Positions 1-64,000 of a stretch of DNA of 64,000 bases are shown piece by piece. How positions within the stretch are numbered: the first letter of the stretch is position 1; every line of letters begins with the position of its first letter. A program made the position numbers and the translations under genes. The DNA is from Halostella pelagica (GTDB lineage: Archaea > Halobacteriota > Halobacteria > Halobacteriales > Natronoarchaeaceae), in assembly GCA_005954745.1 (NCBI GenBank), contig CP040678.1:2666001-2730000 (forward strand), written 5' to 3'. Under the pieces are notes generated by a model, which saw nothing but the letters and a program-made list of their open reading frames with translations, had not been told where the DNA came from and did no database searches.

Positions 1-121
1 CCTTGATGACTATCGGCTCGTCGGGGTCCCGGTCGAGGACCCGGTCGGCGACTTCGTCGGCCCAGAAGGCTCGGTGTTCGTCGTCCTCTCGCAGCGTGTA
101 CGGGTCGCTCTCGGCGGTCAT
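1..121 (-). CDS. lysS: Lysyl-tRNA synthetase, class I (N-terminal fragment)
   Basis: Partial gene running off the left edge; only the first 40 codons are visible. The protein starts MTAESDPYTLREDDEHRAFW and continues to the DEPIVIK segment, which matches the N-terminus of class I (archaeal-type) lysyl-tRNA synthetase, the enzyme that charges tRNA-Lys in the cytoplasm. The ATG at 119-121 overlaps the TGA of pyrH (ATGA), so the two genes are probably co-transcribed with pyrH first. The HIGH/KMSKS catalytic motifs lie outside the window. The assignment rests on the N-terminal sequence only. Confidence 0.8.
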   Translation of the reverse strand, partial: MTAESDPYTLREDDEHRAFWADEVADRVLDRDPDEPIVIK

Positions 122-837
122 CTCTCGGCCCAGTAGGTCGGTTCGTCACCCGCGGTTTCCGGGATGACGTCGGTTCCGTCGTGTTCGCCGTCGCGAACGG
201 CGTCGGCGATCCGCTGCGGGTTCGTGCCGTCGAGAACGATGGTTCGCACGCCCGAGCGTTCGATGATCTTCGCCGCGAGCAGGTCGACCGGGGCGGAGCT
301 ACCGGCGGTCATATCGATGTCGGCGATCACGTCGACGAGTTCGCCCGCGGAGAGGCGGTCGAACGGTTCGGCACCGTCGTCCTCGTTGGGGTCCGCGTTG
401 AACACGCCGGGGACGCTCGTCGCGTAGACGAGCAGGTCGGCGTTGACGTACTCCGCGACCGCCGCGCTGACCGCGTCGGTCGTCTGCGCAGGCGTGACGC
501 CGCCCATCACACAGATGTCGCCGCGGCGCATCGCTTCCCCCGCCTCCTCGTAGTCTTCGGCAGGTGCCGGGACGGCGTCTTCGCCGAGCGCCGCGATGAG
601 CAGGCGCGCGTTCAGGCGCGTCACGTCGATGCCGATCTGGTCCAACTCGATCTCGTTCGCGCCGAGGTCTCGCGCTGTACCGATGTACTCCCGGGCGACG
701 CCGCCGCCGCCGACAACTGCCCCGACGGAACAGCCGTCGTCAGCGAGTGCCTCGATGACGGCCGCGTGCTCGCTGACCCGCTCCGACCCGAGGTCGGGCG
801 CGAGAACGCTCCCGCCGATAGAAACGACCACTTTCAT
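118..837 (-). CDS. pyrH: Uridylate (UMP) kinase, archaeal type
   Basis: A 239-residue amino-acid-kinase-fold enzyme that phosphorylates UMP to UDP in pyrimidine nucleotide synthesis. The start MKVVVSIGGSVLAPD carries the glycine-rich phosphate-binding segment, followed by VVGGGGVAREYI and a C-terminal DMTAGSSAPVDLLAAKIIERS region typical of archaeal PyrH. The ATG at 835-837 was chosen because the upstream in-frame sequence is low-complexity and Arg-rich, unlike a protein. A TATA-like CCCTTAAGAG on this strand lies about 30 bases upstream, consistent with a leaderless message. The stop overlaps the lysS start. It is the second gene of pyrimidine metabolism here besides pyrE at 62.3-62.8 kb. 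Confidence 0.93.
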   Translation of the reverse strand: MKVVVSIGGSVLAPDLGSERVSEHAAVIEALADDGCSVGAVVGGGGVAREYIGTARDLGANEIELDQIGIDVTRLNARLLIAALGEDAVPAPAEDYEEAGEAMRRGDICVMGGVTPAQTTDAVSAAVAEYVNADLLVYATSVPGVFNADPNEDDGAEPFDRLSAGELVDVIADIDMTAGSSAPVDLLAAKIIERSGVRTIVLDGTNPQRIADAVRDGEHDGTDVIPETAGDEPTYWAER

Positions 838-1032
838 GCTACCGCCGAGTAACCCTGTCGCGCTCTTAAGGGTTGCCAACTCTCTACCGTTTCGACTGTC
901 GCGCCCGAACGGCCGCGCCGAACGCCGCGGACATCCAATCTCGCGGAGAGGTAAAGGCGCGGTTTCTCCCGCGTGGCCGGGCTTGGGCCCGTCATTACAA
1001 ACCCCTCTGGGGTGGTCGTTTCCCGTCACCCT

Positions 1033-2187
1033 ATGCGCCGCCCTATCGTACTCGTCTGCCTGTGCGTTCTGCTCGTCTGCGTCGCCGCGGGCAACGCGGC
1101 GGCCGCAGGCGCTACCGGCGACGCGGCGACCGTTGTCGACGGCCTCGAGAACGTGCAGGAGGACGACGCGGATCCTGACGACGCCGACGACCGAAACGAT
1201 GCGGATGATGCGGACGACGCCGACGACCGAAACGATGCAGATGACGCGGACGACGCCGACGAGGCGACCGATTCGGACTCCGACGACGACAGCTCTAACG
1301 GGGAGGGACGCGCGGTCGAGGTAGCGACAGACGACGGCGACAGAGAAGTCGGGATAGAGTTCGAAACCGACGAGCGCGACGTGGAGATAGCGTTCGAGGG
1401 CGAGGAGGGGGTTGTGACGGTCGAAACCGAGGACGGAGAGCGCGAGGTTCCGGTCGAAGACGGGCGGCGGGAGACGCTGTTCGAAGACGGCGAGCGCGAA
1501 ATCGTGCTCGATACCGAGGGCAGCGAACACGAGATAGTGATCGAAGGCGATGACTCTCGCGAGATACCGCTCGGCACCGCGGACGCCGAACAGCGAGAGA
1601 GCAACGCGTCGGGACCGGGTATCGACAGCGACGAGGACAGTTCGGATGCGGCTGACGACGGGGCGACAGGCGACGAGGGCGAACGAACTGGAGACACCCT
1701 CGCGGCCGGGCAGGAAAACGGCTCACAAGGGAACGAGACGGTGTCGGACGACGGAGCGGAAGACGACGGAGCGGAAGACGATGGAGCGGAAGACGACGGT
1801 CCCCGGACAGTCGGCGTGACGAACGTAACCGCGAACCGCACCGAGGTTTCGACGGGAGAGTCAGTAGCCATCCGGGCGATGGTCGTCAACGAGGGCGACA
1901 CCGAGACGACGACGAACGTCACGCTTCGTCTCTTCGACGAGCGGGTCGGAACTGAGACCGTCACCCTGGAACCCGGCGAAACGCGGACCGTCGAATTCGT
2001 CCGCGAGATCGAAGCAACAGGGACGTATCAGGCGTCAGTGAACGGCCAGTCGGTGACGATCAGGGTCACCGACGGCGAAACCACGACGGCCGAGGAGAAA
2101 ACGAACGGCGGGGGACTCGACGGGTTCGGGATACCGGCAGCCGTCGCCGCGCTTGCGGTCGGAGCGCTTCGGTGGCAGCGACAGTGA
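1033..2187 (+). CDS. Secreted acidic repeat protein with CARDB-like domain and PGF-CTERM-like anchor
   Basis: A 384-residue exported protein of unknown function. Residues 1-25 form a Sec-type signal (MRRPIVLVCLCVLLVCVAAG). Next comes a very acidic stretch with a 12-residue repeat containing DDADDRNDADDA (two units, 36-bp DNA period near 1179-1260). A central region of short E/D-rich beta-like repeats follows, then an EDDGA repeat (15-bp period, about 1745-1800). Residues about 260-345 look like a CARDB/BatA-type beta-sandwich (VTANRTEVSTGESVAI). The C-terminus has GGLDGFGIPAAVAALAVG and a short basic tail, resembling PGF-CTERM but with D in place of P. The expected role is a cell-surface protein anchored in the membrane or S-layer. 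The start was chosen at the signal peptide; an upstream in-frame ATG is not protein-like. Confidence 0.8.
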   Translation: MRRPIVLVCLCVLLVCVAAGNAAAAGATGDAATVVDGLENVQEDDADPDDADDRNDADDADDADDRNDADDADDADEATDSDSDDDSSNGEGRAVEVATDDGDREVGIEFETDERDVEIAFEGEEGVVTVETEDGEREVPVEDGRRETLFEDGEREIVLDTEGSEHEIVIEGDDSREIPLGTADAEQRESNASGPGIDSDEDSSDAADDGATGDEGERTGDTLAAGQENGSQGNETVSDDGAEDDGAEDDGAEDDGPRTVGVTNVTANRTEVSTGESVAIRAMVVNEGDTETTTNVTLRLFDERVGTETVTLEPGETRTVEFVREIEATGTYQASVNGQSVTIRVTDGETTTAEEKTNGGGLDGFGIPAAVAALAVGALRWQRQ

Positions 2188-2235
2188 CGACACCGCGGGC
2201 GAAGGCTACAAGCCCCGGCGAATCGAAGTGGTGAT

Positions 2236-3063
2236 ATGAAAGTACTCGGCGTCGTGGGACCGTCGGACAGCGGAAAGACTACCCTCGTCGAGCGGTTCGC
2301 CGAGCGGTTCGACGGCCACGGGACCGTGGCGACGGTGAAGCATCTCACGCACGCACCGGCGGTCGATACGGACGGGAAAGACACCGCGCGACACAGGGCC
2401 GCAGGCGCGGACCGGACGTACGGTATCACCGACGACGGCGAGTGGTTCGGAACCGGCGACTCCCGAACGCTCTCGGAGACGCTGGACGATCTCGCACCGC
2501 AGTACGACTATGCGGTCGTCGAGGGGTTCAGCAGCGCTGACATGCCACAGGTCGTCCTCGGCAACCGTGACCACCGAGGTGAGGCCATCGCGACCGGCGA
2601 AACGGCAACGGACATAGACGTGGGCGACGTGGTCGACTCCCTACGAGAGACGGAACCGTACGAAACGCTCGGGTCCCTCGTCGCCCGCGCGAAACGCTCT
2701 CCGGCGGCGGAGAAAGCGGGCGCGGTAGCCACGTTCACTGGACGGGTCCGTGCGAAAGACCACGACGATGACGAGGCGACCGAGTTCCTGGAGTTCGAGA
2801 AGTACGAAGGCGTCGCCGAGGACCGACTCGACGCCCTTCGTGCGGAACTGGAAGACCGTGACGGTGTGTACGAGGTACTGCTGCACCACCGAACGGGCGT
2901 TGTCGAGTACGGCGAGGATATCGTCTTCGTCGTCGTCCTCGCAGGACACAGGAGGGAGGCGTTTCGTACGGTCGAAGACGGGATCGACCGTCTCAAAGAA
3001 GACGTGCCAATTTTCAAGAAGGAAGTGACGGTCGAGGACGAGTTCTGGGTTCACGAGCAGTGA
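2236..3063 (+). CDS. moaE: MobB-MoaE fusion (molybdopterin synthase large subunit)
   Basis: A 275-residue two-domain protein of molybdenum cofactor synthesis. Residues 1-145 are MobB-like, with a P-loop GPSDSGKTT at 8-16 and a VVEGFSS motif typical of the GTP-binding MobB family. Residues about 155-275 are MoaE, with TFTGRVR, the substrate-binding EFEKYEG segment, and a C-terminal IFKKE...EFWVHEQ containing the conserved lysines and Trp. MoaE with MoaD converts cyclic pyranopterin monophosphate to molybdopterin; MobB assists cofactor guanylylation. No moaD or mobA lies nearby. The fusion is complete, with no frameshift. ATG follows a TATA-poor 48-base gap after the surface-protein gene. Confidence 0.9.
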   Translation: MKVLGVVGPSDSGKTTLVERFAERFDGHGTVATVKHLTHAPAVDTDGKDTARHRAAGADRTYGITDDGEWFGTGDSRTLSETLDDLAPQYDYAVVEGFSSADMPQVVLGNRDHRGEAIATGETATDIDVGDVVDSLRETEPYETLGSLVARAKRSPAAEKAGAVATFTGRVRAKDHDDDEATEFLEFEKYEGVAEDRLDALRAELEDRDGVYEVLLHHRTGVVEYGEDIVFVVVLAGHRREAFRTVEDGIDRLKEDVPIFKKEVTVEDEFWVHEQ

Positions 3064-3254
3064 CGAGATGTAGAAGTTGGAAATCCAACACATACTCCGG
3101 GTAATAATAGATACCCCGAATACAGAGTTAGATACGATTATAAAACGTCTCGTTCCCTCTCGTCCGGTTATGAAGGGTAAACCAAATAACATGAAACGGG
3201 GTAAAAACCGTAGATTGGGCTAAAAGCGCTCGAAACTGGCCGAAGCATCCTTCC

Positions 3255-3262
3255 TTTATAAC
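3255..3262 (+). promoter_or_regulatory. TATA-like box for the DUF7123 gene
   Basis: TTTATAAC lies about 42 bases before the ATG at 3300, inside an AT-rich 236-base gap (3064-3299) that otherwise holds no gene. If transcription starts about 25 bases downstream of the box, the leader would be about 15 nucleotides. This is inferred from spacing only. Confidence 0.5.
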
Positions 3263-3299
3263 ATATCCCCGGTATTACGGGAGAACGAGGCGACAACAA

Positions 3300-3554
3300 A
3301 TGAGCGCAACCTCGCAGCCCTCCACTGAAGACCCGACTACAGAGAACAAAGAAGATCGACTCAAGCAGTTCCTCCGGCAGAAAGCGACGGACGGGGAACT
3401 GTACTTCAAGAGCAAGTTCATCGCGGACGAAGTCGACCTCTCCCCCAAGGAGATCGGCGCACTGATGGTGAAACTGAGCGATTCCGCGAGCGAGCTAGAA
3501 GTCGAGAAGTGGTCGTACACGAGCGCGACGACGTGGCGCGTCGAACCGGCCTGA
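3300..3554 (+). CDS. DUF7123 family small protein
   Basis: An 84-residue haloarchaeal protein of unknown function. The segment EDRLKQFLRQKATDGELYFKSK, then DLSPKEIGALMVKL and EKWSYTSATTWRV, matches what I recall of the haloarchaeal DUF7123 family. The central SPKEIGALM looks like a winged-helix recognition region, so a DNA-binding role is possible but not shown. It is a single gene between the MobB-MoaE and protease genes with its own promoter. Residues 1-18 are low-complexity (STEDPTTENKED) and probably disordered. Confidence 0.8.
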   Translation: MSATSQPSTEDPTTENKEDRLKQFLRQKATDGELYFKSKFIADEVDLSPKEIGALMVKLSDSASELEVEKWSYTSATTWRVEPA

Positions 3555-3627
3555 TCCCCCGCAGTCCCCCGCCCCACAACCCCGCTGTCAGTGGGTTTAT
3601 CACGCTACGCCCGCTAAAAACGCCACG

Positions 3628-4728
3628 ATGGCGAACAGAGATGGCCCCGACGTGGGCCCCCCCGCCGATTCGTTCGCTTCTTCATTTCGAGTGTACGAGG
3701 TGCGGACCGACGGTGACCAGTTACTGTACTACGGCGACCCGCTCGTCCCGCCGGAGCAACTGATGGAACACATCTGGCCGCGCTTTCGTGCCGACGGGTA
3801 CGAAGTCCGATTGACTCGCCGGACTGGCGAGTACGTCCTCGTCGCAGAACCCGTCGACGTCGGCGTCGACGGGATCCCGTGGACGAACGTTATCCTCGCG
3901 GTGGCGACAGTGTTTTCGACGCTGTTTGCCGGGACGGTGTGGTACGGCTACGACCCGATAGCGAATCCGGAGACGCTCCTTGGCGCGTGGCCGTTCACCG
4001 TCGCGATCATGGGCGTTCTCGGGGTACACGAACTCGGACACTACGTCATGAGCCGATACCACGGCGTCGACGCCACGCTCCCGTACTTCCTCCCGCTTCC
4101 GACGCTTATCGGGACGATGGGCGCGGTGATCAAGATGAAAGGGCAGATGCCCGACCGCAAAGCCCTGTTCGACATCGGCGCGGCCGGTCCGCTCGCTGGG
4201 CTGGTCGCTACCGTCGTCGTGACGGCGGTCGGTCTGTCGCTCCCCCCGGTCGACGTGCCGCCGGGAACGCTCCCGTTCGAACTCGGCTACCCACCGCTGC
4301 TGGTACTCATTGCGGACCTGACCGGGCAGCAGTTGTACTACCCGCCGGGGGAATCGATCCATCCGGTCGTCGTCGGCGGCTGGGTCGGCATGTTCGTCAC
4401 CTTTCTGAACCTGCTACCGGTCGGTCAGCTAGACGGCGGCCACATCGTCCGGGCGATGGCCGGCGACCGCCAAGAGACGGTCGCTGCGCTGGTCCCGGCC
4501 GTCCTGTTCGGTCTGGCCGGATACCTCCACTACGTCCGGAACGTCGCCGGTAACGCCATCTTCCTCTGGGTTTTCTGGGGCCTGTTCGCGTCGGCTATCG
4601 CCTTCGCCGGGCCGGCGACGCCGGTGTACGACGAATCGCTCGATACCCCGCGGATGGCGCTGGGAGCGCTCACCTTCCTGCTCGGTGCGCTCTGTTTCAC
4701 GCCGGTGCCTATCGCCTACGGCGGATGA
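3628..4728 (+). CDS. Site-2 protease family (M50) membrane metalloprotease
   Basis: A 366-residue intramembrane zinc protease. HELGH (residues 134-138) provides two zinc ligands and the catalytic Glu, and LDGGH (268-272) provides the third ligand Asp, as in the S2P/EGY branch of M50. FLPLPTLIGTMGAVIKMK lies between them and is also family-typical. About 80 soluble residues precede roughly seven membrane segments. Such enzymes release membrane-bound regulators by cleavage within the bilayer; the substrate here is unknown. It lies convergent with thiL and 73 bases after the DUF7123 gene. The start ATG at 3628 follows a TAAAAA stretch. Confidence 0.92.
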   Translation: MANRDGPDVGPPADSFASSFRVYEVRTDGDQLLYYGDPLVPPEQLMEHIWPRFRADGYEVRLTRRTGEYVLVAEPVDVGVDGIPWTNVILAVATVFSTLFAGTVWYGYDPIANPETLLGAWPFTVAIMGVLGVHELGHYVMSRYHGVDATLPYFLPLPTLIGTMGAVIKMKGQMPDRKALFDIGAAGPLAGLVATVVVTAVGLSLPPVDVPPGTLPFELGYPPLLVLIADLTGQQLYYPPGESIHPVVVGGWVGMFVTFLNLLPVGQLDGGHIVRAMAGDRQETVAALVPAVLFGLAGYLHYVRNVAGNAIFLWVFWGLFASAIAFAGPATPVYDESLDTPRMALGALTFLLGALCFTPVPIAYGG

Positions 4729-4757
4729 ACTGAAGCTGACGGCACCCACCCCCGGCG

Positions 4758-5633
4758 TCACTCACCGTGCGTGAATCCGCGGTCCGGCAGTGCGTCCCCA
4801 TCTATCGTCACGCCGCTTTCGGTGACATCGCCGACCACGGTTATCCGCGTCGGCGAGGCGTCCCTGACCGCATCGACGGCGTCTTCGGAAACGGTAAAGA
4901 CGAGCTCGAAGTCCTCGCCGAAGAACAGCCCCATCTCGCGGTGTTCGTCGGCAGTATCGGCCGCCGAGTCGACGCTGTCGTCGACCGGTACCGCCGCTTC
5001 CTCGACGGCGAACCCGCAGCCGCTCGCTTCGGATAGCTGATGGAGCGAGCGCGCGAAACCGTCACTGGAATCCATCATCGCCGTCGCGTGCGGGGCAATA
5101 GCGCGCCCCGCTGCGACGCGCGGTTCGAACCGGAAGAGGTCGTTCGCCCGCTCCGTCTTCCCTCGCCGAAACAGCCGTAACGCGGCCGCGCTCCGGCCGA
5201 ACGTTCCGGTAACGCACAGGCGATCACCGGGCACTGCGCCACGGCGGCGGACGGGGGCTGTCGTCTCTCCCAGCGCCGTCGTCGCGACGGTGAACTCGTC
5301 GCCTTCGTCCAGGTCTCCACCGACGTATTCGGCGTCTACGCGCTCACAGACGGCCGTCGCTCCCTCGACGAAGGCGGCGAGTTCTGCCTCGCCGAACGAC
5401 GGCGCGGCGTACGCGGCGACCGCAGCAGTCGCGTCGGCACCCATCGCAGCGACGTCCGACAGCGACGCGCCGACGGACCGCCAGCCGGCGGTGTACCGGG
5501 TCGTCCCGTCCGGGAAGTCCGTCGTCTCGTGGAGCATGTCGGTCGTGAGCACCTGGTCGTCGACGACGGCGGCGTCGTCGCCGGCCGCGCCGACGGACTC
5601 GCCCAGCAGCGCCAGGGCAGTCCGTTCGTTCAT
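4758..5633 (-). CDS. thiL: Thiamine-monophosphate kinase
   Basis: A 291-residue enzyme that phosphorylates thiamine monophosphate to thiamine diphosphate, the active cofactor. GDDAAVVDD near residue 20, LTTDMLHETTDF, VGASLSDVAAMGA, GGDLDEGDEF and MMDSSDGFARSL are the conserved ATP- and metal-binding segments of the ThiL/PurM fold. The family is usually about 300 residues, so it is complete. The ATG at 5631-5633 gives MNERTALALLGE; a longer upstream frame exists but overlaps the divergent gene region and is not conserved-looking. It is divergent from the flippase-like gene at 5741. Confidence 0.93.
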   Translation of the reverse strand: MNERTALALLGESVGAAGDDAAVVDDQVLTTDMLHETTDFPDGTTRYTAGWRSVGASLSDVAAMGADATAAVAAYAAPSFGEAELAAFVEGATAVCERVDAEYVGGDLDEGDEFTVATTALGETTAPVRRRGAVPGDRLCVTGTFGRSAAALRLFRRGKTERANDLFRFEPRVAAGRAIAPHATAMMDSSDGFARSLHQLSEASGCGFAVEEAAVPVDDSVDSAADTADEHREMGLFFGEDFELVFTVSEDAVDAVRDASPTRITVVGDVTESGVTIDGDALPDRGFTHGE

Positions 5634-5740
5634 AGTCGACCATCCCACCGGGGGCCGAAAAACCGACCGGTTAGCCGCCACTGAATCCGGATACCGCAGA
5701 CCCGGTGGTTTCAACTGCCGGACGGTCGTCAGTACGCCGC

Positions 5741-6763
5741 ATGGTCAACGGGAGCACCCGGGCGAAAATAGCCGGATTCCTCGGGGCGCTGGCGATACTC
5801 GCCGGTCTGTTCTGGGTCGCGGGCGTCGACGAGATACTGGCAGCGCTCGGGCGCGCGCGACCCGTCGTCGTCGCTGCCGTCGTCGTCGCGGCGCTCGGGT
5901 GGCTTCTCGCGTGGGGGCTCGCGCTCAGGACCGTTCTCGACGCACTGGGAATTTCACTGTCCGTGCCGCGGTCGTTTCTCGTTTTCGCCGGCGCGATGTT
6001 CTCGAACAACGTGACGCCGTTCGGCCAGGCCGGCGGGGAGCCGTTTACGGCCCTGATCATCTCGCGAACGACCGACAGCGAGTACGAGACGTCGCTCGCC
6101 GCGATCGCGAGCGTAGACGCGCTGAACTTCGTCCCCTCTATCGGGTTCGCGCTACTCGGCGTCGCCTACATGGCGACCGAAGTGACGTTCAACGCACGTC
6201 TGGAGTACGCCGCCGCGTCGGTCGGGGCGCTCGCCGTTGCACTCCCGGTTGCCGCGTATCTGGGCTGGCAGCACCGCTATCGAGTCGAGCGATCGGCGGT
6301 TCGAGTCGTGACGCCGCTCGTTCGCTGGCTGACGAAGCTCATTCCACGGAAGTCGCCGCCGACCGCCGCCGACATCGAGCACCGCATCGAGGGGTTTTTC
6401 CACACCATCGAGCGGGTCGGAACGGACCGACGGACGCTCCTTCTGGCGCTCGGGTTCTCGGCGCTCGGGTGGCTGGGTCAGATGTGTTCGCTGTGGCTCT
6501 CCCTGTACGCGCTCGGCCATCCCGTCTCCTTCGGCGCGGTGATGGTCGCGATCCCGCTGGGGAGCGTCGCGGGAGTGACCCCGCTTCCGGGCGGACTCGG
6601 CGGGGTCGAAGCGGTTCTCGTCGCCCTGCTGGTACCCACGACGGGCCTGATGCTGTCGACGGCGAGCGCCGCCGTCGTAATCCATCGAACAGCGACGTAC
6701 TGGCTGTCGACGGGGATCGGCGGCGTCGCAGCGTCGATGTTCGGGGTGACCGATAGCGGGTGA
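5741..6763 (+). CDS. Lysylphosphatidylglycerol synthase TM-domain (flippase-like) membrane protein
   Basis: A 340-residue integral membrane protein of the LPG_synthase_TM/UPF0104 family. About eight hydrophobic segments are visible, with the family hallmarks FAGAMFSNNVTPFGQAGGEP near residue 90 and TPLPGGLGGVEA in the C-terminal half. Some haloarchaeal members (AglD group) take part in lipid-linked sugar transfer or flipping, but I cannot assign this one. ATG at 5741 (MVNGSTRAK) is preferred over an upstream GTG-type extension because it begins just before the first membrane segment. The gene ends 65 bases before eS19. Confidence 0.85.
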   Translation: MVNGSTRAKIAGFLGALAILAGLFWVAGVDEILAALGRARPVVVAAVVVAALGWLLAWGLALRTVLDALGISLSVPRSFLVFAGAMFSNNVTPFGQAGGEPFTALIISRTTDSEYETSLAAIASVDALNFVPSIGFALLGVAYMATEVTFNARLEYAAASVGALAVALPVAAYLGWQHRYRVERSAVRVVTPLVRWLTKLIPRKSPPTAADIEHRIEGFFHTIERVGTDRRTLLLALGFSALGWLGQMCSLWLSLYALGHPVSFGAVMVAIPLGSVAGVTPLPGGLGGVEAVLVALLVPTTGLMLSTASAAVVIHRTATYWLSTGIGGVAASMFGVTDSG

Positions 6764-6797
6764 TAACGACCGGCGCGGGCCCGTGGGAATACGATGG

Positions 6798-6805
6798 CCT
6801 TAAAT
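6798..6805 (+). promoter_or_regulatory. TATA-like box for eS19
   Basis: CCTTAAAT is centred 27 bases upstream of the eS19 ATG at 6829. That spacing is expected for a leaderless haloarchaeal transcript, and it supports the downstream ATG over the in-frame 6760 start. Confidence 0.5.
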
Positions 6806-6828
6806 GCCGCGCGAGGGAAGGCGATGGT

Positions 6829-7284
6829 ATGACAACGCTGTACGACGTTCCGGCGGACGCGCTCATTGACGCGCTCGCCGACGAACTCGAGGACCAGATC
6901 GACGAACCGCAGTGGGCGAAGTTCGCAAAGACCGGTGCCGGTCGCGAGCTACCCCCCGAACAGGAGGATTTCTTCGCCGTCCGCGCCGCGAGTCTGCTCC
7001 GCAAGGTCGCGACGAACGGCCCGATCGGGATCGAACGGCTCTCCACCCATTACGGCAGTGCCAAGCGGGGGTCCAACCGCTACCGCGTCGCCCCCGCGAA
7101 GCGAAGCGACGGGAGCAAGAACGTCATCCGCACTATCCTTCAGGACCTCGAAGAGGAGGACCTCGTCGAGACCGCCGACGGCGAAGGCCGCCGCATCACC
7201 GCTGAGGGCCGTAGCCTGCTCGACGAGACCGCCGGTGACGTTCTCGAAGACCTCGACCGCCCCGAACTCGAACGCTACGCCTAG
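6829..7284 (+). CDS. rps19e: Small ribosomal subunit protein eS19
   Basis: A 151-residue component of the archaeal 30S subunit, needed for late 16S rRNA processing in eukaryotes. MTTLYDVPADALIDALADEL, EPQWAKFAKTG, FFAVRAASLLRKVATNGPIGIERLSTHYG and GSNRYRVAPAKRSDGSKNVIR are diagnostic of the eS19 winged-helix family. Length is normal. The start at 6829 is set by homology and by the TATA spacing. It is followed at 42 bases by an ABC ATPase gene in the same direction. No other ribosomal genes are adjacent. Confidence 0.96.
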   Translation: MTTLYDVPADALIDALADELEDQIDEPQWAKFAKTGAGRELPPEQEDFFAVRAASLLRKVATNGPIGIERLSTHYGSAKRGSNRYRVAPAKRSDGSKNVIRTILQDLEEEDLVETADGEGRRITAEGRSLLDETAGDVLEDLDRPELERYA

Positions 7285-7325
7285 AGACACCAACTTTCAT
7301 ACTCGCTGTCGCTAAAATAGCATTC

Positions 7326-8078
7326 ATGAGCGACAGCCCCGCGATCCGGACCGACGCCCTCTCCAAACGCTACGACGACACGCTCGCCGTCGACGACCTC
7401 TCACTCTCCATCGAACGCGGTACCGTTTACGGGTTTCTCGGACCGAACGGAGCCGGTAAGACGACGACGATGCGGATACTGGCAACACTCACCCGCCCGA
7501 CCTCGGGGACCGCCCACGTCGCCGGAAACGACATCCGCGACCGCGAGTCCGTCACACCACACATCGGCTACCTGCCCGAGGAGCCGCCGCTGTACGACGA
7601 ACTCACGGGTCGGGAGCAACTGGAGTACATCGCTGGCCTCCGGGACATTCCCGAGCAGGAGGCGACAGAGCGGATCGACCGCCTGCTAGAGCGGTTCGAC
7701 CTGGCCGAGGACGCGGACAAGCGGATCAACGCCTACTCCAAGGGGATGCGACAGAAGACCGGCGTCATCCAGGCCGTCCTCCACCGCCCCGCAGTCGCCT
7801 TCCTCGACGAGCCGACGAGCGGTCTCGACCCCCGCGCCGCGCGGACGATGCGCGAGACCATCTCCGACCTGGCCGAGCGGGAGATGACCGTCTTCCTCTC
7901 GACGCATATCCTCCCCGTCGTGGACGAACTGGCTGACACGGTCGGCGTGCTTCACGACGGCCGACTCGTCGCCGAGGGACCGCCCGAAGAACTCAAGCGC
8001 CAGGCCGAGTCCGGGGAAAGCCGGAGCCTCGAAGACGCCTTCCTCGAAGTGACCGACACGCCGGCGACGGCGGACTGA
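7326..8078 (+). CDS. ABC transporter ATP-binding protein (orphan)
   Basis: A 250-residue nucleotide-binding subunit of an ABC exporter-type complex. Walker A GPNGAGKTT lies near residue 42, the Q-loop region GYLPEEPPLYDELT is CcmA/NatA-like, the signature is YSKGMRQK, Walker B is VAFLDEPTSGLDP, and the H-loop is LSTHIL. All catalytic elements are present. No permease lies next to it: the downstream gene is convergent (antiporter) and the upstream gene is eS19. It may pair with a permease elsewhere or act on its own. The substrate cannot be told from the sequence. Confidence 0.9.
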   Translation: MSDSPAIRTDALSKRYDDTLAVDDLSLSIERGTVYGFLGPNGAGKTTTMRILATLTRPTSGTAHVAGNDIRDRESVTPHIGYLPEEPPLYDELTGREQLEYIAGLRDIPEQEATERIDRLLERFDLAEDADKRINAYSKGMRQKTGVIQAVLHRPAVAFLDEPTSGLDPRAARTMRETISDLAEREMTVFLSTHILPVVDELADTVGVLHDGRLVAEGPPEELKRQAESGESRSLEDAFLEVTDTPATAD

Positions 8079-8133
8079 ACGCCCGAGAGGAACCGACAGA
8101 TCACGTTACGGGTCGGTCGGCTCAGTCGACGGA

Positions 8134-10047
8134 TCAGTCGTACGGGTGACACCGCGCCAGCGCCTCGTGGACGGCGTCTTTCCGACCGAGGAACGTGATG
8201 TGGTCGCCCTGCTGGAGCGTGAAGTCGCCCTCGGGGACTTCGTTGTTGCCGTCCCGACCGACCAGCGCGATGAGGACGCCGTTGGGGAGTTCGTCGTCCA
8301 AGTCGTCGATCGTCCTGCCGACGAGGTCCTCGGCAGTGACTTCGATCTCCTGAACGTCGCCGGAGCGCCCGAGTTCGGTCATCCAGTTCGACAGCGCCGG
8401 ACGCTCGATGACGTTGTCGAGCGCCCACGCAGTCGCCATCGAGGCGGAGATGGTCCTGACGCCCAGGTCCTCGAAGGCGTCGACGTTGTCCGGATTGTTC
8501 GCCCGGGCGATCACGGTTTCGACGTCGAACTTCGAACTCGCTAGCTGAGCGACGAGCAGGTTGGCGTCGTCGTCTCCGGTCGCGGCGGCGACGATCTTGG
8601 CGTTTTCCGCGCCCGCAGAGCGTAACACCTCGGTGTCGGTGCCGTTGCCCTTGTGGACGGTGAATCCCTCGTTCCGAGCGCGTTCGACGATCTCTTCGTC
8701 GTGCTCGATGAGGACGACGTTCTCTCCGCGGTCTTCGAGGCGCTCGGCGAGCGAACGGCCCACCTTCCCGCCTCCGACTATTAGTACGCGCATAGGTATC
8801 ACATCAAGGTACTCCGCTATCTTTCTGGCGAGACCGCCCTCGAACACGACGGTCGCCAGGATGACGAGGAACACGGTGCCGACGAGAATGTTCGCCTGCG
8901 TGGCGACGAGTTCCGCCTGTGCGATCTCGCCGGCCGCCCGTAGCTCGTCGGCGTGAGACTGGAGTTCGAGTGCGAACAGCGTCGCAACGGACGCGGGGAT
9001 GATCCCCCGCGGTCCGACGAAACTGACGAACAGCTTCTCCCCCTTCGTGAACTGTGCGCCGCTCGTCGAGAGGAACACGAGCAACGGGCGCAACACGAGC
9101 GCGACAGCCAGCACGACGATTATCCCACCGACGCCGAGTTCGAGCAGGCGGTCGAAGTTCAACAGCGCCGCCAACGCGATGAACACGAACGAGAGGACGA
9201 TGAGCGTCACGTCGCCTTTGAACTCCTCGATGTTCTCCTCGTACGGCAGATCGGCGTTTCCGAGGATGATCCCGGCGGCAGCGACGGCGGCCACGCCGGA
9301 CTCGGTCGCGATCGTGTCCGCGGCACCGTAGGCGACGATGGCACCGGCGAGGGTGAGTAGACGGGCGTTCTGTGGCGCATTGCCGGGAGAGAGGTCGACG
9401 TTCCCGAGCACGTACCAGATGACCGCCGCGACGACGAGTCCGACGAGGAGGCCGACCCCGAGACGCTGAGCGAACTCGGGGGCAAGCGAGTACGGGTCGG
9501 ATGCGCCGGGCTGGAGCGCGTCGAAGATGACGACAGCGGCGATCGCGGCAGTCACGTCGTTGACGATCCCCTCCGTCTCCAGCGCGGCGGCGACACGGTC
9601 ACGGACGGGGACGACACCGAGAATCGGCGTGATAACCGTCGGGCCGGTGGCGACGAGCAGTGCGCCGACGAGCAGGGAGGTTCCCCACGTCGCACCATCT
9701 ATCGCGAAGCGGACGGCCACGGCAGTGCCGATCAGTGCGATAGCAGCGCCGATAGTGACGAGCCGAAACGCCGCGGAAGGCGCTTCCTTCAGCTTCTCCA
9801 CTTTCAGGTGGAACGCACCCTCGAAAACGATGATCGCGACGCTCAGACCGACGATCACCGACAGTGAATCGCCGAAGGACTGGCGGGTGACGAACCCGGC
9901 ACCCTCCGGGCCGACGGCGATACCGGCAATGATGAGAAAGAGGACGCTAGGGACCTGAAAGCGGTCGGCGAGTACCTGCGAAATGACGCCCAAAGCGACG
10001 ATAAACGCAACCAGCGGTAGGAGGTTGCCCGCGCTCACGCGAGACAC
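8134..10047 (-). CDS. Cation:proton antiporter (CPA family) with C-terminal RCK/TrkA domains
   Basis: A 637-residue membrane antiporter exchanging Na+ or K+ for H+. About 12 membrane segments occupy residues 1-400, including the N-terminal FQVPSVLFLIIAGIAVGPEG and a VNDVTAA region typical of NhaP-type exchangers. Residues about 415-545 form an RCK_N (TrkA-N) Rossmann domain starting MRVLIVGGGKVGRSLAERL, and about 560-637 form an RCK_C domain. RCK domains bind nucleotides or cations and gate transport. Both candidate starts are GTG (10047, or 10038 giving VSAGNLLPL); the choice is uncertain. The gene stands alone and is convergent with the ABC ATPase gene. Confidence 0.9.
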   Translation of the reverse strand: MSRVSAGNLLPLVAFIVALGVISQVLADRFQVPSVLFLIIAGIAVGPEGAGFVTRQSFGDSLSVIVGLSVAIIVFEGAFHLKVEKLKEAPSAAFRLVTIGAAIALIGTAVAVRFAIDGATWGTSLLVGALLVATGPTVITPILGVVPVRDRVAAALETEGIVNDVTAAIAAVVIFDALQPGASDPYSLAPEFAQRLGVGLLVGLVVAAVIWYVLGNVDLSPGNAPQNARLLTLAGAIVAYGAADTIATESGVAAVAAAGIILGNADLPYEENIEEFKGDVTLIVLSFVFIALAALLNFDRLLELGVGGIIVVLAVALVLRPLLVFLSTSGAQFTKGEKLFVSFVGPRGIIPASVATLFALELQSHADELRAAGEIAQAELVATQANILVGTVFLVILATVVFEGGLARKIAEYLDVIPMRVLIVGGGKVGRSLAERLEDRGENVVLIEHDEEIVERARNEGFTVHKGNGTDTEVLRSAGAENAKIVAAATGDDDANLLVAQLASSKFDVETVIARANNPDNVDAFEDLGVRTISASMATAWALDNVIERPALSNWMTELGRSGDVQEIEVTAEDLVGRTIDDLDDELPNGVLIALVGRDGNNEVPEGDFTLQQGDHITFLGRKDAVHEALARCHPYD

Positions 10048-10287
10048 CCTCCGCTCGGAAGAAGGGAGAGTTGCCGACTGCTATCCGCGAACCTGAAGCT
10101 CACCCGTCGTGTGTCCGCTCTGCGCATGTTACCCGCCATCAGACGGGTCAACGAAGTCCGCCCGTAAAAAACGCCGACCTTTCCTCCCGCGTTGCCGATT
10201 GTCGGCTGTGACCCCGTTTAGATACCGTTCCGGGATAGAGAACGCGTTCGACTCGGTACTGTGGAACGCACCCTGTATGCAAGTTGA

Positions 10288-12300
10288 TCATTCGTGCGAC
10301 TGGGTTGACCGCGAGGTGGACTCGTATATGTCGGATATCAGACTTCCGTATCGGTCCAGAATATTGCGGCGCTTTTTCTTCATCGTCGGCGTGAGCAGAT
10401 CGTTTTCCTCCGTGAACTCGTCGGGAACGAGGCGGAACTGCTTGATCCGCTCGTGAGATTCGAACCGCTCGTTCACCTCGTCTACTTCCGCCCGGACGAA
10501 CTCGTGGACGCGGTCGTCCTCGTACATCGCCGCGCGGTCGTCGGGGAGGTCGATCCCCGTCTCCGCGGCCCACTCCCGGACCGTGTCGTCGTTCGGAACG
10601 ATGAGCGCGCCGACGAACTTCTCGCCGTCGCCGACCACCATACACTGTTCGACGACCTCGCTCGACGCGAAAGCGTCCTCGATGGGGCCTGGCGCGACGT
10701 TTTTCCCGGTCGACAGGACGAGCAACTGCTTGAGTCGCTCCTCGAACACGATGTAGTCGTCCGGGCGCTGCCGGACGATGTCGCCCGTGCGGAACCAGCG
10801 GTCGTCCGCGTCCCCGTCGTCTTCGGCGTTCCCGGCGTTGCTGTCGCCGGGCAGTCGGGAGAACGCCGCCTCGGTCTCGCCCGGCCGGTTCCAGTAGCCG
10901 TCGGTGACGTTCGGCCCGCGAACGAGGAGTTCACCGACCTCGCCGTTGGCGTCTTCGAACTCCCCCGGCGGTAGTACGCTGTCGTCGAGATAGACGTCCA
11001 CGTCGGCGACCGGCGGTCCGATAGTACCGACTTTCGGTTCGTCCGGCGGATTGACCGAGACGACGGGGGAGGTTTCGGTGAGTCCGTACCCCTCGTAGAT
11101 CGGCAGTCCCATACCGTGATAGAGCGCACAGAGGTCCGCCGAGAGGCTTCCGCCGCCGCTGATGAGCAGTTCTATCTCGCCGCCGAGCGCGTCCGTCACC
11201 TGGTCGAAGACAAGTTTCTCGGCGACGGCCTGTTTCGCTCGCAGCGAGAGCCCCGGCGAGTCTGCCTCGTGGTAGGCCCGCCCCACGTCAGTCGCCCACT
11301 CGAAGATGCGTTGTTTCAGGCCTGACTCGCTGGCCTGCTCCCTGATGGCGTCGTATATCTTCTCGTACACCCGGGGGACGCTCGTCGCCGACGTGGGCCG
11401 GACGGCCTGGAAGTCCTCCTGGATCGTGTCCGAACTCTCCGCGTACGCGACGCAGGCACCGCAAGCGAACATCACGAAGTGGCCCGCGGTGCGCTCGAAA
11501 ACGTGAGCAAGCGGGAGGAAAGATACGGTCCTGGTCTCCTCGTCGATAGTCAGATCGCCGTCGCGGTCCGGTCGGAGAGCTAACCGCTTTCGGATCTGGT
11601 TGACGTTCGACCGGAAGTTGCGGTGCGTGAGTTTCACGCCTTTGGGCCGGCCGGTCGTTCCGGACGTGTAGATGAGACTCGCCAGGTCGTCGACGGAGCG
11701 GTCGCTTAGCCACTGTTCGTACTCGTCGGGGTCGTACTGTTCCGCTCCGCGTTCGTGGACGGTCGCCAGCGAATACACGTCGTCGCGGTCGGACTCGACG
11801 GCGTCCATCGTCACGATACAGTCGAGGTCGAGGTCGTCCTCGACGGCAAGCACCGTGTCGAGTTCGTTCCTCCCCTCGACGACGACGGCGGTCGCGTCAG
11901 GGTCGTCGAGCAGGTAGTGCGCTTGCGATTCGGACGACCCCCTGTAGACTGTCGTTACGACGCCGCCCGCCGCGAGCAGGGCGAAATCGCACTGCGCCCA
12001 CTCCATGCGAGTGTTCGCGTAGAGACCGACCCGGTCGCCGTCCCCGATCCCGAGGTCGCGGAAGCCGGCCGCCAGGCTCCGTACGATATCGCGCACGTCG
12101 GCGTACGACAGCGCCCTGTACTCCCCGTCCGGTGCCGCCTGAACGACGGTCCCGGCGAGCGACCTGTCGTAGACGCCGCCTTTGTACTGCTGGGCGGGAC
12201 GGTGCTCGTTTCGCGCCGCGCTGTCTTCGAACATGCGCGGCAGCGTCGTCATCTCGATGACGTCGTCCGTGTACTCGGATTCGGCCTCCCGCCAGGTCAT
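10288..12300 (-). CDS. AMP-dependent long-chain acyl-CoA ligase
   Basis: A 670-residue adenylate-forming enzyme that activates a fatty acid with ATP and joins it to CoA. The AMP-binding P-loop YTSGTTGRPKGVKLTH, the long-chain ligase segment FLPLAHVFERTAGH, GYGLTETSPV, the TGDI motif and LVLSTGKNVAP near the C-terminus are all intact. Length (about 600-670) fits FAA1/FadD15-type ligases. The ATG at 12298-12300 gives MTWREAESEYTDD. The neighbouring MBL-hydrolase gene on the same strand is 83 bases upstream. The 240-base gap after it (10048-10287) shows no gene. Confidence 0.92.
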   Translation of the reverse strand: MTWREAESEYTDDVIEMTTLPRMFEDSAARNEHRPAQQYKGGVYDRSLAGTVVQAAPDGEYRALSYADVRDIVRSLAAGFRDLGIGDGDRVGLYANTRMEWAQCDFALLAAGGVVTTVYRGSSESQAHYLLDDPDATAVVVEGRNELDTVLAVEDDLDLDCIVTMDAVESDRDDVYSLATVHERGAEQYDPDEYEQWLSDRSVDDLASLIYTSGTTGRPKGVKLTHRNFRSNVNQIRKRLALRPDRDGDLTIDEETRTVSFLPLAHVFERTAGHFVMFACGACVAYAESSDTIQEDFQAVRPTSATSVPRVYEKIYDAIREQASESGLKQRIFEWATDVGRAYHEADSPGLSLRAKQAVAEKLVFDQVTDALGGEIELLISGGGSLSADLCALYHGMGLPIYEGYGLTETSPVVSVNPPDEPKVGTIGPPVADVDVYLDDSVLPPGEFEDANGEVGELLVRGPNVTDGYWNRPGETEAAFSRLPGDSNAGNAEDDGDADDRWFRTGDIVRQRPDDYIVFEERLKQLLVLSTGKNVAPGPIEDAFASSEVVEQCMVVGDGEKFVGALIVPNDDTVREWAAETGIDLPDDRAAMYEDDRVHEFVRAEVDEVNERFESHERIKQFRLVPDEFTEENDLLTPTMKKKRRNILDRYGSLISDIYESTSRSTQSHE

Positions 12301-12383
12301 ACCGTATGATAACTAACCACGATGGTATAAAAGATGAGGAACGATAGACCCGTGTCAAGCGGTTGTTTCTGCCCGTGCGAGTC

Positions 12384-13292
12384 TCACTCCCCGCGGTCGA
12401 GATACGTCAGGACGCCTCTGACGTTCATTGCGGTCTCCCCGCGGGCCTTCCGCTCGCCCCACACGTGCCCCATGTCCGTGTTCTCGACGAAGTGATCGAT
12501 CACCGCCTCGTCGTCTCCCAGTTCCTCGCGCTTCCGTTCGACCGCCTGCACCCAGTCGGTCAACACGTCCGTGTACTCCGCAAGGACGCCGTCAGCGTCC
12601 TTCGGGCCGAAGTGCGCGAACAGGAGCGTCTCCGGGTCCATGGCGACGAGCATCTCGGCGTCGGCGAGCGTCCCCTCCAGGTCGAACTGCGGCGGCGGCG
12701 ACGTTTCCGTTATCTGGGAGATCGACGGCACCCAGATCCCCGCCGCGTCGGCGGTGAAGACGGCGTCGTTCGCGGGGTCCTCGAACACGACCTGGTGGGG
12801 TGCGTGCCCCGGTGCGTGGTGGACGACGAGTTCGTGGTCGCCGAGATCTATCGTGTCGCCGTCTTCGAGTTCCGTGATCCGAGAGTCGGGGACCGGTTCC
12901 GGTTCGGTGTAGAACTCGATCTGGTCGCCGACGGCGCTTTTCGTCCCTTTCCAGAGGCGCGAGGGGTCGGCGAGGTGGCGTGCGCCGCTCTCGTGGACGT
13001 ACACCTCGGCGTTCGGGCAGGCATCGGCGATGAACCCAGCGCCGCCGGCGTGGTCGAGGTGGACGTGCGTTATCGCGATAACTTCCAGGTCGTCCCGCTC
13101 TATCCCCGCCTCGTCCAGCGCGGCCAGGATGCGCTCGTAGTTCGTGCCGATGCCCGTGTCGACGATAGCGGGTCGCTCGGCGTCGAGAACGTAGACCGAC
13201 CCGTACTCCGCGGTGTCGTACATGCCCGTGTCGACGTAGTATAGGTCCGTACACTCGCCCGACGTCACCGTCCGAACGTCTCCGGGTTCCAT
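12384..13292 (-). CDS. MBL-fold metallo-hydrolase
   Basis: A 302-residue metallo-beta-lactamase-fold enzyme. The metal-binding motif THVHLDHAG lies near residue 90, the downstream His is in HHAPGHAPHQ, the bridging Asp in VFTADAAGIW, and a final His in LFAHFGP. This layout is like glyoxalase II or other thioesterase-type MBL proteins. The substrate is unknown. It lies just upstream of the acyl-CoA ligase on the same strand, so a link to acyl-thioester metabolism is possible but is only inference. The ATG at 13290-13292 is the only good start. Confidence 0.88.
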   Translation of the reverse strand: MEPGDVRTVTSGECTDLYYVDTGMYDTAEYGSVYVLDAERPAIVDTGIGTNYERILAALDEAGIERDDLEVIAITHVHLDHAGGAGFIADACPNAEVYVHESGARHLADPSRLWKGTKSAVGDQIEFYTEPEPVPDSRITELEDGDTIDLGDHELVVHHAPGHAPHQVVFEDPANDAVFTADAAGIWVPSISQITETSPPPQFDLEGTLADAEMLVAMDPETLLFAHFGPKDADGVLAEYTDVLTDWVQAVERKREELGDDEAVIDHFVENTDMGHVWGERKARGETAMNVRGVLTYLDRGE

Positions 13293-13351
13293 GTGAAATA
13301 GCCCGCCCCCCGGCGAGAAAATCCTTGTGCTGCGGATCGGTAGGGCGTCCG

Positions 13352-14029
13352 TCAGCGCTGGCGACGCCTGATACCCAGCGCCCCGAGTAGGCCGGCGGCC
13401 GCCGCGAGGACGCCGAATCCGGGTTGCCCGCCGCCGTCACTTCCGTCGTCGGACGCGGTCGTCTGCGGGTCCGTTCCGTCGGTGGCGGCGGTGTCGGCTG
13501 TCGTCTCGTCGTCGGTCGCTTCCGTGGCCGTTTCGTCGTCGGTCGCTTCCGTGGCTGTCACGTCGTCAGTCGTTGGAGTTCCCTGCGTTGTCGTCCCCGT
13601 CGGCGGGTCGCCGAAACTGATGTCGCCTTGCATCGACGACGGGTGGATCCCGCAGCGGTAACTCACCAGGTCCTCGCTCGCGGTGAACGATATCGACCGG
13701 GTCGCTCCCTCCTCGCCTACCGTCTCGGTCCTGGCGACCGACTCGTCGTTCTCGTCGCGGAGGACGAGGTTGTGGCCGACGCCGTCCGCGTTCTCCCAGA
13801 CCAGTTCGTACTCCTCGCCCGCCGTCAGATACAGGGTCGGATTCTCTTCGCCCTCGATCCGGTCGGGGGAAACGCCTCGCCAGCCCTGGATGTCACTCGC
13901 CAGTCGGATGGTCGTCTGCTGGTCGAGGTCGCGACTGCCGCCCGCGGCCGTCACTGCCGGAACGGCGACTGCCGTTGCGGTGGCCGCTGTCAGGAACCGA
14001 CGCCGGGAGGTGGATGAGGACGGAGCCAT
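13352..14029 (-). CDS. Halocyanin-like copper protein with Tat signal and PGF-CTERM anchor
   Basis: A 225-residue exported blue-copper-type protein. Residues 1-33 are a Tat signal (TSRRRFLTAA...). The cupredoxin domain follows, with VGHNLVLRD supplying His and SYRCGIHPSSM supplying Cys, His and Met, the type 1 copper ligands. A Thr/Asp-rich linker with a nine-residue ATEATDDET repeat (27-bp DNA repeat near 13500-13560) leads to GGGQPGFGVLAAAAGLLGALG plus an Arg-rich tail, a PGF-CTERM sorting signal. Its probable role is electron carriage at the cell surface. The start MAPSSSTS was chosen because it places the RRR motif correctly; the longer frame is Arg-rich noise. Confidence 0.88.
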   Translation of the reverse strand: MAPSSSTSRRRFLTAATATAVAVPAVTAAGGSRDLDQQTTIRLASDIQGWRGVSPDRIEGEENPTLYLTAGEEYELVWENADGVGHNLVLRDENDESVARTETVGEEGATRSISFTASEDLVSYRCGIHPSSMQGDISFGDPPTGTTTQGTPTTDDVTATEATDDETATEATDDETTADTAATDGTDPQTTASDDGSDGGGQPGFGVLAAAAGLLGALGIRRRQR

Positions 14030-14142
14030 GTCAAGTAGCGAGTACCGGCGGCGGATAAATATGGGGGCGGTTGGGCGTGGTGTGAGCCGTTCCCGTAGTT
14101 CCGACACGGTTTTGCCTCGGCGCGGGAAACCAGCGGACAGGA

Positions 14143-15525
14143 ATGCTCGACCGGACGTACCTACGCGAGAACCCCGACGAGGTGCGGGACGCCGTCGACC
14201 GCAAGGGCGTCGACGGCGTGGACGTCGACGCGATTCTCGCACTCGACGAGGAGTGGCGCGAACTGAAAGCCCGCGGCGACGACCTGCGACACGAGCGCAA
14301 CGAAGTCTCCAGCCAGATCGGCCAACTGAAACAAGACGGTAAGGAAGAGGAGGCTCAGGAGGCCATCGACCGCTCACAGGAACTCAAAGCGGAACTGGAG
14401 GACGTGGAGGAGCGCGCGGACGAACTGGCGGAGCGACTCGAACGCGACCTGCTCCGCCTGCCGAACGTTCCCCACGAGAGCGTCCCGGTCGGAGAGGACG
14501 AAAGCGACAACGTCGAACGCTACCGCGAGGGGTTCGACGACCTGCGGGAGATGCCCGACGACGTGACTCCCCACTACGACCTGGGCGAGGAACTCGACGT
14601 CCTCGACTTCGAGCGGGGCGCGAAGGTCAGCGGCGGCGGCTTCCAGTTCGTCAAAGGTGGCGGGGCTCGCCTCGAACACGCGCTCGTCCAGTTCATGCTC
14701 GACGTCCACCGGGAACAGGAGTACGTCGACGTTCTGCCGCCGATCCCGGTCAACAGCGAATCGATGGAGGGAACCGGCCAACTGCCGAAGTTCGCCGAGG
14801 ACGCGTATCGCGTCGGCGCGCGGCAGGACGACGAGTACGAAGACGACGACCTCTGGCTGCTGCCGACCGCGGAGGTGCCCGTCACCAACATGTACCGCGA
14901 CGAGATCCTGCTTGACGACGACCTCCCCGTCAAACATCAGGCGTTTTCGCCGAACTTCCGCCGCGAGGCCGGCGAGCACGGCACGGAGACGCGAGGCTAC
15001 GTCCGCGTCCACCAGTTCCACAAGGTCGAACTCGTCAACTTCGTCCGACCGGAGGAGAGCTACGACCGGTTAGAGGGCCTGTTAGACGAGGCCGAGGAAG
15101 TCCTGCGCCGCCTCGAACTCCCCTACCGCGTGCTTGACATGTGTACCGGCGACATGGGCTTTACCCAGGCCAAGAAGTACGACATCGAGGTGTGGGCCCC
15201 CGGCGACGACATGGAGGACGGCCCCGCGGAAGGCGGCCGCTGGCTCGAAGTCTCCAGCGTGTCGAACTTCGAGGACTTCCAGGCCCGCCGCGCCGGCCTG
15301 CGCTACCGGCCGGAGCGCCACGAGGGCGCGGAGTACCTCCACACGCTGAACGGGTCGGGCGTCGCCGTTCCGCGCGTGATGGTCGCCATTATGGAGTACT
15401 ACCAGAACGAGGACGGCACCGTCACCGTCCCCGAAGCGCTCCGCCCGTACATGGGCGGTCAGGAAGTCATCGAGGGCCACGACCGGGTCGGCGAGAGCGC
15501 GCTGGGTGCCGGCGAACGCGACTGA
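14143..15525 (+). CDS. serS: Seryl-tRNA synthetase
   Basis: A 460-residue class II synthetase that charges tRNA-Ser. The N-terminal coiled coil (residues 30-110, very E/R/K rich) binds the long variable arm of tRNA-Ser. The catalytic core shows LPTAEVPVTNMYRDEIL, the motif 2 region FSPNFRREAGEHGTETRGYVRVHQFHK and motif 3 LNGSGVAVPRVM. This is the standard SerRS, not the rare methanogen type. A tRNA-Ser(GGA) gene is in the same window at 33.5 kb. The ATG at 14143 matches the family start MLDRTYLRENPDEVR. Confidence 0.96.
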   Translation: MLDRTYLRENPDEVRDAVDRKGVDGVDVDAILALDEEWRELKARGDDLRHERNEVSSQIGQLKQDGKEEEAQEAIDRSQELKAELEDVEERADELAERLERDLLRLPNVPHESVPVGEDESDNVERYREGFDDLREMPDDVTPHYDLGEELDVLDFERGAKVSGGGFQFVKGGGARLEHALVQFMLDVHREQEYVDVLPPIPVNSESMEGTGQLPKFAEDAYRVGARQDDEYEDDDLWLLPTAEVPVTNMYRDEILLDDDLPVKHQAFSPNFRREAGEHGTETRGYVRVHQFHKVELVNFVRPEESYDRLEGLLDEAEEVLRRLELPYRVLDMCTGDMGFTQAKKYDIEVWAPGDDMEDGPAEGGRWLEVSSVSNFEDFQARRAGLRYRPERHEGAEYLHTLNGSGVAVPRVMVAIMEYYQNEDGTVTVPEALRPYMGGQEVIEGHDRVGESALGAGERD

Positions 15526-15619
15526 CGGAAGCAGGTCGGGCGCGCCAGTCGAACTCGACGAACGCGCAGCCACCGAACCAGTGAGTGACCCCTTCCAGTC
15601 TCACGCCGCCCCCGCACGA

Positions 15620-15978
15620 ACCGCGAGAACTGTTCTGACTGCGAATACCTGTCCACACGAGCGCGTGTAGACCGGTCTCTCCCGCAACCGGGCGGCCGTC
15701 CGGAAAGCGGACGACACTGACGGTGAGAACGACGGGTAGCGCTACCAGTCCGTGGAAACCCGTGAGCGTCTCGCCGGGGCCCGAATTCACGTATCCCAGC
15801 GTACCGCTGGCGGCGATCCCCGCACCGAGCGCCGCGGACAGCGCGTCGGCGTCCGGAAGCGGCGGGACGGAACCACGCCAGAAACCGAATAGATGATCCC
15901 GGAGACGAAGACGGCGAGCGATAGCCGGAGGTGCGCTGCGGAACGGGGAGAGAGCGATCGACGGTTCCCAGCGGACAT
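15620..15978 (-). pseudogene. Frameshifted small membrane protein gene
   Basis: The 580-base stretch 15526-16105 has no intact gene but holds protein-like sequence split between two frames on this strand. From ATG 15978 one frame reads MSAGNRRSLSPRSAAHLRLS then AVFVSGIIYSVSGVV, a clear membrane segment. Near 15855 the sense passes to the next frame, which reads DADALSAALGAGIAASGTLG and then FHGLVALPVVLTVSVVRFPDG, two more hydrophobic segments. One indel would join them into a protein of about 120 residues. The 3' end is unclear and looks scrambled. It is either a decaying gene or a sequencing error; the function is unknown. Confidence 0.45.
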
Positions 15979-16105
15979 ATTCCCAAGAGCTCACAAGGGG
16001 GGAAAAGTCACTTGAGGCCGATCTGGACCAATAGTCCGCCGCCGGAGGCGGCCTATCGCCGCCGCTCGCGAGACAGGGCTCTCACGCAGACGAGATCGGG
16101 CGATA

Positions 16106-16492
16106 TCACTGCGTGAACGTGTCGAGTCGTTCGATCCGTCCGTCGTCGGCGAAACGGTGAACGTCGACGAACTGAAAGAGCACTTCGGTGTCAGCGTCCT
16201 GTCGAGTCTGCGAAGCGGGGTTCGATGCACTCCGCTCGGCCGCAGTTTCGAGGCGGCCGCGCGCGGCCACTTCCCGCTCGCCGTCCGCGACGAAGACGGT
16301 TCGGAGTTCGTGGACGGTGTCGGTCATCGGGCGGTCGTCGCGCATGAACGAGACGAACGCGTCTCGGCCCTCGAAAGTGCGGTCAGGGCGGCGCTGGACG
16401 AACTCGGGGGAAAGCAGGGCTTCGAGGTCGTCGTACGCGCCGTCGTCGAGGGCGGCGTAGAACGAGCGGACCGTCTCCTCGGCGTCTGTCAT
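16106..16492 (-). CDS. SnoaL/NTF2-like domain protein
   Basis: A 128-residue protein of the nuclear transport factor 2-like fold, a small alpha+beta barrel used by ketosteroid isomerases, polyketide cyclases and many uncharacterised proteins. MTDAEETVRSFYAALDDGAY, DLEALLSPEFV, FEGRDAFVSFMR, then FQFVDVHRFADDGRIERLDTF follow the family pattern. No catalytic residue set can be assigned. The ATG at 16490-16492 fits; upstream in-frame sequence is Arg/Thr-rich. It follows the peroxiredoxin gene on the same strand by 61 bases and may share its transcript. Confidence 0.8.
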   Translation of the reverse strand: MTDAEETVRSFYAALDDGAYDDLEALLSPEFVQRRPDRTFEGRDAFVSFMRDDRPMTDTVHELRTVFVADGEREVAARGRLETAAERSASNPASQTRQDADTEVLFQFVDVHRFADDGRIERLDTFTQ

Positions 16493-16553
16493 GCCCGTAG
16501 GTGCGCGGGCCGCGGCCGAAAAGCCACCGGTCACTGCGCCCGTCGCCGCGCGC

Positions 16554-17423
16554 TTACTCCGAAAGCGGGTAGAGGTCCGAAATGTCCCCGTCGTCCGGGG
16601 CGGAGTGCAGCGCTTCGATGGCGTCGTCTCGGTATTCGTCGCCCCATTCCGGAGCGTCGTCGGCGTAGTACTCGGCCGACTCGGCGTACCACTTCGCTGC
16701 TCGACGGTACGCGTCCGCCGTCTCGGCGGCCGACGCTGCGCGGTGGGCAACCGGGTCCGAGCCGAACCGTCTGGCGGACTCGAAGGCGGCCGCCGCCTCG
16801 TCGAAGTAGCCGAGGGCTTCCCCGAACGTGGCGTCGGCAGTCGACCAGTCTTCGCGCTCGAACGCCGTTCGAGCGGTTTCGAACTCCGACCGTCCGAACC
16901 GAAAGTGGTTGCACGCGGTGCGATAGCGTTCGATCGCCGTTCCGTCGTCCTGAACCGCTTCGACGGCGTCGCGGACGGCTTCGAGGTCCGGGAGGTCGAC
17001 CGGCGACTCCCCGCACCAGGCGTACTCGACGGTCAGGTTCGCGTCCAGAACGAACACCGACCGCTTCGGGACGCGCTCGTGGCCCTCGAACTCCGACTGG
17101 AGGACGCCGTACTGCTCCGCGACGTTGCCGACGCTGTCGGAGAGTAACGGGAACCCCAGGTTGTACTCCGTTGCGAACGCGCGGTGACTGTACACGCTGT
17201 CGGGTGAGATGCCGAAGATCGTCACGTCCCGTTGCATGGCGAAGAGCTCGAGGTCCTGTAACGCGCACAACTCGTCCGTACAGGCAGGACTGAAATCAGC
17301 GGGGTAGAATGCGAGAACAACGATCGATTCGCCGTCGTAATCGTCGAGGGCATACTCGCCGATCTCTCCGTCGTCCACGCCGGGCAACTGGAACGACGGG
17401 GCGTCCGAACCGACAGCTATCAT
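16554..17423 (-). CDS. Peroxiredoxin with C-terminal helical extension
   Basis: A 289-residue protein. Residues 1-155 are an AhpC/TSA thioredoxin-fold peroxiredoxin that reduces peroxides: SDAPSFQLPGVDDGEIGEYAL, AFYPADFSPACTDELC with the peroxidatic Cys, FGISPDSVYSHRAFA, and PKRSVFVLD. Residues about 165-289 are an extra alpha-helical, Ala/Glu-rich region with TPR-like aromatic/Ala spacing (FETARTAFEREDW, FDEAAAAFESARRF, YRRAAKWYAESAEYY). Ordinary family members stop near 155-160. ATG at 17423 (MIAVGSDAP) fits the family start better than a non-ATG extension. The extension may mediate oligomerisation or partner binding; that is inference. Confidence 0.88.
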   Translation of the reverse strand: MIAVGSDAPSFQLPGVDDGEIGEYALDDYDGESIVVLAFYPADFSPACTDELCALQDLELFAMQRDVTIFGISPDSVYSHRAFATEYNLGFPLLSDSVGNVAEQYGVLQSEFEGHERVPKRSVFVLDANLTVEYAWCGESPVDLPDLEAVRDAVEAVQDDGTAIERYRTACNHFRFGRSEFETARTAFEREDWSTADATFGEALGYFDEAAAAFESARRFGSDPVAHRAASAAETADAYRRAAKWYAESAEYYADDAPEWGDEYRDDAIEALHSAPDDGDISDLYPLSE

Positions 17424-17578
17424 GAGCGACACGTACACCTCCGCCACCTTAGTTCCTCTCACATAACGGACAGTACTTCGTCGCCGTTCCGCGCGCCGCT
17501 CCGAGGGTGACGCGGTAACCCGGAGCTACCGCTGCCGCGGTACACGCGCGGCGGGACCACCGCGGTACACGCCCTCTA

Positions 17579-17752
17579 TCACTCCCTCGGGCGCATCTCG
17601 AAGCTCTCGCGCTCGACGAGTTCGTGCGATCCACACTCCGGACACGCGGTCGGGTCACCGTCCACTTTCGCCCCGCAGTCAGCGCATTCCAGCCTGACTC
17701 CTTTCTCCGTGCGCGGCACGAGCATGTCCTTGAGTTTATCCACGATGCTCAT
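17579..17752 (-). CDS. Zinc-ribbon small protein
   Basis: A 57-residue protein, MSIVDKLKDMLVPRTEKG then LECADCGAKVDGD, CPECGSHELVERE. Two CxxC pairs spaced by 14 residues form a zinc ribbon, preceded by an amphipathic helix. Function unknown; short zinc ribbons of this kind are common in haloarchaea and often bind nucleic acid or protein partners. The ATG at 17750-17752 is the only in-frame start that leaves a sensible N-terminus. It stands alone between the peroxiredoxin gene and a divergent membrane-peptide gene. Confidence 0.75.
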   Translation of the reverse strand: MSIVDKLKDMLVPRTEKGVRLECADCGAKVDGDPTACPECGSHELVERESFEMRPRE

Positions 17753-17915
17753 AAGCGTCGATCCGGCCCGGAAACCGAAGTGTGTTAGCATCCACCAATA
17801 TCGAGAGAGATCAGTAGCGGTGGCATCCGAGAGTTCCGTTGGACGAGGCTGTCGTTCGCCCGAGCAGTATGCAAGGTGTAAATTCTTATCTCTGGAGCGT
17901 CGGAATCGACAACAC

Positions 17916-18056
17916 ATGCTCGACATGAAATCAAAGGCGGTGTTTCTGACCACCCTGCTCATCATAAACATCGTGTCGTTTCTCTTCGGTGGAGTGCTCG
18001 GTTTCGTCGTTTTCGTCCCGTCTATCGGGTTCGCGCTCCACGTCCTGCGGCGATAA
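17916..18056 (+). CDS. 46-residue membrane peptide
   Basis: A small hydrophobic protein, MLDMKSKAVFLTTLLIINIV then FGGVLGFVVFVPSIGFALHV and an RR tail, with two close membrane segments. A second start at 17925 (MKSKAV) is possible. No family assignment. It lies between a zinc-ribbon gene (divergent) and tsr3. Codon use with strong third-position G/C in the hydrophobic part supports coding, but the size makes it tentative. Confidence 0.5.
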   Translation: MLDMKSKAVFLTTLLIINIVSFLFGGVLGFVVFVPSIGFALHVLRR

Positions 18057-18137
18057 CGACGTGTCGTCGGCTCCGTGCAGTCCCGCCGATAACGACAGTC
18101 CGAGCGCTTTTTGCCGGATCCGAACCTACGTATCTGC

Positions 18138-18632
18138 GTGGAACTGCACGTCCGGTACGAGGGCGACGACGACCCGAAGAAATGTACCGCCCGGAAACTC
18201 GAACGGTTCGACCTGGCGGCACTGCATCGCTCGGCGAGAGCAACGCCGTACGGCGTCGTGTTGAACCCCCACGCCGAGCAAGCGCTTTCGCCGGCGGATG
18301 CGGACGCTAACAGACTCGTCGCGCTGGACTGCTCGTGGGAGACGGCCGGCGAGGCGATGTTCGACCTCCCGGGCGAACACCGGGCGCTCCCCTTTCTCGT
18401 CGCCGCGAACCCCGTCAACTACGGGCGGCCGTTCCGCCTGACGACGGTCGAGGCACTCGCCGCCGGGCTTGTCATTCTGGGCGAGCGCGACCACGCCGAG
18501 CGGATCCTCGCGAAGTTCACCTGGGGCGAAACGTTTCTCGAACTCAACGCGGAGCCGCTCAGGCGCTACGCCGACTGCGAGGACTCGACCGAGATCGTCG
18601 CCGTTCAGGACGAATACCTCGCCGAGGAGTGA
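18138..18632 (+). CDS. tsr3: 16S rRNA aminocarboxypropyltransferase Tsr3 (DUF367)
   Basis: A 164-residue SPOUT-like enzyme that transfers the 3-amino-3-carboxypropyl group of S-adenosylmethionine to a pseudouridine of small-subunit r[58 protein letters not shown] and [11 protein letters not shown] are the conserved family segments. I chose the GTG at 18138, giving (V)[15 protein letters not shown], which agrees with the usual N-terminus; an ATG at 18111 would add nine unlikely residues. The TGA stop at 18630-18632 is the first triplet of a dispersed palindromic repeat. Confidence 0.9.
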
Positions 18633-18712
18633 TAGGGTCGGGTGTGCGTCATTTCGGCATTTCGCCGACGCGGGGTCGGCGACTACCGGTACACAGTTAC
18701 AACCAACCCGAT
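18630..18712 (+). repeat. Stop-linked palindromic repeat R1, copy 1
   Basis: An approximately 83-base imperfect palindrome that starts at the TGA stop of tsr3 (TGATAGGG). It contains TTCGGCATT, GCCGAC, GGTCGGCG and CACAGTTAC in the same order as copies at 50580-50663 and 54187-54269. The right end CAACCCGAT is an eroded inverted copy of the left end ATAGGGTCGG. It occupies most of the gap between tsr3 and eL40; the eL40 TATA box lies just beyond it. Confidence 0.8.
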
Positions 18713-18733
18713 GACGCGTCCACTCGGAAACCC

Positions 18734-18740
18734 TTTTATT
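18734..18740 (+). promoter_or_regulatory. TATA-like box for eL40
   Basis: TTTTATT is centred 26 bases before the eL40 ATG at 18763, which is the spacing of a leaderless haloarchaeal transcript. It follows repeat R1 copy 1 directly, so eL40 is probably transcribed separately from tsr3. Confidence 0.5.
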
Positions 18741-18762
18741 CGGTGGCGGGCAACTGGGGGGT

Positions 18763-18912
18763 ATGGCTACGTTCGACAAAGCGGAGGGACGCATCCTCGA
18801 CAAGATGATCTGCATGCGCTGTAACGCCCGCAACCCCAAACGCGCCGACAACTGCCGCAAATGCGGCTACAAGAACCTTCGACCGAAGGCAAAGGAATCC
18901 CGCAGCGCCTGA
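18763..18912 (+). CDS. rpl40e: Large ribosomal subunit protein eL40
   Basis: A 49-residue zinc-binding 50S protein. The sequence [20 protein letters not shown] continues with [20 protein letters not shown] and a basic tail. Four cysteines in two CxxC pairs (CMRC and CRKC) bind zinc. Length and sequence match archaeal eL40, which is not fused to ubiquitin. ATG at 18763 and TGA at 18910-18912. It is short but the family match is clear, and the strongly basic composition is unusual for this proteome and typical of ribosomal proteins. Confidence 0.95.
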
Positions 18913-18942
18913 TCCATCGCTCGTTTTTGCAACTGACAGACG

Positions 18943-19554
18943 CTACTCGCCGGGGTATTTCGGTTCTCGCTGTTTCGCCCGCGATAGCGCAGTCTCGATC
19001 ACGTCGGTCACTTCCCCGTGGAACTCTCCGCCGTGACCGGCGTACATGTGTTCGACGGAGTCTGGCATTCGCGATAGGATCCGCTCGATGCTCTCGATGA
19101 GTTCCTCGCGGGACTGGCCGGGTCGGTCCGTCCGACCGAAACTGCCGTAGTCGAACGCGCCGTCGTCGTGGACGACGACATCGCCGCAGAATATCGTCGA
19201 TCCGCTGACCAGAGCGACGTGGTCGTCCGCGTGGCCGGGCGAATACACCACCTCGAACGTCTCGTCGCCGACAGTCACCTCGTCGCCGTCATCGACCGCC
19301 GTAGTTCGGTGCGGATGATCGCCGTAAGCGTACACGTCCGGGTCGAACGCGTCGATCACGGCGTCGAGTTCGGCGACGTGGTCGCCGTGCTGGTGCGTAA
19401 GTACGACGGCGTCCAGTTCGTCCGTCTCCTCCCGTATTCGGTCGACGATACCGGGCCACGCACCCGCGTCGACCAGAGTCGGTCGGCCGTCCAGTGCGAG
19501 GTAGGCGTTGCAGGTGAAGGTGTCCGCGTCGGCGGTGACGTTGATGACGTCCAT
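18943..19554 (-). CDS. MBL-fold metallo-hydrolase (glyoxalase II-like)
   Basis: A 203-residue metallo-beta-lactamase-fold enzyme. The key motif THQHGDHVAEL gives the first metal ligands, followed by VYSPGHADDHV, the bridging Asp in IFCGDVVVHDDG, and YAGHGGEFHG with the last His. Length is like small hydroxyacylglutathione hydrolase relatives. The substrate is unknown. ATG at 19552-19554 (MDVINVTADADTF) is chosen because the preceding in-frame sequence looks random. Convergent with eL40, divergent from the DUF5786 gene. Confidence 0.87.
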   Translation of the reverse strand: MDVINVTADADTFTCNAYLALDGRPTLVDAGAWPGIVDRIREETDELDAVVLTHQHGDHVAELDAVIDAFDPDVYAYGDHPHRTTAVDDGDEVTVGDETFEVVYSPGHADDHVALVSGSTIFCGDVVVHDDGAFDYGSFGRTDRPGQSREELIESIERILSRMPDSVEHMYAGHGGEFHGEVTDVIETALSRAKQREPKYPGE

Positions 19555-19762
19555 ACGCTCACTGGACCGCACGGCGGCAAAACAGTGGTGGGCTAAGCGC
19601 GAAAGCCGGGAGTAAAGCGGGGGGCGAGAAACGGGCAGTGCATAGCGGCGGACTTCCAGCGTGTACGGTCTGAGAAACGGCAACGCATCGGCGACGCCCA
19701 GCGAACCGCGGCGCTCCGCCCGGGAAATTTTTTAGGAACAAATCACTATTTTCAGTCGTAGC

Positions 19763-19948
19763 ATGGGTTTCGGGAGCTACGACGAGTCGGAACAAGATAC
19801 TCAGAACATCGATGCTGATATCGACGCAGACGACGGCGTCGCCACCGACGAAACCGACCACGACGGCGATATCGAGTACGAGATCGGGGCATCGAACGAC
19901 GAACTGATCGACCGCCTACAGGACATCAAAGACGGCGAAGCGAACTGA
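19763..19948 (+). CDS. DUF5786 family small acidic protein
   Basis: A 61-residue, extremely acidic haloarchaeal protein: MGFGSYDESEQDTQNID at the start, then DHDGDIEYEIGASNDELIDRLQDIKDG. This fits what I recall of DUF5786. The C-terminal DELIDRLQDIKD looks like a short amphipathic helix and the remainder is probably disordered. Function unknown. A T-rich TATA-like stretch (AAATTTTTTAG, about 19726-19735) lies some 30 bases upstream. The TGA shares one base with the ATG of the DUF99 gene (TGATG), so the two are very likely co-transcribed. Confidence 0.82.
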   Translation: MGFGSYDESEQDTQNIDADIDADDGVATDETDHDGDIEYEIGASNDELIDRLQDIKDGEAN

Positions 19949-20502
19949 TGAAACCCGGGACGCGGGCGCTCGGCGTCGCCGAGTCGTTCCGCGACGAGAC
20001 GAGCACGCTCGCCGGCGTCGTCACCCGTGCGTCCCGGACCGTCGACGGCTTCGCTTTCTCTTCGTGTACGGTCGGTGGCGACGACGCGACCGACGCTATC
20101 ATCGACCTCTACCGGCAACTGGACCGCGAGGACGTCCGGTACGTTGTCGTCGGTGGGGTCGCGCTCGCCTGGTACAACATCTTGGACCTGAACCGGGTTC
20201 ACCGGGCGACGGACCGACCGATTTTATCTGTCACGTTCGAGGAGAGCGAGGGCCTCGAACCGTCGCTCCGTGCCGAATTCGACGGCGACGCGCTGGACTG
20301 GCGACTCGATGCCTACGAGGCGCTGCCGCCGCGGCGTCCGGTCGGCGTCGGCGACGAAACGGTGTTCGTCCGGAGCGTCGGCATCGCCGACGCCGAGGCG
20401 GACCGCGTCGTCGGGGCGTTTACGCCTGAGGGCGGGCGGCCCGAACCGGTCCGCGTCGCGCGGCTGGCGGCGCGGGCGTGCGACGAGATCCGAAGAGAGT
20501 AG
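19948..20502 (+). CDS. DUF99 family protein
   Basis: A 184-residue archaeal protein of the DUF99 family, which has an endonuclease V-like fold in some comparisons but no established activity. MKPGTRALGVAESF, then STLAGVVTRASRTVDGFAFS, RYVVVGGVALAWYNILDL and HRATDRPILSVTFEESEG are the characteristic conserved segments. It overlaps the preceding DUF5786 gene by one base and is followed by a UDG gene after 23 bases. The position beside a base-excision enzyme fits a nucleic-acid role but does not prove one. Confidence 0.88.
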   Translation: MKPGTRALGVAESFRDETSTLAGVVTRASRTVDGFAFSSCTVGGDDATDAIIDLYRQLDREDVRYVVVGGVALAWYNILDLNRVHRATDRPILSVTFEESEGLEPSLRAEFDGDALDWRLDAYEALPPRRPVGVGDETVFVRSVGIADAEADRVVGAFTPEGGRPEPVRVARLAARACDEIRRE

Positions 20503-20525
20503 TACGAGCCGACGAACGGGGGCGT

Positions 20526-21122
20526 ATGGACGAGATGGAGGGACTCGCCGTCACCGACTGCGAGCGCTGTCCCGCCCTCTGCGAGTCGCGAAACCGAATC
20601 GTCAACGGCGTCGGGCCGGCCGACGCTGACGTGCAGTTTATCGGCGAGGCCCCCGGTGCCAACGAGGACGAACGGGGAGAGCCGTTCGTGGGCCGGAGCG
20701 GCGACGTGCTGGACGACGCCCTGCTCGCCGCCGGACTCGAACGCGAGGCGATCCGGATCAGCAACTGCGTGCGCTGTCGGCCGCCGGACAACCGCGACCC
20801 GACGACGGAGGAACTAGCGAACTGCCGCGGCTATCTGGAGTCGGAGATAGCGGCGGTCGACGCGGAGGTCATCGTCACCCTCGGCAAAGTCCCGAGCGAA
20901 CACCTGCTCGAACGGGACGTCGCCGTCACGAACGAGGCCGGGTCGTTAGTCGACGTGCGCATCGGCGGCGAACCGCGGCGCGTTCTGATCTGCGTCCACC
21001 CCGCCGCGACGCTGTACGACCGGAGCCAGGAGGAGACGTTCGAGGAGACGCTGGCGACGGCGGCCGACCTCGCCGGCGTCGAGACCGGGAGTGGTGGGCA
21101 GTCCAGACTGGGTGAGTTCTAA
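20526..21122 (+). CDS. udg: Type IV (family 4) uracil-DNA glycosylase
   Basis: A 198-residue Fe-S uracil-DNA glycosylase that removes uracil from DNA. Cysteines at 12 and 15 (CERC) plus those in SNCVRCRPPDN provide cluster ligands. Motif FIGEAPGANEDERGEPFVGRSG holds the family 4 catalytic loop, and ICVHPAATLY the His motif. ATG at 20526 gives MDEMEGLAVTDCERC. It is the third gene after DUF5786 and DUF99 in the same direction. The TAA stop at 21120-21122 is followed at once by structured element R3 copy A. Confidence 0.92.
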   Translation: MDEMEGLAVTDCERCPALCESRNRIVNGVGPADADVQFIGEAPGANEDERGEPFVGRSGDVLDDALLAAGLEREAIRISNCVRCRPPDNRDPTTEELANCRGYLESEIAAVDAEVIVTLGKVPSEHLLERDVAVTNEAGSLVDVRIGGEPRRVLICVHPAATLYDRSQEETFEETLATAADLAGVETGSGGQSRLGEF

Positions 21123-21322
21123 GAAAGCCCTTGCAGCGGCCCGGTGGCCGCTGCTGTGCCCTTCACTGTCCACCGAGTGGCTTCGGGAGTGCCTTCGGGA
21201 GCGGCTTCGCCGCACCGAGTCGTCGTTCGCTCTGCTCGTGGACGGCACCGGATGTCGCGACCGCTTCGAGTGCCTGCCCTTCCCCGTCCGCTGACCGCGC
21301 TCTCCGCTCGCGCCGGTCAGCG
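21123..21322 (+). repeat. Stop-proximal multi-hairpin element R3, copy A
   Basis: This fills most of the 368-base gap after the UDG gene. It starts right after the TAA stop with GAAAGCCCTTG, then an 8-bp stem with 4-base loop (21134-21153), CTGTGCCCTTCACTGTCC, a variable part with small hairpins, GAGTGCCTGCCCTTCCCCG, and a perfect 9-bp stem (21289-21297 with 21314-21322). Copy B at 22980-23218 has the same order on the other strand, with different but still complementary stem sequences. It is probably transcribed as the 3' region of the UDG message; its function is unknown. Confidence 0.75.
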
Positions 21323-21383
21323 CGGCCGCAGTGTTGTCGTCCTCCTGTCCGGACCCGTTGGCGAGCGCAAGCGCAGGATTAGT

Positions 21384-21460
21384 AGTGTCAGCTGTAATCC
21401 CTTGAGGAATATCGGACCCCGGGGGTCCGACTATCCTTCCGAAGTTACAGCCAACAGTAT
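21384..21460. repeat. Palindromic repeat R2, copy A
   Basis: A 77-base imperfect palindrome upstream of the HAD hydrolase gene. The left arm AGTGTCAGCTGTAA and right arm TTACAGCCAACAGTAT are inverted copies, and the centre CGGACCCCGGGGGTCCG is nearly perfect. A diverged copy is at 37960-38035. No coding potential. It resembles a miniature inverted-repeat element, but no flanking target duplication is obvious. Confidence 0.7.
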
Positions 21461-21490
21461 AACTCGGTGGGGTCGTTAGAGTTCGATAAG

Positions 21491-22174
21491 ATGGACAAGG
21501 CGTCCCTTCGGTACGACGCGGTGCTTTTCGACAACGACGGCGTGATCGTCGAGCGGACGAGCAACGGTGTGATGGAACCCGCAGTCCGCGGGGCCTTTCG
21601 GGAACTGGGCGTCGACGAACCCGACCCCCACCACGTCGAATACCTGATCCGGGGTCCGATGGACGAACTGGGAGATATCTGCAGAGCGTACGGCATCGAC
21701 CCCGAACGACTCTGGGACGAGCGCGAGGCGCGCGCCGCCGCGGGCCAGAAAGAATCGATCCGGAACGGCGGGAAGCCGCTGTACGACGACGTCGCCGCCG
21801 TCGCCGACCTGTCGCTCCCGCTCGGCATCGTCAGCAACAACCAGTCCGAGACGATCGACTTCGTCGTCGACCACTACGACCTCGACTGGTTGGACTTCGC
21901 CAGCGGCCGCGAGATGAGCCTGTCGGGCGTCGGCCGGAAGAAGCCCGAACCGTTCTACCTCGAACGCGCGCTCGACGCACTCGGCGCGGAGTCGGCGCTG
22001 TACGTCGGCGACAGCGCGGTCGACGTGGCCGCCGCGGACGCCGCCGGCATCGACTCCGCGTTCGTCCGCCGTCCCCACCGCGCCGACTACGACCTGCCCC
22101 ACGAACCCACCTACGAGATAGACGGCCTCGACGAGATACCCGACCTGGTTCGCGGCGCGACGGTTCCGGAGTAG
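21491..22174 (+). CDS. HAD-superfamily hydrolase
   Basis: A 227-residue phosphatase-like protein. Motif I is FDNDGVI, in which Asn replaces the residue between the two catalytic Asp (DxD is usually preserved as D-N-D, as here). Motif II is in LGIVSNNQSETI, the Lys motif in GVGRKKPEPFYLERAL, and motif III in YVGDSAVDVAAADAAG. The overall pattern is phosphoglycolate phosphatase-like, with a helical cap at residues 20-90. The substrate is unknown. ATG at 21491 (MDKASLRYDAVLFD) is preferred over a GTG at 21467. It is followed after 35 bases by hisH. Confidence 0.88.
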   Translation: MDKASLRYDAVLFDNDGVIVERTSNGVMEPAVRGAFRELGVDEPDPHHVEYLIRGPMDELGDICRAYGIDPERLWDEREARAAAGQKESIRNGGKPLYDDVAAVADLSLPLGIVSNNQSETIDFVVDHYDLDWLDFASGREMSLSGVGRKKPEPFYLERALDALGAESALYVGDSAVDVAAADAAGIDSAFVRRPHRADYDLPHEPTYEIDGLDEIPDLVRGATVPE

Positions 22175-22209
22175 TAAGGAACTTGACCGCGACGCTCCTA
22201 CGGTTTCGC

Positions 22210-22881
22210 ATGAGCCAACAGACCGCGGCGGCGACCGAGAGCGACGGGGCGACGGCCTCGGTCGTCGTCGTCGACTACGGCCTCGGGAATCTCCGCAGCG
22301 TCACGCGCGGTCTCGAACGTGCGGGCGCAGAGGTGACGGTGACCGACGACGTCTCTACGTTTCCTGACGCCGACGGCATCGTCCTCCCAGGGGTCGGCGC
22401 ATTCCGCGAAGGGATGGAAAACGCCGGTCCGTACCGCGACGCCTTACTCGACGCCGCCGAGCGCGGCCAGCCAGTCTTCGGCATCTGTCTCGGGATGCAG
22501 ATGCTCCTGACCAGCAGCGAAGAGGCCGAGCGCGCTGGTCAGGGCGACGTGCAGGGTCTCGACCTGATCCCCGGCCGCAACGTCCGCTTCGCGCAGGGTC
22601 AGAAGGTGCCGCACATGGGCTGGAACGAACTGAACGTCGAGCGCGACCACCCGTTAGTCAACGGCGTCGACAGGGAGTACGCCTACTTCGTCCACTCCTA
22701 CTACGCCGAACCGGACAGCGGCGACGCCGTGGTCACCACGACCGACTACGAGGTCGAGTTCCCCAGCATCGTCGCAAACGAGGCGGGCACCGTCTTCGGC
22801 ACGCAGTTCCACCCCGAGAAAAGCGGCGAGACGGGGCTGCAGATCCTGCGGAACTTCGTCGACATCTGCGCCGAGGAATAG
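22210..22881 (+). CDS. hisH: Imidazole glycerol phosphate synthase, glutaminase subunit HisH
   Basis: A 223-residue class I glutamine amidotransferase that supplies ammonia to HisF for histidine synthesis. VVVVDYGLGNLRSVTRGLERAG starts the domain after a short Ala/Thr-rich leader of about 18 residues. The nucleophile Cys is in GICLGMQMLL, and the His/Glu pair in GTQFHPEKSG. PGVGAFREGM is also typical. ATG at 22210 (MSQQTAAATES) is used. No other his genes are adjacent, so the pathway is dispersed. The end of the gene faces R3 copy B. Confidence 0.94.
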   Translation: MSQQTAAATESDGATASVVVVDYGLGNLRSVTRGLERAGAEVTVTDDVSTFPDADGIVLPGVGAFREGMENAGPYRDALLDAAERGQPVFGICLGMQMLLTSSEEAERAGQGDVQGLDLIPGRNVRFAQGQKVPHMGWNELNVERDHPLVNGVDREYAYFVHSYYAEPDSGDAVVTTTDYEVEFPSIVANEAGTVFGTQFHPEKSGETGLQILRNFVDICAEE

Positions 22882-22979
22882 GACGCCGGCGTTTTCTCAG
22901 CGTTTCCGGATCGAACGTATCAGTCGAGCACAGGTGTGCGAGCGTAGCGAGGCGACCCAGTCCCTCCGGACGGCCGGGA

Positions 22980-23218
22980 GCGCGGCGCGAGCCCTCGCGG
23001 CGAGCGCCGCGCGACCCGGGGAAGGGCAGGCGCTCGGAGTGTCCTCGCGACCGCGAGGACTCGCCCAAACTAGCGGGCCTGGGTCAACGCGCGAGCGGGA
23101 GCGAGCGCGTTGCGGCGTCTTGCCGAACGAAGTGAGGCAAGGCTCGGAGGATGCTCCGCGTCCTCCGGCGGACAGTGAAAGGGCGCAGCGCGCCGCGCCA
23201 GCGGCGCGCAAGGGCTTT
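22980..23218 (-). repeat. Stop-proximal multi-hairpin element R3, copy B
   Basis: Read on this strand it begins straight after the TAG stop (23219-23221) of the SWIM-like gene: AAAGCCCTTG, an 8-bp hairpin with 4-base loop (23189-23208), CTGCGCCCTTTCACTGTCC, several further hairpins (for example GTCCTCGCG-gt-CGCGAGGAC), GAGCGCCTGCCCTTCCCCG, and a final 9-bp stem (22980-22988 with 23004-23012). It shares its skeleton with copy A but not its stem sequences. It fills most of the 337-base gap between hisH and the SWIM-like gene, which contains no other gene. Confidence 0.75.
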
Positions 23219-23566
23219 CTATAGGAACTCTCTGACTTCCGAGTACCACATGTCGTGGTGGTCGACGGCGTCGATTCGCTGGGCGATGTCGACGGCGAGC
23301 GAATGCCAACAGCGCTCCGTCGGGTCCTCGGGGTCCAGGTTGTACTCGCTGTCCTTGCAGGTACAGCCGCCGTCCTCGACGACGTACTCCTCGCGGTGGC
23401 CGACGACGACGATGAAATCACGGTACTCTTTCACACGCCCTTCGGAGACGGACTCGATTGCGCGTGCCCCGCGGTCGCCGTGGACCGACGTGATCCGATC
23501 GACAGCGTCGGGCGTGAGTTCGCCGGCGTCTTCCAGCGCGGCTTTCCACTCTTCGACCCGCGTCAC
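23219..23566 (-). CDS. SWIM-type zinc-finger-like protein
   Basis: A protein of about 115 residues. The C-terminal half contains [27 protein letters not shown] in outline, that is CxC, then about 15 residues, then CxH: the SWIM zinc-finger pattern that binds DNA or protein. Residues 1-60 are acidic and helical ([19 protein letters not shown]). The start is uncertain: GTG at 23566 gives [11 protein letters not shown] at 23575 adds VAP, and ATG at 23632 adds a poor-looking leader that overlaps the trm1 upstream region. Divergent from trm1. Function unknown. Confidence 0.75.
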
Positions 23567-23808
23567 GGGTGCCACCCCGTTCGCACGGCGTCGGTCCTGA
23601 TCACTGTCATCCAGTAAACAGTCCCCCGACAAAACAGGTTCGGTGTGTAGGGTGCGTGAACGTTAGTGTGCGACCCGAGAACGTGGGTACAGCATTCGTT
23701 GTCGGTGACGACTTCGAAACTGTTGCAGCGTCGGTAGATACATCGTCAGGATCCCCAGACCCCGCCTCCGATCCACACGCTTACGGCGTCCCGGGGGCGA
23801 AAACGGGT

Positions 23809-24918
23809 ATGCACGTCCGGGAAGGTGGGGTCGAAATCGAGGTACCCGAACAGGAAAGCGAGGGTATCGACGACGCCGTGTTCTTCAATCCCGTCCAGGA
23901 GTTGAATCGCGACCTCACCGTCGCCGTCCTCCGCGCGTTCGGCGACCGGGAGGAGCGAGCGGAGACGTACCTCGACGCGATGGCCGCGAGCGGCATCCGC
24001 GGCGTCCGCGCGGCGGCCGAGGGGTGGGACGCAACGCTGTGTGACGTCGACGCGGACGCTATCGACCTGTGCGAGCAGAACCTGGCGGCGAACGACCTAG
24101 ACGGCACTGTTGTCCAGCGCGGCGCGAACGCACTGATGCACGACGACGTGTTCGACGTGGTCGACATCGACCCGTTCGGGACGCCGATGCCGTTCGCGGA
24201 CGCCGCGTTCGCCAACACGCGTGACCTGGTTTGCGTGACGGCGACCGACACCGCGCCGCTGTGTGGCGCGCACTTCGACAGCGGCGTCAGGAGCTACAGC
24301 GCCGTCCCGCGAAACACCGAGTACCACGCCGAGATGGGGCTCCGAGTGTTGCTGTCGGCGCTCGCCCGGACCGCCGCGCGGTACGACACGGGTGTCGTGC
24401 CGCTTTTTTCCCACGCGACGAACCACTACGTTCGGACGTACCTCGAACTGGAACACCGCGCGACGGACGCAAACGCCGCTATCGACGAACTCGGCCACGT
24501 CTACCACTGCGAGGACTGCCTCTACCGCGAGACCGAGCGCGGCCTGATCGCGGACCCGCTGGACGACTGTCCGAACTGCGGGGGCGAGCGCGTCGTCACC
24601 GCGGGACCGATCTGGCTCGGCAGCGTTCGGGACCGTGAGTTCGTCGCGGATGTCCGCGACGCGGTCAGCGGCGACATGGGCACAGCCGAGAACGCGCGCG
24701 ACCTGCTGGAGACGGTCGAACACGAACTCGACCAACCCACACACTACGACCAGCATCGCCTCTGCAAGGAGTGGGGTCGCCCGGCGGCGGCGATGGACGA
24801 CTTCCTCGGGAAACTCCGGACTGCCGGCTACGAGGCGTCCCGTGCCCACTACAGCGGGACGGCGTTCAAGACGGATGCGGACGTGGCGGCCGTCCGAGAA
24901 GTCACCGAACACGAGTAG
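23809..24918 (+). CDS. trm1: tRNA (guanine(26)-N(2))-dimethyltransferase
   Basis: A 369-residue S-adenosylmethionine-dependent enzyme that makes N2,N2-dimethylguanosine at position 26 of tRNAs. [34 protein letters not shown] (SAM-binding), [17 protein letters not shown] and [15 protein letters not shown] are signature segments. A zinc-ribbon-like pair, HCEDCLYRE and CPNCGGER, is in the C-terminal half. The ATG at 23809 ([13 protein letters not shown]) fits the archaeal start; upstream in-frame residues are not family-like. It stands 42 bases before the BrkB-like gene in the same direction. Confidence 0.95.
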
Positions 24919-24960
24919 TTTCAGCAAACAGTATAGTGTTTCCGCGCCGAAGAATCGGAC

Positions 24961-26298
24961 GTGCGCCAGCGACTCCAGCGGTCGGTCGAGTTCGGAAAGA
25001 GCGTTGCCGCCGTCGTCCAGAACCGGCAGGTCACCTTTCTGGCGGCCGGCATCGCTTACTACGCGTTCGTCTCGCTCGTCCCTCTCTTGTTGCTGGCGCT
25101 CGTCGTCGCGAGCGTGTTCGGGGGCGAGGCGCTCGCCGAGCGGGTCGTGAGCGCCGCCGGCGAGATACTCACCCCATCGGGTGCCGACCTGGTCCGCGAT
25201 GCGCTGACGAGCGAGAGCGGCCGGGGCGGCGCGACCGTCGTCGGTATCGCCGGCCTGCTCTGGGGCGGTCTGAAAGTGTTCCGCGGTCTCGACTACGCGT
25301 TCTCGGCGGTGTACGGCACGACCGGTGAGGAGTCGCTTCTCGGAAGTGTGCGCGACGGCCTGATCGTTCTGTCGGCCATCGGCCTCGGCGTCGTCGTCGT
25401 CGCCGTCATCAACGCGCTGGTCGGAACGTTCGCCGGCCCGCTAGCCGGCGAAATCGCATCGATCCTTTCGCTGGTCACCCTCTCAGTCGTGTTTTTCCCG
25501 CTGTACTACGTGTTCCCGAACGTCGCGCTCGGCGCCCGCGGGGCGCTCCCCGGCACCGTGTTCGCCGCCACCGGCTGGACGGCCCTCAGCGCCGTGTTCC
25601 GGGTCTACGCCGCGAATGCGGACGCCTACGCGGCGTACGGCGTTCTCGGCGGCGTCCTGTTGCTCGTCACCTGGCTGTACGTCGGCGCGATGGTCGTCAT
25701 GCTGGGTGCCGTCGTCAACGCGGTACTCGCCGGCTACGCGGAGGACCGGCAGTTACAACACGACAGACATAGACAGACACGAGCAACGCGAGCGATGACC
25801 GACGATATAGCCACTGACGGGGACGCTGGGTCGGACGAAGACGACGGACTCACCGCCGACGATTTCGAGGCAGACGGGACCACGGACGAGCGGCGCTCGT
25901 CGAGCCCACACTCATCAGGCGGCGAGGACCCCGACAGAGCCGACCTCGAAGCAGAGATAGAGCGCCTCCGCGAGGAAGTCGAGGACTTCGAGGAGGAGAT
26001 CGAACAGCGGACGGTCCACCGGGACGACATCGAGAGCGACCTCAAACGCTACGTCCGCAAGCGCGTCAGACGGGGCCACGCTCGGGGGTGGGGTCCGTAC
26101 CTCGTCCTCCTGTACGGTACCGCGATGACCATCGGCGCGTTCTACCTCCTCAGCGGCGGATGGGCGATACTCGCGATGATCGTCGTCTGGCTGTCGACGC
26201 TCGGCCTGTACGTGCTGATGGTACTGTTCGGTGCCGGCCTGTCCCTGCTCGGCGCGCCCGGGCGGATACGTGACGCTATCGGTTCCTGGCGCTCATGA
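24961..26298 (+). CDS. YihY/BrkB-family membrane protein with coiled-coil and two extra membrane helices
   Basis: A 445-residue protein. Residues 1-260 are the YihY/BrkB domain with six membrane segments (FLAAGIAYYAFVSLVPLLLL; GLLWGGLKVFRGLDYAF; YVFPNVALGARGALPGTVF). Then comes an acidic linker (DEDDGLTADDFEADG), a coiled coil of about 50 residues (LEAEIERLREEVEDFEEEIE) and two final membrane segments. The BrkB family is of uncertain function, despite older RNase BN labels. The start is GTG at 24961. The stop overlaps the ATG of the PAP2 gene (ATGA), implying co-transcription. Confidence 0.85.
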   Translation: MRQRLQRSVEFGKSVAAVVQNRQVTFLAAGIAYYAFVSLVPLLLLALVVASVFGGEALAERVVSAAGEILTPSGADLVRDALTSESGRGGATVVGIAGLLWGGLKVFRGLDYAFSAVYGTTGEESLLGSVRDGLIVLSAIGLGVVVVAVINALVGTFAGPLAGEIASILSLVTLSVVFFPLYYVFPNVALGARGALPGTVFAATGWTALSAVFRVYAANADAYAAYGVLGGVLLLVTWLYVGAMVVMLGAVVNAVLAGYAEDRQLQHDRHRQTRATRAMTDDIATDGDAGSDEDDGLTADDFEADGTTDERRSSSPHSSGGEDPDRADLEAEIERLREEVEDFEEEIEQRTVHRDDIESDLKRYVRKRVRRGHARGWGPYLVLLYGTAMTIGAFYLLSGGWAILAMIVVWLSTLGLYVLMVLFGAGLSLLGAPGRIRDAIGSWRS

Positions 26299-27191
26299 GC
26301 CGCGGGGTCGGAGCCGTCGAGATACTCCGTGACATCTTTCCCGAACCGGTCACGGCCGCGTTCGCCTTGCTGACACAACTCGGCGACGTCTGGTTGTACG
26401 TCGTCATCCTGACGCTCCTGTACTGGTACGGGAACCGAGAGCGCGCGATACGAATCGTCGGCGTTGCGATCGGTGCTATCGCGCTGACGCTCGCGCTGAA
26501 GTACGCGTTCGCCCTCCCTCGCCCGCCCGCCGACCCGCCGGCGCTCCCCGGGAGCGTTCCGGCCGTGCTGGAACCGCTGTACGAGGAAACTGTCAGCGCT
26601 GACGGATACGGGTTCCCCAGCGGGCACGCCGTTGGGAGCGCCGCCGTCTGGGGTGCGCTCGCGCTTTGGACCGACATCGGCACCCGCCGACAGCGGTTCC
26701 TCGTGGCGTCGGCGCTCGTGGCCGTCATCTCAGTGTCTCGTCTCGTCCTGGGAGTTCACTATCTCGTCGACGTGGTGGCGGGCGTCGCGGTCGGCGGTGC
26801 GTACCTCGCCGCAGTGGCCGTCGCCGTCTCGCGGGCAACGGACGGACCCACGGTCGCGCTCGGGGCCGCGGCCGCCGTTGCGGCGCTCGGTATCGCCGTG
26901 AGCGGTCCGAATCAGGAACTCCTTGCAGCGTTCGGGGCCGCCGTCGGTGCGCTGGTCGCCTGGCGACTCGCCGACGTACCGGCCGAACCGTGGCCACGGA
27001 CGACCGTCGGCCTGGGGTACGCGCTGGGATGTGTCATCGCGCTGGAACTGCTCGTACTCGCCTGGCTGCTCGTTCCTCTCCCCGATTCGGCGGTCGTCGT
27101 ACTGTCGTCGCTATCGCTCGGTAGCGTCGTCGCCGCACCGGCCGGGGTGCGCCGCGTGAAAGAACGAAACGCGAGGACGGCACAACAGTAG
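26295..27191 (+). CDS. PAP2-family membrane phosphatase
   Basis: A 298-residue integral membrane phosphatase of the type 2 phosphatidic acid phosphatase family. The three catalytic motifs are present: KYAFALPRPP (K-x6-RP), PSGHAVGS (PSGH), and SRLVLGVHYLVDV (SR-x5-H-x3-D). About eight membrane segments; the C-terminal third is hydrophobic and variable. It probably hydrolyses a lipid phosphate or isoprenyl diphosphate. It overlaps the BrkB-like gene by four bases, so both may serve the membrane. ATG at 26295. Confidence 0.9.
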   Translation: MSRGVGAVEILRDIFPEPVTAAFALLTQLGDVWLYVVILTLLYWYGNRERAIRIVGVAIGAIALTLALKYAFALPRPPADPPALPGSVPAVLEPLYEETVSADGYGFPSGHAVGSAAVWGALALWTDIGTRRQRFLVASALVAVISVSRLVLGVHYLVDVVAGVAVGGAYLAAVAVAVSRATDGPTVALGAAAAVAALGIAVSGPNQELLAAFGAAVGALVAWRLADVPAEPWPRTTVGLGYALGCVIALELLVLAWLLVPLPDSAVVVLSSLSLGSVVAAPAGVRRVKERNARTAQQ

Positions 27192-27302
27192 GTGGTAAGA
27201 CAGTCTGTTTATTTGTTTGAGTGTTTGGAACGTATCCGAGTGGTTCGGTAAGTGAGTTTGATCCCGGAACAGGTTTGTCGGGAAAAACAGTACAGTGAGA
27301 CG

Positions 27303-27524
27303 ATGGCTACTGTGAAACGTCTCTACAACCGCAGTGACGAGTGGCTGAAGGGCCTCTCTCGTGGACCGTATGCCGTCTTCTTGGGGATATCGGGAGGTGT
27401 TGGCGTCCTCATAGCCGGATTACTGGTGAGTAAGGATCTCCTCCTCGTTCAGGCGCTCACGATAGCGCTCGTCATGTTCAGCTTGGAGTACGCGTTTGGT
27501 CTCCACCAGACGACTGACGAGTGA
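27303..27524 (+). CDS. Small membrane protein, two helices
   Basis: A 73-residue protein with basic N-terminus (MATVKRLYNRSDEWLKGLSR) and two membrane segments (YAVFLGISGGVGVLIAGLLV and LLLVQALTIALVMFSLEYAFG). No family recognised. ATG at 27303 is favoured; an upstream start at 27252 would add a leader of 17 residues. T-rich sequence (TTTATTTG) near 27210 could be its promoter. It lies between the PAP2 gene and convergent glnA. Confidence 0.65.
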   Translation: MATVKRLYNRSDEWLKGLSRGPYAVFLGISGGVGVLIAGLLVSKDLLLVQALTIALVMFSLEYAFGLHQTTDE

Positions 27525-27632
27525 CTGAAACGACTACCGGCCTATTTCCACATCACGCACTCTCACTGACGGAACAAACTGCCGGAGCAGCCTGATACGG
27601 GTCGGGGACCCGTGAGACTCCCGCTTTCCTCG

Positions 27633-29000
27633 TTAGAACTTCTCCAGATACTTCTCTTCCTCCCAGCTGCTGACGTGAGTCTTGTAATCGGCGTAATCGG
27701 CGTTTTTCGCCTGAGCGAACTTCTCGCTGACGTGTTCGCCGAGCGCCTCGGTGACTACCTCGTCGTCCTGGAGCGCGTCGACGGCAGCGCCGAGGTTCGG
27801 CGGAAGCGTCTCGATGCCGTACTCTTCGCGTTTCTCGTCGTCGAACTCGTAGATGTCCTCGCGGACCGGTTCGCCGGGGTCGGCGTCGTTTTCGATGCCG
27901 TGCAGACCGGCGGCGATGACGCTCGCAAGCGCGAGGTAGGGATTGCACGACGGGTCCGGACTGCGGATCTCGAAGCGGGCGCTCGCGCCGGCCGCGTCGG
28001 GGACGCGGATGAGCGCCGAGCGGTTGACGCCCGACCACGCGATGTACACCGGCGCTTCGTAGCCGGGCACCAGGCGTTTGTATGAGTTCACGGTCGGGTT
28101 CGTGATAGCCGTAAACGCCTCGGCGTGGTTCAGGACGCCGCCCATGAAGCTGTAGGCGGTGTCGGAGAGATTGAACTCGTCGCTTTCGTCGGCGAAGGCG
28201 TTCCCGTCCTCGTCGAACAGCGAGATGTGGCTGTGCATGCCGGAGCCGTTGATCTCACCGATCGGCTTCGGCATGAACGTCGCGTGGAGGTCGTTCTGTT
28301 CGGCGACGGCGCGGACGACCGCGCGGAAAGTCGCGATGTTGTCGGCCGCAGTGAGCGCGTCGTCGTACTTGAAGTTGATCTCGTGTTGCCCCTCGGCGAC
28401 CTCGTGGTGACTGGCCTCGACCTCGAAGCCCATGTCCTCCAGCGTGAAGATGATCTCCCGGCGCACGTCGCTCGCGAGGTCCTTGGGCGCGAGGTCGAAG
28501 TAGCCGCCGTTGTCGTGTGGGTTCGTCGTCGCGTTGCCGTTTTCGTCCTTCTCGAAGAGGAAGAACTCCGGCTCCGGACCGATAGAGACCTGGTATCCCA
28601 TGTTCTCGGCACGGTCGAGAACCCGTCTGAGAACCTGGCGCGGGCCGCCGGCGAACGGCGTGCCGTCAGTGTTAGCAACGTCACAGATCAGGCGAGCGCT
28701 CGCCGCATCGCCGTTGGAGCGCCACGGGAGGATGGCGAACGTCTCGGGGTCAGGTTCGAGGCGCATGTCGGACTCCTGAATCCGAACGAACCCCTCGATA
28801 GACGACCCGTCGAACCAGATACCCTCGTCGAACGCTTTCTCGACCTGTCCCGCGGGTATGGAAACGTTCTTGACCGTCCCGGTGATGTCGGTGAACTGTA
28901 GCCGGACGAATTTGACGTTCTCTTCCTCGATTTTCTCCAGTACTGCTTCCTCCTCCTGGGTGAGGCCCTCAGCCTCGTCTGCAAGATTTCCGGTTGTCAT
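27633..29000 (-). CDS. glnA: Glutamine synthetase, type I
   Basis: A 455-residue enzyme that makes glutamine from glutamate, ammonia and ATP. The beta-grasp N-terminal domain ([19 protein letters not shown]), [13 protein letters not shown], the metal-binding EPEFFLF and [26 protein letters not shown] and the ammonia/glutamate loop [23 protein letters not shown] are all present. The C-terminal region lacks the adenylylation-site pattern, as in GSI-alpha. ATG at 28998-29000 ([12 protein letters not shown]). It is divergent from an Lrp-family regulator across a 126-base gap, an arrangement seen in other haloarchaea and suggestive of control by that regulator. Confidence 0.96.
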
Positions 29001-29126
29001 TTTTCTCGTCAGTGCATACGAACATCCCAACCACTAAAACGCTATCCTTCTGCGCAAATCTTCCGACTGCGGCCATAAATTGGATATTCGTAAAATTATA
29101 ATGTGTGGGGTGAGTGAGTACCTATA
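29001..29126. promoter_or_regulatory. Divergent glnA/lrp promoter region
   Basis: A 126-base AT-rich spacer between divergent genes. For lrp, TAAAATTATA at 29091-29100 is about 30 bases from its ATG. For glnA, on the minus strand, GCGTTTTAGTGG around 29031-29041 is about 36 bases from its ATG. Both fit short leaders. The Lrp-type regulator probably binds here, but no operator can be proven from one sequence. Confidence 0.5.
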
Positions 29127-29585
29127 ATGACGTACGAAAATCTCGACGCAGAACTAGTAAATGCACTTCTGAACGACGGTCGCGCCAGCCTGCGAAGCCT
29201 GGGCGAGGAACTGGACGTATCCGTGACGACCGTCTCGAACCACCTCTCCGACCTTGAAGAGAACGGCGTCATCGACGGCTACACCCCCGTCGTCGACTAC
29301 GGGGCGCTCGGCTACGACGTGACCGCGATAATCCAGCTCAAAGTCGAAGGGAACGCGCTGCCCGATATCACGGACCGGCTCGAAGGCCACAATCAGATGA
29401 TCAGCGTGTACGAGGTGACCGGCAACTACGACATCATCGCCATCGGGAAGTTCATGGACACGGACGGGATGAACGAGCAGATCAAGACGCTGCTGACCGA
29501 CCCCGACATCAACGAGAGCAACACGAGCGTCGTGCTGGACGCCGCCAGCGAGAACGACCAGTTCACCCTGGACATCGAGGAGTAA
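29127..29585 (+). CDS. lrp: Lrp/AsnC-family transcriptional regulator
   Basis: A 152-residue regulator. Residues 1-60 are a winged helix-turn-helix ([20 protein letters not shown], then [19 protein letters not shown]), and residues 70-145 an RAM/AsnC ligand-binding domain ([29 protein letters not shown]). Family members form octamers and sense amino acids. It is divergent from glnA; in Halobacterium an Lrp next to glnA is known to act on it, so nitrogen or glutamine response is the likely role. ATG at 29127. Confidence 0.93.
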
Positions 29586-29621
29586 CGTTTTACCCGCGTC
29601 CGTTCGACCGATCGTCGTCCG

Positions 29622-30095
29622 ATGACTGAGAGGCTCTCTATCAGACGGTACGACTCAGACGACCAGCAGCGCGTCCGCGAACTCCACGAAGCGGCCCTGC
29701 GAAGCGTCGACTCGTACGTCGAGGGAGTTCCGGATCCGGACATCGACGATATCTCCGGGACGTACCTCGCAGACTGCGGCGAGTTTCTCGTCGGCGAAAT
29801 CGACGACCGGATAGTGGCGATGGGCGCGCTCCGCCGCGAAGACGAGGCCACGGCGGAGGTGACGCGGATGCGCGTCGACCCCGACTACCACCGACAGGGG
29901 TTCGGCACCGCGATGCTCGCGGCACTGGAAGACCGGGCCGCGGAACTCGGCTACGAGACGCTCGCTCTCGACACGCTCGACCGACAGACGGGGGCGAAGC
30001 GACTGTACGAATCGTTCGGCTACGAACGGACGGGACGGGAACCGCGGGGCGAAAACGGCGAATACGTGCGACTGTTCTACCGAAAAAACGTATAA
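29622..30095 (+). CDS. GNAT-family N-acetyltransferase
   Basis: A 157-residue acetyl-CoA-dependent acyltransferase. RRYDSDDQQRVRELHEAALR opens the fold, VTRMRVDPDYHRQGFGTAMLAALE is motif A with the CoA-binding Q/R-x-x-G-x-G/A pattern, and LYESFGYERTGRE is motif B. The substrate is unknown. ATG at 29622 is 36 bases after lrp and may be on the same transcript. The 172-base gap to the convergent thermosome gene holds only small hairpins (for example GCGCC-gtca-GGCGC at 30182-30195). Confidence 0.9.
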   Translation: MTERLSIRRYDSDDQQRVRELHEAALRSVDSYVEGVPDPDIDDISGTYLADCGEFLVGEIDDRIVAMGALRREDEATAEVTRMRVDPDYHRQGFGTAMLAALEDRAAELGYETLALDTLDRQTGAKRLYESFGYERTGREPRGENGEYVRLFYRKNV

Positions 30096-30267
30096 CGACG
30101 GCCGGGTAAGCGGTGAGGCCCTCGTTCGGGCCGAATCGCCCGCCACGCGGACGGGCCGTCTATAGTGGAGTGAGGCCGCAAGCGCCGTCAGGCGCGAGCG
30201 ACGTGTTTGGCTGGGTCTGTCCGGCCGAGCGGTCCGCAAAGCGGAGTAGAGGTAAACAGTGGCCTGT

Positions 30268-31917
30268 CTACATCGCGCCGCCCATGCCACCCATGCCGCC
30301 CATGCCGCCAGCACCGCCGGGGCCGCCTTCGTCGCCGCCCTTGTCGGTCGACAGGTCGCCGGCGGAGATGATGTCGTCGATCTTCAGCACGAGGTTCGCG
30401 GCCTCGGTAGCGCTGGAGAGCGCCTGCTCCTTGGAGTGTGCGGGTTCGACGACGCCGGCGTCGAACGTGTCCTCGACGCTGGAGGAGAACACGTTCAGAC
30501 CGGCGCGGACGTCGCCCGCTTCGTGGTCGGCGCGGAGGTCCACGAGCGTGTCGATGGAGTCGAGACCGGCGTTCTCGGCGAGAACGCGGGGGACGAGCTC
30601 CAGCGAGTCGGCGAAGGCTTCGACTGCGAGCTGCTCGCGGCCCTCGACGCTGTCGGCGAAGTCGCGCAGACGGCTGGCGACCTCGACCTCGATAGCGCCG
30701 CCGCCCGCGACGACGCGGCCGTCGGAGACGGTCTGGGAGACGACGTCGAGCGCGTCCGTGAGGCCGCGTTCGAGTTCGTCGACGACGTGGTCGGTCGACC
30801 CGCGCAGGATGAGGGTCACGCCGTGGTTGTCGTCGCCGGTGACGTAGAACATCTCGTCCTCGTCGTCGCGGGTGACGTCGCCGTAGCCGAGGTTGTCGGC
30901 GGTGACGCTGGAGAGGTCGGAGACGATGTCGGCGCCGACGACTTCGCGGAGGAACTCGATGTCGGACTTCTTGGCGCGGCGGACGGCGAGGATGCCTTCC
31001 TTCGCGAGGTAGTGCTGCGCCAGGTCGTCGATACCTTTCTGACAGAAGACGACGTCAGCACCGCTGTCGGCGATCTGCTGGACCTTCTGTTTGAGCTGTT
31101 CTTCTTCCTGGTCGAGGAACTGCTGAAGCTGGTCCGGGTCCGTGACGGAAACCTCGGTGTCGACGTTGGTTTCCTCGACTTCGACAGCCTGGTCGAGGAG
31201 CAGGATGTTCGCGTCCTCGACGCTCTTGGGCATGTCGTCGTGGACTGGGTCCTTGTCGACGGTGCCGCCGTTGATCAGTTCGGACTCGCCCGCGGAGCGG
31301 CCGGTCTGCGTCTCGATGTTGAGGAATTCGAGGTCGACCGTCCCGTCGACCGTGACGGCGCTGACGGCGTCGATGATGAGCTGGGAGAGGTGCTCCTTGT
31401 TCAGCTCCGCGCCCTTGCCGGTCATGGATGTCTCGGCGACCGAACGGAGGAGGTCCTCGTCGTCGGCCTCGACTTCCTCGGCGACGTTGCCGATCTCGTC
31501 GCGGGCCTGCTCGCTGGCGAGGTGGAAGCCACGGATGATCGCCGTCGGGTGGATGTCCTGTTCGAGGAGGTCCTCGGCGTTCTTGAGGAGTTCACCGGCG
31601 ATTGCGACGGCCGTCGTGGTACCGTCTCCGGCCTCGTCCTCCTGCGTTTCGGCGACCTCGATGATCATCTCGGCCGTCGGGTTGTCGATGTCCATCTCCT
31701 TGAGGATGGTCACGCCGTCGTTCGTGATGGTAACGTCGCCCATCGAATCGACGAGCATCTTGTCCATCCCTTTCGGGCCGAGTGTCGAGCGAACGGCCTC
31801 TGAGACCGCACGCGCAGCGGAAATATTGTAGTTCTGCGCGTCCTGGTCTTTGACTCGCTGAGACTCCTCGCTCATTACGATCATCGGCTGACCGCCCTGT
31901 TGCATTCGCTGGCTCAT
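30268..31917 (-). CDS. ths: Thermosome subunit (group II chaperonin)
   Basis: A 549-residue ATP-dependent folding chaperonin forming eight-membered double rings. [37 protein letters not shown], the hydrolysis Asp region [13 protein letters not shown] and EVLLKIDDII-like C-terminal sequence ([14 protein letters not shown]) match archaeal thermosomes. The C-terminus is a Gly/Met tail of GGM repeats. The N-terminal [15 protein letters not shown] is haloarchaeal. ATG at 31915-31917 is supported by a TATA box 32 bases upstream. Which paralogue (1, 2 or 3) cannot be fixed. Confidence 0.95.
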
Positions 31918-31943
31918 AGTCAACTGAAGGTATGAATGTGATT

Positions 31944-31955
31944 CTATATAAAGGT
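31944..31955 (-). promoter_or_regulatory. TATA box of the thermosome gene
   Basis: On the minus strand the sequence CCTTTATATAGA is centred about 32 bases before the thermosome ATG. It is the cleanest TATA element in the window, giving a predicted leader of under ten nucleotides. The flanking sequence is AT-rich, as in other heat-responsive haloarchaeal chaperonin promoters; heat regulation is inferred. Confidence 0.65.
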
Positions 31956-32188
31956 TTATTATTTGTACTGGGGCGGCGCAGTCGAGTTCGCGCAGTGTGT
32001 CGCCCGAAACCCCCATACTGCGGTGGTATTGGCGTCGTATCATGCCAAATGATACCACGATTAAAGGAGGGGTGAGAGAGGTGTGATCTCCCGGTTTATA
32101 TGCATTCCAGTGCGGTCAGTCGGAGTCGACTCCGCACAGTTCGGCGGACCTCTCCGCACGAGGAGTACGCGGCAGGCGGCGAGTGTTG

Positions 32189-32920
32189 CTACGGCTCCGA
32201 GTCGAGCGGTTCGGCGACGGCCGGCGCATCGTTCGTCGGGTCGTTGACCGCCGGGGAGACGGGATAGGCCCGCATCTCGTCCGCTGGATACGGGTCGAGC
32301 AGTTCCCCGGCGTCGGCAGGGTCTGCCGTCAGCCACTCTCGCTGTTCGGCCTCGTCTAAAATGACCGCCATCCGGTGGTGCAGATCCGCGATCAGGTCGT
32401 TCGGTTCCGTCGTGACGACGGTGAACGTCAGCATGCGTCTCGTTTCAGTCGACGCCGCACCGTCGGCGAACGCGTCGAGACCGACCTGTTCGATTTCGGT
32501 CTCCCAGGTCGACCAGAGGCCCGCCATCGCGAACGGGCGGTCGTCCGACCGCGTGACGCGGTACGGTTGCGTCCCCCCGCTCTCGTCGACCCACTCGTAG
32601 AAGCCGTCAGCGGGGACTAAACATCGCCCCGCCTGCGGCCCGCCGGTTTCGTGGGACTGCTCGAACGCGTCGCGGAAACTCGGCTTCTCGGCGACCGTCT
32701 CCGCACGCGCGTTGATCAGACCGTCGCTATCGTCGTCGGCCCAGTGGGGAACGAGTCCCCAGTTGTGGAACTCGATCCGGTCGGAAGCCGCGTCCCGGAC
32801 GACGGGCAACTCCTCGCCCGGTGCCATGTTGTACCGCGGTTCGAGATTCGTCTCCGGGGTAGCATCTAACAGGTCGATTACGGCGTCCTGAGGCGCGAAC
32901 AGACTGTACCGGCCACACAT
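32189..32920 (-). CDS. SOS response-associated peptidase (SRAP/HMCES/YedK family)
   Basis: A 243-residue SRAP-domain protein. The start MCGRYSLFAPQDAV exposes Cys2 after Met removal, the residue that forms a covalent thiazolidine link with abasic sites in single-stranded DNA. Other conserved segments are EPRYNMAPGEELPVV, WGLVPHWAD, INARAETVAEKPSFRDAF, RCLVPADGFYEW and the His motif DLHHRMAVIL. ATG at 32918-32920 is required to place Cys at position 2. It shares the DNA-repair theme with the family 4 UDG at 20.5 kb. Confidence 0.93.
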   Translation of the reverse strand: MCGRYSLFAPQDAVIDLLDATPETNLEPRYNMAPGEELPVVRDAASDRIEFHNWGLVPHWADDDSDGLINARAETVAEKPSFRDAFEQSHETGGPQAGRCLVPADGFYEWVDESGGTQPYRVTRSDDRPFAMAGLWSTWETEIEQVGLDAFADGAASTETRRMLTFTVVTTEPNDLIADLHHRMAVILDEAEQREWLTADPADAGELLDPYPADEMRAYPVSPAVNDPTNDAPAVAEPLDSEP

Positions 32921-33076
32921 TGTCGGCTCTACGTTCCCCGGTACCAAAACGCCGCTGACTCCGACGATGACCAGTAGTCACCGCCTTCGGCCGCGAAACG
33001 GCCGTTATTCGGCGTGTACTGAAGGGGGAATCGGTCGAAGCTGTTCGTAGGTGACGGGCCAGGTCACCTGGTGGGT

Positions 33077-33190
33077 ATGAACGACAACTGTGAAGCCGTC
33101 GTTTGTGAAAGCGGGTGGTACGAGATCCGTGATCCGGGTCGGGTAGGCCACTGGATCGCGGTCGAGAATCCGGTCGAAGTCCGTCCGTGA
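33077..33190 (+). CDS. Putative 37-residue protein
   Basis: A very short reading frame, MNDNCEAVVCESGWYEIRDP followed by GRVGHWIAVENPVEVRP. It has two cysteines, aromatic and acidic residues and a composition like haloarchaeal protein rather than random sequence. It lies in the 534-base gap between the SRAP gene and the tRNA gene, the rest of which (32921-33076, 33191-33454) shows nothing clear. No family assigned; coding status is tentative. Confidence 0.5.
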   Translation: MNDNCEAVVCESGWYEIRDPGRVGHWIAVENPVEVRP

Positions 33191-33454
33191 GACGGGGACT
33201 TGCTCGGGACCCGTCCCGGTCGCGACTTTCGCGGCTCGTACTGACGACCGTCAGTATCAGAAGCTGAATCGCCTCTACTCCGTCTTCACCGCCGCTCCGG
33301 CCTCGACGACGCCGTCGCCCGCTCCGTTCCCTGGACCCGGCCCGTCGCCGCTCGGCCTGTCACCGCAGACCGGCAACCGCCGGACGCTCCATTTTTTTGC
33401 AGAGAGCAGTCGTAGAGAGCGCCGATGCTCCTCGCGAGTGGAAGTGCATGAAAA

Positions 33455-33536
33455 CGCCAGGACAGGGATTTGAACCCTGAATCCCGAAAGGGAACACGCT
33501 TTCCAGGCGTGCGCCTTGCCATTCGGCCATCCTGGC
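33455..33536 (-). tRNA. tRNA-Ser (anticodon GGA)
   Basis: An 82-nucleotide class II tRNA. Acceptor GCCAGGA pairs with TCCTGGC, followed by discriminator G. The D arm is GCC-GAATGGCAA-GGC, the anticodon arm CACGC-CTGGAAA-GCGTG with GGA at the centre (reads UCC/UCU), the long variable arm TCCC-TTTC-GGGA is typical of serine tRNA, and the T arm is CAGGG-TTCAAAT-CCCTG. No intron is present and CCA is not encoded. Confidence 0.97.
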
Positions 33537-33563
33537 TCACTCGGGAGTAGTCGGGTGTTCCGT

Positions 33564-33770
33564 TTAAACCCTTTTGTTCCGTCTCGCCAGCCAGCCCTCA
33601 CCGAGATACGAGAGGGCGGTCGCACCGCTCCCGACCGCGACCGCGATGCCGACCACTGCCGGTACCGGGACGCCTGCTCCGCCGGCGAGCAGATACCCCT
33701 GGTACAGGACCAGGAACGCGAGTACGCCGACGACCCCCCAGAGGAGGCTGGACCTGACGCGAGACCTCAC
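33564..33770 (-). CDS. Small two-helix membrane protein
   Basis: A 68-residue protein. After RSRVRSSLL come two membrane segments, GVVGVLAFLVLYQGYLLAGG and VPAVVGIAVAVGSGATALSY, then a basic tail LARRNKRV. The start is GTG at 33770, overlapping the TGA of ridA (GTGA), so translational coupling is likely. No family recognised. It may anchor or accompany another membrane complex; the cydAB operon is just upstream on the same strand. Confidence 0.7.
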   Translation of the reverse strand: MRSRVRSSLLWGVVGVLAFLVLYQGYLLAGGAGVPVPAVVGIAVAVGSGATALSYLGEGWLARRNKRV

Positions 33771-34147
33771 TCCGACGAAGCGACGGCCTCTATCTCGACG
33801 CCGGCACCTTTCGGCAGCTCGGACACCTCGACGGCGCTTCGCGCCGGTGGGTTGTCGAGGAAGTACTCCTTGTAAGCCTCGTTCATCTCGTCGAAGCTGT
33901 CGATGTCGTCGAGGTAGACGGTGACTTTCAGGACGTCTTCCGTGTTCAGACCCTCCTCTTCGAGTATGGCCGAGACGTTTTCGAGAGATTGGCGCGTCTG
34001 GACGGTGATCGACTCGTCGTCTAACAGTTCACCGTCGGCCGTCATGGGGAGTTGACCGGCGGTGAACACGATCGAGCCGTCAGTCGTCGCCTGGCTGTAC
34101 GCCCCGACGGCGGCGGGGGCGTCCGGAGTGTCGATAATGCGTTTCAC
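33767..34147 (-). CDS. ridA: RidA family reactive intermediate deaminase
   Basis: A 126-residue YjgF/YER057c/UK114 protein that hydrolyses reactive enamine/imine intermediates produced by PLP enzymes such as threonine dehydratase. AVGAYSQATTDGSIVFTAGQ, the trimer-interface region, DVLKVTVYLDDIDSFDEMNEAY, and PARSAVEVSELPKGAGVEIE with the substrate-binding Arg are conserved. The start is GTG at 34147. Threonine ammonia-lyase, a major source of RidA substrates, is encoded 2.5 kb upstream on the same strand beyond cydAB. Confidence 0.93.
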   Translation of the reverse strand: MKRIIDTPDAPAAVGAYSQATTDGSIVFTAGQLPMTADGELLDDESITVQTRQSLENVSAILEEEGLNTEDVLKVTVYLDDIDSFDEMNEAYKEYFLDNPPARSAVEVSELPKGAGVEIEAVASSE

Positions 34148-34179
34148 GCCCGAACTGTCGGGAGCGGGGGACTTAAAAC

Positions 34180-35181
34180 TCAGTAGCTCTCTCCCGCCTC
34201 GACCGGCCCCGCAAAAGCGGAGTACAGCACGGCGAAGTAGGTGATCACCAGCGGGATCAACAGAGCGGACGCTATCGTCATCAGGTTCAGCGCGAGCGTC
34301 GAGACGGCCGCGTCCGCGACCGAGAGTTCCGAGGACGGATCGATAGACGGGTACAGGAGAACGGCCACCAGCGCGACGAAGCCGTACGTGAGCGCGCCGG
34401 CGACGCCGAGCGCGAGATGGTACCGTTCCTCGCGCATCGCGCGGACGTATCCACCGACGAGTGCGACCGATAGCGCGACGAGCGCCGCCGGTACGGGAGC
34501 CAGGAGACCGCCGCCCACGTTCGGCGCGGTAAGCGCGAGCGTTACGAGCGACGCGACGACGAGCGCGAGGTAGCCGGTCACTGCCCGGACGCCGTACGCG
34601 GTCGTCTCTGACTGTACGACTCCGCGTGTTTTGATCCCCAGGAACGCGGCACCCGAAACGACGGTGAGAGCAACGAGCGCTAGACCGACCAGCGGACCTG
34701 CGAGGGTGAGACTTCCCTCGGAGCCGGTTAGCCACGCCGTCGCGAACATCCCGAGCAAGAACGGTGCGCTGACGCTGCCCACGACGAAGGCAGCACCCCA
34801 GATCCGCCGCCACCGCTCGTCGTGGCGCTGCTCGTAGAACTCCGGAGCCAACCCGCGGAGGATGAGTGCGGCGAGGAACGCGAACAACAGGATGTAGTGA
34901 CGGCTGAACAGCCCCGCGTACGCGGCCGGGAACGCCGCGAACAGCGCCCCGCCGAACACGACGAGCCACACCTCGTTTCCGTCCCAGAACGGCCCGATAG
35001 CAGCCAGGAGCTGTTCCTGCTCCGACTCGTCGTCGCGGGTGGCAAACAGCGCACCGACGCCGAAGTCGAACCCGTCGAGAAAGAGGAAGGTCCCCAGAAA
35101 TGCGAAGACAATCCCGAACCACAGTTCCGGCAGGGAGAGACCGAGTACCGGCCCGCTCGACAGCGACAGGGGGTCAGTCAT
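34180..35181 (-). CDS. cydB: Cytochrome bd ubiquinol oxidase subunit II
   Basis: A 333-residue membrane subunit of the bd-type terminal oxidase, which reduces oxygen with quinol. LPELWFGIVFAFLGTFLFLDGFDFGVG is the conserved first helix, and IGPFWDGNEVWLVVFGGALFAAFP the family signature. About eight or nine membrane segments. It overlaps cydA by eight bases, so the two are one operon. No cydX-like peptide or cydDC exporter is adjacent. ATG at 35179-35181. Confidence 0.94.
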   Translation of the reverse strand: MTDPLSLSSGPVLGLSLPELWFGIVFAFLGTFLFLDGFDFGVGALFATRDDESEQEQLLAAIGPFWDGNEVWLVVFGGALFAAFPAAYAGLFSRHYILLFAFLAALILRGLAPEFYEQRHDERWRRIWGAAFVVGSVSAPFLLGMFATAWLTGSEGSLTLAGPLVGLALVALTVVSGAAFLGIKTRGVVQSETTAYGVRAVTGYLALVVASLVTLALTAPNVGGGLLAPVPAALVALSVALVGGYVRAMREERYHLALGVAGALTYGFVALVAVLLYPSIDPSSELSVADAAVSTLALNLMTIASALLIPLVITYFAVLYSAFAGPVEAGESY

Positions 35182-36571
35182 CGACTGTCACCTCCTCGGG
35201 CGGTGCGGGCGCTTCCGAAGTCGTCACGTCTGCCGCGTCCGGCGGCCCACTCCGGAGCAGTCGAAAGATGACTCCCGAGTAAAGCGCCAACAGGAGCGCG
35301 TATCCGCCGGCGAACCCGACGAGCGTCACAGTTGCCTCCGTGCCGGTCAACCCGGGCGAGACGCCGTCGGTAGTCCGCATGACGCCCTGTATCACCCACG
35401 GCTGACGGCCGACTTCGGTGACGATCCAGCCGAGTTCGACCGTGAGTATTCCGAGTAGTGACGACCAAGTGAGTGCCCGGAGCAGGCGCTCGCTCTCGAA
35501 CAGTCGCCCCTGATACCATCGGTACCCTCCCCAGAGCGCGAGGCCGACGAACCAGAAGCCGAAACCGACCATCGCGCGGAACGACCAGAAGACGAAAGCG
35601 ACGGGAGGAGAGCCGTCGAACTCGTTTAGACCGTCGACGACCGCGGACGGGTCGCCACCGCTGGCGAGCGCCGAGGCGAGACTGGGAATGCTCACCGTGA
35701 ACAGGGTTTCAGCGCGCGGGTCGGTGAACCCGTCGAGGCTGGTGGGAACTGCGAGGAGGTGGAGGTCGGCGTGAGGACCGGTCTCGTACTGCGCCTCCAT
35801 CGCGGCGAACTTCTGGGGCTGAGTCTCGGCGACGTGGCGGGCGTAGCTGTCGCCGTGAAGTATCTGAAACGGCGCGGTGACGAGCAGGGCGACCAGCGCC
35901 ACCTTCAGCGTCATACGCCAGAAGCGGTCGTCGCCGCCCGTTCGGACGTAGTAGGCCGCCACACCGGCGAGAAACAGCGCGACCGACAGCACGGCAGCGC
36001 TCTGCATGTGGACGAACATCCACGGGAACCGCGGGTTCGCGTACGCGGCGACGGGGTCGACGAGCGTCACGACCGGCTGACCCCCCTCCCGGGCGAGTTC
36101 GAACCCGCGAGGCGTCTGCATCCAGGAGTTGGCCACGAGTATCCACACTGCCGAGAGCCACGTTCCGAGACCGACGAAGACGCTCGACAGGAAGTAGAGG
36201 CGGTCGGACACCCGGTCGCGGCCGAAGACGAACACGCCGAGAAACGTCGCTTCGAGGAAAAACGCCATCATCCCCTCGACGGCTAACGGCCCCCCGAACA
36301 GTTCGCCGGCCGTGGTCGCAAAGGCCGCGAAGTTCGTCCCGAACTCGAACTCCAAGACGATACCGGTGACGGTGCCGACGACGAACGAGATGGCGAACAC
36401 CGACGTCCAGAACGACCGGAGTCGCGGGTACACGGGGTCGTCCGTGCGAACCTCCTTCCACGTGAAATAGACGAGGAACGGAGCCAGCCCCATGCTCATC
36501 ACGGGGAAGATGATGTGAACGATCGTGGTGAGGGCGAACTGAAGTCTACTGGCGAGGACTGGGTCGATCAT
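35174..36571 (-). CDS. cydA: Cytochrome bd ubiquinol oxidase subunit I
   Basis: A 465-residue haem-bearing subunit. SRLQFALTTIVHIIFPVMSM contains the His that ligates a haem at the periplasmic face; HMQSAAVLSVALFLAGVAAYYV and LHGDSYARHVAETQPQKFAAMEA form the second His/quinol-loop region; GRQPWVIQGVMRT is conserved near the C-terminus. The Q-loop is short, as in non-E. coli-type CydA. The gene leads the cydAB operon. ATG at 36569-36571 (MIDPVLASR); the longer in-frame extension is Arg-rich and not real. High-affinity oxidase for low oxygen. Confidence 0.94.
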   Translation of the reverse strand: MIDPVLASRLQFALTTIVHIIFPVMSMGLAPFLVYFTWKEVRTDDPVYPRLRSFWTSVFAISFVVGTVTGIVLEFEFGTNFAAFATTAGELFGGPLAVEGMMAFFLEATFLGVFVFGRDRVSDRLYFLSSVFVGLGTWLSAVWILVANSWMQTPRGFELAREGGQPVVTLVDPVAAYANPRFPWMFVHMQSAAVLSVALFLAGVAAYYVRTGGDDRFWRMTLKVALVALLVTAPFQILHGDSYARHVAETQPQKFAAMEAQYETGPHADLHLLAVPTSLDGFTDPRAETLFTVSIPSLASALASGGDPSAVVDGLNEFDGSPPVAFVFWSFRAMVGFGFWFVGLALWGGYRWYQGRLFESERLLRALTWSSLLGILTVELGWIVTEVGRQPWVIQGVMRTTDGVSPGLTGTEATVTLVGFAGGYALLLALYSGVIFRLLRSGPPDAADVTTSEAPAPPEEVTVDD

Positions 36572-36687
36572 GGCTGTGCGAGGGTAACAGCCGAGAGTTA
36601 AACGAAGAGGCGAATAGGTTCGCCGTCGATAGCCACTCGCCGGGAACGGGAGAAAAGAATAGGTGACTCCGGTAGAAACGTTTACAG

Positions 36688-37899
36688 TTACACTAACACG
36701 TCCACTTCGTAGCCGCGGTCCCGAAGTTCCGCCAGCAGTCGGTCGACGTGGTCGTGGCCGCGCGTTTCGAGATCCAGTTCGACTTCGGTGTCGCTCATGC
36801 CGATGTCCCGCGACGTGCGGTCGTGCTGGATGGCGTAGATGTTCGCGCGCATGTCGGCGATCACTTTCAGCAGGTCTTCGAGAGCACCGGGCCGGTCTTT
36901 GAGAACCGTTCGGACCTTCAGGTATCGGCCGGTTTCGACCAGTCCGCGCATCACGACGGTCGTGAGCATGTTGAGGTCGATGTTCCCGCCACACAGCGCC
37001 GGAACGATGACCTCTTCCTCCTCGTAGTCGAGGTGTCCCTCCAACAGCGCGGCGAGGGGAACGGCACCCGCACCCTCGACCATCGTTTTCGACCGTTCCA
37101 GCAGGTTCGTGATGGCCATGGCGATGTCCGCATCAGGGACGGTTACGACCTCGTCGACCCGTTTCTGGATCACCTCGAACGGGAGTTCGCCGACGCTACG
37201 GGTCGCGATACCGTCCGCTATCGTGTCGACGCCGTCGAGTTCGTGTATCTCGCCTTTCTGCAGGGAAGTCGCGACTGAGGAGGCCCCCTCCGCCTGGACA
37301 CCCACGACGCGCGTCTCAGGGTCGTGGGCTTTGACCGCCGTTGCGATGCCGCTTATCAGACCGCCGCCGCCGATGGGGACGACGACGGTGTCGACTTCGG
37401 GGAGTTCCTCGACGATCTCCAGACCGATCGTTCCCTGTCCGGCCATCACCATCTCGTCGTCGAAGGCGTGGACGTACGTGCGGTTCTCCTCGCGTTCGAT
37501 CTCGTGGGCGCGTTCGGCGGCATCGTTGTAGTCGTCGCCGTGGAGGACGACCTCGGCCCCGTAGTTCCGGGTTGCCCCGACTTTCGAGATGGGGGCGTTC
37601 GTCGGCATGACTATCTTCGAATCGACGCCGACCCGCGAGGCGGCGAGCGCCACGCCCTGTGCGTGGTTGCCGGCGCTCGCGGTGACGACACCCGCGTCTT
37701 TCTCGGCTTCCGAGAGGGTTTTGATGCGGTTGGTCGCTCCGCGGATCTTGAACGAGCCAGTCCGCTGGAAGTTCTCTAGTTTCAGGTACACCTCCGCGCC
37801 GGTCATCTTGGAGTAGGTGTGCGAGTAGTCCAGTGGCGTGTGTCGGGCGGTTGCTGAGACCCGTTCTCGCGCCTCGCGTACGTCCGCGAGTTCGATCAT
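36688..37899 (-). CDS. ilvA: Threonine ammonia-lyase with ACT domain
   Basis: A 403-residue PLP enzyme converting threonine to 2-oxobutanoate and ammonia, the first step toward isoleucine. FQRTGSFKIRGATNRI places the PLP Lys at residue 51, SAGNHAQGVA binds phosphate/substrate, and PIGGGGLISGIA is the PLP phosphate loop. Residues about 325-403 form an ACT regulatory domain (RTVLKDRPGALEDLLKVIADM), as in biodegradative/short-form IlvA. ATG at 37897-37899. Its toxic enamine product suits the RidA gene downstream. Upstream lie repeat R2 copy B and a small tandem repeat. Confidence 0.94.
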   Translation of the reverse strand: MIELADVREARERVSATARHTPLDYSHTYSKMTGAEVYLKLENFQRTGSFKIRGATNRIKTLSEAEKDAGVVTASAGNHAQGVALAASRVGVDSKIVMPTNAPISKVGATRNYGAEVVLHGDDYNDAAERAHEIEREENRTYVHAFDDEMVMAGQGTIGLEIVEELPEVDTVVVPIGGGGLISGIATAVKAHDPETRVVGVQAEGASSVATSLQKGEIHELDGVDTIADGIATRSVGELPFEVIQKRVDEVVTVPDADIAMAITNLLERSKTMVEGAGAVPLAALLEGHLDYEEEEVIVPALCGGNIDLNMLTTVVMRGLVETGRYLKVRTVLKDRPGALEDLLKVIADMRANIYAIQHDRTSRDIGMSDTEVELDLETRGHDHVDRLLAELRDRGYEVDVLV

Positions 37900-37959
37900 G
37901 GATCAACATACTCTGCCACCTTGGTAATGATTTATGATGTTCCGACTGCCGTCGGCCTG

Positions 37960-38035
37960 ATACTGTCGGCTGTAGTTCCCTGAAAAATCTCGGACCCGGG
38001 ATCAGAGTATCTTTCAGAAGTTACAGTCGCCAGTA
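37960..38035. repeat. Palindromic repeat R2, copy B
   Basis: A 76-base relative of 21384-21460, at roughly 70 percent identity by eye. The left arm TACTGTCGGCTGTAG and right arm TTACAGTCGCCAGTA are inverted copies, with CTCGGACCCGGGATCAGAG at the centre. It lies 60 bases before the ilvA start. Non-coding. Confidence 0.7.
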
Positions 38036-38049
38036 GGAGAAGAGAGATA

Positions 38050-38095
38050 CGGGTAGTACCCGAAAGGGGATGCGGGTACTACCCAAAGGGGAATG
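38050..38095. repeat. Two 23-base tandem repeats with palindromic cores
   Basis: Units 38050-38072 and 38073-38095 are nearly identical and each contains a short palindrome, GGGTAGTACCC or GGGTACTACCC, followed by AAAGGGG. They sit about 150-195 bases upstream of ilvA on its strand. They could be a paired operator or a short slippage product. The rest of the 324-base gap 37900-38223 holds R2 copy B and no gene. Confidence 0.6.
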
Positions 38096-38223
38096 CACGG
38101 TGCGTGTGTCGTGCGTCTTTCCGTGGCGGGTCCGATAGTATAAACCCCACGCGTGCGGGGTGAAAGTGGAACCGCCCGAATGCGCCGCCGTGAAAAGAAC
38201 GTCGCACGGCCGTCAGACAACTG

Positions 38224-38613
38224 TCATTCGTCACTGTGTACCACGATGTTCTCGCGGTCCAGATACGTTCGGACTCGGCTCTCGAAGGGGCCGAATCCCG
38301 GCCATTCGACGGACGAATCGACACCGAGACGGGCGGGCGTTCCCACGTACGTGGCGACGCTGTCGCCGTCCGCGGTCGGCACCGTCACTCGGACGTACAG
38401 ACCGCCGTCGACGTTTTCGTAGGCGTCCAGCGAGCCAACGTCGTCCGTTTGCAGGATCCGTCCGTCCGCCGTCCCGCCGGGCGCAAGCGTCGGATACTCT
38501 CCGTCCACTTGATGGAGGCCGTCCAGACGCGCCGCCCCGTGATACGAGTACTCGTCGAGTACCGCGTCGGCCCGGGCCTCGTCGGTCAGCGTCCCGTAGA
38601 CGAACACGTCCAT
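38224..38613 (-). CDS. Gamma-glutamylcyclotransferase family protein
   Basis: A 129-residue AIG2/GGCT-like protein. The start MDVFVYGTLTDEARADAVL has the YGTL substrate-binding motif; DGEYPTLAPGGTADGRIL and the acidic AYENVDGGLYVRVTV complete the fold. The family cleaves gamma-glutamyl amides to pyroglutamate; members of this group are diverse and the substrate is unclear. Haloarchaea use gamma-glutamylcysteine as a thiol, which is a plausible but unproven substrate. ATG at 38611-38613. Confidence 0.88.
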   Translation of the reverse strand: MDVFVYGTLTDEARADAVLDEYSYHGAARLDGLHQVDGEYPTLAPGGTADGRILQTDDVGSLDAYENVDGGLYVRVTVPTADGDSVATYVGTPARLGVDSSVEWPGFGPFESRVRTYLDRENIVVHSDE

Positions 38614-38710
38614 AGCTATGTGTTCGTTGCATCCCGCTCGCTGTCTGCGTTGCGGTTCGTAGCTGATTTCAGCACACAAAGCATTTAATTACTCATCATA
38701 TGCATTTAGT

Positions 38711-39730
38711 GTGAAACGGGAACAGATACTGATAGGTGCTACAGTCGCCGTCGTGGCGACCGCGGTGCTTCTCGCCGCCCTGTCCCCCGCCGCCCTCGCC
38801 CCACCGGACGAGGAACTGCAGACCGAGGGAGACAGTCGGTTAGGCATCGAAGAGGTTCGGATCGCTCCCGGCGACGTATCGAGCGGCACCGCGACGCTTA
38901 CCGTCGAGACGCGACTGCGACACCGCGGGTCGGCGGCGGAGAACGTCACCGTCCTGTTGCGGGCGGTCGACACCGAGAGAGGCATCGTGAAGACGACCCG
39001 GGAATTCGACGTCGGCACGGTTTCCGGCGACCGGGAAACCGCCATCGAGGGCGGCGTTACCGTGCCCCGGAGCGGTAACTACCGTATCGAGACGGTCGTC
39101 TTCGCTGACGGTCAGCGCGTCTCCGAGGGTCACACGGATGTCGAGGGCGTGGGGTCGCTCCATCCGGTCACGTTCCAGGAGTTCGACGACGCCGCCGGAA
39201 TGGCACCCCTCCCATCGGTCGAGTACTCGGTCAGCGACGCCGGCGAGAACCGGACATCGCTCGATGTCGCGGCCTACGTGACGAACTCCGACACCGATCG
39301 GGCAGAGAGCGTCGACGTGGTTCTGGTCGCTCGACAGGCGGAATCGAACATCGTCGCCGACAGGGAAACGGTCGAGGTTGGGTCCATCGCCTCCGGCCGC
39401 ACCGTGACGCCGAACGCGTCCCTGACGGTTCCCGACGGCTACAACTACTACCTCGACGCGATGATCTTCCGCGACGATGTCCTCATCACGTCGACGCGAG
39501 CGCCGGCGACGCTCGCACCCGGGCAGAACTTCTCCGCCCCCGTCGACGAGGGCGGTGACGAACTCGAAGTCGGGGAGTTCGAAGCGGACGACGGAACGAC
39601 AACGGAAGAGACGACCCCTCACGACGGCGACTCGCCGAGGTCAGGGGGTGACGGCCAACCGGGATTCGGCGTTGCGGCCGCGTTGGTCGCGGTCGTCTGT
39701 GCGGCACTGCTGATACGGAGAGAACGATGA
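38711..39730 (+). CDS. PGF-CTERM-anchored surface protein (DUF7490-like)
   Basis: A 339-residue exported protein with N-terminal signal/anchor (KREQILIGATVAVVATAVLL), two related beta-sandwich modules (residues about 45-135: LTVETRLRHRGSAAENVTVLL; and about 165-265: SLDVAAYVTNSDTDRAESVDV), a Thr/Glu linker and C-terminal GQPGFGVAAALVAVVCAALL with Arg-rich tail, a PGF-CTERM signal for processing and lipid anchoring. I recall the modules as DUF7490, with moderate certainty. The start is GTG at 38711. Its stop overlaps the next gene (ATGA). Confidence 0.82.
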   Translation: MKREQILIGATVAVVATAVLLAALSPAALAPPDEELQTEGDSRLGIEEVRIAPGDVSSGTATLTVETRLRHRGSAAENVTVLLRAVDTERGIVKTTREFDVGTVSGDRETAIEGGVTVPRSGNYRIETVVFADGQRVSEGHTDVEGVGSLHPVTFQEFDDAAGMAPLPSVEYSVSDAGENRTSLDVAAYVTNSDTDRAESVDVVLVARQAESNIVADRETVEVGSIASGRTVTPNASLTVPDGYNYYLDAMIFRDDVLITSTRAPATLAPGQNFSAPVDEGGDELEVGEFEADDGTTTEETTPHDGDSPRSGGDGQPGFGVAAALVAVVCAALLIRRER

Positions 39731-39990
39731 CGAAGGAGACAACCGCTACGGAACCGAGGCGAACCGACGGTCCCGACAGAGACACCATCCGGCAGTATCT
39801 CCAGTGGGGCGTACTCGTCGCGTTACTGTTGCTTGCGGCGGTGTCGCTCCTCGGGTTTTACACAAATGCGACGGATGCGATAGCGCTGTGGGTGGCAGCC
39901 AAGTACGAACCACTGTTTCTGGCCGGGTTCAACCTCGCCGTTCTGCTGACCTCGGCTGTCGGCGTTTCGTACGTCCTGCGGTCGCTGTAG
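39727..39990 (+). CDS. Small membrane protein in operon with PGF-CTERM protein
   Basis: An 87-residue protein with a hydrophilic Thr/Arg-rich N-terminus (residues 1-25) and two membrane segments (WGVLVALLLLAAVSLLGFY; PLFLAGFNLAVLLTSAVGVSYV). It overlaps the preceding surface-protein gene by four bases, so the two are probably made together; it may be a membrane partner of that protein. Family not certain. It is convergent with a small minus-strand gene across a hairpin. Confidence 0.75.
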   Translation: MTKETTATEPRRTDGPDRDTIRQYLQWGVLVALLLLAAVSLLGFYTNATDAIALWVAAKYEPLFLAGFNLAVLLTSAVGVSYVLRSL

Positions 39991-39991
39991 C

Positions 39992-40019
39992 GACGGCGGC
40001 GTCCCCTATCGCCGCCGTC
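39992..40019. terminator. Perfect 10-bp hairpin between convergent genes
   Basis: GACGGCGGCG (39992-40001), loop TCCCCTAT, then CGCCGCCGTC (40010-40019). The stem is perfect. It begins one base after the stop of the plus-strand gene and covers the stop codon of the minus-strand gene. It may block read-through in both directions, though archaeal terminators usually rely on T tracts, and none is present here. Confidence 0.45.
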
Positions 40020-40206
40020 ACCGCACCGTGCGAAGGTCAACGAACGTGCGTTCGGTCGCCGTGATCCAGGCTGACATCCGTTCGAACCCGGACGCCCCCC
40101 GCGGATAGAGGGTACACTCGTCCGGTTCGCCGTCCCGTTCGACAGTGACGGCGTGCAGTTCCGCGTCGGGTGTCACTGAATCGTCTGCCGATGTGTTGCC
40201 GTACAT
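40018..40206 (-). CDS. DUF7511 domain small protein
   Basis: A 62-residue protein: MYGNTSADDSVTPDAELHAV, then ERDGEPDECTLYPRGASGFERMSAWITATERTFVDL in outline. The CTLYPRGASG...SAWITA pattern agrees with the haloarchaeal DUF7511 domain as I recall it. Function unknown. ATG at 40206 is preferred; an in-frame 40242 start would add twelve residues. The following region 40243-40569 holds no gene that I can support. Confidence 0.72.
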   Translation of the reverse strand: MYGNTSADDSVTPDAELHAVTVERDGEPDECTLYPRGASGFERMSAWITATERTFVDLRTVR

Positions 40207-40569
40207 GGTGTGTGGCGTTCGCGACCCGGAATCCTTCCCCATCTCCCCACGTCACCCAAGTCACGTCACGGACTTGGTTATACGCCGGCTAGCGACGCCG
40301 AAGTGTACACTCGGTGAAAGCCGAGTTCCAGGGACCATCCGGAGACGTTCTGAGAAGTCGGGTAAACGGATTTTACGCCGATAACTGGCGGTACAGGGGC
40401 ATATGACGGGTTCTAAAAAAGCAGTAGTGAGCGTGTAAACCGCGGATATTAGCACCAGAACGGGCGGTCGTGATGTTTTGTTGAGGATATTCGCCGCAGT
40501 CCGATTCGCTCGCGGCTGACGCGGATCGCTCGACTCGAAAGGCGGTGCGGTCGGGTCGCCGCTGGTCCC

Positions 40570-41709
40570 TCACCGTTCGTCGATAGGGACGAACTCCTCG
40601 TCCTTGGAACCGACGTACCGGGCGCGCGGCCGGATGAGGCGGTTGTCCTCGAACTGTTCGAGGACGTGGGCGATCCATCCGCCGGCGCGGCTCATGGCGA
40701 AGATGGGCGTGTAGATGTCGATTGGAATACCCATCTGATAGTACGTCGACGCGGAGTAGAAGTCGACGTTCGGCGCGATGCCTTTGTTCTCGGCCATGTA
40801 CTCCTCGATGGCGACGCTCATCTCGTACCAGCGCGTGTCGCCGGCCGCCTCGCCGAGCGCCTCCGACTTCTCGCCTAAGATCTTCGCGCGGGGGTCTTTG
40901 ACGTTGTAGACGCGGTGACCGAACCCGGGCACGCGACGGCCTTCTTCGAGAGCGTTCTCGACCCAGCCGACGGGGTCGCGGTCGCTCTCGTCGACCTCCT
41001 CTAGCATCCGCATGACGTTCTGGTTCGCGCCGCCGTGGAGACCGCCCGACAGCGTGCCGATAGCGGACGTGACTGCGCTGTGGAGGTCGGCGAGGGTGCT
41101 GGAGGTAACCATCGCCGAGAACGTCGAGGCGTTCAGTCCGTGGTCGGCGTGTAGCACCAGCGCCATGTCGAACGTCTCGGCGAGTACCTCGTCCGGTTCC
41201 TCGTCGTTGAGCATGTAGAGGAAGTTCGCCGCGTGGCTCAGGTCCTCGCGGGGTTCGACGACTTCCTGTCCGTTTCGGAGGCGGTTGTACGCGGCGAGAA
41301 CGGTCGGTATCTTGGCCGTGATCCGGCGGCCCTTCCGGAGATTGGCCTCGCGGTCGTCCGGTTCGTGCTCGGAGTCGTCGGGGTCGTACGCCGACAGCAT
41401 GGAGACGGCGCTCCGGAGCGCGGCCATGGGGTTTTCGTCCTGGTCCGCGAGTTCGGCGACTGCATCCATCACGCCGTCGTCCACGTCCCGCTCGGCCACC
41501 ATCTCCGCGGTGAACTCGTCGAGTTCCGCCCGGTCCGGCAGGTGACCGTGCCAGAGCAGGTACAGCACTTCCTCGTAACTGGCTTCCCTGGCAAGGTCTT
41601 CGATGGTGTACCCCCGGTAGATGAGACGACCCTCGTCGCCGTCGATGTGGCTCAGACCGGATTCCGCGACAAGCACACCCTCGAGCCCTTTCTTCAACTC
41701 GTCAGACAT
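40570..41709 (-). CDS. citZ: Citrate synthase
   Basis: A 379-residue enzyme condensing oxaloacetate and acetyl-CoA to citrate, the entry to the TCA cycle. VAESGLSHIDGDEGRLIYRGY, VLHADHGLNASTFSAMVTSS (first catalytic His), SGGLHGGANQNVMRML (second His) and VPGFGHRVYNVKDPRA with FYSASTYYQMGIPIDIYTPIFAMSR (catalytic Asp/Arg region) are all intact. This is the short archaeal/Gram-positive-type enzyme. ATG at 41707-41709. It stands alone, 75 bases from a small gene on the same strand. Confidence 0.95.
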   Translation of the reverse strand: MSDELKKGLEGVLVAESGLSHIDGDEGRLIYRGYTIEDLAREASYEEVLYLLWHGHLPDRAELDEFTAEMVAERDVDDGVMDAVAELADQDENPMAALRSAVSMLSAYDPDDSEHEPDDREANLRKGRRITAKIPTVLAAYNRLRNGQEVVEPREDLSHAANFLYMLNDEEPDEVLAETFDMALVLHADHGLNASTFSAMVTSSTLADLHSAVTSAIGTLSGGLHGGANQNVMRMLEEVDESDRDPVGWVENALEEGRRVPGFGHRVYNVKDPRAKILGEKSEALGEAAGDTRWYEMSVAIEEYMAENKGIAPNVDFYSASTYYQMGIPIDIYTPIFAMSRAGGWIAHVLEQFEDNRLIRPRARYVGSKDEEFVPIDER

Positions 41710-41784
41710 ACCGTGCCAATTGCTTACCTGCCGGGAAAAGCATTATCGTTTGCCCGTAAACGGGAAGAACCGGTATACAAACGA

Positions 41785-41979
41785 TCACTTCAGAAACGCT
41801 CGTACCGCCTCGGTGTAGGCATCCGTCCGATCCTTGGAGATCCAATGATACGCGTTTTCCAGCGCCTCGACCGCTGGTGCCGGGCTGTCCTCGTCCGGTC
41901 GATCCGCGTAGTTGGGCGGCTGGAAGTCGTCGGTCACGCCCTTCAGCAGGCGCGTCCCATCGAACCAGGGGATCTTCAT
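41785..41979 (-). CDS. Small hypothetical protein
   Basis: A 64-residue protein, MKIPWFDGTRLLKGVTDDFQ, then PPNYADRPDEDSPAPAVEAL and a helical end AYHWISKDRTDAYTEAVRAFLK. Acidic with two Trp residues. No family recognised. ATG at 41977-41979 gives a clean start and codon use agrees with the neighbours. It lies upstream of citrate synthase on the same strand. Confidence 0.6.
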   Translation of the reverse strand: MKIPWFDGTRLLKGVTDDFQPPNYADRPDEDSPAPAVEALENAYHWISKDRTDAYTEAVRAFLK

Positions 41980-42125
41980 TCACGCGTCGGCGAGTGTCTT
42001 CGTCGCCGCTCGGACATCGGCGAACACGCCCGGACCGTAACACGTTCGATAGTTTCGCTCGGCCTCACCGCCGCGAGACGGCCGGAGCGGCAACGTTTTT
42101 CTCGGGAGGCGTACAACTCGAAACC

Positions 42126-43325
42126 ATGGACGCGCCCGTAGAGGTCGAGTACGAACCCGCGAGCGTCAAGGAACTGCTCGCGGAGATGAAAGACACCGCA
42201 GAGTTGCTCATCGACCTCTCGTACTCGGCCGTCCTTCTCGGCAGCGACGAGGTAGCCGAGGAGGTGCTGGCGCTCGAAGAGCGGATGGACGTGTTGCAGC
42301 TCCGGGCAAGAATGAGCCTGCTGATGGCCTCCAGAAGCACCGACGACGCCGAACAGCTCGCACCCGTCCTCGGCGTCGTCGGCGCGGCGGAGAAGATAAG
42401 CGACGCCGCCGGCGACATCGCGAAGGTCGTCATCGAGGAGATCGGTCTCCCGGACGCGATGCGGACGGCGCTGCCCGACGCCGTCGAAACGCTGGTCCGC
42501 GCGACCGTCCACGACGACAGCGAGTACGTCGACTGGACGCTGGGAGACATCAACCTCGAAACGGAGACCGGAGTCCGGATCATCGCGATCCGACGCGGCG
42601 GCGACTGGCTGATGAACCCCGACCGAGAGACTCGGATCCGCGCTGACGACGTGCTCCTCTTGCGCGGGCCGAACGACGGCATCTCCACCGTCTACGCGAC
42701 GGCCACCCGCGAAGCGTACGACCGGACGGAGCCGGTAGAGGCCGGCATCGACGACCTCGAACGCGCCGTCGACTCCATCGTCCTGATGAAAAACATGAGC
42801 GAACTCGCCGTCGACCTGGCGTACGGGTCGGTGCTGTTCGACAGCGAAGACGTCGCCGCCGAAGTGGCCGAACTCGAAGCGGAAGTCGACGCGCTGCAGT
42901 CGCGGTTCGAGGCGTGGACGCTCCGCGCCGCCGCCCGTGTCGACGACCCGGTCTCGTTGCGGGGTCTGGTACAACTCGGCGCGAGCACGGAGGAGATAAG
43001 CGACGCCGCCCTCGAGATATCGGAGGGCGTGCTCCGCGGCCTCGGCACCCACCCGGTCGTCGCGGAGGCGGTTCTGGAGAGCGACGAGGTGATAGTCAGG
43101 TTCACCGTCGAACCGAACAGCGAACTCGACGGCGTCAGCCTCGGCGCGCGGGAAGTCAAAACCGAGACCGGCATGCGCGTCATCGCCGTCCGGAGACCGA
43201 GCGGAGAGACGGGCGACGACTGGGTCATCTCGCCCGGCCCCGAGACGGAACTCCGCGGCGGCGACGTGATCCTCGCGAAGGGGACTCGGACCGGGGCGGA
43301 ACGGCTAGAAGCGCTCGTGAGTTAG
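42126..43325 (+). CDS. Tandem PhoU / TrkA-C (RCK_C) domain protein
   Basis: A 399-residue soluble protein built from a duplicated unit. Residues about 10-100 are a PhoU-like helical domain (VKELLAEMKDTAELLIDLSYSAVLLGS), 115-190 a TrkA-C domain (WTLGDINLETETGVRIIAIRRGGDWLMNPDRETRIRADDVLLLRG in outline), then the pair repeats at about 205-310 and 315-399 (SLGAREVKTETGMRVIAVRR). Such proteins act as regulatory subunits for cation channels or transporters. No channel gene is adjacent. ATG at 42126. Confidence 0.87.
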   Translation: MDAPVEVEYEPASVKELLAEMKDTAELLIDLSYSAVLLGSDEVAEEVLALEERMDVLQLRARMSLLMASRSTDDAEQLAPVLGVVGAAEKISDAAGDIAKVVIEEIGLPDAMRTALPDAVETLVRATVHDDSEYVDWTLGDINLETETGVRIIAIRRGGDWLMNPDRETRIRADDVLLLRGPNDGISTVYATATREAYDRTEPVEAGIDDLERAVDSIVLMKNMSELAVDLAYGSVLFDSEDVAAEVAELEAEVDALQSRFEAWTLRAAARVDDPVSLRGLVQLGASTEEISDAALEISEGVLRGLGTHPVVAEAVLESDEVIVRFTVEPNSELDGVSLGAREVKTETGMRVIAVRRPSGETGDDWVISPGPETELRGGDVILAKGTRTGAERLEALVS

Positions 43326-43349
43326 TAGACCGACCGGCGGCGATTGCCG

Positions 43350-43631
43350 TTACTCTCGCATAGCGAGTCTGACCGCCGACACCACCGTCAGTGCGGTCGT
43401 GAGCAACATCGCCGACGTGACGGCGGCGACGAACGCGAGCGCGAGATATAGGAACGGCGAGCGGCCGCGGAACGCCGCGCCGGGGAGGACAGCCGGGACG
43501 ACGACAAAAAACCCGTAGAGGACGACGGCGAACCCGACGCCAGCGGCGGCGCTCACTTTCGCGTGGCGGGGCACGTTCAGCGCCCGCATGAACTGGACCA
43601 TCGGCGGCCGGTCGGGGGCGTCCTCGGACAC
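43350..43631 (-). CDS. DUF7536-like membrane protein
   Basis: A 93-residue protein with start region SEDAPDRPPMVQFMRALNVP, a helix KVSAAAGVGFAVVLYGFFVVVP and two further hydrophobic segments near LYLALAFVAAVTSAMLLTTAL. The pattern resembles the haloarchaeal DUF7536 family. I chose the GTG at 43631; a TTG at 43658 would add nine residues. Convergent with the PhoU/TrkA-C gene, 24 bases away. Function unknown. Confidence 0.7.
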   Translation of the reverse strand: MSEDAPDRPPMVQFMRALNVPRHAKVSAAAGVGFAVVLYGFFVVVPAVLPGAAFRGRSPFLYLALAFVAAVTSAMLLTTALTVVSAVRLAMRE

Positions 43632-43756
43632 GTCCGAGCGTGTGAACTCTACGACCAAAGCCGCATCGTTCCGCCGCGAACGGATACGAAACCGACCGTC
43701 GGGTCGAACGACCGGAAGTCCGAACCCCTAAGGCGTATCACATCCACGATCCGTCA

Positions 43757-44713
43757 ATGACGACGCTGGGCACAGCGAGCGCGGGCCCCGGAGAGATGGA
43801 CACGGGGCGACTTCGTGTCGGCGAGACCCGTGACGGGAGTCCGGCGGAACTGCCGGTCGCGGTGATAAACGGGGCCGAACCCGGTCGGACGCTGTACGTT
43901 CAGGCCGCGAGCGACGGCGACGAACTCAACGGCGTCGGCGTGATCCAGCGGTTCGTCCCGCAGGTCGACCCCGGGGAACTGGCCGGCGAGATACTCATCG
44001 TCGGGATCGTGAACTACCACGCCTTCCAGGTCGCGGAACACCGGAACCCGATCGACGACACGAAGATGAACCGGGCGTATCCGGGCGACGAAAACGGCAC
44101 GTCGAGCGAGCGGATCGCCGCGGCGACGTTCGAGACCGCGACGCGCGCGGACCTGATCCTCGACCTCCACCAGGGGTCGACGAGTCAGATGTTGAACGAA
44201 GTGCGGGTTCGCTGCGGAAGCCGTCACCGCCTGCACTCGAAGTGTCTGGAACTGGCGAAGGCGTTCGGCTGCGGCTACGTCCTCGACCAGAAGGGTCCGG
44301 ACGGTCAGCTAGCGCGTGCCGCCCCCGACGAGGGGGTCCCGACCATCGACCCGGAGCTCGGCGGGTCGGTCGGCTGGGACGAGGAGAGCATCTCGATAGG
44401 CGTCGAGGGGGTGTTCAATGTACTCAGACACTACGACTTTCTCGACGGCGACGCGGCGCTGAACAACCAGACCCGCGCCGGCGGGTTCGACCAGTTCGGG
44501 TCGCCGGTCGGCGGACTCGTCCGGTTCCGGCGCGAACTCGGCGACCGCGTGTCCCGCGGGGACACCATCTTCGAAGTGACCGACGCGTTCGGACAGGAGA
44601 AGGCCACGGTGACCGCGGACGGGAGCGGGATATTCTGGCGGGCCCGCCGCCTTCCCCAGGTCGCAACCGGGGAGTACGTCTGTTCGGTCGCCACCGATAT
44701 CGACGAGTACTGA
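43757..44713 (+). CDS. Succinylglutamate desuccinylase/aspartoacylase family protein
   Basis: A 318-residue M14-like zinc hydrolase relative. LYVQAASDGDELNGVGVIQRF aligns with the usual G-x-HGDE metal motif but has Asp where the zinc-binding His is expected. The second motif LILDLHQGSTSQMLNEVRVR keeps its His, MNRAYPGD and the Glu in IDPELGGS are also present, and the C-terminal biotinyl-like barrel (GLVRFRRELGDRVSRGDTIFEV) is intact. It probably removes an N-acyl group or is non-catalytic. ATG at 43757; the next gene follows by 31 bases. Confidence 0.82.
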   Translation: MTTLGTASAGPGEMDTGRLRVGETRDGSPAELPVAVINGAEPGRTLYVQAASDGDELNGVGVIQRFVPQVDPGELAGEILIVGIVNYHAFQVAEHRNPIDDTKMNRAYPGDENGTSSERIAAATFETATRADLILDLHQGSTSQMLNEVRVRCGSRHRLHSKCLELAKAFGCGYVLDQKGPDGQLARAAPDEGVPTIDPELGGSVGWDEESISIGVEGVFNVLRHYDFLDGDAALNNQTRAGGFDQFGSPVGGLVRFRRELGDRVSRGDTIFEVTDAFGQEKATVTADGSGIFWRARRLPQVATGEYVCSVATDIDEY

Positions 44714-44744
44714 CGCGGACGACCACCGAAACCGACTACGACAG

Positions 44745-45896
44745 ATGCCCACTGACCTTCACTGCCGCGCTTGTGGCAACGAGTACGACGCCGGACCGGA
44801 CGAGCCGTGGCGCTGTGACTGCGGTCACGCGCTCGATTTCGCGAACGAACCGCTCCCCGAGGGGAGTCCGCCCCCGTTCGAGAGACTAGATACCCGCCGG
44901 GGGCTCTGGACGTTCTTCGAGTTCCTGCCCGTGAGTCAGCAGGTGAGTCTCGGCGAGGGCTTCACGCCGCTCGTCGACGCCCCGGACTGGGACGCCCAGT
45001 TCAAACTGGAGTACGTGTTCCCGTCCGGGAGCTTCAAGGACCGCGGGGCGACGGTGACGCTCTCGCGGGCGGTCGAACTCGGCGTCGACACCGTCATCGA
45101 GGACTCCTCGGGCAACGCCGGGGCCGCCATCGCGACCTACGCCGCCCGGGCCGGTCTCGACGCCGAGATATACGTTCCGGCGGACATCAAGCAGTCCAAG
45201 CTCGTCGCTATCCAGCGCGCCGGTGCGCGGCCTGTCCGCGTCGAAGGCGGGCGCGAGGCTGTCACCGAAGCGTGTCTCGACGCAGTGCGCACCGGTGACG
45301 GCTGGTACGCCAGCCACGCCTGGAACCCCGCGTTCTACGCCGGGACGATGACGTTCGCCCTCGAAGTCGCCGCCCAGCGCGAGTGGACGGTGCCGGACGC
45401 CGTCGTCCTGCCGCTCGGCCACGGAACCCTCTTTCTTGGCGCTTACCGTGGCTTCAGGGCACTTCGGGAGGCCGGCATCACCGACGACGTTCCCCGCCTA
45501 CTGGGCGCGCAGGGAACCGGCTACGCGCCGTTCGCGGCGGAGCTTCAGGACAACCGCCCGGAGCGCGAAAAGCCGGGCGCGGAACTGACCGCCGCTCTGG
45601 ACCGGGACGACGAACCGGAGGCGGTAAACGAGATAGTCGACGGCATCCACATCCGCGACCCGGCGCGGAGAGAACAGGTCGAAAACGCCATCCGGGAGAC
45701 GGACGGGGACGCCATCGCACTGGGCGCAGACGCCGTCGAAGGGACGCTCGACCGCCTCCATCGTGCCGGGTTTTACGTCGAACCCACGAGCGCCGTCGCG
45801 CCGGCGGCGCTCGGCGAGTACCGCCGCGAAGGTGTCCTGGACGAGGACGACGACGTCGTCGTCCCGCTGACCGGAAGCGGGATGAAGACGCTATAG
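44745..45896 (+). CDS. thrC: Threonine synthase-like PLP enzyme
   Basis: A 383-residue PLP-dependent lyase/synthase. An N-terminal zinc-ribbon-like part (CRACGNEY, CDCGHA) precedes the fold. SGSFKDRGATVTLS holds the PLP Lys, EDSSGNAGAAIATYAARAG the Asn loop, and PLGHGTLFLGAYRGFR the phosphate-binding region. The best match is threonine synthase, which makes threonine from O-phosphohomoserine; other fold type II enzymes remain possible since GHGT replaces the usual GNGG-type loop. ATG at 44745. Followed by an AT-rich non-coding region. Confidence 0.8.
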   Translation: MPTDLHCRACGNEYDAGPDEPWRCDCGHALDFANEPLPEGSPPPFERLDTRRGLWTFFEFLPVSQQVSLGEGFTPLVDAPDWDAQFKLEYVFPSGSFKDRGATVTLSRAVELGVDTVIEDSSGNAGAAIATYAARAGLDAEIYVPADIKQSKLVAIQRAGARPVRVEGGREAVTEACLDAVRTGDGWYASHAWNPAFYAGTMTFALEVAAQREWTVPDAVVLPLGHGTLFLGAYRGFRALREAGITDDVPRLLGAQGTGYAPFAAELQDNRPEREKPGAELTAALDRDDEPEAVNEIVDGIHIRDPARREQVENAIRETDGDAIALGADAVEGTLDRLHRAGFYVEPTSAVAPAALGEYRREGVLDEDDDVVVPLTGSGMKTL

Positions 45897-46233
45897 CCGT
45901 ACTATTCATAAATAATACCTATAGAGAAGTTGCCAATACGGATCAAACTAGCCTCGATCGTATAATTTAGAGGTCATAACAAGTTCGCGCGCTCTACAGA
46001 ATCGGGAGAATCCGGGATCTCTTCGTGACGGAGCCTGACAGCCGTCAATGTGTACAGAGACACTATTGAATCAGCTCGCGCAATTGTTAATTAACGAATG
46101 ATCAACCAGGGGTTTATATAGCCGTACTTTGCCAAATATGCCCGCAATAGTATGTTGGTATACTGTATAATTAATAAGTATATCTAGCTATAGCAAGACT
46201 TAAGTTCTGATCGTCGGACCCTCGTATGTTCCC
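45897..46233 (+). promoter_or_regulatory. AT-rich regulatory region upstream of the phnDCE-type operon
   Basis: A 337-base non-coding stretch, unusually AT-rich for this genome. It contains a perfect palindrome GTTAATTAAC (46086-46095), an inverted repeat AGTAT-gttggt-ATACT (46149-46164), a distal TATA-like TTTATATA (46113-46120) and a nearer AT box TTAATAAGTATATC (about 46169-46182) roughly 55-60 bases before the ATG at 46234. I infer control by nutrient-responsive regulators, but no known operator is proved. Confidence 0.55.
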
Positions 46234-47190
46234 ATGAAAGACCGCCGAAGCTTTCTCAAGAGTGTGGGCGCAGCGGGCGGTGTAGCATTCACAGCGGGAT
46301 GTATCGGACAGTTCGGAAGCCAGCCGTACGGTGACGGTACGCTTACGTTCGTCATGTCGCCGACGGAACCGCAGGAGTTCATGGAGTCGCAGTACGCGCC
46401 GGTACGTGACTATCTGGACGAGGAGACCGAGGACGACGTCGAGGTCGAACTCCAGTATGCGAACAACTACTCGGCGGTGCTTCGTGCGCTCGGCGAGGGC
46501 AACGCCGAAATCGCCGAGACCGGGCCGTTCGCCGCCGCACTCGGCGTTCGCGGCGATCAGTGTGACGTGATCCTCCAGCGGTACGCCTACGGTTCGTGGG
46601 ACTACCACTCCGTACTTATCACCAACGAGGACAGCGACATCGAGGAACCCGCCGACCTCGAAGGACGCGACATCGGCTTCGCCGCCACGACCAGCGCCAG
46701 CGGATCGCTGTACCCGCTGTACATGCTCAAGCAGGCGGGTCTGGACATCGGCGACGCCCCGATGAGCGACGACGGTGCGGACTTCAACGCCTCCTGGTCC
46801 GGTCACGCACAGGCGTTCGAGGCGCTCCAGAGCGGACAGATCGACGCGGCAGGCGTCGGTCGGTTCATCACCTGGGACTACGGAAACGAGGACTACGTCG
46901 AGGGCATCCGCGAGGTCGACCGCGTCTCCGGCATCCCGCGTGCGCCCATCATCGTTAGCCCCGAACTCGACGACGAGAAAAAGGAGAAGTTCACCGACGC
47001 CTTCCTCGACGCACCCGAGGATATCTACCTGGGCGAGGACGGCGAGGAGGACGCGGAAGACGAGGAGAACCCGGACGACCTCTGGTTCAGCGACGTACGC
47101 GAGGCCGACGTCGACACGTACCAGCCGGTCGTCGATGTCGCCAACGAGCTTGGCATCGAGTCCGACCTCCTCGACGAAGGTACCGAGTAA
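46234..47190 (+). CDS. phnD: Phosphate/phosphite/phosphonate ABC transporter substrate-binding lipoprotein
   Basis: A 318-residue extracellular binding protein of the PhnD family. The N-terminus DRRSFLKSVGAAGG is a Tat signal and FTAGC a lipobox, so it is a Tat-exported lipoprotein. LTFVMSPTEPQEFMESQYAPVRDYL, DIGFAATTSASGSLYPLYML and HAQAFEALQSGQIDAAGVGRFI are family segments. It captures phosphate, phosphite or phosphonate. The residues DGEEDAEDEENPDD near the C-terminus are a haloarchaeal acidic insertion. ATG at 46234. First gene of an operon with phnC and phnE. Confidence 0.92.
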   Translation: MKDRRSFLKSVGAAGGVAFTAGCIGQFGSQPYGDGTLTFVMSPTEPQEFMESQYAPVRDYLDEETEDDVEVELQYANNYSAVLRALGEGNAEIAETGPFAAALGVRGDQCDVILQRYAYGSWDYHSVLITNEDSDIEEPADLEGRDIGFAATTSASGSLYPLYMLKQAGLDIGDAPMSDDGADFNASWSGHAQAFEALQSGQIDAAGVGRFITWDYGNEDYVEGIREVDRVSGIPRAPIIVSPELDDEKKEKFTDAFLDAPEDIYLGEDGEEDAEDEENPDDLWFSDVREADVDTYQPVVDVANELGIESDLLDEGTE

Positions 47191-47231
47191 CCGTCACAGA
47201 GTCATAACTTCTTCAAGTGGAATCTACTCCA

Positions 47232-47984
47232 ATGCCCGCTGTCTCCGTTCAGGATCTTACCAAGACGTACGGCGAGGGCACGACGGCCCTCGAAGACGTA
47301 TCTTTCGAGATAGAGAAAGGCGAGTTCGTCGTCGTCCTCGGCCCCTCCGGCGCGGGGAAATCGACGCTGCTGCGCATCCTCAACGGTCTGACGACGCCCA
47401 CGGACGGGTCCGTCGTCATCAACGGCGAGGAAGTCCAGGGCCGTCGAAGCGACGTGGCGATGGTGTTCCAGTTGCACTACGTCATCGAGAGCATGAGCGC
47501 GTATCGTAACGCGCTGACGGGCGCGCTCTCGCGGACGGGCCTCCTCAGTAGCATCCTCACGTGGTACAACGACGAGGACAAACAGGCCGCGCTCGACGCG
47601 CTAGACACCGTCGGCCTCCTCGACGAGGCCGAACAGCGCGCGGGGTCGATGTCCGGCGGCCAGCAACAGCGCGTCGGCATCGCCCGAGCGCTCGTCCAGA
47701 ACCCGGCCCTGCTTTTGGCCGACGAACCCGTCGCCAGTCTCGACCCGAAGGCGGCAACCGAGGTGATGGGGTACATGCGCTCGGCCGCCAAGGAGCGGAA
47801 CCTCACCACTATCGCATCGCTCCACCAGGTGAACATCGCCCGCGAGTTCGGCGACCGGTTCATCGGCATCCGAGACGGCGAAGTAGTGTTCGACGGCGGC
47901 GAGGACGCACTGACGATGGAGGCCGTCGATGATATCTACTACGGGGAGGGCGGCGACGACCCGATGGAGGTGCTCGGCCAATGA
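47232..47984 (+). CDS. phnC: Phosphonate-type ABC transporter ATP-binding protein
   Basis: A 250-residue ATPase. Walker A GPSGAGKST, Q-loop VFQLHYVIESMSAYRNAL, signature MSGGQQQRV, Walker B LLLADEPVASLDP and H-loop IASLHQVN are complete. The residue run ALTGALSRTG after the Q-loop is characteristic of PhnC. ATG at 47232 (MPAVSVQDLTKTYGEG) is preferred; a GTG at 47217 would add five residues. It lies 41 bases after phnD and its TGA overlaps the phnE ATG. Confidence 0.93.
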   Translation: MPAVSVQDLTKTYGEGTTALEDVSFEIEKGEFVVVLGPSGAGKSTLLRILNGLTTPTDGSVVINGEEVQGRRSDVAMVFQLHYVIESMSAYRNALTGALSRTGLLSSILTWYNDEDKQAALDALDTVGLLDEAEQRAGSMSGGQQQRVGIARALVQNPALLLADEPVASLDPKAATEVMGYMRSAAKERNLTTIASLHQVNIAREFGDRFIGIRDGEVVFDGGEDALTMEAVDDIYYGEGGDDPMEVLGQ

Positions 47985-49036
47985 GCGACGACACGAGCAG
48001 TGATTCGCCCGACGACGTGGTCGAAGACGGCGGAACGCCCGAAGACCGTACGCGAACCCTCGACGAGACGCTCGCGCGGATCGAGCGGAACCAGCGCATC
48101 CGCCGCTTCGCACTCGGCGTCGGGTTGGTCGTCCTCGGCGGTATCACTGCCGCGGGCCTCATCTTCATCGGTTTCAACCTCGCCGACCTGACGCGGACGT
48201 TCCCCGGCTTCCTCGAGTCGCTGTTGGACTTCATGCCGCCGGACTTCGTCGACTTCACGACCTACACGTCAGAGAACGACATCCGCGGCCCGCAAGCAGT
48301 GTACGAGAGCCTGATCCGGCCCGGAACGCTCGTCGAGAGCCTCGCCGAGCAGGACGGCCTCGTCGGCCTGTCGGTCATCACCATCGCTATCGGGTTCTGC
48401 GGGACAGTGCTCGGGTTCCCGCTCGCACTGACGTTCGGCGTACTCGGCAGCGAACGCGTGGTCCCGTTCCCGTTCAACTTCATCTTCCGCGGAACGATGT
48501 CGACCATCCGGGCTATCCCGGCGCTCGTGTGGGTGCTCATCTACATCCCGCTGGCCGGACTCGGACCGGTCGGCGCGCTACTGGCCGTGGCGACCGACAC
48601 CGTCGGAAACCTCGGCCGCCTGTTCACGGACGAACTCGAGGAGATCGACGACGGCCCGATCGAGGCTATCGGCTCCACCGGGGCGTCCGACTCCCAGCGC
48701 GTCGCCTTCGGTATGCTCAGCCAGGTGTTCACGTCGTTCATCGCCTGGACGCTGTACATCTTCGAGATCAACGTCCGAGTCGCCGTCTCGCTCGGCGTCG
48801 TGGGCGCGGGCGGCATCGGGATGTACATCCAGCAGCGGTTCTTCGGCTTCCTTGAGTTCGGAAAAGGGATGGCCGCGATCATCATGGTTATCGCCATCGT
48901 CCTCTCCGTCGAGATGATCTCCTCCCGTCTGCGCGCACGGCTGCGGCCGAGCGAACACGAGAGCAAGAGCTTCCTCGACGCGCTCGGCGAACTCTCCGAC
49001 TCCGACAAGTGGCTCGGCAGCCGGTCGAAGGAGTAA
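47981..49036 (+). CDS. phnE: Phosphonate-type ABC transporter permease
   Basis: A 351-residue permease. A hydrophilic acidic N-terminus (DDTSSDSPDDVVEDGG) of about 40 residues precedes the first membrane helix. The EAA-like loop lies in IEAIGSTGASDSQRVAFGML, and TIRAIPALVWVLIYIP and GAGGIGMYIQQRFFGF are PhnE-typical. About six membrane segments. ATG at 47981 overlaps phnC by four bases. No C-P lyase, phosphonatase or phosphite dehydrogenase gene is adjacent, so substrate specificity is open. Confidence 0.92.
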   Translation: MSDDTSSDSPDDVVEDGGTPEDRTRTLDETLARIERNQRIRRFALGVGLVVLGGITAAGLIFIGFNLADLTRTFPGFLESLLDFMPPDFVDFTTYTSENDIRGPQAVYESLIRPGTLVESLAEQDGLVGLSVITIAIGFCGTVLGFPLALTFGVLGSERVVPFPFNFIFRGTMSTIRAIPALVWVLIYIPLAGLGPVGALLAVATDTVGNLGRLFTDELEEIDDGPIEAIGSTGASDSQRVAFGMLSQVFTSFIAWTLYIFEINVRVAVSLGVVGAGGIGMYIQQRFFGFLEFGKGMAAIIMVIAIVLSVEMISSRLRARLRPSEHESKSFLDALGELSDSDKWLGSRSKE

Positions 49037-49095
49037 ACCGACCGGTTCCGGCCGCCGAATCGCACACCACGTTTCTCCCGCGGTCCGTTGAGGGG

Positions 49096-49902
49096 TCAGC
49101 CGCGCTGCGCTTCCGCGTCCCGCGCCGTCGAAAGCACCGCGTCGTGGACCGCGCCGTTCGAGACGACGAGGCCCCTGCTGTCGTGGTGCCAGCGGTTTCC
49201 TTCTAGATCCGTCGCCTCACCCCCCGCACACCGGACGAGGTGAACGCCGGCGACGGTGTCCCAGGGGTTCCCGCGGAGGTTCGAAAACACGCCGTCCAGC
49301 GCGCCCATCGCGACGTATCCCAGGGATATCTGTGCGGACCCGTACCGCCGGAGATCCGCGAACCGCTCGACGACGCCCTCCGCGGCGGCCGCGTACTCGT
49401 CTCGACTGTCGAAGTCCCACCAGAGCGTCGGCGAGACCGTCGCCGTCTCCGGGCCGTCTCGCCGGCTGACCGACAGTTCGTCGCCGTTCAGCCGCGCCGT
49501 CGTCTCGTCCGCGAGGAACTCGTCGCCGACAGCAGGCGCGACCGTCGCGGCCGCGACCGGTTCGCCGTCGGCGACGGCGGCGACGCTCGTACACCAGAAC
49601 GGGACGCCGCGAACGAAGTTGTTCGTCCCGTCGATAGGGTCGACGACGAAGGCCGACCCCTCGTCGGGCACCGTCGTCGGCGCGTCGTTCTCCTCGCCGA
49701 CGATCGTGACGTCCGGGTAGTCCGCCCGGATCGTCTCGATGACGCGCTCCTGAGCCTCTCGGTCGGCCCGCGTCACCACGTCCGTGTCGCCGTCTTTTGT
49801 CTCGACGGCGAGGTCCGTCCTGAAGTAGTCCGCGGCGACGGCCGCCCCCTCGCGGGCGGCGCGGGTCGTGACGGCCGCTCGCTCGCTCTCGCTGTCTGCC
49901 AT
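49096..49902 (-). CDS. Inositol monophosphatase family protein
   Basis: A 268-residue Mg2+-dependent phosphatase of the SuhB/IMPase group, which also covers archaeal fructose-1,6-bisphosphatases. DTDVVTRADREAQERVIETI, IVGEEND (GEE metal ligands), FVVDPIDGTNNFVRGVPFW (DPIDGT) and the final NLRGNPWDTVAGVHLVRCAGG (WD-x-AG) motifs are all intact. ATG at 49900-49902. Divergent from NUDIX across 146 bases. The real substrate may be inositol phosphate, fructose bisphosphate or a nucleotide. Confidence 0.9.
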   Translation of the reverse strand: MADSESERAAVTTRAAREGAAVAADYFRTDLAVETKDGDTDVVTRADREAQERVIETIRADYPDVTIVGEENDAPTTVPDEGSAFVVDPIDGTNNFVRGVPFWCTSVAAVADGEPVAAATVAPAVGDEFLADETTARLNGDELSVSRRDGPETATVSPTLWWDFDSRDEYAAAAEGVVERFADLRRYGSAQISLGYVAMGALDGVFSNLRGNPWDTVAGVHLVRCAGGEATDLEGNRWHHDSRGLVVSNGAVHDAVLSTARDAEAQRG

Positions 49903-50048
49903 GTCGTGGTTCGCGCCGGCGAGAAGGATATGGGCACCGGTTTCGCGGCCGCCGGTTGATGCGCAAAGCGTTAGTTCGGGCCGGAAGCATCACGGAGTAT
50001 GCGATACCCGGGAGAGAGACAAGTGCTTTCGGCGGCTGAGGTGACCTG

Positions 50049-50582
50049 ATGGTCCAGCGCGTGCCGAACTACTGTCCGCAGTGCGGGACTGCGGTCGAAT
50101 CGCAGACGTTCGAGGGCCGGGAGCGCCGCTACTGTCCCTCGTGCGAACGGTTCGTCTTCCGGAACGCCGCGCCCTGCGGCGGCGTCGCCGTGGTCGACGG
50201 CCACACCGACGCGGTTCTGCTCGTCGAACGGGCGGTTCCACCCGGCAAAGGTGAGTGGACGTTCCCCGGCGGCCACCTCGAAGCTGACGAACCGCCGGCG
50301 GCCGGCGCGGTCAGGGAACTCGAAGAAGAAACCGGCATCACCGTCGACCCGGATGACCTGCTGCTCGCGGACGTCCGCCAACTCGATCCGTTCGACGGGA
50401 AGTACGTCGTCTCGATCCGCTATGCCGTCGCGCGGTCGGCGACAACGGGCGTACCCGAGGCCGGGTCGGACGCGGAAACTGCCGAGTTCGTCCCGGTCGA
50501 GGAGATACGGGACGAAGCGCGACCGTTACGGCCCCACGTTCGACCGCAGTTAGACGATGTACTCGACGCGCTGGGCGACTGA
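50049..50582 (+). CDS. NUDIX hydrolase with N-terminal zinc ribbon
   Basis: A 177-residue pyrophosphohydrolase. Residues 5-35 form a zinc ribbon (YCPQCGTAVE...YCPSCERF). The Nudix box GGHLEADEPPAAGAVRELEEETGI is near residue 75-100 and complete, with REL-EE-TG in order. Zinc-ribbon Nudix proteins include NudC-like NADH/RNA-cap hydrolases, but the short length argues for a general nucleotide-sugar or NTP role. ATG at 50049. Its TGA at 50580-50582 is the start of repeat R1 copy 2. Confidence 0.9.
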   Translation: MVQRVPNYCPQCGTAVESQTFEGRERRYCPSCERFVFRNAAPCGGVAVVDGHTDAVLLVERAVPPGKGEWTFPGGHLEADEPPAAGAVRELEEETGITVDPDDLLLADVRQLDPFDGKYVVSIRYAVARSATTGVPEAGSDAETAEFVPVEEIRDEARPLRPHVRPQLDDVLDALGD

Positions 50583-50663
50583 TAGGGGCTTTGTAACTGT
50601 GTTTCGGTATTCACCGACCCAGTGTCGGCAAAATGCCGAACTGGCTTGTGACAGTCCCTATGA
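50580..50663. repeat. Stop-linked palindromic repeat R1, copy 2
   Basis: The best-preserved copy. It begins TGATAGGGGCT, where TGA is the NUDIX stop, and ends AGTCCCTATGA, so the outer arms are inverted. The inner arms TTCGGTATT / AATGCCGAA and CACCGAC / GTGTCGG also pair. Relative to the other copies the interior is oriented the opposite way, which is possible because both ends are alike. The remaining bases to 50830 hold no gene. Confidence 0.8.
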
Positions 50664-50830
50664 ATGGCTCTCGCAGTTGGCTGTCGGATGTCATCGAATT
50701 GTTCGGACATTCCCGTCGTCGTTCGGCAACTGCTCAGTACAGGCGAAAACGTTACCGGAGCCGCTATCCACCTCTCCGGTAGCTGTCAGAGATGGCGTGT
50801 TAACCGCAGAAAACGAGCGTCGCAAATGTA

Positions 50831-51100
50831 CTACGGTTTCAGCGGGAGACTCGTCCTACCGTTCGAGCGCATGACTTCTCTGTTGCGGTCGGGCCACGCC
50901 AGTAACCGATCACGTAACAACTCCCCGTCGACGGTCTTCGGATCATAGCCAACGGTTTTGGCAGTGATCGTCAAAACAATCCAGCCACCGTATCCCAGAA
51001 TTACCGTCACGCCAGTCAGTACGACTACTGAGACGCATACCCTCACAAGACGCTTTCCGAACCGCACATCTGCGTTATTCGATTCTTCTAATTCTGTCAT
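50831..51100 (-). CDS. Small membrane protein
   Basis: An 89-residue protein. Start MTELEESNNADVRFGKRLVR, one or two membrane segments in VCVSVVVLTGVTVILGYGGW and IVLTITAKTVGY, then a basic C-terminal tail after DPKTVDGELLRDRLLAWPDRN. No family recognised. ATG at 51098-51100. The composition is less acidic than its neighbours. The 236-base gap 51101-51336 shows no gene. Confidence 0.6.
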   Translation of the reverse strand: MTELEESNNADVRFGKRLVRVCVSVVVLTGVTVILGYGGWIVLTITAKTVGYDPKTVDGELLRDRLLAWPDRNREVMRSNGRTSLPLKP

Positions 51101-51336
51101 ACATACAACCACTATATATGGTGTCAAAAAGATAGCGGCACTTCTCTTGATCACACAGTGTTGCGTTTGTGCCTGTATTCAGCACGACTTGCCGGACAAC
51201 ATCTAAAACCGGTAAGTGCCTCAACGGTCAGTTCGCAAACCACCACACCGACTGATTCGCCAGAACAGGGGAGAAAGTACCTCCCGAGAGTATCCCAATA
51301 CCACTTGTACCCGGTGCGGGGAACAGCCTGCTAGGC

Positions 51337-52608
51337 TCATTTCTCAGGATGCGTCGGCGCGTCGAACCCGCCCCGAACTAGCGGTTTCGCAATATGGCGG
51401 CGCGCGCAGGGCGGAACCTCGTACCACCCGCGTTCCAACTCGCGGTCGACGGGACGGTCGACCTTCCCCGCCGCGGCGGTTCCGCAGTCCCGACAGCGGT
51501 AGCCCTGGTTCCGGCCCGCGCTCTTCATCGAGCGCCCGCACTCGGGACAGTCGGGCGTGACCAGTTCCGTCCCGTTCAGGTCGCGGACGGCGAACTTCTC
51601 CAGTTTGAGCGTGCCGTCGGCCACTTCGCCGCAGGCGGTGATCCGGTCGCCGGCGCGGAGCGCGCGGACGCGGTCGCGGAACCGCTTGGTGGGTTCGAAG
51701 GCGGCGCAGTCGAGGGTGGCGTCGCCGTCTTCGAGCGTCAGGAAGACGTGGCCGCCCTCGCGGGTCTCGGGCGGGTCGGCGACCGTCGCGTCGACGCGGT
51801 AGGAGCGGCCGTCGCGCGCGTCGGCGAGGGCGGCGTCGCGGAGGTGCGCGTCGGTGCCCTGGTTCGTCCGGAACAGGGCGGTCGATTCGACTGGTTCGCT
51901 CTCGATGCGCTCGGCGACTTCGCGGACCGTCTCGGGGTCATCGCCGCGGATGCCGTGGAGGATCGGGCCGGGCGTGCGCGGGACGCAGACGGCCTGTCCC
52001 TCGCCGCGGTCGACGGTGTCCCATGCGGCGGGGTAGGCCTCGTCGGCGGCCGCGAACACCGAGTCGAAGTCGATATCGCGGGGCGTCCCGCGGGCGTCGG
52101 GGTAGCGGTAGGAGATGTGTTCGTAGGTCCACTCGGGGACGGCGCGCCACGCGCCGACGGCGGCCAGCGCACCGATCGTTCCGCGAGCGTTCTTCCATCC
52201 GGCGCGGTGGTAGCCGTGCGCGTCTGCGAGTTCGGTCGCATCGTCGATGGCGTGGTGGTCCCGCATCGCGTCGCGGGCGAAGGCGGCGACGTCGTCCGGC
52301 GCGTCCTCGGGCGCGTGGGGCGCGACGACCAGTCCCGGGTTCGTGTTCTCGTCGTCGGTTTCGGCCGCCGCGGCGAGGACATCGTGAGCCACGTCGAACG
52401 CGGCTCCGGGATCGATATCCGCGTGGACCGCGAGCGTGGCGTTCCCCCGTGTTTTGTAGGGAACTGCGGGGTTCAGGCGAACGAGTAGCAGTCGCTCAAC
52501 CTCCCCGCCCGCGTCGCGGATCCCGTCGGCGACGGTGCGAGCGACGTAGGTCGTACACATCCCGTGCTCGCGGGAATCGGTGTCGTCGATCCCGAGGACT
52601 ACCGGCAT
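51337..52608 (-). CDS. tiaS: tRNA(Ile2) 2-agmatinylcytidine synthetase
   Basis: A 423-residue archaeal enzyme that attaches agmatine to C34 of tRNA-Ile2 so that it reads AUA codons. MPVVLGIDDTDSREHGMCTT holds the Asp-rich catalytic start; LLLVRLNPAVPYKTRGNATLAV and GTIGALAAVGA follow. Residues about 285-360 are an OB-fold (YRVDATVADPPETREGGHVFLTL), and CPECGRSMKSAGRNQGYRCRDCG is the C-terminal zinc ribbon. ATG at 52606-52608. Divergent from the HTH regulator gene. Confidence 0.95.
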   Translation of the reverse strand: MPVVLGIDDTDSREHGMCTTYVARTVADGIRDAGGEVERLLLVRLNPAVPYKTRGNATLAVHADIDPGAAFDVAHDVLAAAAETDDENTNPGLVVAPHAPEDAPDDVAAFARDAMRDHHAIDDATELADAHGYHRAGWKNARGTIGALAAVGAWRAVPEWTYEHISYRYPDARGTPRDIDFDSVFAAADEAYPAAWDTVDRGEGQAVCVPRTPGPILHGIRGDDPETVREVAERIESEPVESTALFRTNQGTDAHLRDAALADARDGRSYRVDATVADPPETREGGHVFLTLEDGDATLDCAAFEPTKRFRDRVRALRAGDRITACGEVADGTLKLEKFAVRDLNGTELVTPDCPECGRSMKSAGRNQGYRCRDCGTAAAGKVDRPVDRELERGWYEVPPCARRHIAKPLVRGGFDAPTHPEK

Positions 52609-52758
52609 CGTCGTCCCGTAGACGCCGCGACGGTGTAACCCCTTTCGTCTCACCTGACTGTATAAGAAAGTACCGCCGTCTAGCAGGTAAAACCGCCTGA
52701 CGCCGTTCGGACACCGGCGACACAACGCATATATGCGATGAAAGGCTTACCTATGGGT

Positions 52759-53724
52759 ATGACTCGGTCTGCACTGGTCGGCAACGTCACCGCGATGCTC
52801 GAAGACGCGGGCTTTACGGTGAGCGACCGGTGTGCGATCAGGCCCAAAAGCTTCGACATCGCGGCCCGCCGCGGCGACGAACTCGTGTTACTGAAGATCC
52901 TGGCGAACATCGACGCCTTCGACGGCGAAACGGGTGCCGAAATGCGCCGTCTCGGCACCTATCTCGACGGGACGCCGATGGTGATCGGGCTTCGCACCCG
53001 GGACGAGGAACTCAAGCCCGACGTGGTGTACTTCCGGCACGGCGTCCCCGTGTTAAGTCCGGACACGGCGATGAACCTCTTCGTCGAGGAAGTGCCGCCG
53101 CTCATCTACGCCGCGCCGGGCGGTCTCTACGTCAACATCGACGGCGACATTCTGGCCGACAAGCGCGAGGAGAAGGGGTGGAGTCTCGGTCAACTCGCCT
53201 CCGAACTCGGCGTTTCCCGGCGCACCGTCTCGAAGTACGAGGACGGGATGAACGCCTCCGTCGAAGTGGCACAGGACTTAGAGAACATGTTCGAAGCGCC
53301 GCTGACGAGCCCTGTCGACGTGTTAGACGGAACGGAAGAGGTCCACGACGCGGACCCCACGCCGGAAGACCCCGAGGCGGACCCCGACGACGAGCGTATC
53401 GTCGCCGTCATGACGCGAGCCGGGTTCGACGTCCATCCCACGCTCCGGTCGCCGTTCAAGGCGGTCAGCGAGGACGGTGAATCCGGTGAAGGGACGGTGC
53501 TGACGGGTCACTCCAAGTTCACCCGGACCGCCGAGAAGCGCGCCCGCATCATGGGCTCTATCGGACGCGTCACCCACACCCACTCCGTCTACTTCGTCGA
53601 CAGCGCCAAGCGCGACTCCGTCGAGGGGACCGCAATCATCGAGCGAGAGGAGGCCGAATCGGCCCACGACGCCGAAGAACTCCGCGACCTGATCCGTGAA
53701 CGCAGCGACGGGGAGCCCGCCTGA
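52759..53724 (+). CDS. Archaeal HTH-type transcriptional regulator
   Basis: A 321-residue protein of the conserved archaeal family labelled putative HTH-type transcriptional regulator. The N-terminal 120 residues resemble a nuclease-like fold ([21 protein letters not shown]). An XRE-type helix-turn-helix follows near residues 130-180 ([20 protein letters not shown] and [11 protein letters not shown]). The C-terminal third repeats a globular unit ([22 protein letters not shown]). Targets are unknown. ATG at 52759 ([19 protein letters not shown]) is used; 52753 would add Met-Gly. Divergent from tiaS. Confidence 0.87.
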
Positions 53725-53812
53725 ACGCTCGCGCCGTTGCGGCGGTCGACGAACAGGAATCCGTAGCCGCGGCTCCTGAAAGCATTTACCGGAGTCGCCG
53801 GAAGCTTCCGCC

Positions 53813-54175
53813 ATGCGCCGCCGCAGTTACGTCCTCGCGCTCGCCGGTCTCGCCGGTTGTGGAACCCCTGATAGCCGCGAAGGCACGACAGCACAGTACA
53901 CCGCCAGCGTATCGGTCCGCGCCTCGGACGCGGTCACCGCTCGCGTCGTCGTTGCCGACGACGACACTGGCGACTGGGTGTACGACGAGCGACACGACCT
54001 CGAACCGCTGGACCGGTTAGACCTCTCTGACGCGTTCGACCCGGGGCGTGGCTACGTGGTTCGCGTCCTGATCGACGGCGAGGTCGAATTCGAACGGACG
54101 GTGTACGCGTACGAGGAGTACGTTCACCGGATCGCGAACGGCGACGTGACCGTCGAAGCGCACGGCGAACGCTGA
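53813..54175 (+). CDS. Putative lipoprotein
   Basis: A 120-residue protein with signal MRRRSYVLALAGLAGCGTPD: a lipobox LAGC at residues 13-16 suggests membrane attachment through the Cys. Residues 30-118 are acidic and probably beta-rich (YTASVSVRASDAVTARVVV, GYVVRVLIDGEVEFERTVY). No family recognised. TATA-like CATTTACC lies near 53783. Convergent with glutaredoxin across repeat R1 copy 3. Confidence 0.7.
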   Translation: MRRRSYVLALAGLAGCGTPDSREGTTAQYTASVSVRASDAVTARVVVADDDTGDWVYDERHDLEPLDRLDLSDAFDPGRGYVVRVLIDGEVEFERTVYAYEEYVHRIANGDVTVEAHGER

Positions 54176-54186
54176 CCGCTGGGCCG

Positions 54187-54269
54187 TTAAGAATTGTCGT
54201 AACTGCGTCCCGGCGTTCGCCGACCCCGCGTCAGTGAATCACCGAACTGACTGACAACAGCCCCTATCA
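54187..54269 (-). repeat. Stop-linked palindromic repeat R1, copy 3
   Basis: On this strand it begins TGATAGGGGCTGTTGTC at the glutaredoxin stop codon (54267-54269) and continues through CAGTTCGG, CTGACGCGGGGTCGGCG and CGCAGTTACGAC, the same order as copy 1 at 18630. The far arm is eroded (AATTCTTAACGG). It occupies the gap between two convergent genes. Confidence 0.8.
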
Positions 54270-54524
54270 GGCCGCGCCGTCGCCGTACGTCTTTTCGAGG
54301 TACTCGACGATGTCGTCGCTCTCGGGCATCCCGTCGACGCCGTGTTCCTCGTCGACGAGGACGGGGACTCCGGTCTGGCCGCTGACTTCCTCGACCTCCG
54401 TGCGCTCGCTGTGTGAACTCGGAACCATGTGAGACTCGTACTCTAAGCCCAACTCTTCGAGTTTGTTGACGACTTTCGCGCAGTACGGACAGCCTTCGAG
54501 TTCGTACAGTTCCAGATTCGCCAT
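54267..54524 (-). CDS. Glutaredoxin-like protein
   Basis: An 85-residue thioredoxin-fold protein, LELYELEGCPYCAKVVNKLE with the CPYC active site at residues 12-15, then TGVPVLVDEEHGVDGMPESDDIVEYLEK, the cis-Pro and glutathione-binding-like segment. The fold is shared with the N-terminal domain of glutathione S-transferases. In haloarchaea the thiol partner would be gamma-glutamylcysteine rather than glutathione. ATG at 54522-54524. The TGA is the first triplet of R1 copy 3. Confidence 0.92.
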   Translation of the reverse strand: MANLELYELEGCPYCAKVVNKLEELGLEYESHMVPSSHSERTEVEEVSGQTGVPVLVDEEHGVDGMPESDDIVEYLEKTYGDGAA

Positions 54525-54611
54525 GTCGCTTCGTAGTCCTCCCGGACAAAAAAGAGGACCGAAGGTGTGTGCTCCGCACACATTTCCCCGAAAGCGAAAG
54601 CGGACGCCGGC

Positions 54612-56039
54612 CTACAGCTGACCGGTGAGGATTCCGCTCGTTCGGACGAAGAAGTAGACGACGAACGCGCCAGCCAGCGCCCACTGCCCGATGGAGACGT
54701 CTCTCGCCTCGCCGGTCGCTGCCTTGACCACGGGATAGCTGATGATCCCGGCGGCGATACCGTAGGCGATGGAGAACGTCAGCGGCATGATGATGATAGT
54801 CATTCCGGCGGGTACCGCGTGCGTGACATCCTCCCACTGGATGTCGGTGACGTTACCGAGCATGATGATGGCGACGACGACCAGTGCGATGTGCGAGGCG
54901 TACTGTGGAATGGCCGCGGCCAGCGGCACGACGGCCAGTGAAAGCAGGAAGAGGACGCCGATGACCAGCGCGGTCATGCCGGTCCGGCCGCCCTCCTCGA
55001 CGCCGGTCGCGGATTCGATGTACGTCGTCACTGTGGACGTGCCGAGCATACCGCCGACGGTGGTGCCGACAGCGTCGGCCATCAGCGGCTTGTCGATGTC
55101 GGGGAGGTTCCCGCGCTCGTCGAGGAAGTCGCCCGCCTGACCGACGCCGACCAGCGTCCCCGCCGTATCGAAGAAGTCGACGAAGAAGAACGTGAACACG
55201 ACGAGCGCGAAGCTGAACGCCTCCACGTTCTGGAAGCCTTCGATGAACGCCCCCGCCAGAGGCGTGATGTCGTACTGGGCGTCAGGGAGTTGCGCCGGCG
55301 CGAGAACGCCCTCGCCGACGACACCGCCGAGCGTCAGCCCCCATCCCGCGACCGCCGTCAGGAGGATGCCGAGGATGATCGACCCACGAATGCCGTTGGC
55401 GTACAGCGCCAGCGTCAAGAACAGGCCGACGACGGACAGCACGGCGACGGGGTCGGACGCGAGGTCGCCGAGCGCGAGGATGGTTCCGGCCTGGTCTGCT
55501 CCGACGACCACCTGCATCGCTTCCAGCCCGATCAACGCCAGGAAGAGGCCAATACCGGTCCCGACCGCGAACTTCACGGGTTCCGGGAAGAGTTTGATGA
55601 CGTACTCCCGGGCACCGATCGCCGTCAGGACGATGAACAGCACACCTTCGGTGACGACGGCGGCGAGCGCCGTCTGCCAGGGAATGCCCATCGCGCCGAC
55701 GACCGTAAACGCGAAAAACGCGTTGAGCCCCAGACCCGGAGCCTGACCGAACGGGCGGTTCGCGTAGAACGCCATGACCAAAATCGCCGCCGCGGAGGCG
55801 AGTATCGTCACGACGGCAAGCATCTGGATCACCTCGACATCGCTGTATCCGTCGATGGCGATGCCCGGCGACGTTATCTCTCCCGCCTCGTTCGTGGTCT
55901 GGGCCATGATCACGGGATTGACGACGATGATGTACGACATCGTGAGAAACGTCGTGACCCCCGCCAGTATTTCGGTCCCCAGATCCGTCCCGTGCCCCTC
56001 GAAGTCGAAGTAGTCTGCTAGTGTGTCACTGATCGCCAT
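54612..56039 (-). CDS. NCS2-family nucleobase permease
   Basis: A 475-residue transporter of the AzgA/GhxP branch of NCS2. Start region DYFDFEGHGTDLGTEILAGV, TTFLTMSYIIVVNPVIMAQ, then AFYANRPFGQAPGLGLNAFFAF and VDFFDTAGTLVGVGQAGDFLD are the branch hallmarks. About 12-14 membrane segments. The likely substrate is a purine (adenine, guanine or hypoxanthine), taken up with protons. Family length is 430-480. ATG at 56037-56039. Single gene between glutaredoxin and the helicase. Confidence 0.92.
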   Translation of the reverse strand: MAISDTLADYFDFEGHGTDLGTEILAGVTTFLTMSYIIVVNPVIMAQTTNEAGEITSPGIAIDGYSDVEVIQMLAVVTILASAAAILVMAFYANRPFGQAPGLGLNAFFAFTVVGAMGIPWQTALAAVVTEGVLFIVLTAIGAREYVIKLFPEPVKFAVGTGIGLFLALIGLEAMQVVVGADQAGTILALGDLASDPVAVLSVVGLFLTLALYANGIRGSIILGILLTAVAGWGLTLGGVVGEGVLAPAQLPDAQYDITPLAGAFIEGFQNVEAFSFALVVFTFFFVDFFDTAGTLVGVGQAGDFLDERGNLPDIDKPLMADAVGTTVGGMLGTSTVTTYIESATGVEEGGRTGMTALVIGVLFLLSLAVVPLAAAIPQYASHIALVVVAIIMLGNVTDIQWEDVTHAVPAGMTIIIMPLTFSIAYGIAAGIISYPVVKAATGEARDVSIGQWALAGAFVVYFFVRTSGILTGQL

Positions 56040-56175
56040 ATCTCACTATCTATAAACAAGTCAATCCTACTTAATGATTACCGTGATCCGGCCCGTTACG
56101 CCGCAGAGACGTGACACCGCGCCTTCGTCAGACCGCGCGCAAGTTTAAATACGACGGCGGCGGATCCGTAGACGA

Positions 56176-58185
56176 ATGCACGTGGGGGACCTCCCCCTGC
56201 CCCCGGAGTTCGTCGACCACTTCCGGGAGGAAGGGATCGAGTCGCTGTATCCGCCACAGGTCGCCGCCGTCGAGGCCGGCGTCCTCGCGAGCGGAGCGAG
56301 TGATAGCTCGTCGGAGGGAGATTCCGACGGCATAGCTACCGACGAGTCCGTCGTCGCCGCGATTCCGACAGCCAGCGGCAAGACGTTCGTCGCGGAACTC
56401 GCGATGCTGACCAGCGAGGGTCCCTCACTGTTTATCGTGCCGCTACGGGCGCTCGCGACCGAGAAGTACGAGACGTTTCAGGAGTTACCGGGCGTGAGCG
56501 TCGGTATCGCGACGGGCGATTTCGACGCCAGCGACGAGGAACTCGGCGACCACGACATCGTCGTCGCGACGAGCGAGAAAGTCGACTCCGCCATCCGCAA
56601 CGGCGCGGGGTGGGTCGAAGACATCGGGTGCGCCGTCGTCGACGAGATCCACCTGCTCGACTCGCGGAGTCGCGGGCCGACGCTGGAGGTCACCATCGCG
56701 AACCTGCAGCGTCTCACGCCGGACCTGCAGATAGTCGGCCTGAGCGCCACCGTCGACAACGCCGACGAGGTGGCCGACTGGCTCGACGCCGAACTCGTTA
56801 CCGCGGAGTGGCGGCCGGTCGACCTCCGGACCGGCGTGTACGCCGACGGCGCGATCACGTTCGAGGGCGGCGACACCCGCGCCGTGCCCGCGGACGGTGA
56901 CGCCCCGACGGAGGCGCTCGTCCGCGACGCCGTCGCCGAGGGCGGCCAGTGCCTGGTGTTCGTCAACTCCCGCGGGGCGGCCCACGACCTCGCACGTGAT
57001 CTAGCTGACGAGGGCGTCGTCAGCGACGCCACGAGTGAGGGAGAAACGGCGGCCAACGGCGGCGTTCGGGGCGACCCTGCCGCCGTCGCCGAGGAGATAC
57101 GGTCGACGGCGACCACCGGCACCGGGACTGCACTCGCCGAGTACGCCGAAACGGGCGTCGCGTTCCACCACGCCGGCCTGCGATCGGAACACAGGTCGAA
57201 CGTCGAGGCGGCGTTTCGCGACCGTGCGCTCTCCGTCATCTGTGCGACGCCGACGCTCGCCGCCGGGGTGAACGTCCCCGCGCGGCGGGTGGTCGTCCGC
57301 GACCACCACCGCTACACGGACGACGGCGTCGAATCGCTTCCCGTGCTGGAGGTCCACCAGATGTTCGGCCGCGCCGGGCGGCCCGGACTGGACCCGTACG
57401 GCGAAGCGGTACTCGTCGGAGACGGAGACGACACCGCCGACCTCCGCGAGCGGTACATCGGCGCTGACCCCGAAGCCGTCACGTCGAAACTCGCAAACGA
57501 CGACGCCCTCCGCACGCACGTCCTCGCCACCGTCGCAAGCGGGTTCGCTGACTCCCGCGAGGACCTACTGGACGTGTTCGGGTCGACGTTCTACGCCCAT
57601 CAGGACCCGGATGCCGACCTCACCGGCATCACGGACGATGCCATCGCCTACCTCGAAGAGGCCGGGATGATCGCCGACGGTGGCGACCTCTCCGCGACGG
57701 AACTGGGCGAACTCGTCTCGCAGGTGTACGTCGACCCGCTGACGGGCGCAGACGTGTTGGCGGCGCTCGACCGTGCCACCGAACTCGACCGCGTCGAATC
57801 GCTGACCGTTCTCGAACTGGTCTGTGACACGCCGGACATGCGCGGGTCATACGTCCGCAACAGCGAGGCAGGCCGTCTCACGCAGTTCGCGATGAACAAC
57901 GAGGCCGTTCTCGCGAAGTCCGTCAGCGATTTCGACGGCGACTTCCAGGCGTGGCTGGAGTCGCTGAAAACCGCTCGCCTGTTGGACGACTGGATCCACG
58001 GCGAGGACGCCGCGGCACTGGCGGAGCGGTACGGCGTCGGTCCGGGCGACATTCGCCGGACGGCCGAGCGCGCGGAGTGGCTTCTCAACGCGACGGAGTC
58101 GCTCGCCGAACAGGTCGAAAACGAGGGCGGTATCACGGAAACGATCCGGGAGACGCGGGAGGCACTGGGGCGGCGACAGCCCTGA
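56176..58185 (+). CDS. Hel308-type superfamily 2 DNA helicase
   Basis: A 669-residue ATP-dependent helicase of the Ski2/Hel308 group, acting on stalled replication forks. The Q-motif region LYPPQVAAVEAGVL is followed by Walker A AAIPTASGKT, then FIVPLRALATEKYE, Walker B VVDEIHLL, LSATVDNADEVADWL, VNSRGAAHDLARDL, the motif IV-VI segments FHHAGLRSEHR, CATPTLAAGVNVPARRVVV and QMFGRAGRPGLDPYG. The winged-helix and ratchet domains occupy residues about 430-640. An acidic insert (SGASDSSSEGDSDG) precedes Walker A. It is slightly short for Hel308 (about 700-750). ATG at 56176. Confidence 0.9.
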   Translation: MHVGDLPLPPEFVDHFREEGIESLYPPQVAAVEAGVLASGASDSSSEGDSDGIATDESVVAAIPTASGKTFVAELAMLTSEGPSLFIVPLRALATEKYETFQELPGVSVGIATGDFDASDEELGDHDIVVATSEKVDSAIRNGAGWVEDIGCAVVDEIHLLDSRSRGPTLEVTIANLQRLTPDLQIVGLSATVDNADEVADWLDAELVTAEWRPVDLRTGVYADGAITFEGGDTRAVPADGDAPTEALVRDAVAEGGQCLVFVNSRGAAHDLARDLADEGVVSDATSEGETAANGGVRGDPAAVAEEIRSTATTGTGTALAEYAETGVAFHHAGLRSEHRSNVEAAFRDRALSVICATPTLAAGVNVPARRVVVRDHHRYTDDGVESLPVLEVHQMFGRAGRPGLDPYGEAVLVGDGDDTADLRERYIGADPEAVTSKLANDDALRTHVLATVASGFADSREDLLDVFGSTFYAHQDPDADLTGITDDAIAYLEEAGMIADGGDLSATELGELVSQVYVDPLTGADVLAALDRATELDRVESLTVLELVCDTPDMRGSYVRNSEAGRLTQFAMNNEAVLAKSVSDFDGDFQAWLESLKTARLLDDWIHGEDAAALAERYGVGPGDIRRTAERAEWLLNATESLAEQVENEGGITETIRETREALGRRQP

Positions 58186-58214
58186 CGCGCCGGATAGCCG
58201 TCATCCCGGGAAAG

Positions 58215-58925
58215 TCAGAACTGCGTCAGCGATCCGACCGGGGCGTCGGTCCGCTCTCTGGCGCGGGCGACTCCTTCATCGCCGACCGCGATGAGCGCGA
58301 ACACGCCCGCCACCGTGGCGTCGGCGTGCTGTGCGATGTCGAGCAGGAGTTCCTGCGTCTCGCCCGAGCGGATGAGGTCGTCGACGACCAGCACGGTTTC
58401 GCCGCTCCCTATCGCCGACGACGGCAGGTAATACGTGAGTTCGATGCCCGACTGGAGGCGCTGGCGGGACTCGATGAACTCCTCGACGGCGGTCTCCTTG
58501 GACTTCTTCGCGTAGGCAGAGCGAGCGCCGAAGTAACTCGCCATCGCCGCCGCGAGCGTGATGCCGTCGGTCGCCGCGGTCAACACGACGTCCGGTCGCT
58601 CGAAGTCGAACGCGCCGGCGGCGACGGGCGCGATGAGGTCGAGAAACGACTGGTCGAAGACGACGTTGGAGTTGTCGACGTACCCCTCGTCGTCGACCTG
58701 AACGCGCTCTTCGAGTTCCCGCCCGAGCGCCTCTCGACCGACGCCGTCGACGACCTGACGGGCGCGGTCCGTGCTCGGGAGAACGTGCCCGTTGACGTAC
58801 CGGTTGAGATCGCCCGCGGGGAGGTCCGTCAACTCGGCGAGTTCGTCGTACGTACGCGTCTCCTTCAACATCCGCAACACTCGGACGGACCGTAGCTGGA
58901 GTGCGGCTTTCTCGGCGCGGTTCAT
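58215..58925 (-). CDS. gfcR: Transcriptional regulator GfcR (PRTase-domain)
   Basis: A 236-residue regulator. Residues 1-60 hold a helix-turn-helix (TYDELAELTDLPAGDLNRYV) and residues about 75-225 a phosphoribosyltransferase fold with PRPP loop TVLVVDDLIRSGETQELL. The layout matches GfcR, reported in Haloferax as an activator of sugar catabolism genes. It is often mislabelled orotate phosphoribosyltransferase; the true pyrE is at 62258-62782. ATG at 58923-58925 (MNRAEKAALQLRSVR). Convergent with the helicase gene. Confidence 0.9.
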   Translation of the reverse strand: MNRAEKAALQLRSVRVLRMLKETRTYDELAELTDLPAGDLNRYVNGHVLPSTDRARQVVDGVGREALGRELEERVQVDDEGYVDNSNVVFDQSFLDLIAPVAAGAFDFERPDVVLTAATDGITLAAAMASYFGARSAYAKKSKETAVEEFIESRQRLQSGIELTYYLPSSAIGSGETVLVVDDLIRSGETQELLLDIAQHADATVAGVFALIAVGDEGVARARERTDAPVGSLTQF

Positions 58926-59125
58926 AGCATGTATGCATTATTCCGCAAGTATGAATACGTCGATGAGTGACAGACGCTGAGTCGACACAGTCGTGGATAG
59001 ATAGGCCTCGTCCGTAGTGGAGCCATACGAAACGAATCCCTCAGAGCTAGGGGGATGGAGACGTGAAAGTGCGGAGAGTCGTTGAAGCGGTTCCGGGGGC
59101 CGGGAGAGATCAGGTCGGGGCAGTT

Positions 59126-61075
59126 CTACTTCAGAAAGGTCGGCGCACTCCGCCGCTGGTCGACCTCGGTTCGAAGGTGGTCGCGGAACTCGTCTATCTC
59201 GACGCCGTGTTCCTGGCTCTCCGAACGGTCCCGCACCGATATATCGCCGTCCTCCTCCTCGTTGTCGCCGACGATGATCTGGTAGGGGACGCGGTCGTCA
59301 TGGGCCGCGCGGATCTTGCGTTCGAGCGTGGAGTCGCGGTCGTCCACCTCGGCGCGGAACTCGTCGAACTCGTTTCGGACCCGGTACGCGTAGCCCTTGT
59401 TCTCGTCGCTGATAGGCAGGATCCGGACCTGTTCGGGGGCGAGCCACGGCGGGAAGTTCCCCTCGAAGTGCTCGATGAGCACCATGAAGAAGCGCTCGTA
59501 ACTGCCGTACAGCGCGCGGTGGATCATGACCGGCTGATGTTCCTCGTTGTCCTTGCCGACGTAGGACAGGTCGAACCGCTCGGGCATGTTGAAGTCTAGC
59601 TGGACCGTCGGGCCGTCCCACCGACGACCGATGGCGTCCTCGAAGGCGAAGTCGATCTTCGGGCCGTAGAACGCGCCGTCGCCCGGTTCGATGTCGTACT
59701 CCTCGTCGCGAGCGTCGAGAACGGATTCGAGTTGAGACTCCGCTTTCTCCCAGATCTCGTCGCTACCGACGCTTTTCTCGGGTCGAGTCGCGAGCGCCAC
59801 GTCGTAGTCCAGGTTGAACGTCGACAACACCTCGTCGATCATGTCCATGATCTGTTCGACCTCGGATTTGATCCCCTCGGGCCGGACGAACAGGTGGCCG
59901 TCGTCAATGGTGAACGCCCAGACGCGCGAGAGCCCGGAGAGTTCGCCGCGCTGCTCTTTCCTGTACACCTTCCCGTTCTCGGCGTATCGGATCGGCAAGT
60001 CGCGGTACGACCACGAGCTATCGTCGAAGATGGTCGCGTGGCCCGGGCAGTTCATCGGCTTGAGGCCGTACTCGTCGTCGCCGACGTCGAAGATGAACAT
60101 GTCGTCCTGGTAGTTCTCGTAGTGGCCGCTCTCCTGCCAGAGATCGGTTTTGAACACGTGCGGCGTCTCGACGTACTCGTAGCCTGCGTCGAGGTTGAGG
60201 TCCTCGACGAACGACTCCAGTTCCCGAAGTATGGTCTTGCCCGGTGGGTGGTACAGCGGCAGGCCCGGGCCGGTGACGTCCTGAATCGAGAACAAGTTCA
60301 TCTCGTTGCCGATCTTCCGGTGGTCGCGCTTCTCGGCCTCGCGCTTGCGTTCGAGATACTCCTCCAGGTCGCTCTCGTCCTCGAAGGCCGTCCCGTAGAC
60401 GCGGGTCTGCATCGGGTTCGCCTCGTCGCCGCGCCAGTAGGCGGCCGCGATCTCTTCGAGTTTTACCGCGCCGATCTCGCCGGTGGACTCGACGTGCGGG
60501 CCGGCACAGAGGTCCTCCCACTCGTCCTGGCTGTAGAACGTGACGGTCTCGCCGTTCTCGGCGAACTCCTCCAGCAGTTCGAGTTTGTACTCCTGGTCGG
60601 CCAGGCGCTCGCGGGCCTCGTCGACGGAGACTTCCTCGCGTTCGATGTCGTAATCCGCCTCGATGATAGCCTCCATCTCGGCCTCGATCTCGCCGAGGTC
60701 GCTCTCGTCGATATCCAAGTCGTCGAAGTCGTAGTAGAATCCCTCGTCCGTCGGCGGGCCGATAGCCAACTGGACGTCGTCGTACAACCGTTCGACCGCC
60801 TGTGCGAGACAGTGCGCCGCGGAGTGGCGCATCACTTCGAGATAGTCGTCGGCCCCGTCGGTGACGATCTCGATCCTGGCACCGTCCTCCGTGACGGGTT
60901 GTTCCTTGGCGACGAGTTCGCCGTCGATCCGACCCGCGACGGTGTCGCTACCGAGTCCGGGACCGATCTCGTACGCGACGTCCTCGACGGTCGATCCTCG
61001 TTCTACGTGGAGTTCTGAACCGTCTGGTAGTACTACCGCGATGTCGTCGTGTTCTGAGTTTGCGTCCTGTGACAT
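59126..61075 (-). CDS. thrS: Threonyl-tRNA synthetase (bacterial-type architecture)
   Basis: A 649-residue class II synthetase. Residues 1-60 form a TGS domain ([20 protein letters not shown]), the second-site editing domain follows ([16 protein letters not shown] with the H-x3-H pattern), then catalytic motifs ([56 protein letters not shown]) and the C-terminal anticodon-binding domain ([19 protein letters not shown]). TGS plus SAD editing is the bacterial form rather than the archaeal-specific one, as in some other haloarchaea. ATG at 61073-61075. Upstream is an inverted repeat described separately. Confidence 0.95.
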
Positions 61076-61274
61076 AGTTACACCTCTTGCTGGGCGGGTT
61101 CGGCCAGCGAGAGAATCGACAGGTGTCGTAGTACGGGGTTAGAAGCGGGCGAAGGCCCGACCTGTAAAGTAGACACCTGCCATCGTAGTTCCACCTTAGC
61201 GGGGGGAGTGAAAAAGCGTTGCGATGCACCCGAGTGAAAAGCGGTTAGTTTCCGCAGCGGAAACGACCGTAGCG

Positions 61275-61670
61275 ATGCCCAGACGAAGAGCGTTCCTTTC
61301 GGCGGCGGTGGTCGGCGTCACCGGTTTCTCAGGATGTACCGGTCTACTGGGAACGGGAGACAGCAGCGAGCCAGACGGAAACGTCGTTGAACTCACTGGG
61401 ACCAACGAGTTCAATCCTGACGAGATGACGGTTCAGACGGGGACGACGGTGACGTGGGAGTGGACCTCCCCCAACCACAACATCATCGTCGACTCTCAGC
61501 CCGACGACGCCGACTGGGACGGACACGAACAGATAGAGAGCAGCGGGCACACGTACGAACACACCTTCACCGTCGCCGGGCAGTACGACTACTACTGCAA
61601 GCCGCACCAGTCAACGGGAATGACCGGAACTATCCACGTCGAGGAGGGAGAGGAGGAACAAGAAGAGTAG
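61275..61670 (+). CDS. Halocyanin-like copper lipoprotein
   Basis: A 131-residue plastocyanin-fold electron carrier. The N-terminus MPRRRAFLSAAVVGVTGFSGC combines a Tat-like RR motif and a lipobox with Cys at residue 21. The copper ligands are in WTSPNHNIIVD (His) and YDYYCKPHQSTGM (Cys, His, Met). NEFNPDEMTVQTGTTVTWEW is the standard halocyanin segment. ATG at 61275 was chosen for its signal; an upstream 61224 start would place 17 residues before it. A second copper protein with a different anchor is at 13352-14029. Confidence 0.92.
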   Translation: MPRRRAFLSAAVVGVTGFSGCTGLLGTGDSSEPDGNVVELTGTNEFNPDEMTVQTGTTVTWEWTSPNHNIIVDSQPDDADWDGHEQIESSGHTYEHTFTVAGQYDYYCKPHQSTGMTGTIHVEEGEEEQEE

Positions 61671-61734
61671 CGGGGGTTTTCTCGTTCAGTGGTTCGCCCG
61701 ATGATTTTTACAGATGCCGGGCGAAACTACATCT

Positions 61735-61923
61735 ATGCCAGGGAGTCCCTCGAACAGCAGACCGCTGCAGACGGTCGGCGTGATCGCAGCTCTCATCGGC
61801 GTCGTCGGATTCACCGTCTTCGGCTGGCGCTGGGGAGAGACGAGTTCCCTCACGCCGACAGTCATCGGGGCCGCGTTCGCCGCGATAGCCGTGGCGTGGA
61901 CCGTGTACGCACAGTTCCGGTGA
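61735..61923 (+). CDS. 62-residue two-helix membrane protein, paralogue 1
   Basis: A small protein, MPGSPSNSRPLQTVGVIAAL, then IGVVGFTVFGWRWGETSSLT and a second helix VIGAAFAAIAVAWTVYAQFR. It shares length, the LQ-V-G start of helix 1, the VFG motif and helix spacing with the gene at 62073, so they are tandem paralogues. Function unknown. ATG at 61735; a start at 61714 would add seven residues. Confidence 0.7.
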   Translation: MPGSPSNSRPLQTVGVIAALIGVVGFTVFGWRWGETSSLTPTVIGAAFAAIAVAWTVYAQFR

Positions 61924-62072
61924 CCACTATCAGCCAGCCGCGCCGCCGACATGCACCATAGCGGAAGTACAGCGAACTTACACCCTATTTCCGTGAGTGA
62001 ACTCGGTCGAAAGATCGCCTTATCGGCGGAACCGAGTCGTGATCTTTTCCCGCTACAGTGCATGCGGAGCGT

Positions 62073-62261
62073 ATGTCGGGTCGACACACGGAAGAACAGA
62101 CGCTCCAGGTCGTCGGCGCCGCCGCCGTCGTCGTCGGACTCGTCGGACTGGCCGTCTTCGGTCTGGAGTTCGGCCCTACCGGGGCCCGCGTGCTGACCGT
62201 ACTCGGCGTCGCCGTCGCCGCGGTTGCCGTGGTGGTGGCCGTCCTGTTGCGGGTCGATTAA
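62073..62261 (+). CDS. 62-residue two-helix membrane protein, paralogue 2
   Basis: [20 protein letters not shown], then [20 protein letters not shown], then [20 protein letters not shown]. Same length and plan as the gene at 61735. It is convergent with pyrE, whose stop region it overlaps by four bases (62258-62261). No family recognised. ATG at 62073. Confidence 0.7.
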
Positions 62262-62782
62262 TCCTGTTCTGCCAGCAGTTCCTCGGCGGTGACGAGCGAC
62301 TCCAGTTCGACGCCGGCGTCGGCGAGGTTCTCCCGGCCGCCCTCCTGACGGTCGACGACGACCAGGGCGCGGTTCACCGTCGCGCCCGCGTCGCGGAGCG
62401 CCTCGACCGCGTCGACGGCGCTTTGCCCCGTCGTGGCGATGTCCTCTATCACGACGACTTCCTCGCCCTCCGTCAGGTCGCCCTCGACGAGGTTGGCCGT
62501 GCCGTACTCCTTCTGTTGCTTCCGCGCGATGACGTAGGGGGTGCCGGATTTGACCGCCGTCACGGCGACCAGCGGGACGCCGCCAAGCGCCACGCCGCCT
62601 AGCTTCGCGGCGTCGACCCGCTCGGCGAACGCCTCCGCGATCAGTTCGAGACAGCGTGGGTCCGTCTCGAAGAGGTACTTGTCGACGTAGTAGTCGCTCG
62701 TCCCGCCGTGAGAGAGTTCGAACTCGCCGAACTTCACGGCGTCTGCGTCCCGCAGCGCCTCGATGAGTTCCGCGTTGGCCAT
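62258..62782 (-). CDS. pyrE: Orotate phosphoribosyltransferase
   Basis: A 174-residue enzyme joining orotate and PRPP to give orotidine monophosphate. [53 protein letters not shown] in outline, and the PRPP motif [18 protein letters not shown] match OPRTases. There is no helix-turn-helix, unlike GfcR. ATG at 62780-62782. With pyrH it gives two pyrimidine genes in the window. Confidence 0.94.
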
Positions 62783-62935
62783 ACGCGAGCAAGCGCGGCG
62801 ACGGGGCTTAAGCGCCGTGGAACGGAGCGAGAACGATCAGCGGACAAATGGCCGTGCTATCGTTCGCGAGCGACGCGAGGCGACGAAGTCCCCTCGGAAC
62901 GGCCGAACGGGCGGCATTTTTTGGCAGAAAGTCGT

Positions 62936-63481
62936 TTACCACGGCTCGTTTTTCAGCCCCAACCAGTATGCGGCGACGTTCGTCGTCACGTGCAGTATCG
63001 GCGTGAGAACCAGAACGACGGCCAACACGGGAAGCGTGAAGGTGTCCATCGCCCAGTCGAACGCGCCGAGAAACGTCAACAGGAGCGCTCCGACGGCGAA
63101 ATCAAGCTGGTCGAGACCGGGGAACGCGGCCCCGCGCTGGCGGCCGGTGCGGCGCTTGAGGAACGAGGCACCGATGTCGCCGAGCATGGCCCCGAGCGGC
63201 AACGCGACGACCGCTGCCGGCGGGAACGTGGGGAGGGAAACGTCAAGCGTCGCTCCGACTTCGCCGGCGGATGCCGAGAGGACGAGCGCCAGGACGGCAC
63301 CGACAAGCGTCCCGAAGAGGGTACCGCGCCAGGTTTTCCCGTCGCCGAGGATCCGGCGACCGTCCCACGTACGCCCGCCGTCTATCGGTTTCCCGCCGCC
63401 GGCGAGCACCGCGACGTTGTTCGGGACGTACGCAGGGAGCATGACCCAGAACGCCACGACAACACTCTCGAATATGTCCAT
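62936..63481 (-). CDS. carS: CDP-archaeol synthase (CDP-2,3-bis-(O-geranylgeranyl)-sn-glycerol synthase)
   Basis: A 181-residue membrane enzyme that makes CDP-archaeol from CTP and unsaturated archaetidic acid, a key step in archaeal polar lipids. FWVMLPAYVPNNVAVLAGGGKPIDGGRTWDGRRILGDGKTWRG in outline is the DUF46/CarS signature, and LGDIGASFLKRRTGRQRGA the catalytic loop. Five membrane segments. ATG at 63479-63481. Divergent from the proline dehydrogenase gene. Confidence 0.95.
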   Translation of the reverse strand: MDIFESVVVAFWVMLPAYVPNNVAVLAGGGKPIDGGRTWDGRRILGDGKTWRGTLFGTLVGAVLALVLSASAGEVGATLDVSLPTFPPAAVVALPLGAMLGDIGASFLKRRTGRQRGAAFPGLDQLDFAVGALLLTFLGAFDWAMDTFTLPVLAVVLVLTPILHVTTNVAAYWLGLKNEPW

Positions 63482-63646
63482 ACGCGCCGACAGGATTCCG
63501 CGGGTCTTAATGCACCGTGGTTTCCGTAGAAGGGAACCGACAGCGGATTCGATGTGGAGGCTCGTCGGCTGACAGGATGAGAAACGACACAGCCACCGGT
63601 CTCGGCGTCACCGTCTGCGATTGACGTTGGGTCGGATGGAGCATTT

Positions 63647-63661
63647 GTAATAAATTAAAAG
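63647..63661 (+). promoter_or_regulatory. AT-rich TATA-like element before proline dehydrogenase
   Basis: GTAATAAATTAAAAG is centred about 30 bases before the ATG at 63684, fitting a short-leader haloarchaeal promoter. It is the only AT-rich run in the 202-base divergent gap 63482-63683. Confidence 0.5.
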
Positions 63662-63683
63662 GGTCGGTGACCTACCCTCGACC

Positions 63684-64000
63684 ATGATCCCGCCGATAGC
63701 GAGCAAGTTTGTTGCGGGCGAGACGCCCGCGGCGGCTCTCGACCACTCCCGTCGCCTGAACGACAGAGATGTCGGAGCCATCCTGAACCTGCTCGGCGAA
63801 CATTACGACGAACCGGAAGCGGCGGCAAGCGACCGGGACGCGTATCTCGATCTGATAGACGACATCGCCCGCATCGACGGCGATATCTGTATCTCGGTCA
63901 AGCCGTCGCAGATCGGTCTGGACATCGGCGAAACGACGTTCAGGGAGAACCTCGAAGCTATCGTCGAACGCGCAGACGACCGAGGGGTGTTCGTCTGGGT
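63684..64000 (+). CDS. putA: Proline dehydrogenase (N-terminal fragment)
   Basis: The partial gene runs off the right edge; 105 codons are visible. MIPPIASKFVAGETPAAALD, then RRLNDRDVGAILNLLGEHYD, ISVKPSQIGLDIGE and a final VFVWV fit the N-terminal part of the archaeal/bacterial PutA proline dehydrogenase barrel, which oxidises proline to pyrroline-5-carboxylate with FAD. KPSQIG is the strand with the conserved Lys/Gln. ATG at 63684 is supported by the promoter spacing. Confidence 0.85.
   Translation, partial: MIPPIASKFVAGETPAAALDHSRRLNDRDVGAILNLLGEHYDEPEAAASDRDAYLDLIDDIARIDGDICISVKPSQIGLDIGETTFRENLEAIVERADDRGVFVW

Follow-up and report, generated by a model that had tools for sequence, protein, structure and literature searches.

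R3 is a family of multi-hairpin elements of about 190-250 nt, one end of which is anchored at the stop codons of haloarchaeal core genes or at the edge of an adjacent promoter. It is unusual for a homologous structured element, of a family that occurs in 32 genera, to be fixed to the nucleotide at unrelated core-gene stops, and the placement points to a role in marking gene ends. Our favoured reading, to which we lean with slightly less than even confidence, is that R3 is an ancient haloarchaeal multi-hairpin family that reached core-gene borders by past spread and has since been retained as a gene-end module, i.e., for 3'-end formation or insulation. We favour it given the placement, a covarying helix that includes the stop codon, the conservation at core genes and the association with the gene of the termination factor aCPSF1. 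On the other hand, the equal rarity of G.U and A.C in the stems, promoter-edge copies without a stop codon or known upstream message, dispensability and the low likeness of copies at the same site count against it.

The window, i.e., the whole analysed stretch of 64,000 nucleotides, is part of the main contig C1 of the haloarchaeal genome G000 and holds two copies, A and B (Table 1). A search for the hairpin pattern gives one match within the window (copy B; copy A is a variant), while shuffles expect none. Pfam supports the annotation of the uracil-DNA glycosylase (UDG) as well as that of the HAD hydrolase and the class-I glutamine amidotransferase (hisH-like). The SWIM-like protein has no Pfam match, and its cysteine-histidine pattern was read by eye only.

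Table 1. R3 copies of the window and their host genes. The 3' ends of copy A (at the conserved GGCC) and of copy B were placed by eye.
Feature	Positions	Strand	Parts	Basis
Host gene of copy A, family 4-type uracil-DNA glycosylase (UDG)	20526-21122	+	C-terminus ...GEF (stop)	ORF; Pfam PF03167, 102.5 bits
R3 copy A, right behind TAA	21123-21327	+	outer strand GAAAG; H1 stem GCAGCGGCC-CGGT-GGCCGCTGC; degenerate middle; GCCTGCCCTTCCCCG; H4; AGCGCGGCC end	sequence; model match 21123-21285, 55.8 bits
R3 copy B	22972-23219	-	H1 GCGCGCCGC-TGGC-GCGGCGCGC; extra hairpin modules; H4	sequence; model match 23018-23219, 100.2 bits
Host gene of copy B, SWIM-like (CxC...CxH) protein	23219-23632	-	C-terminus ...VREFL (stop)	ORF

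The preliminary description had both copies start directly after a stop codon in sense orientation. The orientation was confirmed for both. With regard to the position, the statement is exact for copy A: the UDG gene ends with TTC TAA (stop 21120-21122) and R3 follows from 21123 on, opening with GAAAGCCC. Copy B on the minus strand is likewise anchored at the stop codon of its gene, which ends with CTA TAG (stop 23221-23219), but overlaps it by one base instead of following it, i.e., the first base of R3 (23219) is the G of TAG. The two copies had also been taken as an inverted pair that brackets the HAD and hisH genes. Such a pair does exist in this genome, but by coincidence, since each copy is missing in some congeners: A occurs without B in G001, and B without A in G002 and G003. 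The copies are thus independent, the two genes are not bracketed as a unit, and a composite element around them was ruled out. Genome-wide, a model search (E<=0.01) finds 18 R3 copies in G000, all on C1, as expected if the element is retained at core genes of the chromosome. Contigs C2-C4 hold 0 copies compared to the 18 on C1 (chance about 0.02).

Copies from G000 and four congeners share a common plan. The 5' part consists of an outer helix GAAAG/CTTTC, the hairpin H1 (9-bp stem, TGGC loop), AATGTCCNCC and at least one swappable hairpin module; the 3' part comprises a stem with GGTC/GATC loop, GCC(T/A)GCCCTTCCCCG, the last hairpin H4 and AGCGYGGCC. A covariance model was built on 16 copies and then applied widely. 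Among 53 diverse copies, 94.9% of the cells pair, 28/31 pairs show changes on both sides, and 391 cells are double-changed (122 in shuffles, 46-77 in slid controls), in an alignment that was fitted to the model and is therefore biased towards the structure. That is, the R3 helices are kept by compensatory changes, as looked for in a structured RNA. The outer helix also co-varies with the stop codon: beside GAAAG/CTTTC, we observe AAAAG/CTTTTTA, TAAAG/CTTTA and, read from the sequences, CTAAG/CTTAG, and the strand of the outer helix contains the stop codon in these last three variants.

A second sign of structured RNA, an excess of G.U over A.C among the mismatches of R3 stems, was not found. 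Both are equally rare, with 33 G.U vs 34 A.C in total (H1: 10 vs 15; downstream: 23 vs 19). Since a helix selected as sense RNA should favour G.U, this argues against selection on the sense RNA only. A tRNA control for this comparison (G.U 23) was discarded, since mismatches are missing from the pair list of the program, which biases the control. We further find H1 stems that are identical between loci and between species. Copies at orthologous sites are barely more similar (80.5%) than random copies (79.4%), which implies that modules either pass from copy to copy or evolve until saturated. At five loci (L067, L123, L147, L291, L313), the first hairpin unit (about 50 nt; GAAAGCCC-H1-CGCCCTTTTCATTTCCAC) is present as a tandem, such that this unit may duplicate on its own.

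To what extent the anchoring generalises can be read from 144 model-found copies of the own and other genera. In 94 of them, the host stop codon ends at -4..+3 nt of the R3 start, always in sense, with T|GA, TA|G or TA|A, and TAAa|G (the bar marking the R3 start) as the commonest junctions. Such placement is not chance, and it extends the anchoring of the window copies to dozens of unrelated genes in many genera. Random distances or antisense copies, named beforehand as what would contradict the idea, are not what the 144 copies show. About one fifth of them do lack a preceding stop codon, yet are placed equally precisely, namely at the promoter edge of a divergent gene. These are 26 copies (about 30 with alternative starts) that adjoin the divergent promoter (BRE/TATA by eye); the divergent start codon lies about 36-48 nt to the left in nearly all of them and at 55-56 nt in two. 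No tRNAs are nearby, which rules out tRNA 3' ends as the cause of this class. The sense position right behind a stop that a cis-acting 3' UTR or terminator should take is found for 94/144 copies but not for those at promoter edges. The remaining 24 copies are mostly misplaced starts of the model, tandem first-hairpin units or decayed copies. A conserved gene (g16; C-terminus ...NSELMQ; L128, L158, L161, L167) runs 16-22 nt into R3, with its stop inside the first hairpin, and is the sole exception to the stop-codon rule.

The R3 end that faces the gene is always the same one. The far end is loose, i.e., convergent stops are found from about 0 to several hundred nt past H4. When reduced to 31 independent host genes, all fall into an 8-nt slot of a 100-nt 3' region, for which a simple null that ignores target preference gives a chance of about 1e-34; spacers of 5-100 nt between stop and R3 do not occur among these genes. 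One might explain such data by passive placement, in which R3 inserted at random positions between genes in the distant past, and the non-functional spacer on one side was later trimmed by deletion bias up to the next functional boundary. The age of R3 sites and the two kinds of boundary at the left end (stop codon, promoter) would agree with this. We nevertheless regard it as highly improbable, given that the right side has not shrunk likewise, intermediate spacers are missing in all 31 genes and the left flank shows a preference for TTC.

This preference belongs to a set of DNA-level signs that make another explanation a serious rival. Here, R3 would be a selfish non-autonomous mobile DNA element of MITE- or REP-like behaviour, with a target of about TTCNNNN before its left end, inserted at gene borders and without host function, whose stems are kept by template switching or gene conversion. 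T is found at -7 in 21/31 host genes, whatever the frame, and is also common there at promoter-edge sites. Phe is among the last three residues of 13/31 hosts compared to 29/320 controls (p=7e-6). In those orthologs without R3 that were read, the C-termini are alike, which assigns the TTC to the host. The G.U counts, which do not exceed those of A.C, the H1 stems shared across loci and species, and empty or decayed orthologous sites speak for mobility as well. TTC alone, however, leaves unexplained why copies 5-100 nt past the stop are absent, identical core-gene sites recur in several families, and neither a link to a transposase nor an autonomous partner was seen. Empty R3 sites were also read for a target site duplication; none was seen at these sites, the right flanks of which are too diverged to align. 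Overall, we consider the selfish element less likely than the gene-end module. With regard to the preliminary description, which had offered a 3'-end function or a mobile element that targets gene ends, the precise placement is real, but the evidence gives no clean choice between the two.

Among known systems, R3 is nearest to REP-like repeats and hairpin 3' UTRs, yet it fails the defining REP/RAYT tests. Like REP/BIME sequences, which are linked to RAYT/Y1 transposases, R3 is an interspersed palindromic repeat outside genes; some REPs are also found near stop codons, but merely about 11% of those of E. coli lie within 15 nt of a stop. R3 differs in its length of about 200 nt, the fixed order of several hairpins, the low copy number (about 10-20), the location at core genes and the constant anchoring. 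A REP is a 20-40 bp palindrome with a GTAG or CGTC tag, whereas R3 spans about 190-250 nt and opens with GAAAG (or AAAAG, TAAAG, CTAAG). The Y1 transposase (PF01797) is absent from six R3-rich genomes (G000, G002, G004, G032, G052, G067), by which a dependence on a resident Y1 transposase of the REP/RAYT or IS200 type is ruled out for present-day genomes. MITEs and PATE-like IS derivatives are, like R3, short, non-coding and multi-copy with empty sites in relatives. In contrast to them, R3 sites are conserved across families and no parent element was found; terminal inverted repeats are lacking too, i.e., the ends GAAAGCCCT and AGCGYGGCC, compared by eye in aligned copies, are not inverted repeats of each other.

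Haloarchaeal hairpin terminators and structured 3' UTRs share with R3 the hairpins directly behind genes. They differ in that all R3 copies belong to a single homologous family, in which loops and single-stranded motifs are conserved; R3 starts from the stop codon itself and is also found at promoter edges. Integron attC sites are palindromes at gene 3' ends whose structure is conserved while their sequence varies. R3 copies are also structured palindromes at gene 3' ends, but they are single copies at core genes, outside cassette arrays, and inspection of the aligned ends by eye revealed no RYYYAAC/GTTRRRY core sites. Scanning the window with Rfam at gathering score yields only a tRNA elsewhere, leaving R3 unmatched, and a permissive scan of 21060-23300 yields weak chance matches only. 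R3 as an RNA family known to Rfam is thus ruled out.

Using a broader model, R3 is detected in 77/394 genomes and 32/95 genera of the order. No match was found outside the order among 148 genomes drawn from the phylum. Owing to the strict filters of both scans, these counts represent minimum values. The hosts are core genes. Above the NCBIfam cut-off, we identified aCPSF1 (TIGR03675) and the DNA polymerase II small subunit. For glutamate dehydrogenase (gdh) and, at promoter edges, IleS and an eIF2B-like/ribose-1,5-bisphosphate isomerase gene, the best match falls short of the whole-protein cut-off, and part of these matches are fragments. GyrB, Orc1/Cdc6, PhoU-like, aspartate kinase and others were recognised by eye. 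Several hosts recur across families: aCPSF1 (f1, f4, f7, f14), gdh (f1, f6, f14), SWIM (f1, f4, f14), the IleS promoter (f1, f14) and c18 (f5, f14). Orthologs of the SWIM-like gene of the window carry R3 in G002 and G003 and in other families.

Orthologous loci with and without R3 were compared as had been proposed, and both empty and decayed sites exist within the genus. The site is empty for UDG and orc1 in G002 and G003, for gdh in G001, G002 and G004, and for SWIM in G001. Decay is observed for the aCPSF1 copy of G003, which retains the 3' half only, and for c9 and c20 of G000, which are remnants. The role of R3 is directly testable, since the copy at a given gene can be present, absent or decayed among close relatives. 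In G000 (C1:3150800-3160500; L093, L094, L096), each of three consecutive genes, i.e., Orc1/Cdc6-like, DNA polymerase II small subunit and aspartate kinase-like, has R3 at its stop codon, and this cluster is also R3-bearing in congeners.

The widest host is the gene of aCPSF1/FttA, the archaeal transcription termination factor, with R3 in 29 genomes. In family f7 (Natrialbaceae), the single detected copy sits at the aCPSF1 stop codon in 19/19 examined genomes; this number leaves out three further f7 genomes with weak matches and does not represent 19 independent events if the copies share one ancestor, as they may. Natronococcus jeotgali and Halopiger goleimassiliensis have R3 at this gene. 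It is absent at 78/80 named aCPSF1 loci, among them three other Natronococcus, and hence dispensable. The recurrence at this gene suggests a link to 3'-end formation, possibly as feedback on that factor, and R3 may be in contact with aCPSF1.

For the gene-end module, these observations allow for the following picture. At most sites, R3 would be the 3' untranslated region of a transcribed message, starting from the stop codon. The outer helix would begin at, and often include, the stop codon, and the later hairpins would fold behind the terminating ribosome. Most likely, R3 would define or shield the 3' end of the host message and block transcriptional read-on, i.e., function in termination or stability. 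At divergent promoters, the same orientation would put R3 at the end of the antisense transcript that leaves the promoter. In a Haloferax assay, a hairpin motif ended 59% of transcripts (PMC7237163); that hairpins can terminate transcription there is counted in support. The T-run bias that is usual after stops is not seen after R3, which is counted in support as well, at a difference that is not significant; poly-T is not in excess after R3.

Two further mechanisms can be formulated. In the first, R3 would be a sensor embedded in the stop codon through which aCPSF1/FttA-dependent 3'-end formation is coupled to the end of translation: the outer helix would be held open by the terminating ribosome, the departure of which would let R3 fold and trigger cleavage or termination. 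At the aCPSF1 gene, the copy would then serve self-regulation of the factor, and those at divergent promoters would silence antisense transcription. We deem this combination quite unlikely. The second proceeds by analogy to E. coli, where ribosomes stall at REPs located up to 15 nt from a stop (PMC12306157). The R3 hairpin directly behind the stop might likewise slow or stall the terminating ribosome and lower the protein output of the host gene. The distance from stop to R3, held within a few nt, is well inside the 15-nt range of REP stalling, but promoter-edge copies cannot work this way and a 200-nt multi-hairpin element exceeds the need, such that an action on translation appears very unlikely.

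No earlier description of R3 was found in the literature, in a search that covered few subscription journals. It was found neither under the name NMIRS nor in the Natronomonas moolapensis genome paper, and R3 sequence strings gave only unrelated matches in papers. If R3 forms message 3' ends, archaea have a defined and portable 3'-end signal, which would provide a direct test of how termination is linked with translation and with aCPSF1, the relative of eukaryotic CPSF73 in archaea. A mobile R3, in turn, would represent an element that reads gene borders.

Finally, the window contains a second repeat of about 80-85 nt (21376-21461), which is bounded by terminal inverted repeats TACTGTCGGCTGTAA...TTACAGCCGACAGTA and present in the genome in some 25 copies. 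It is missing at the same site in G001, and the comparison suggests a TA target duplication. This repeat thus looks like a true MITE, with R3 copy A on one side of its insertion and the HAD gene on the other.
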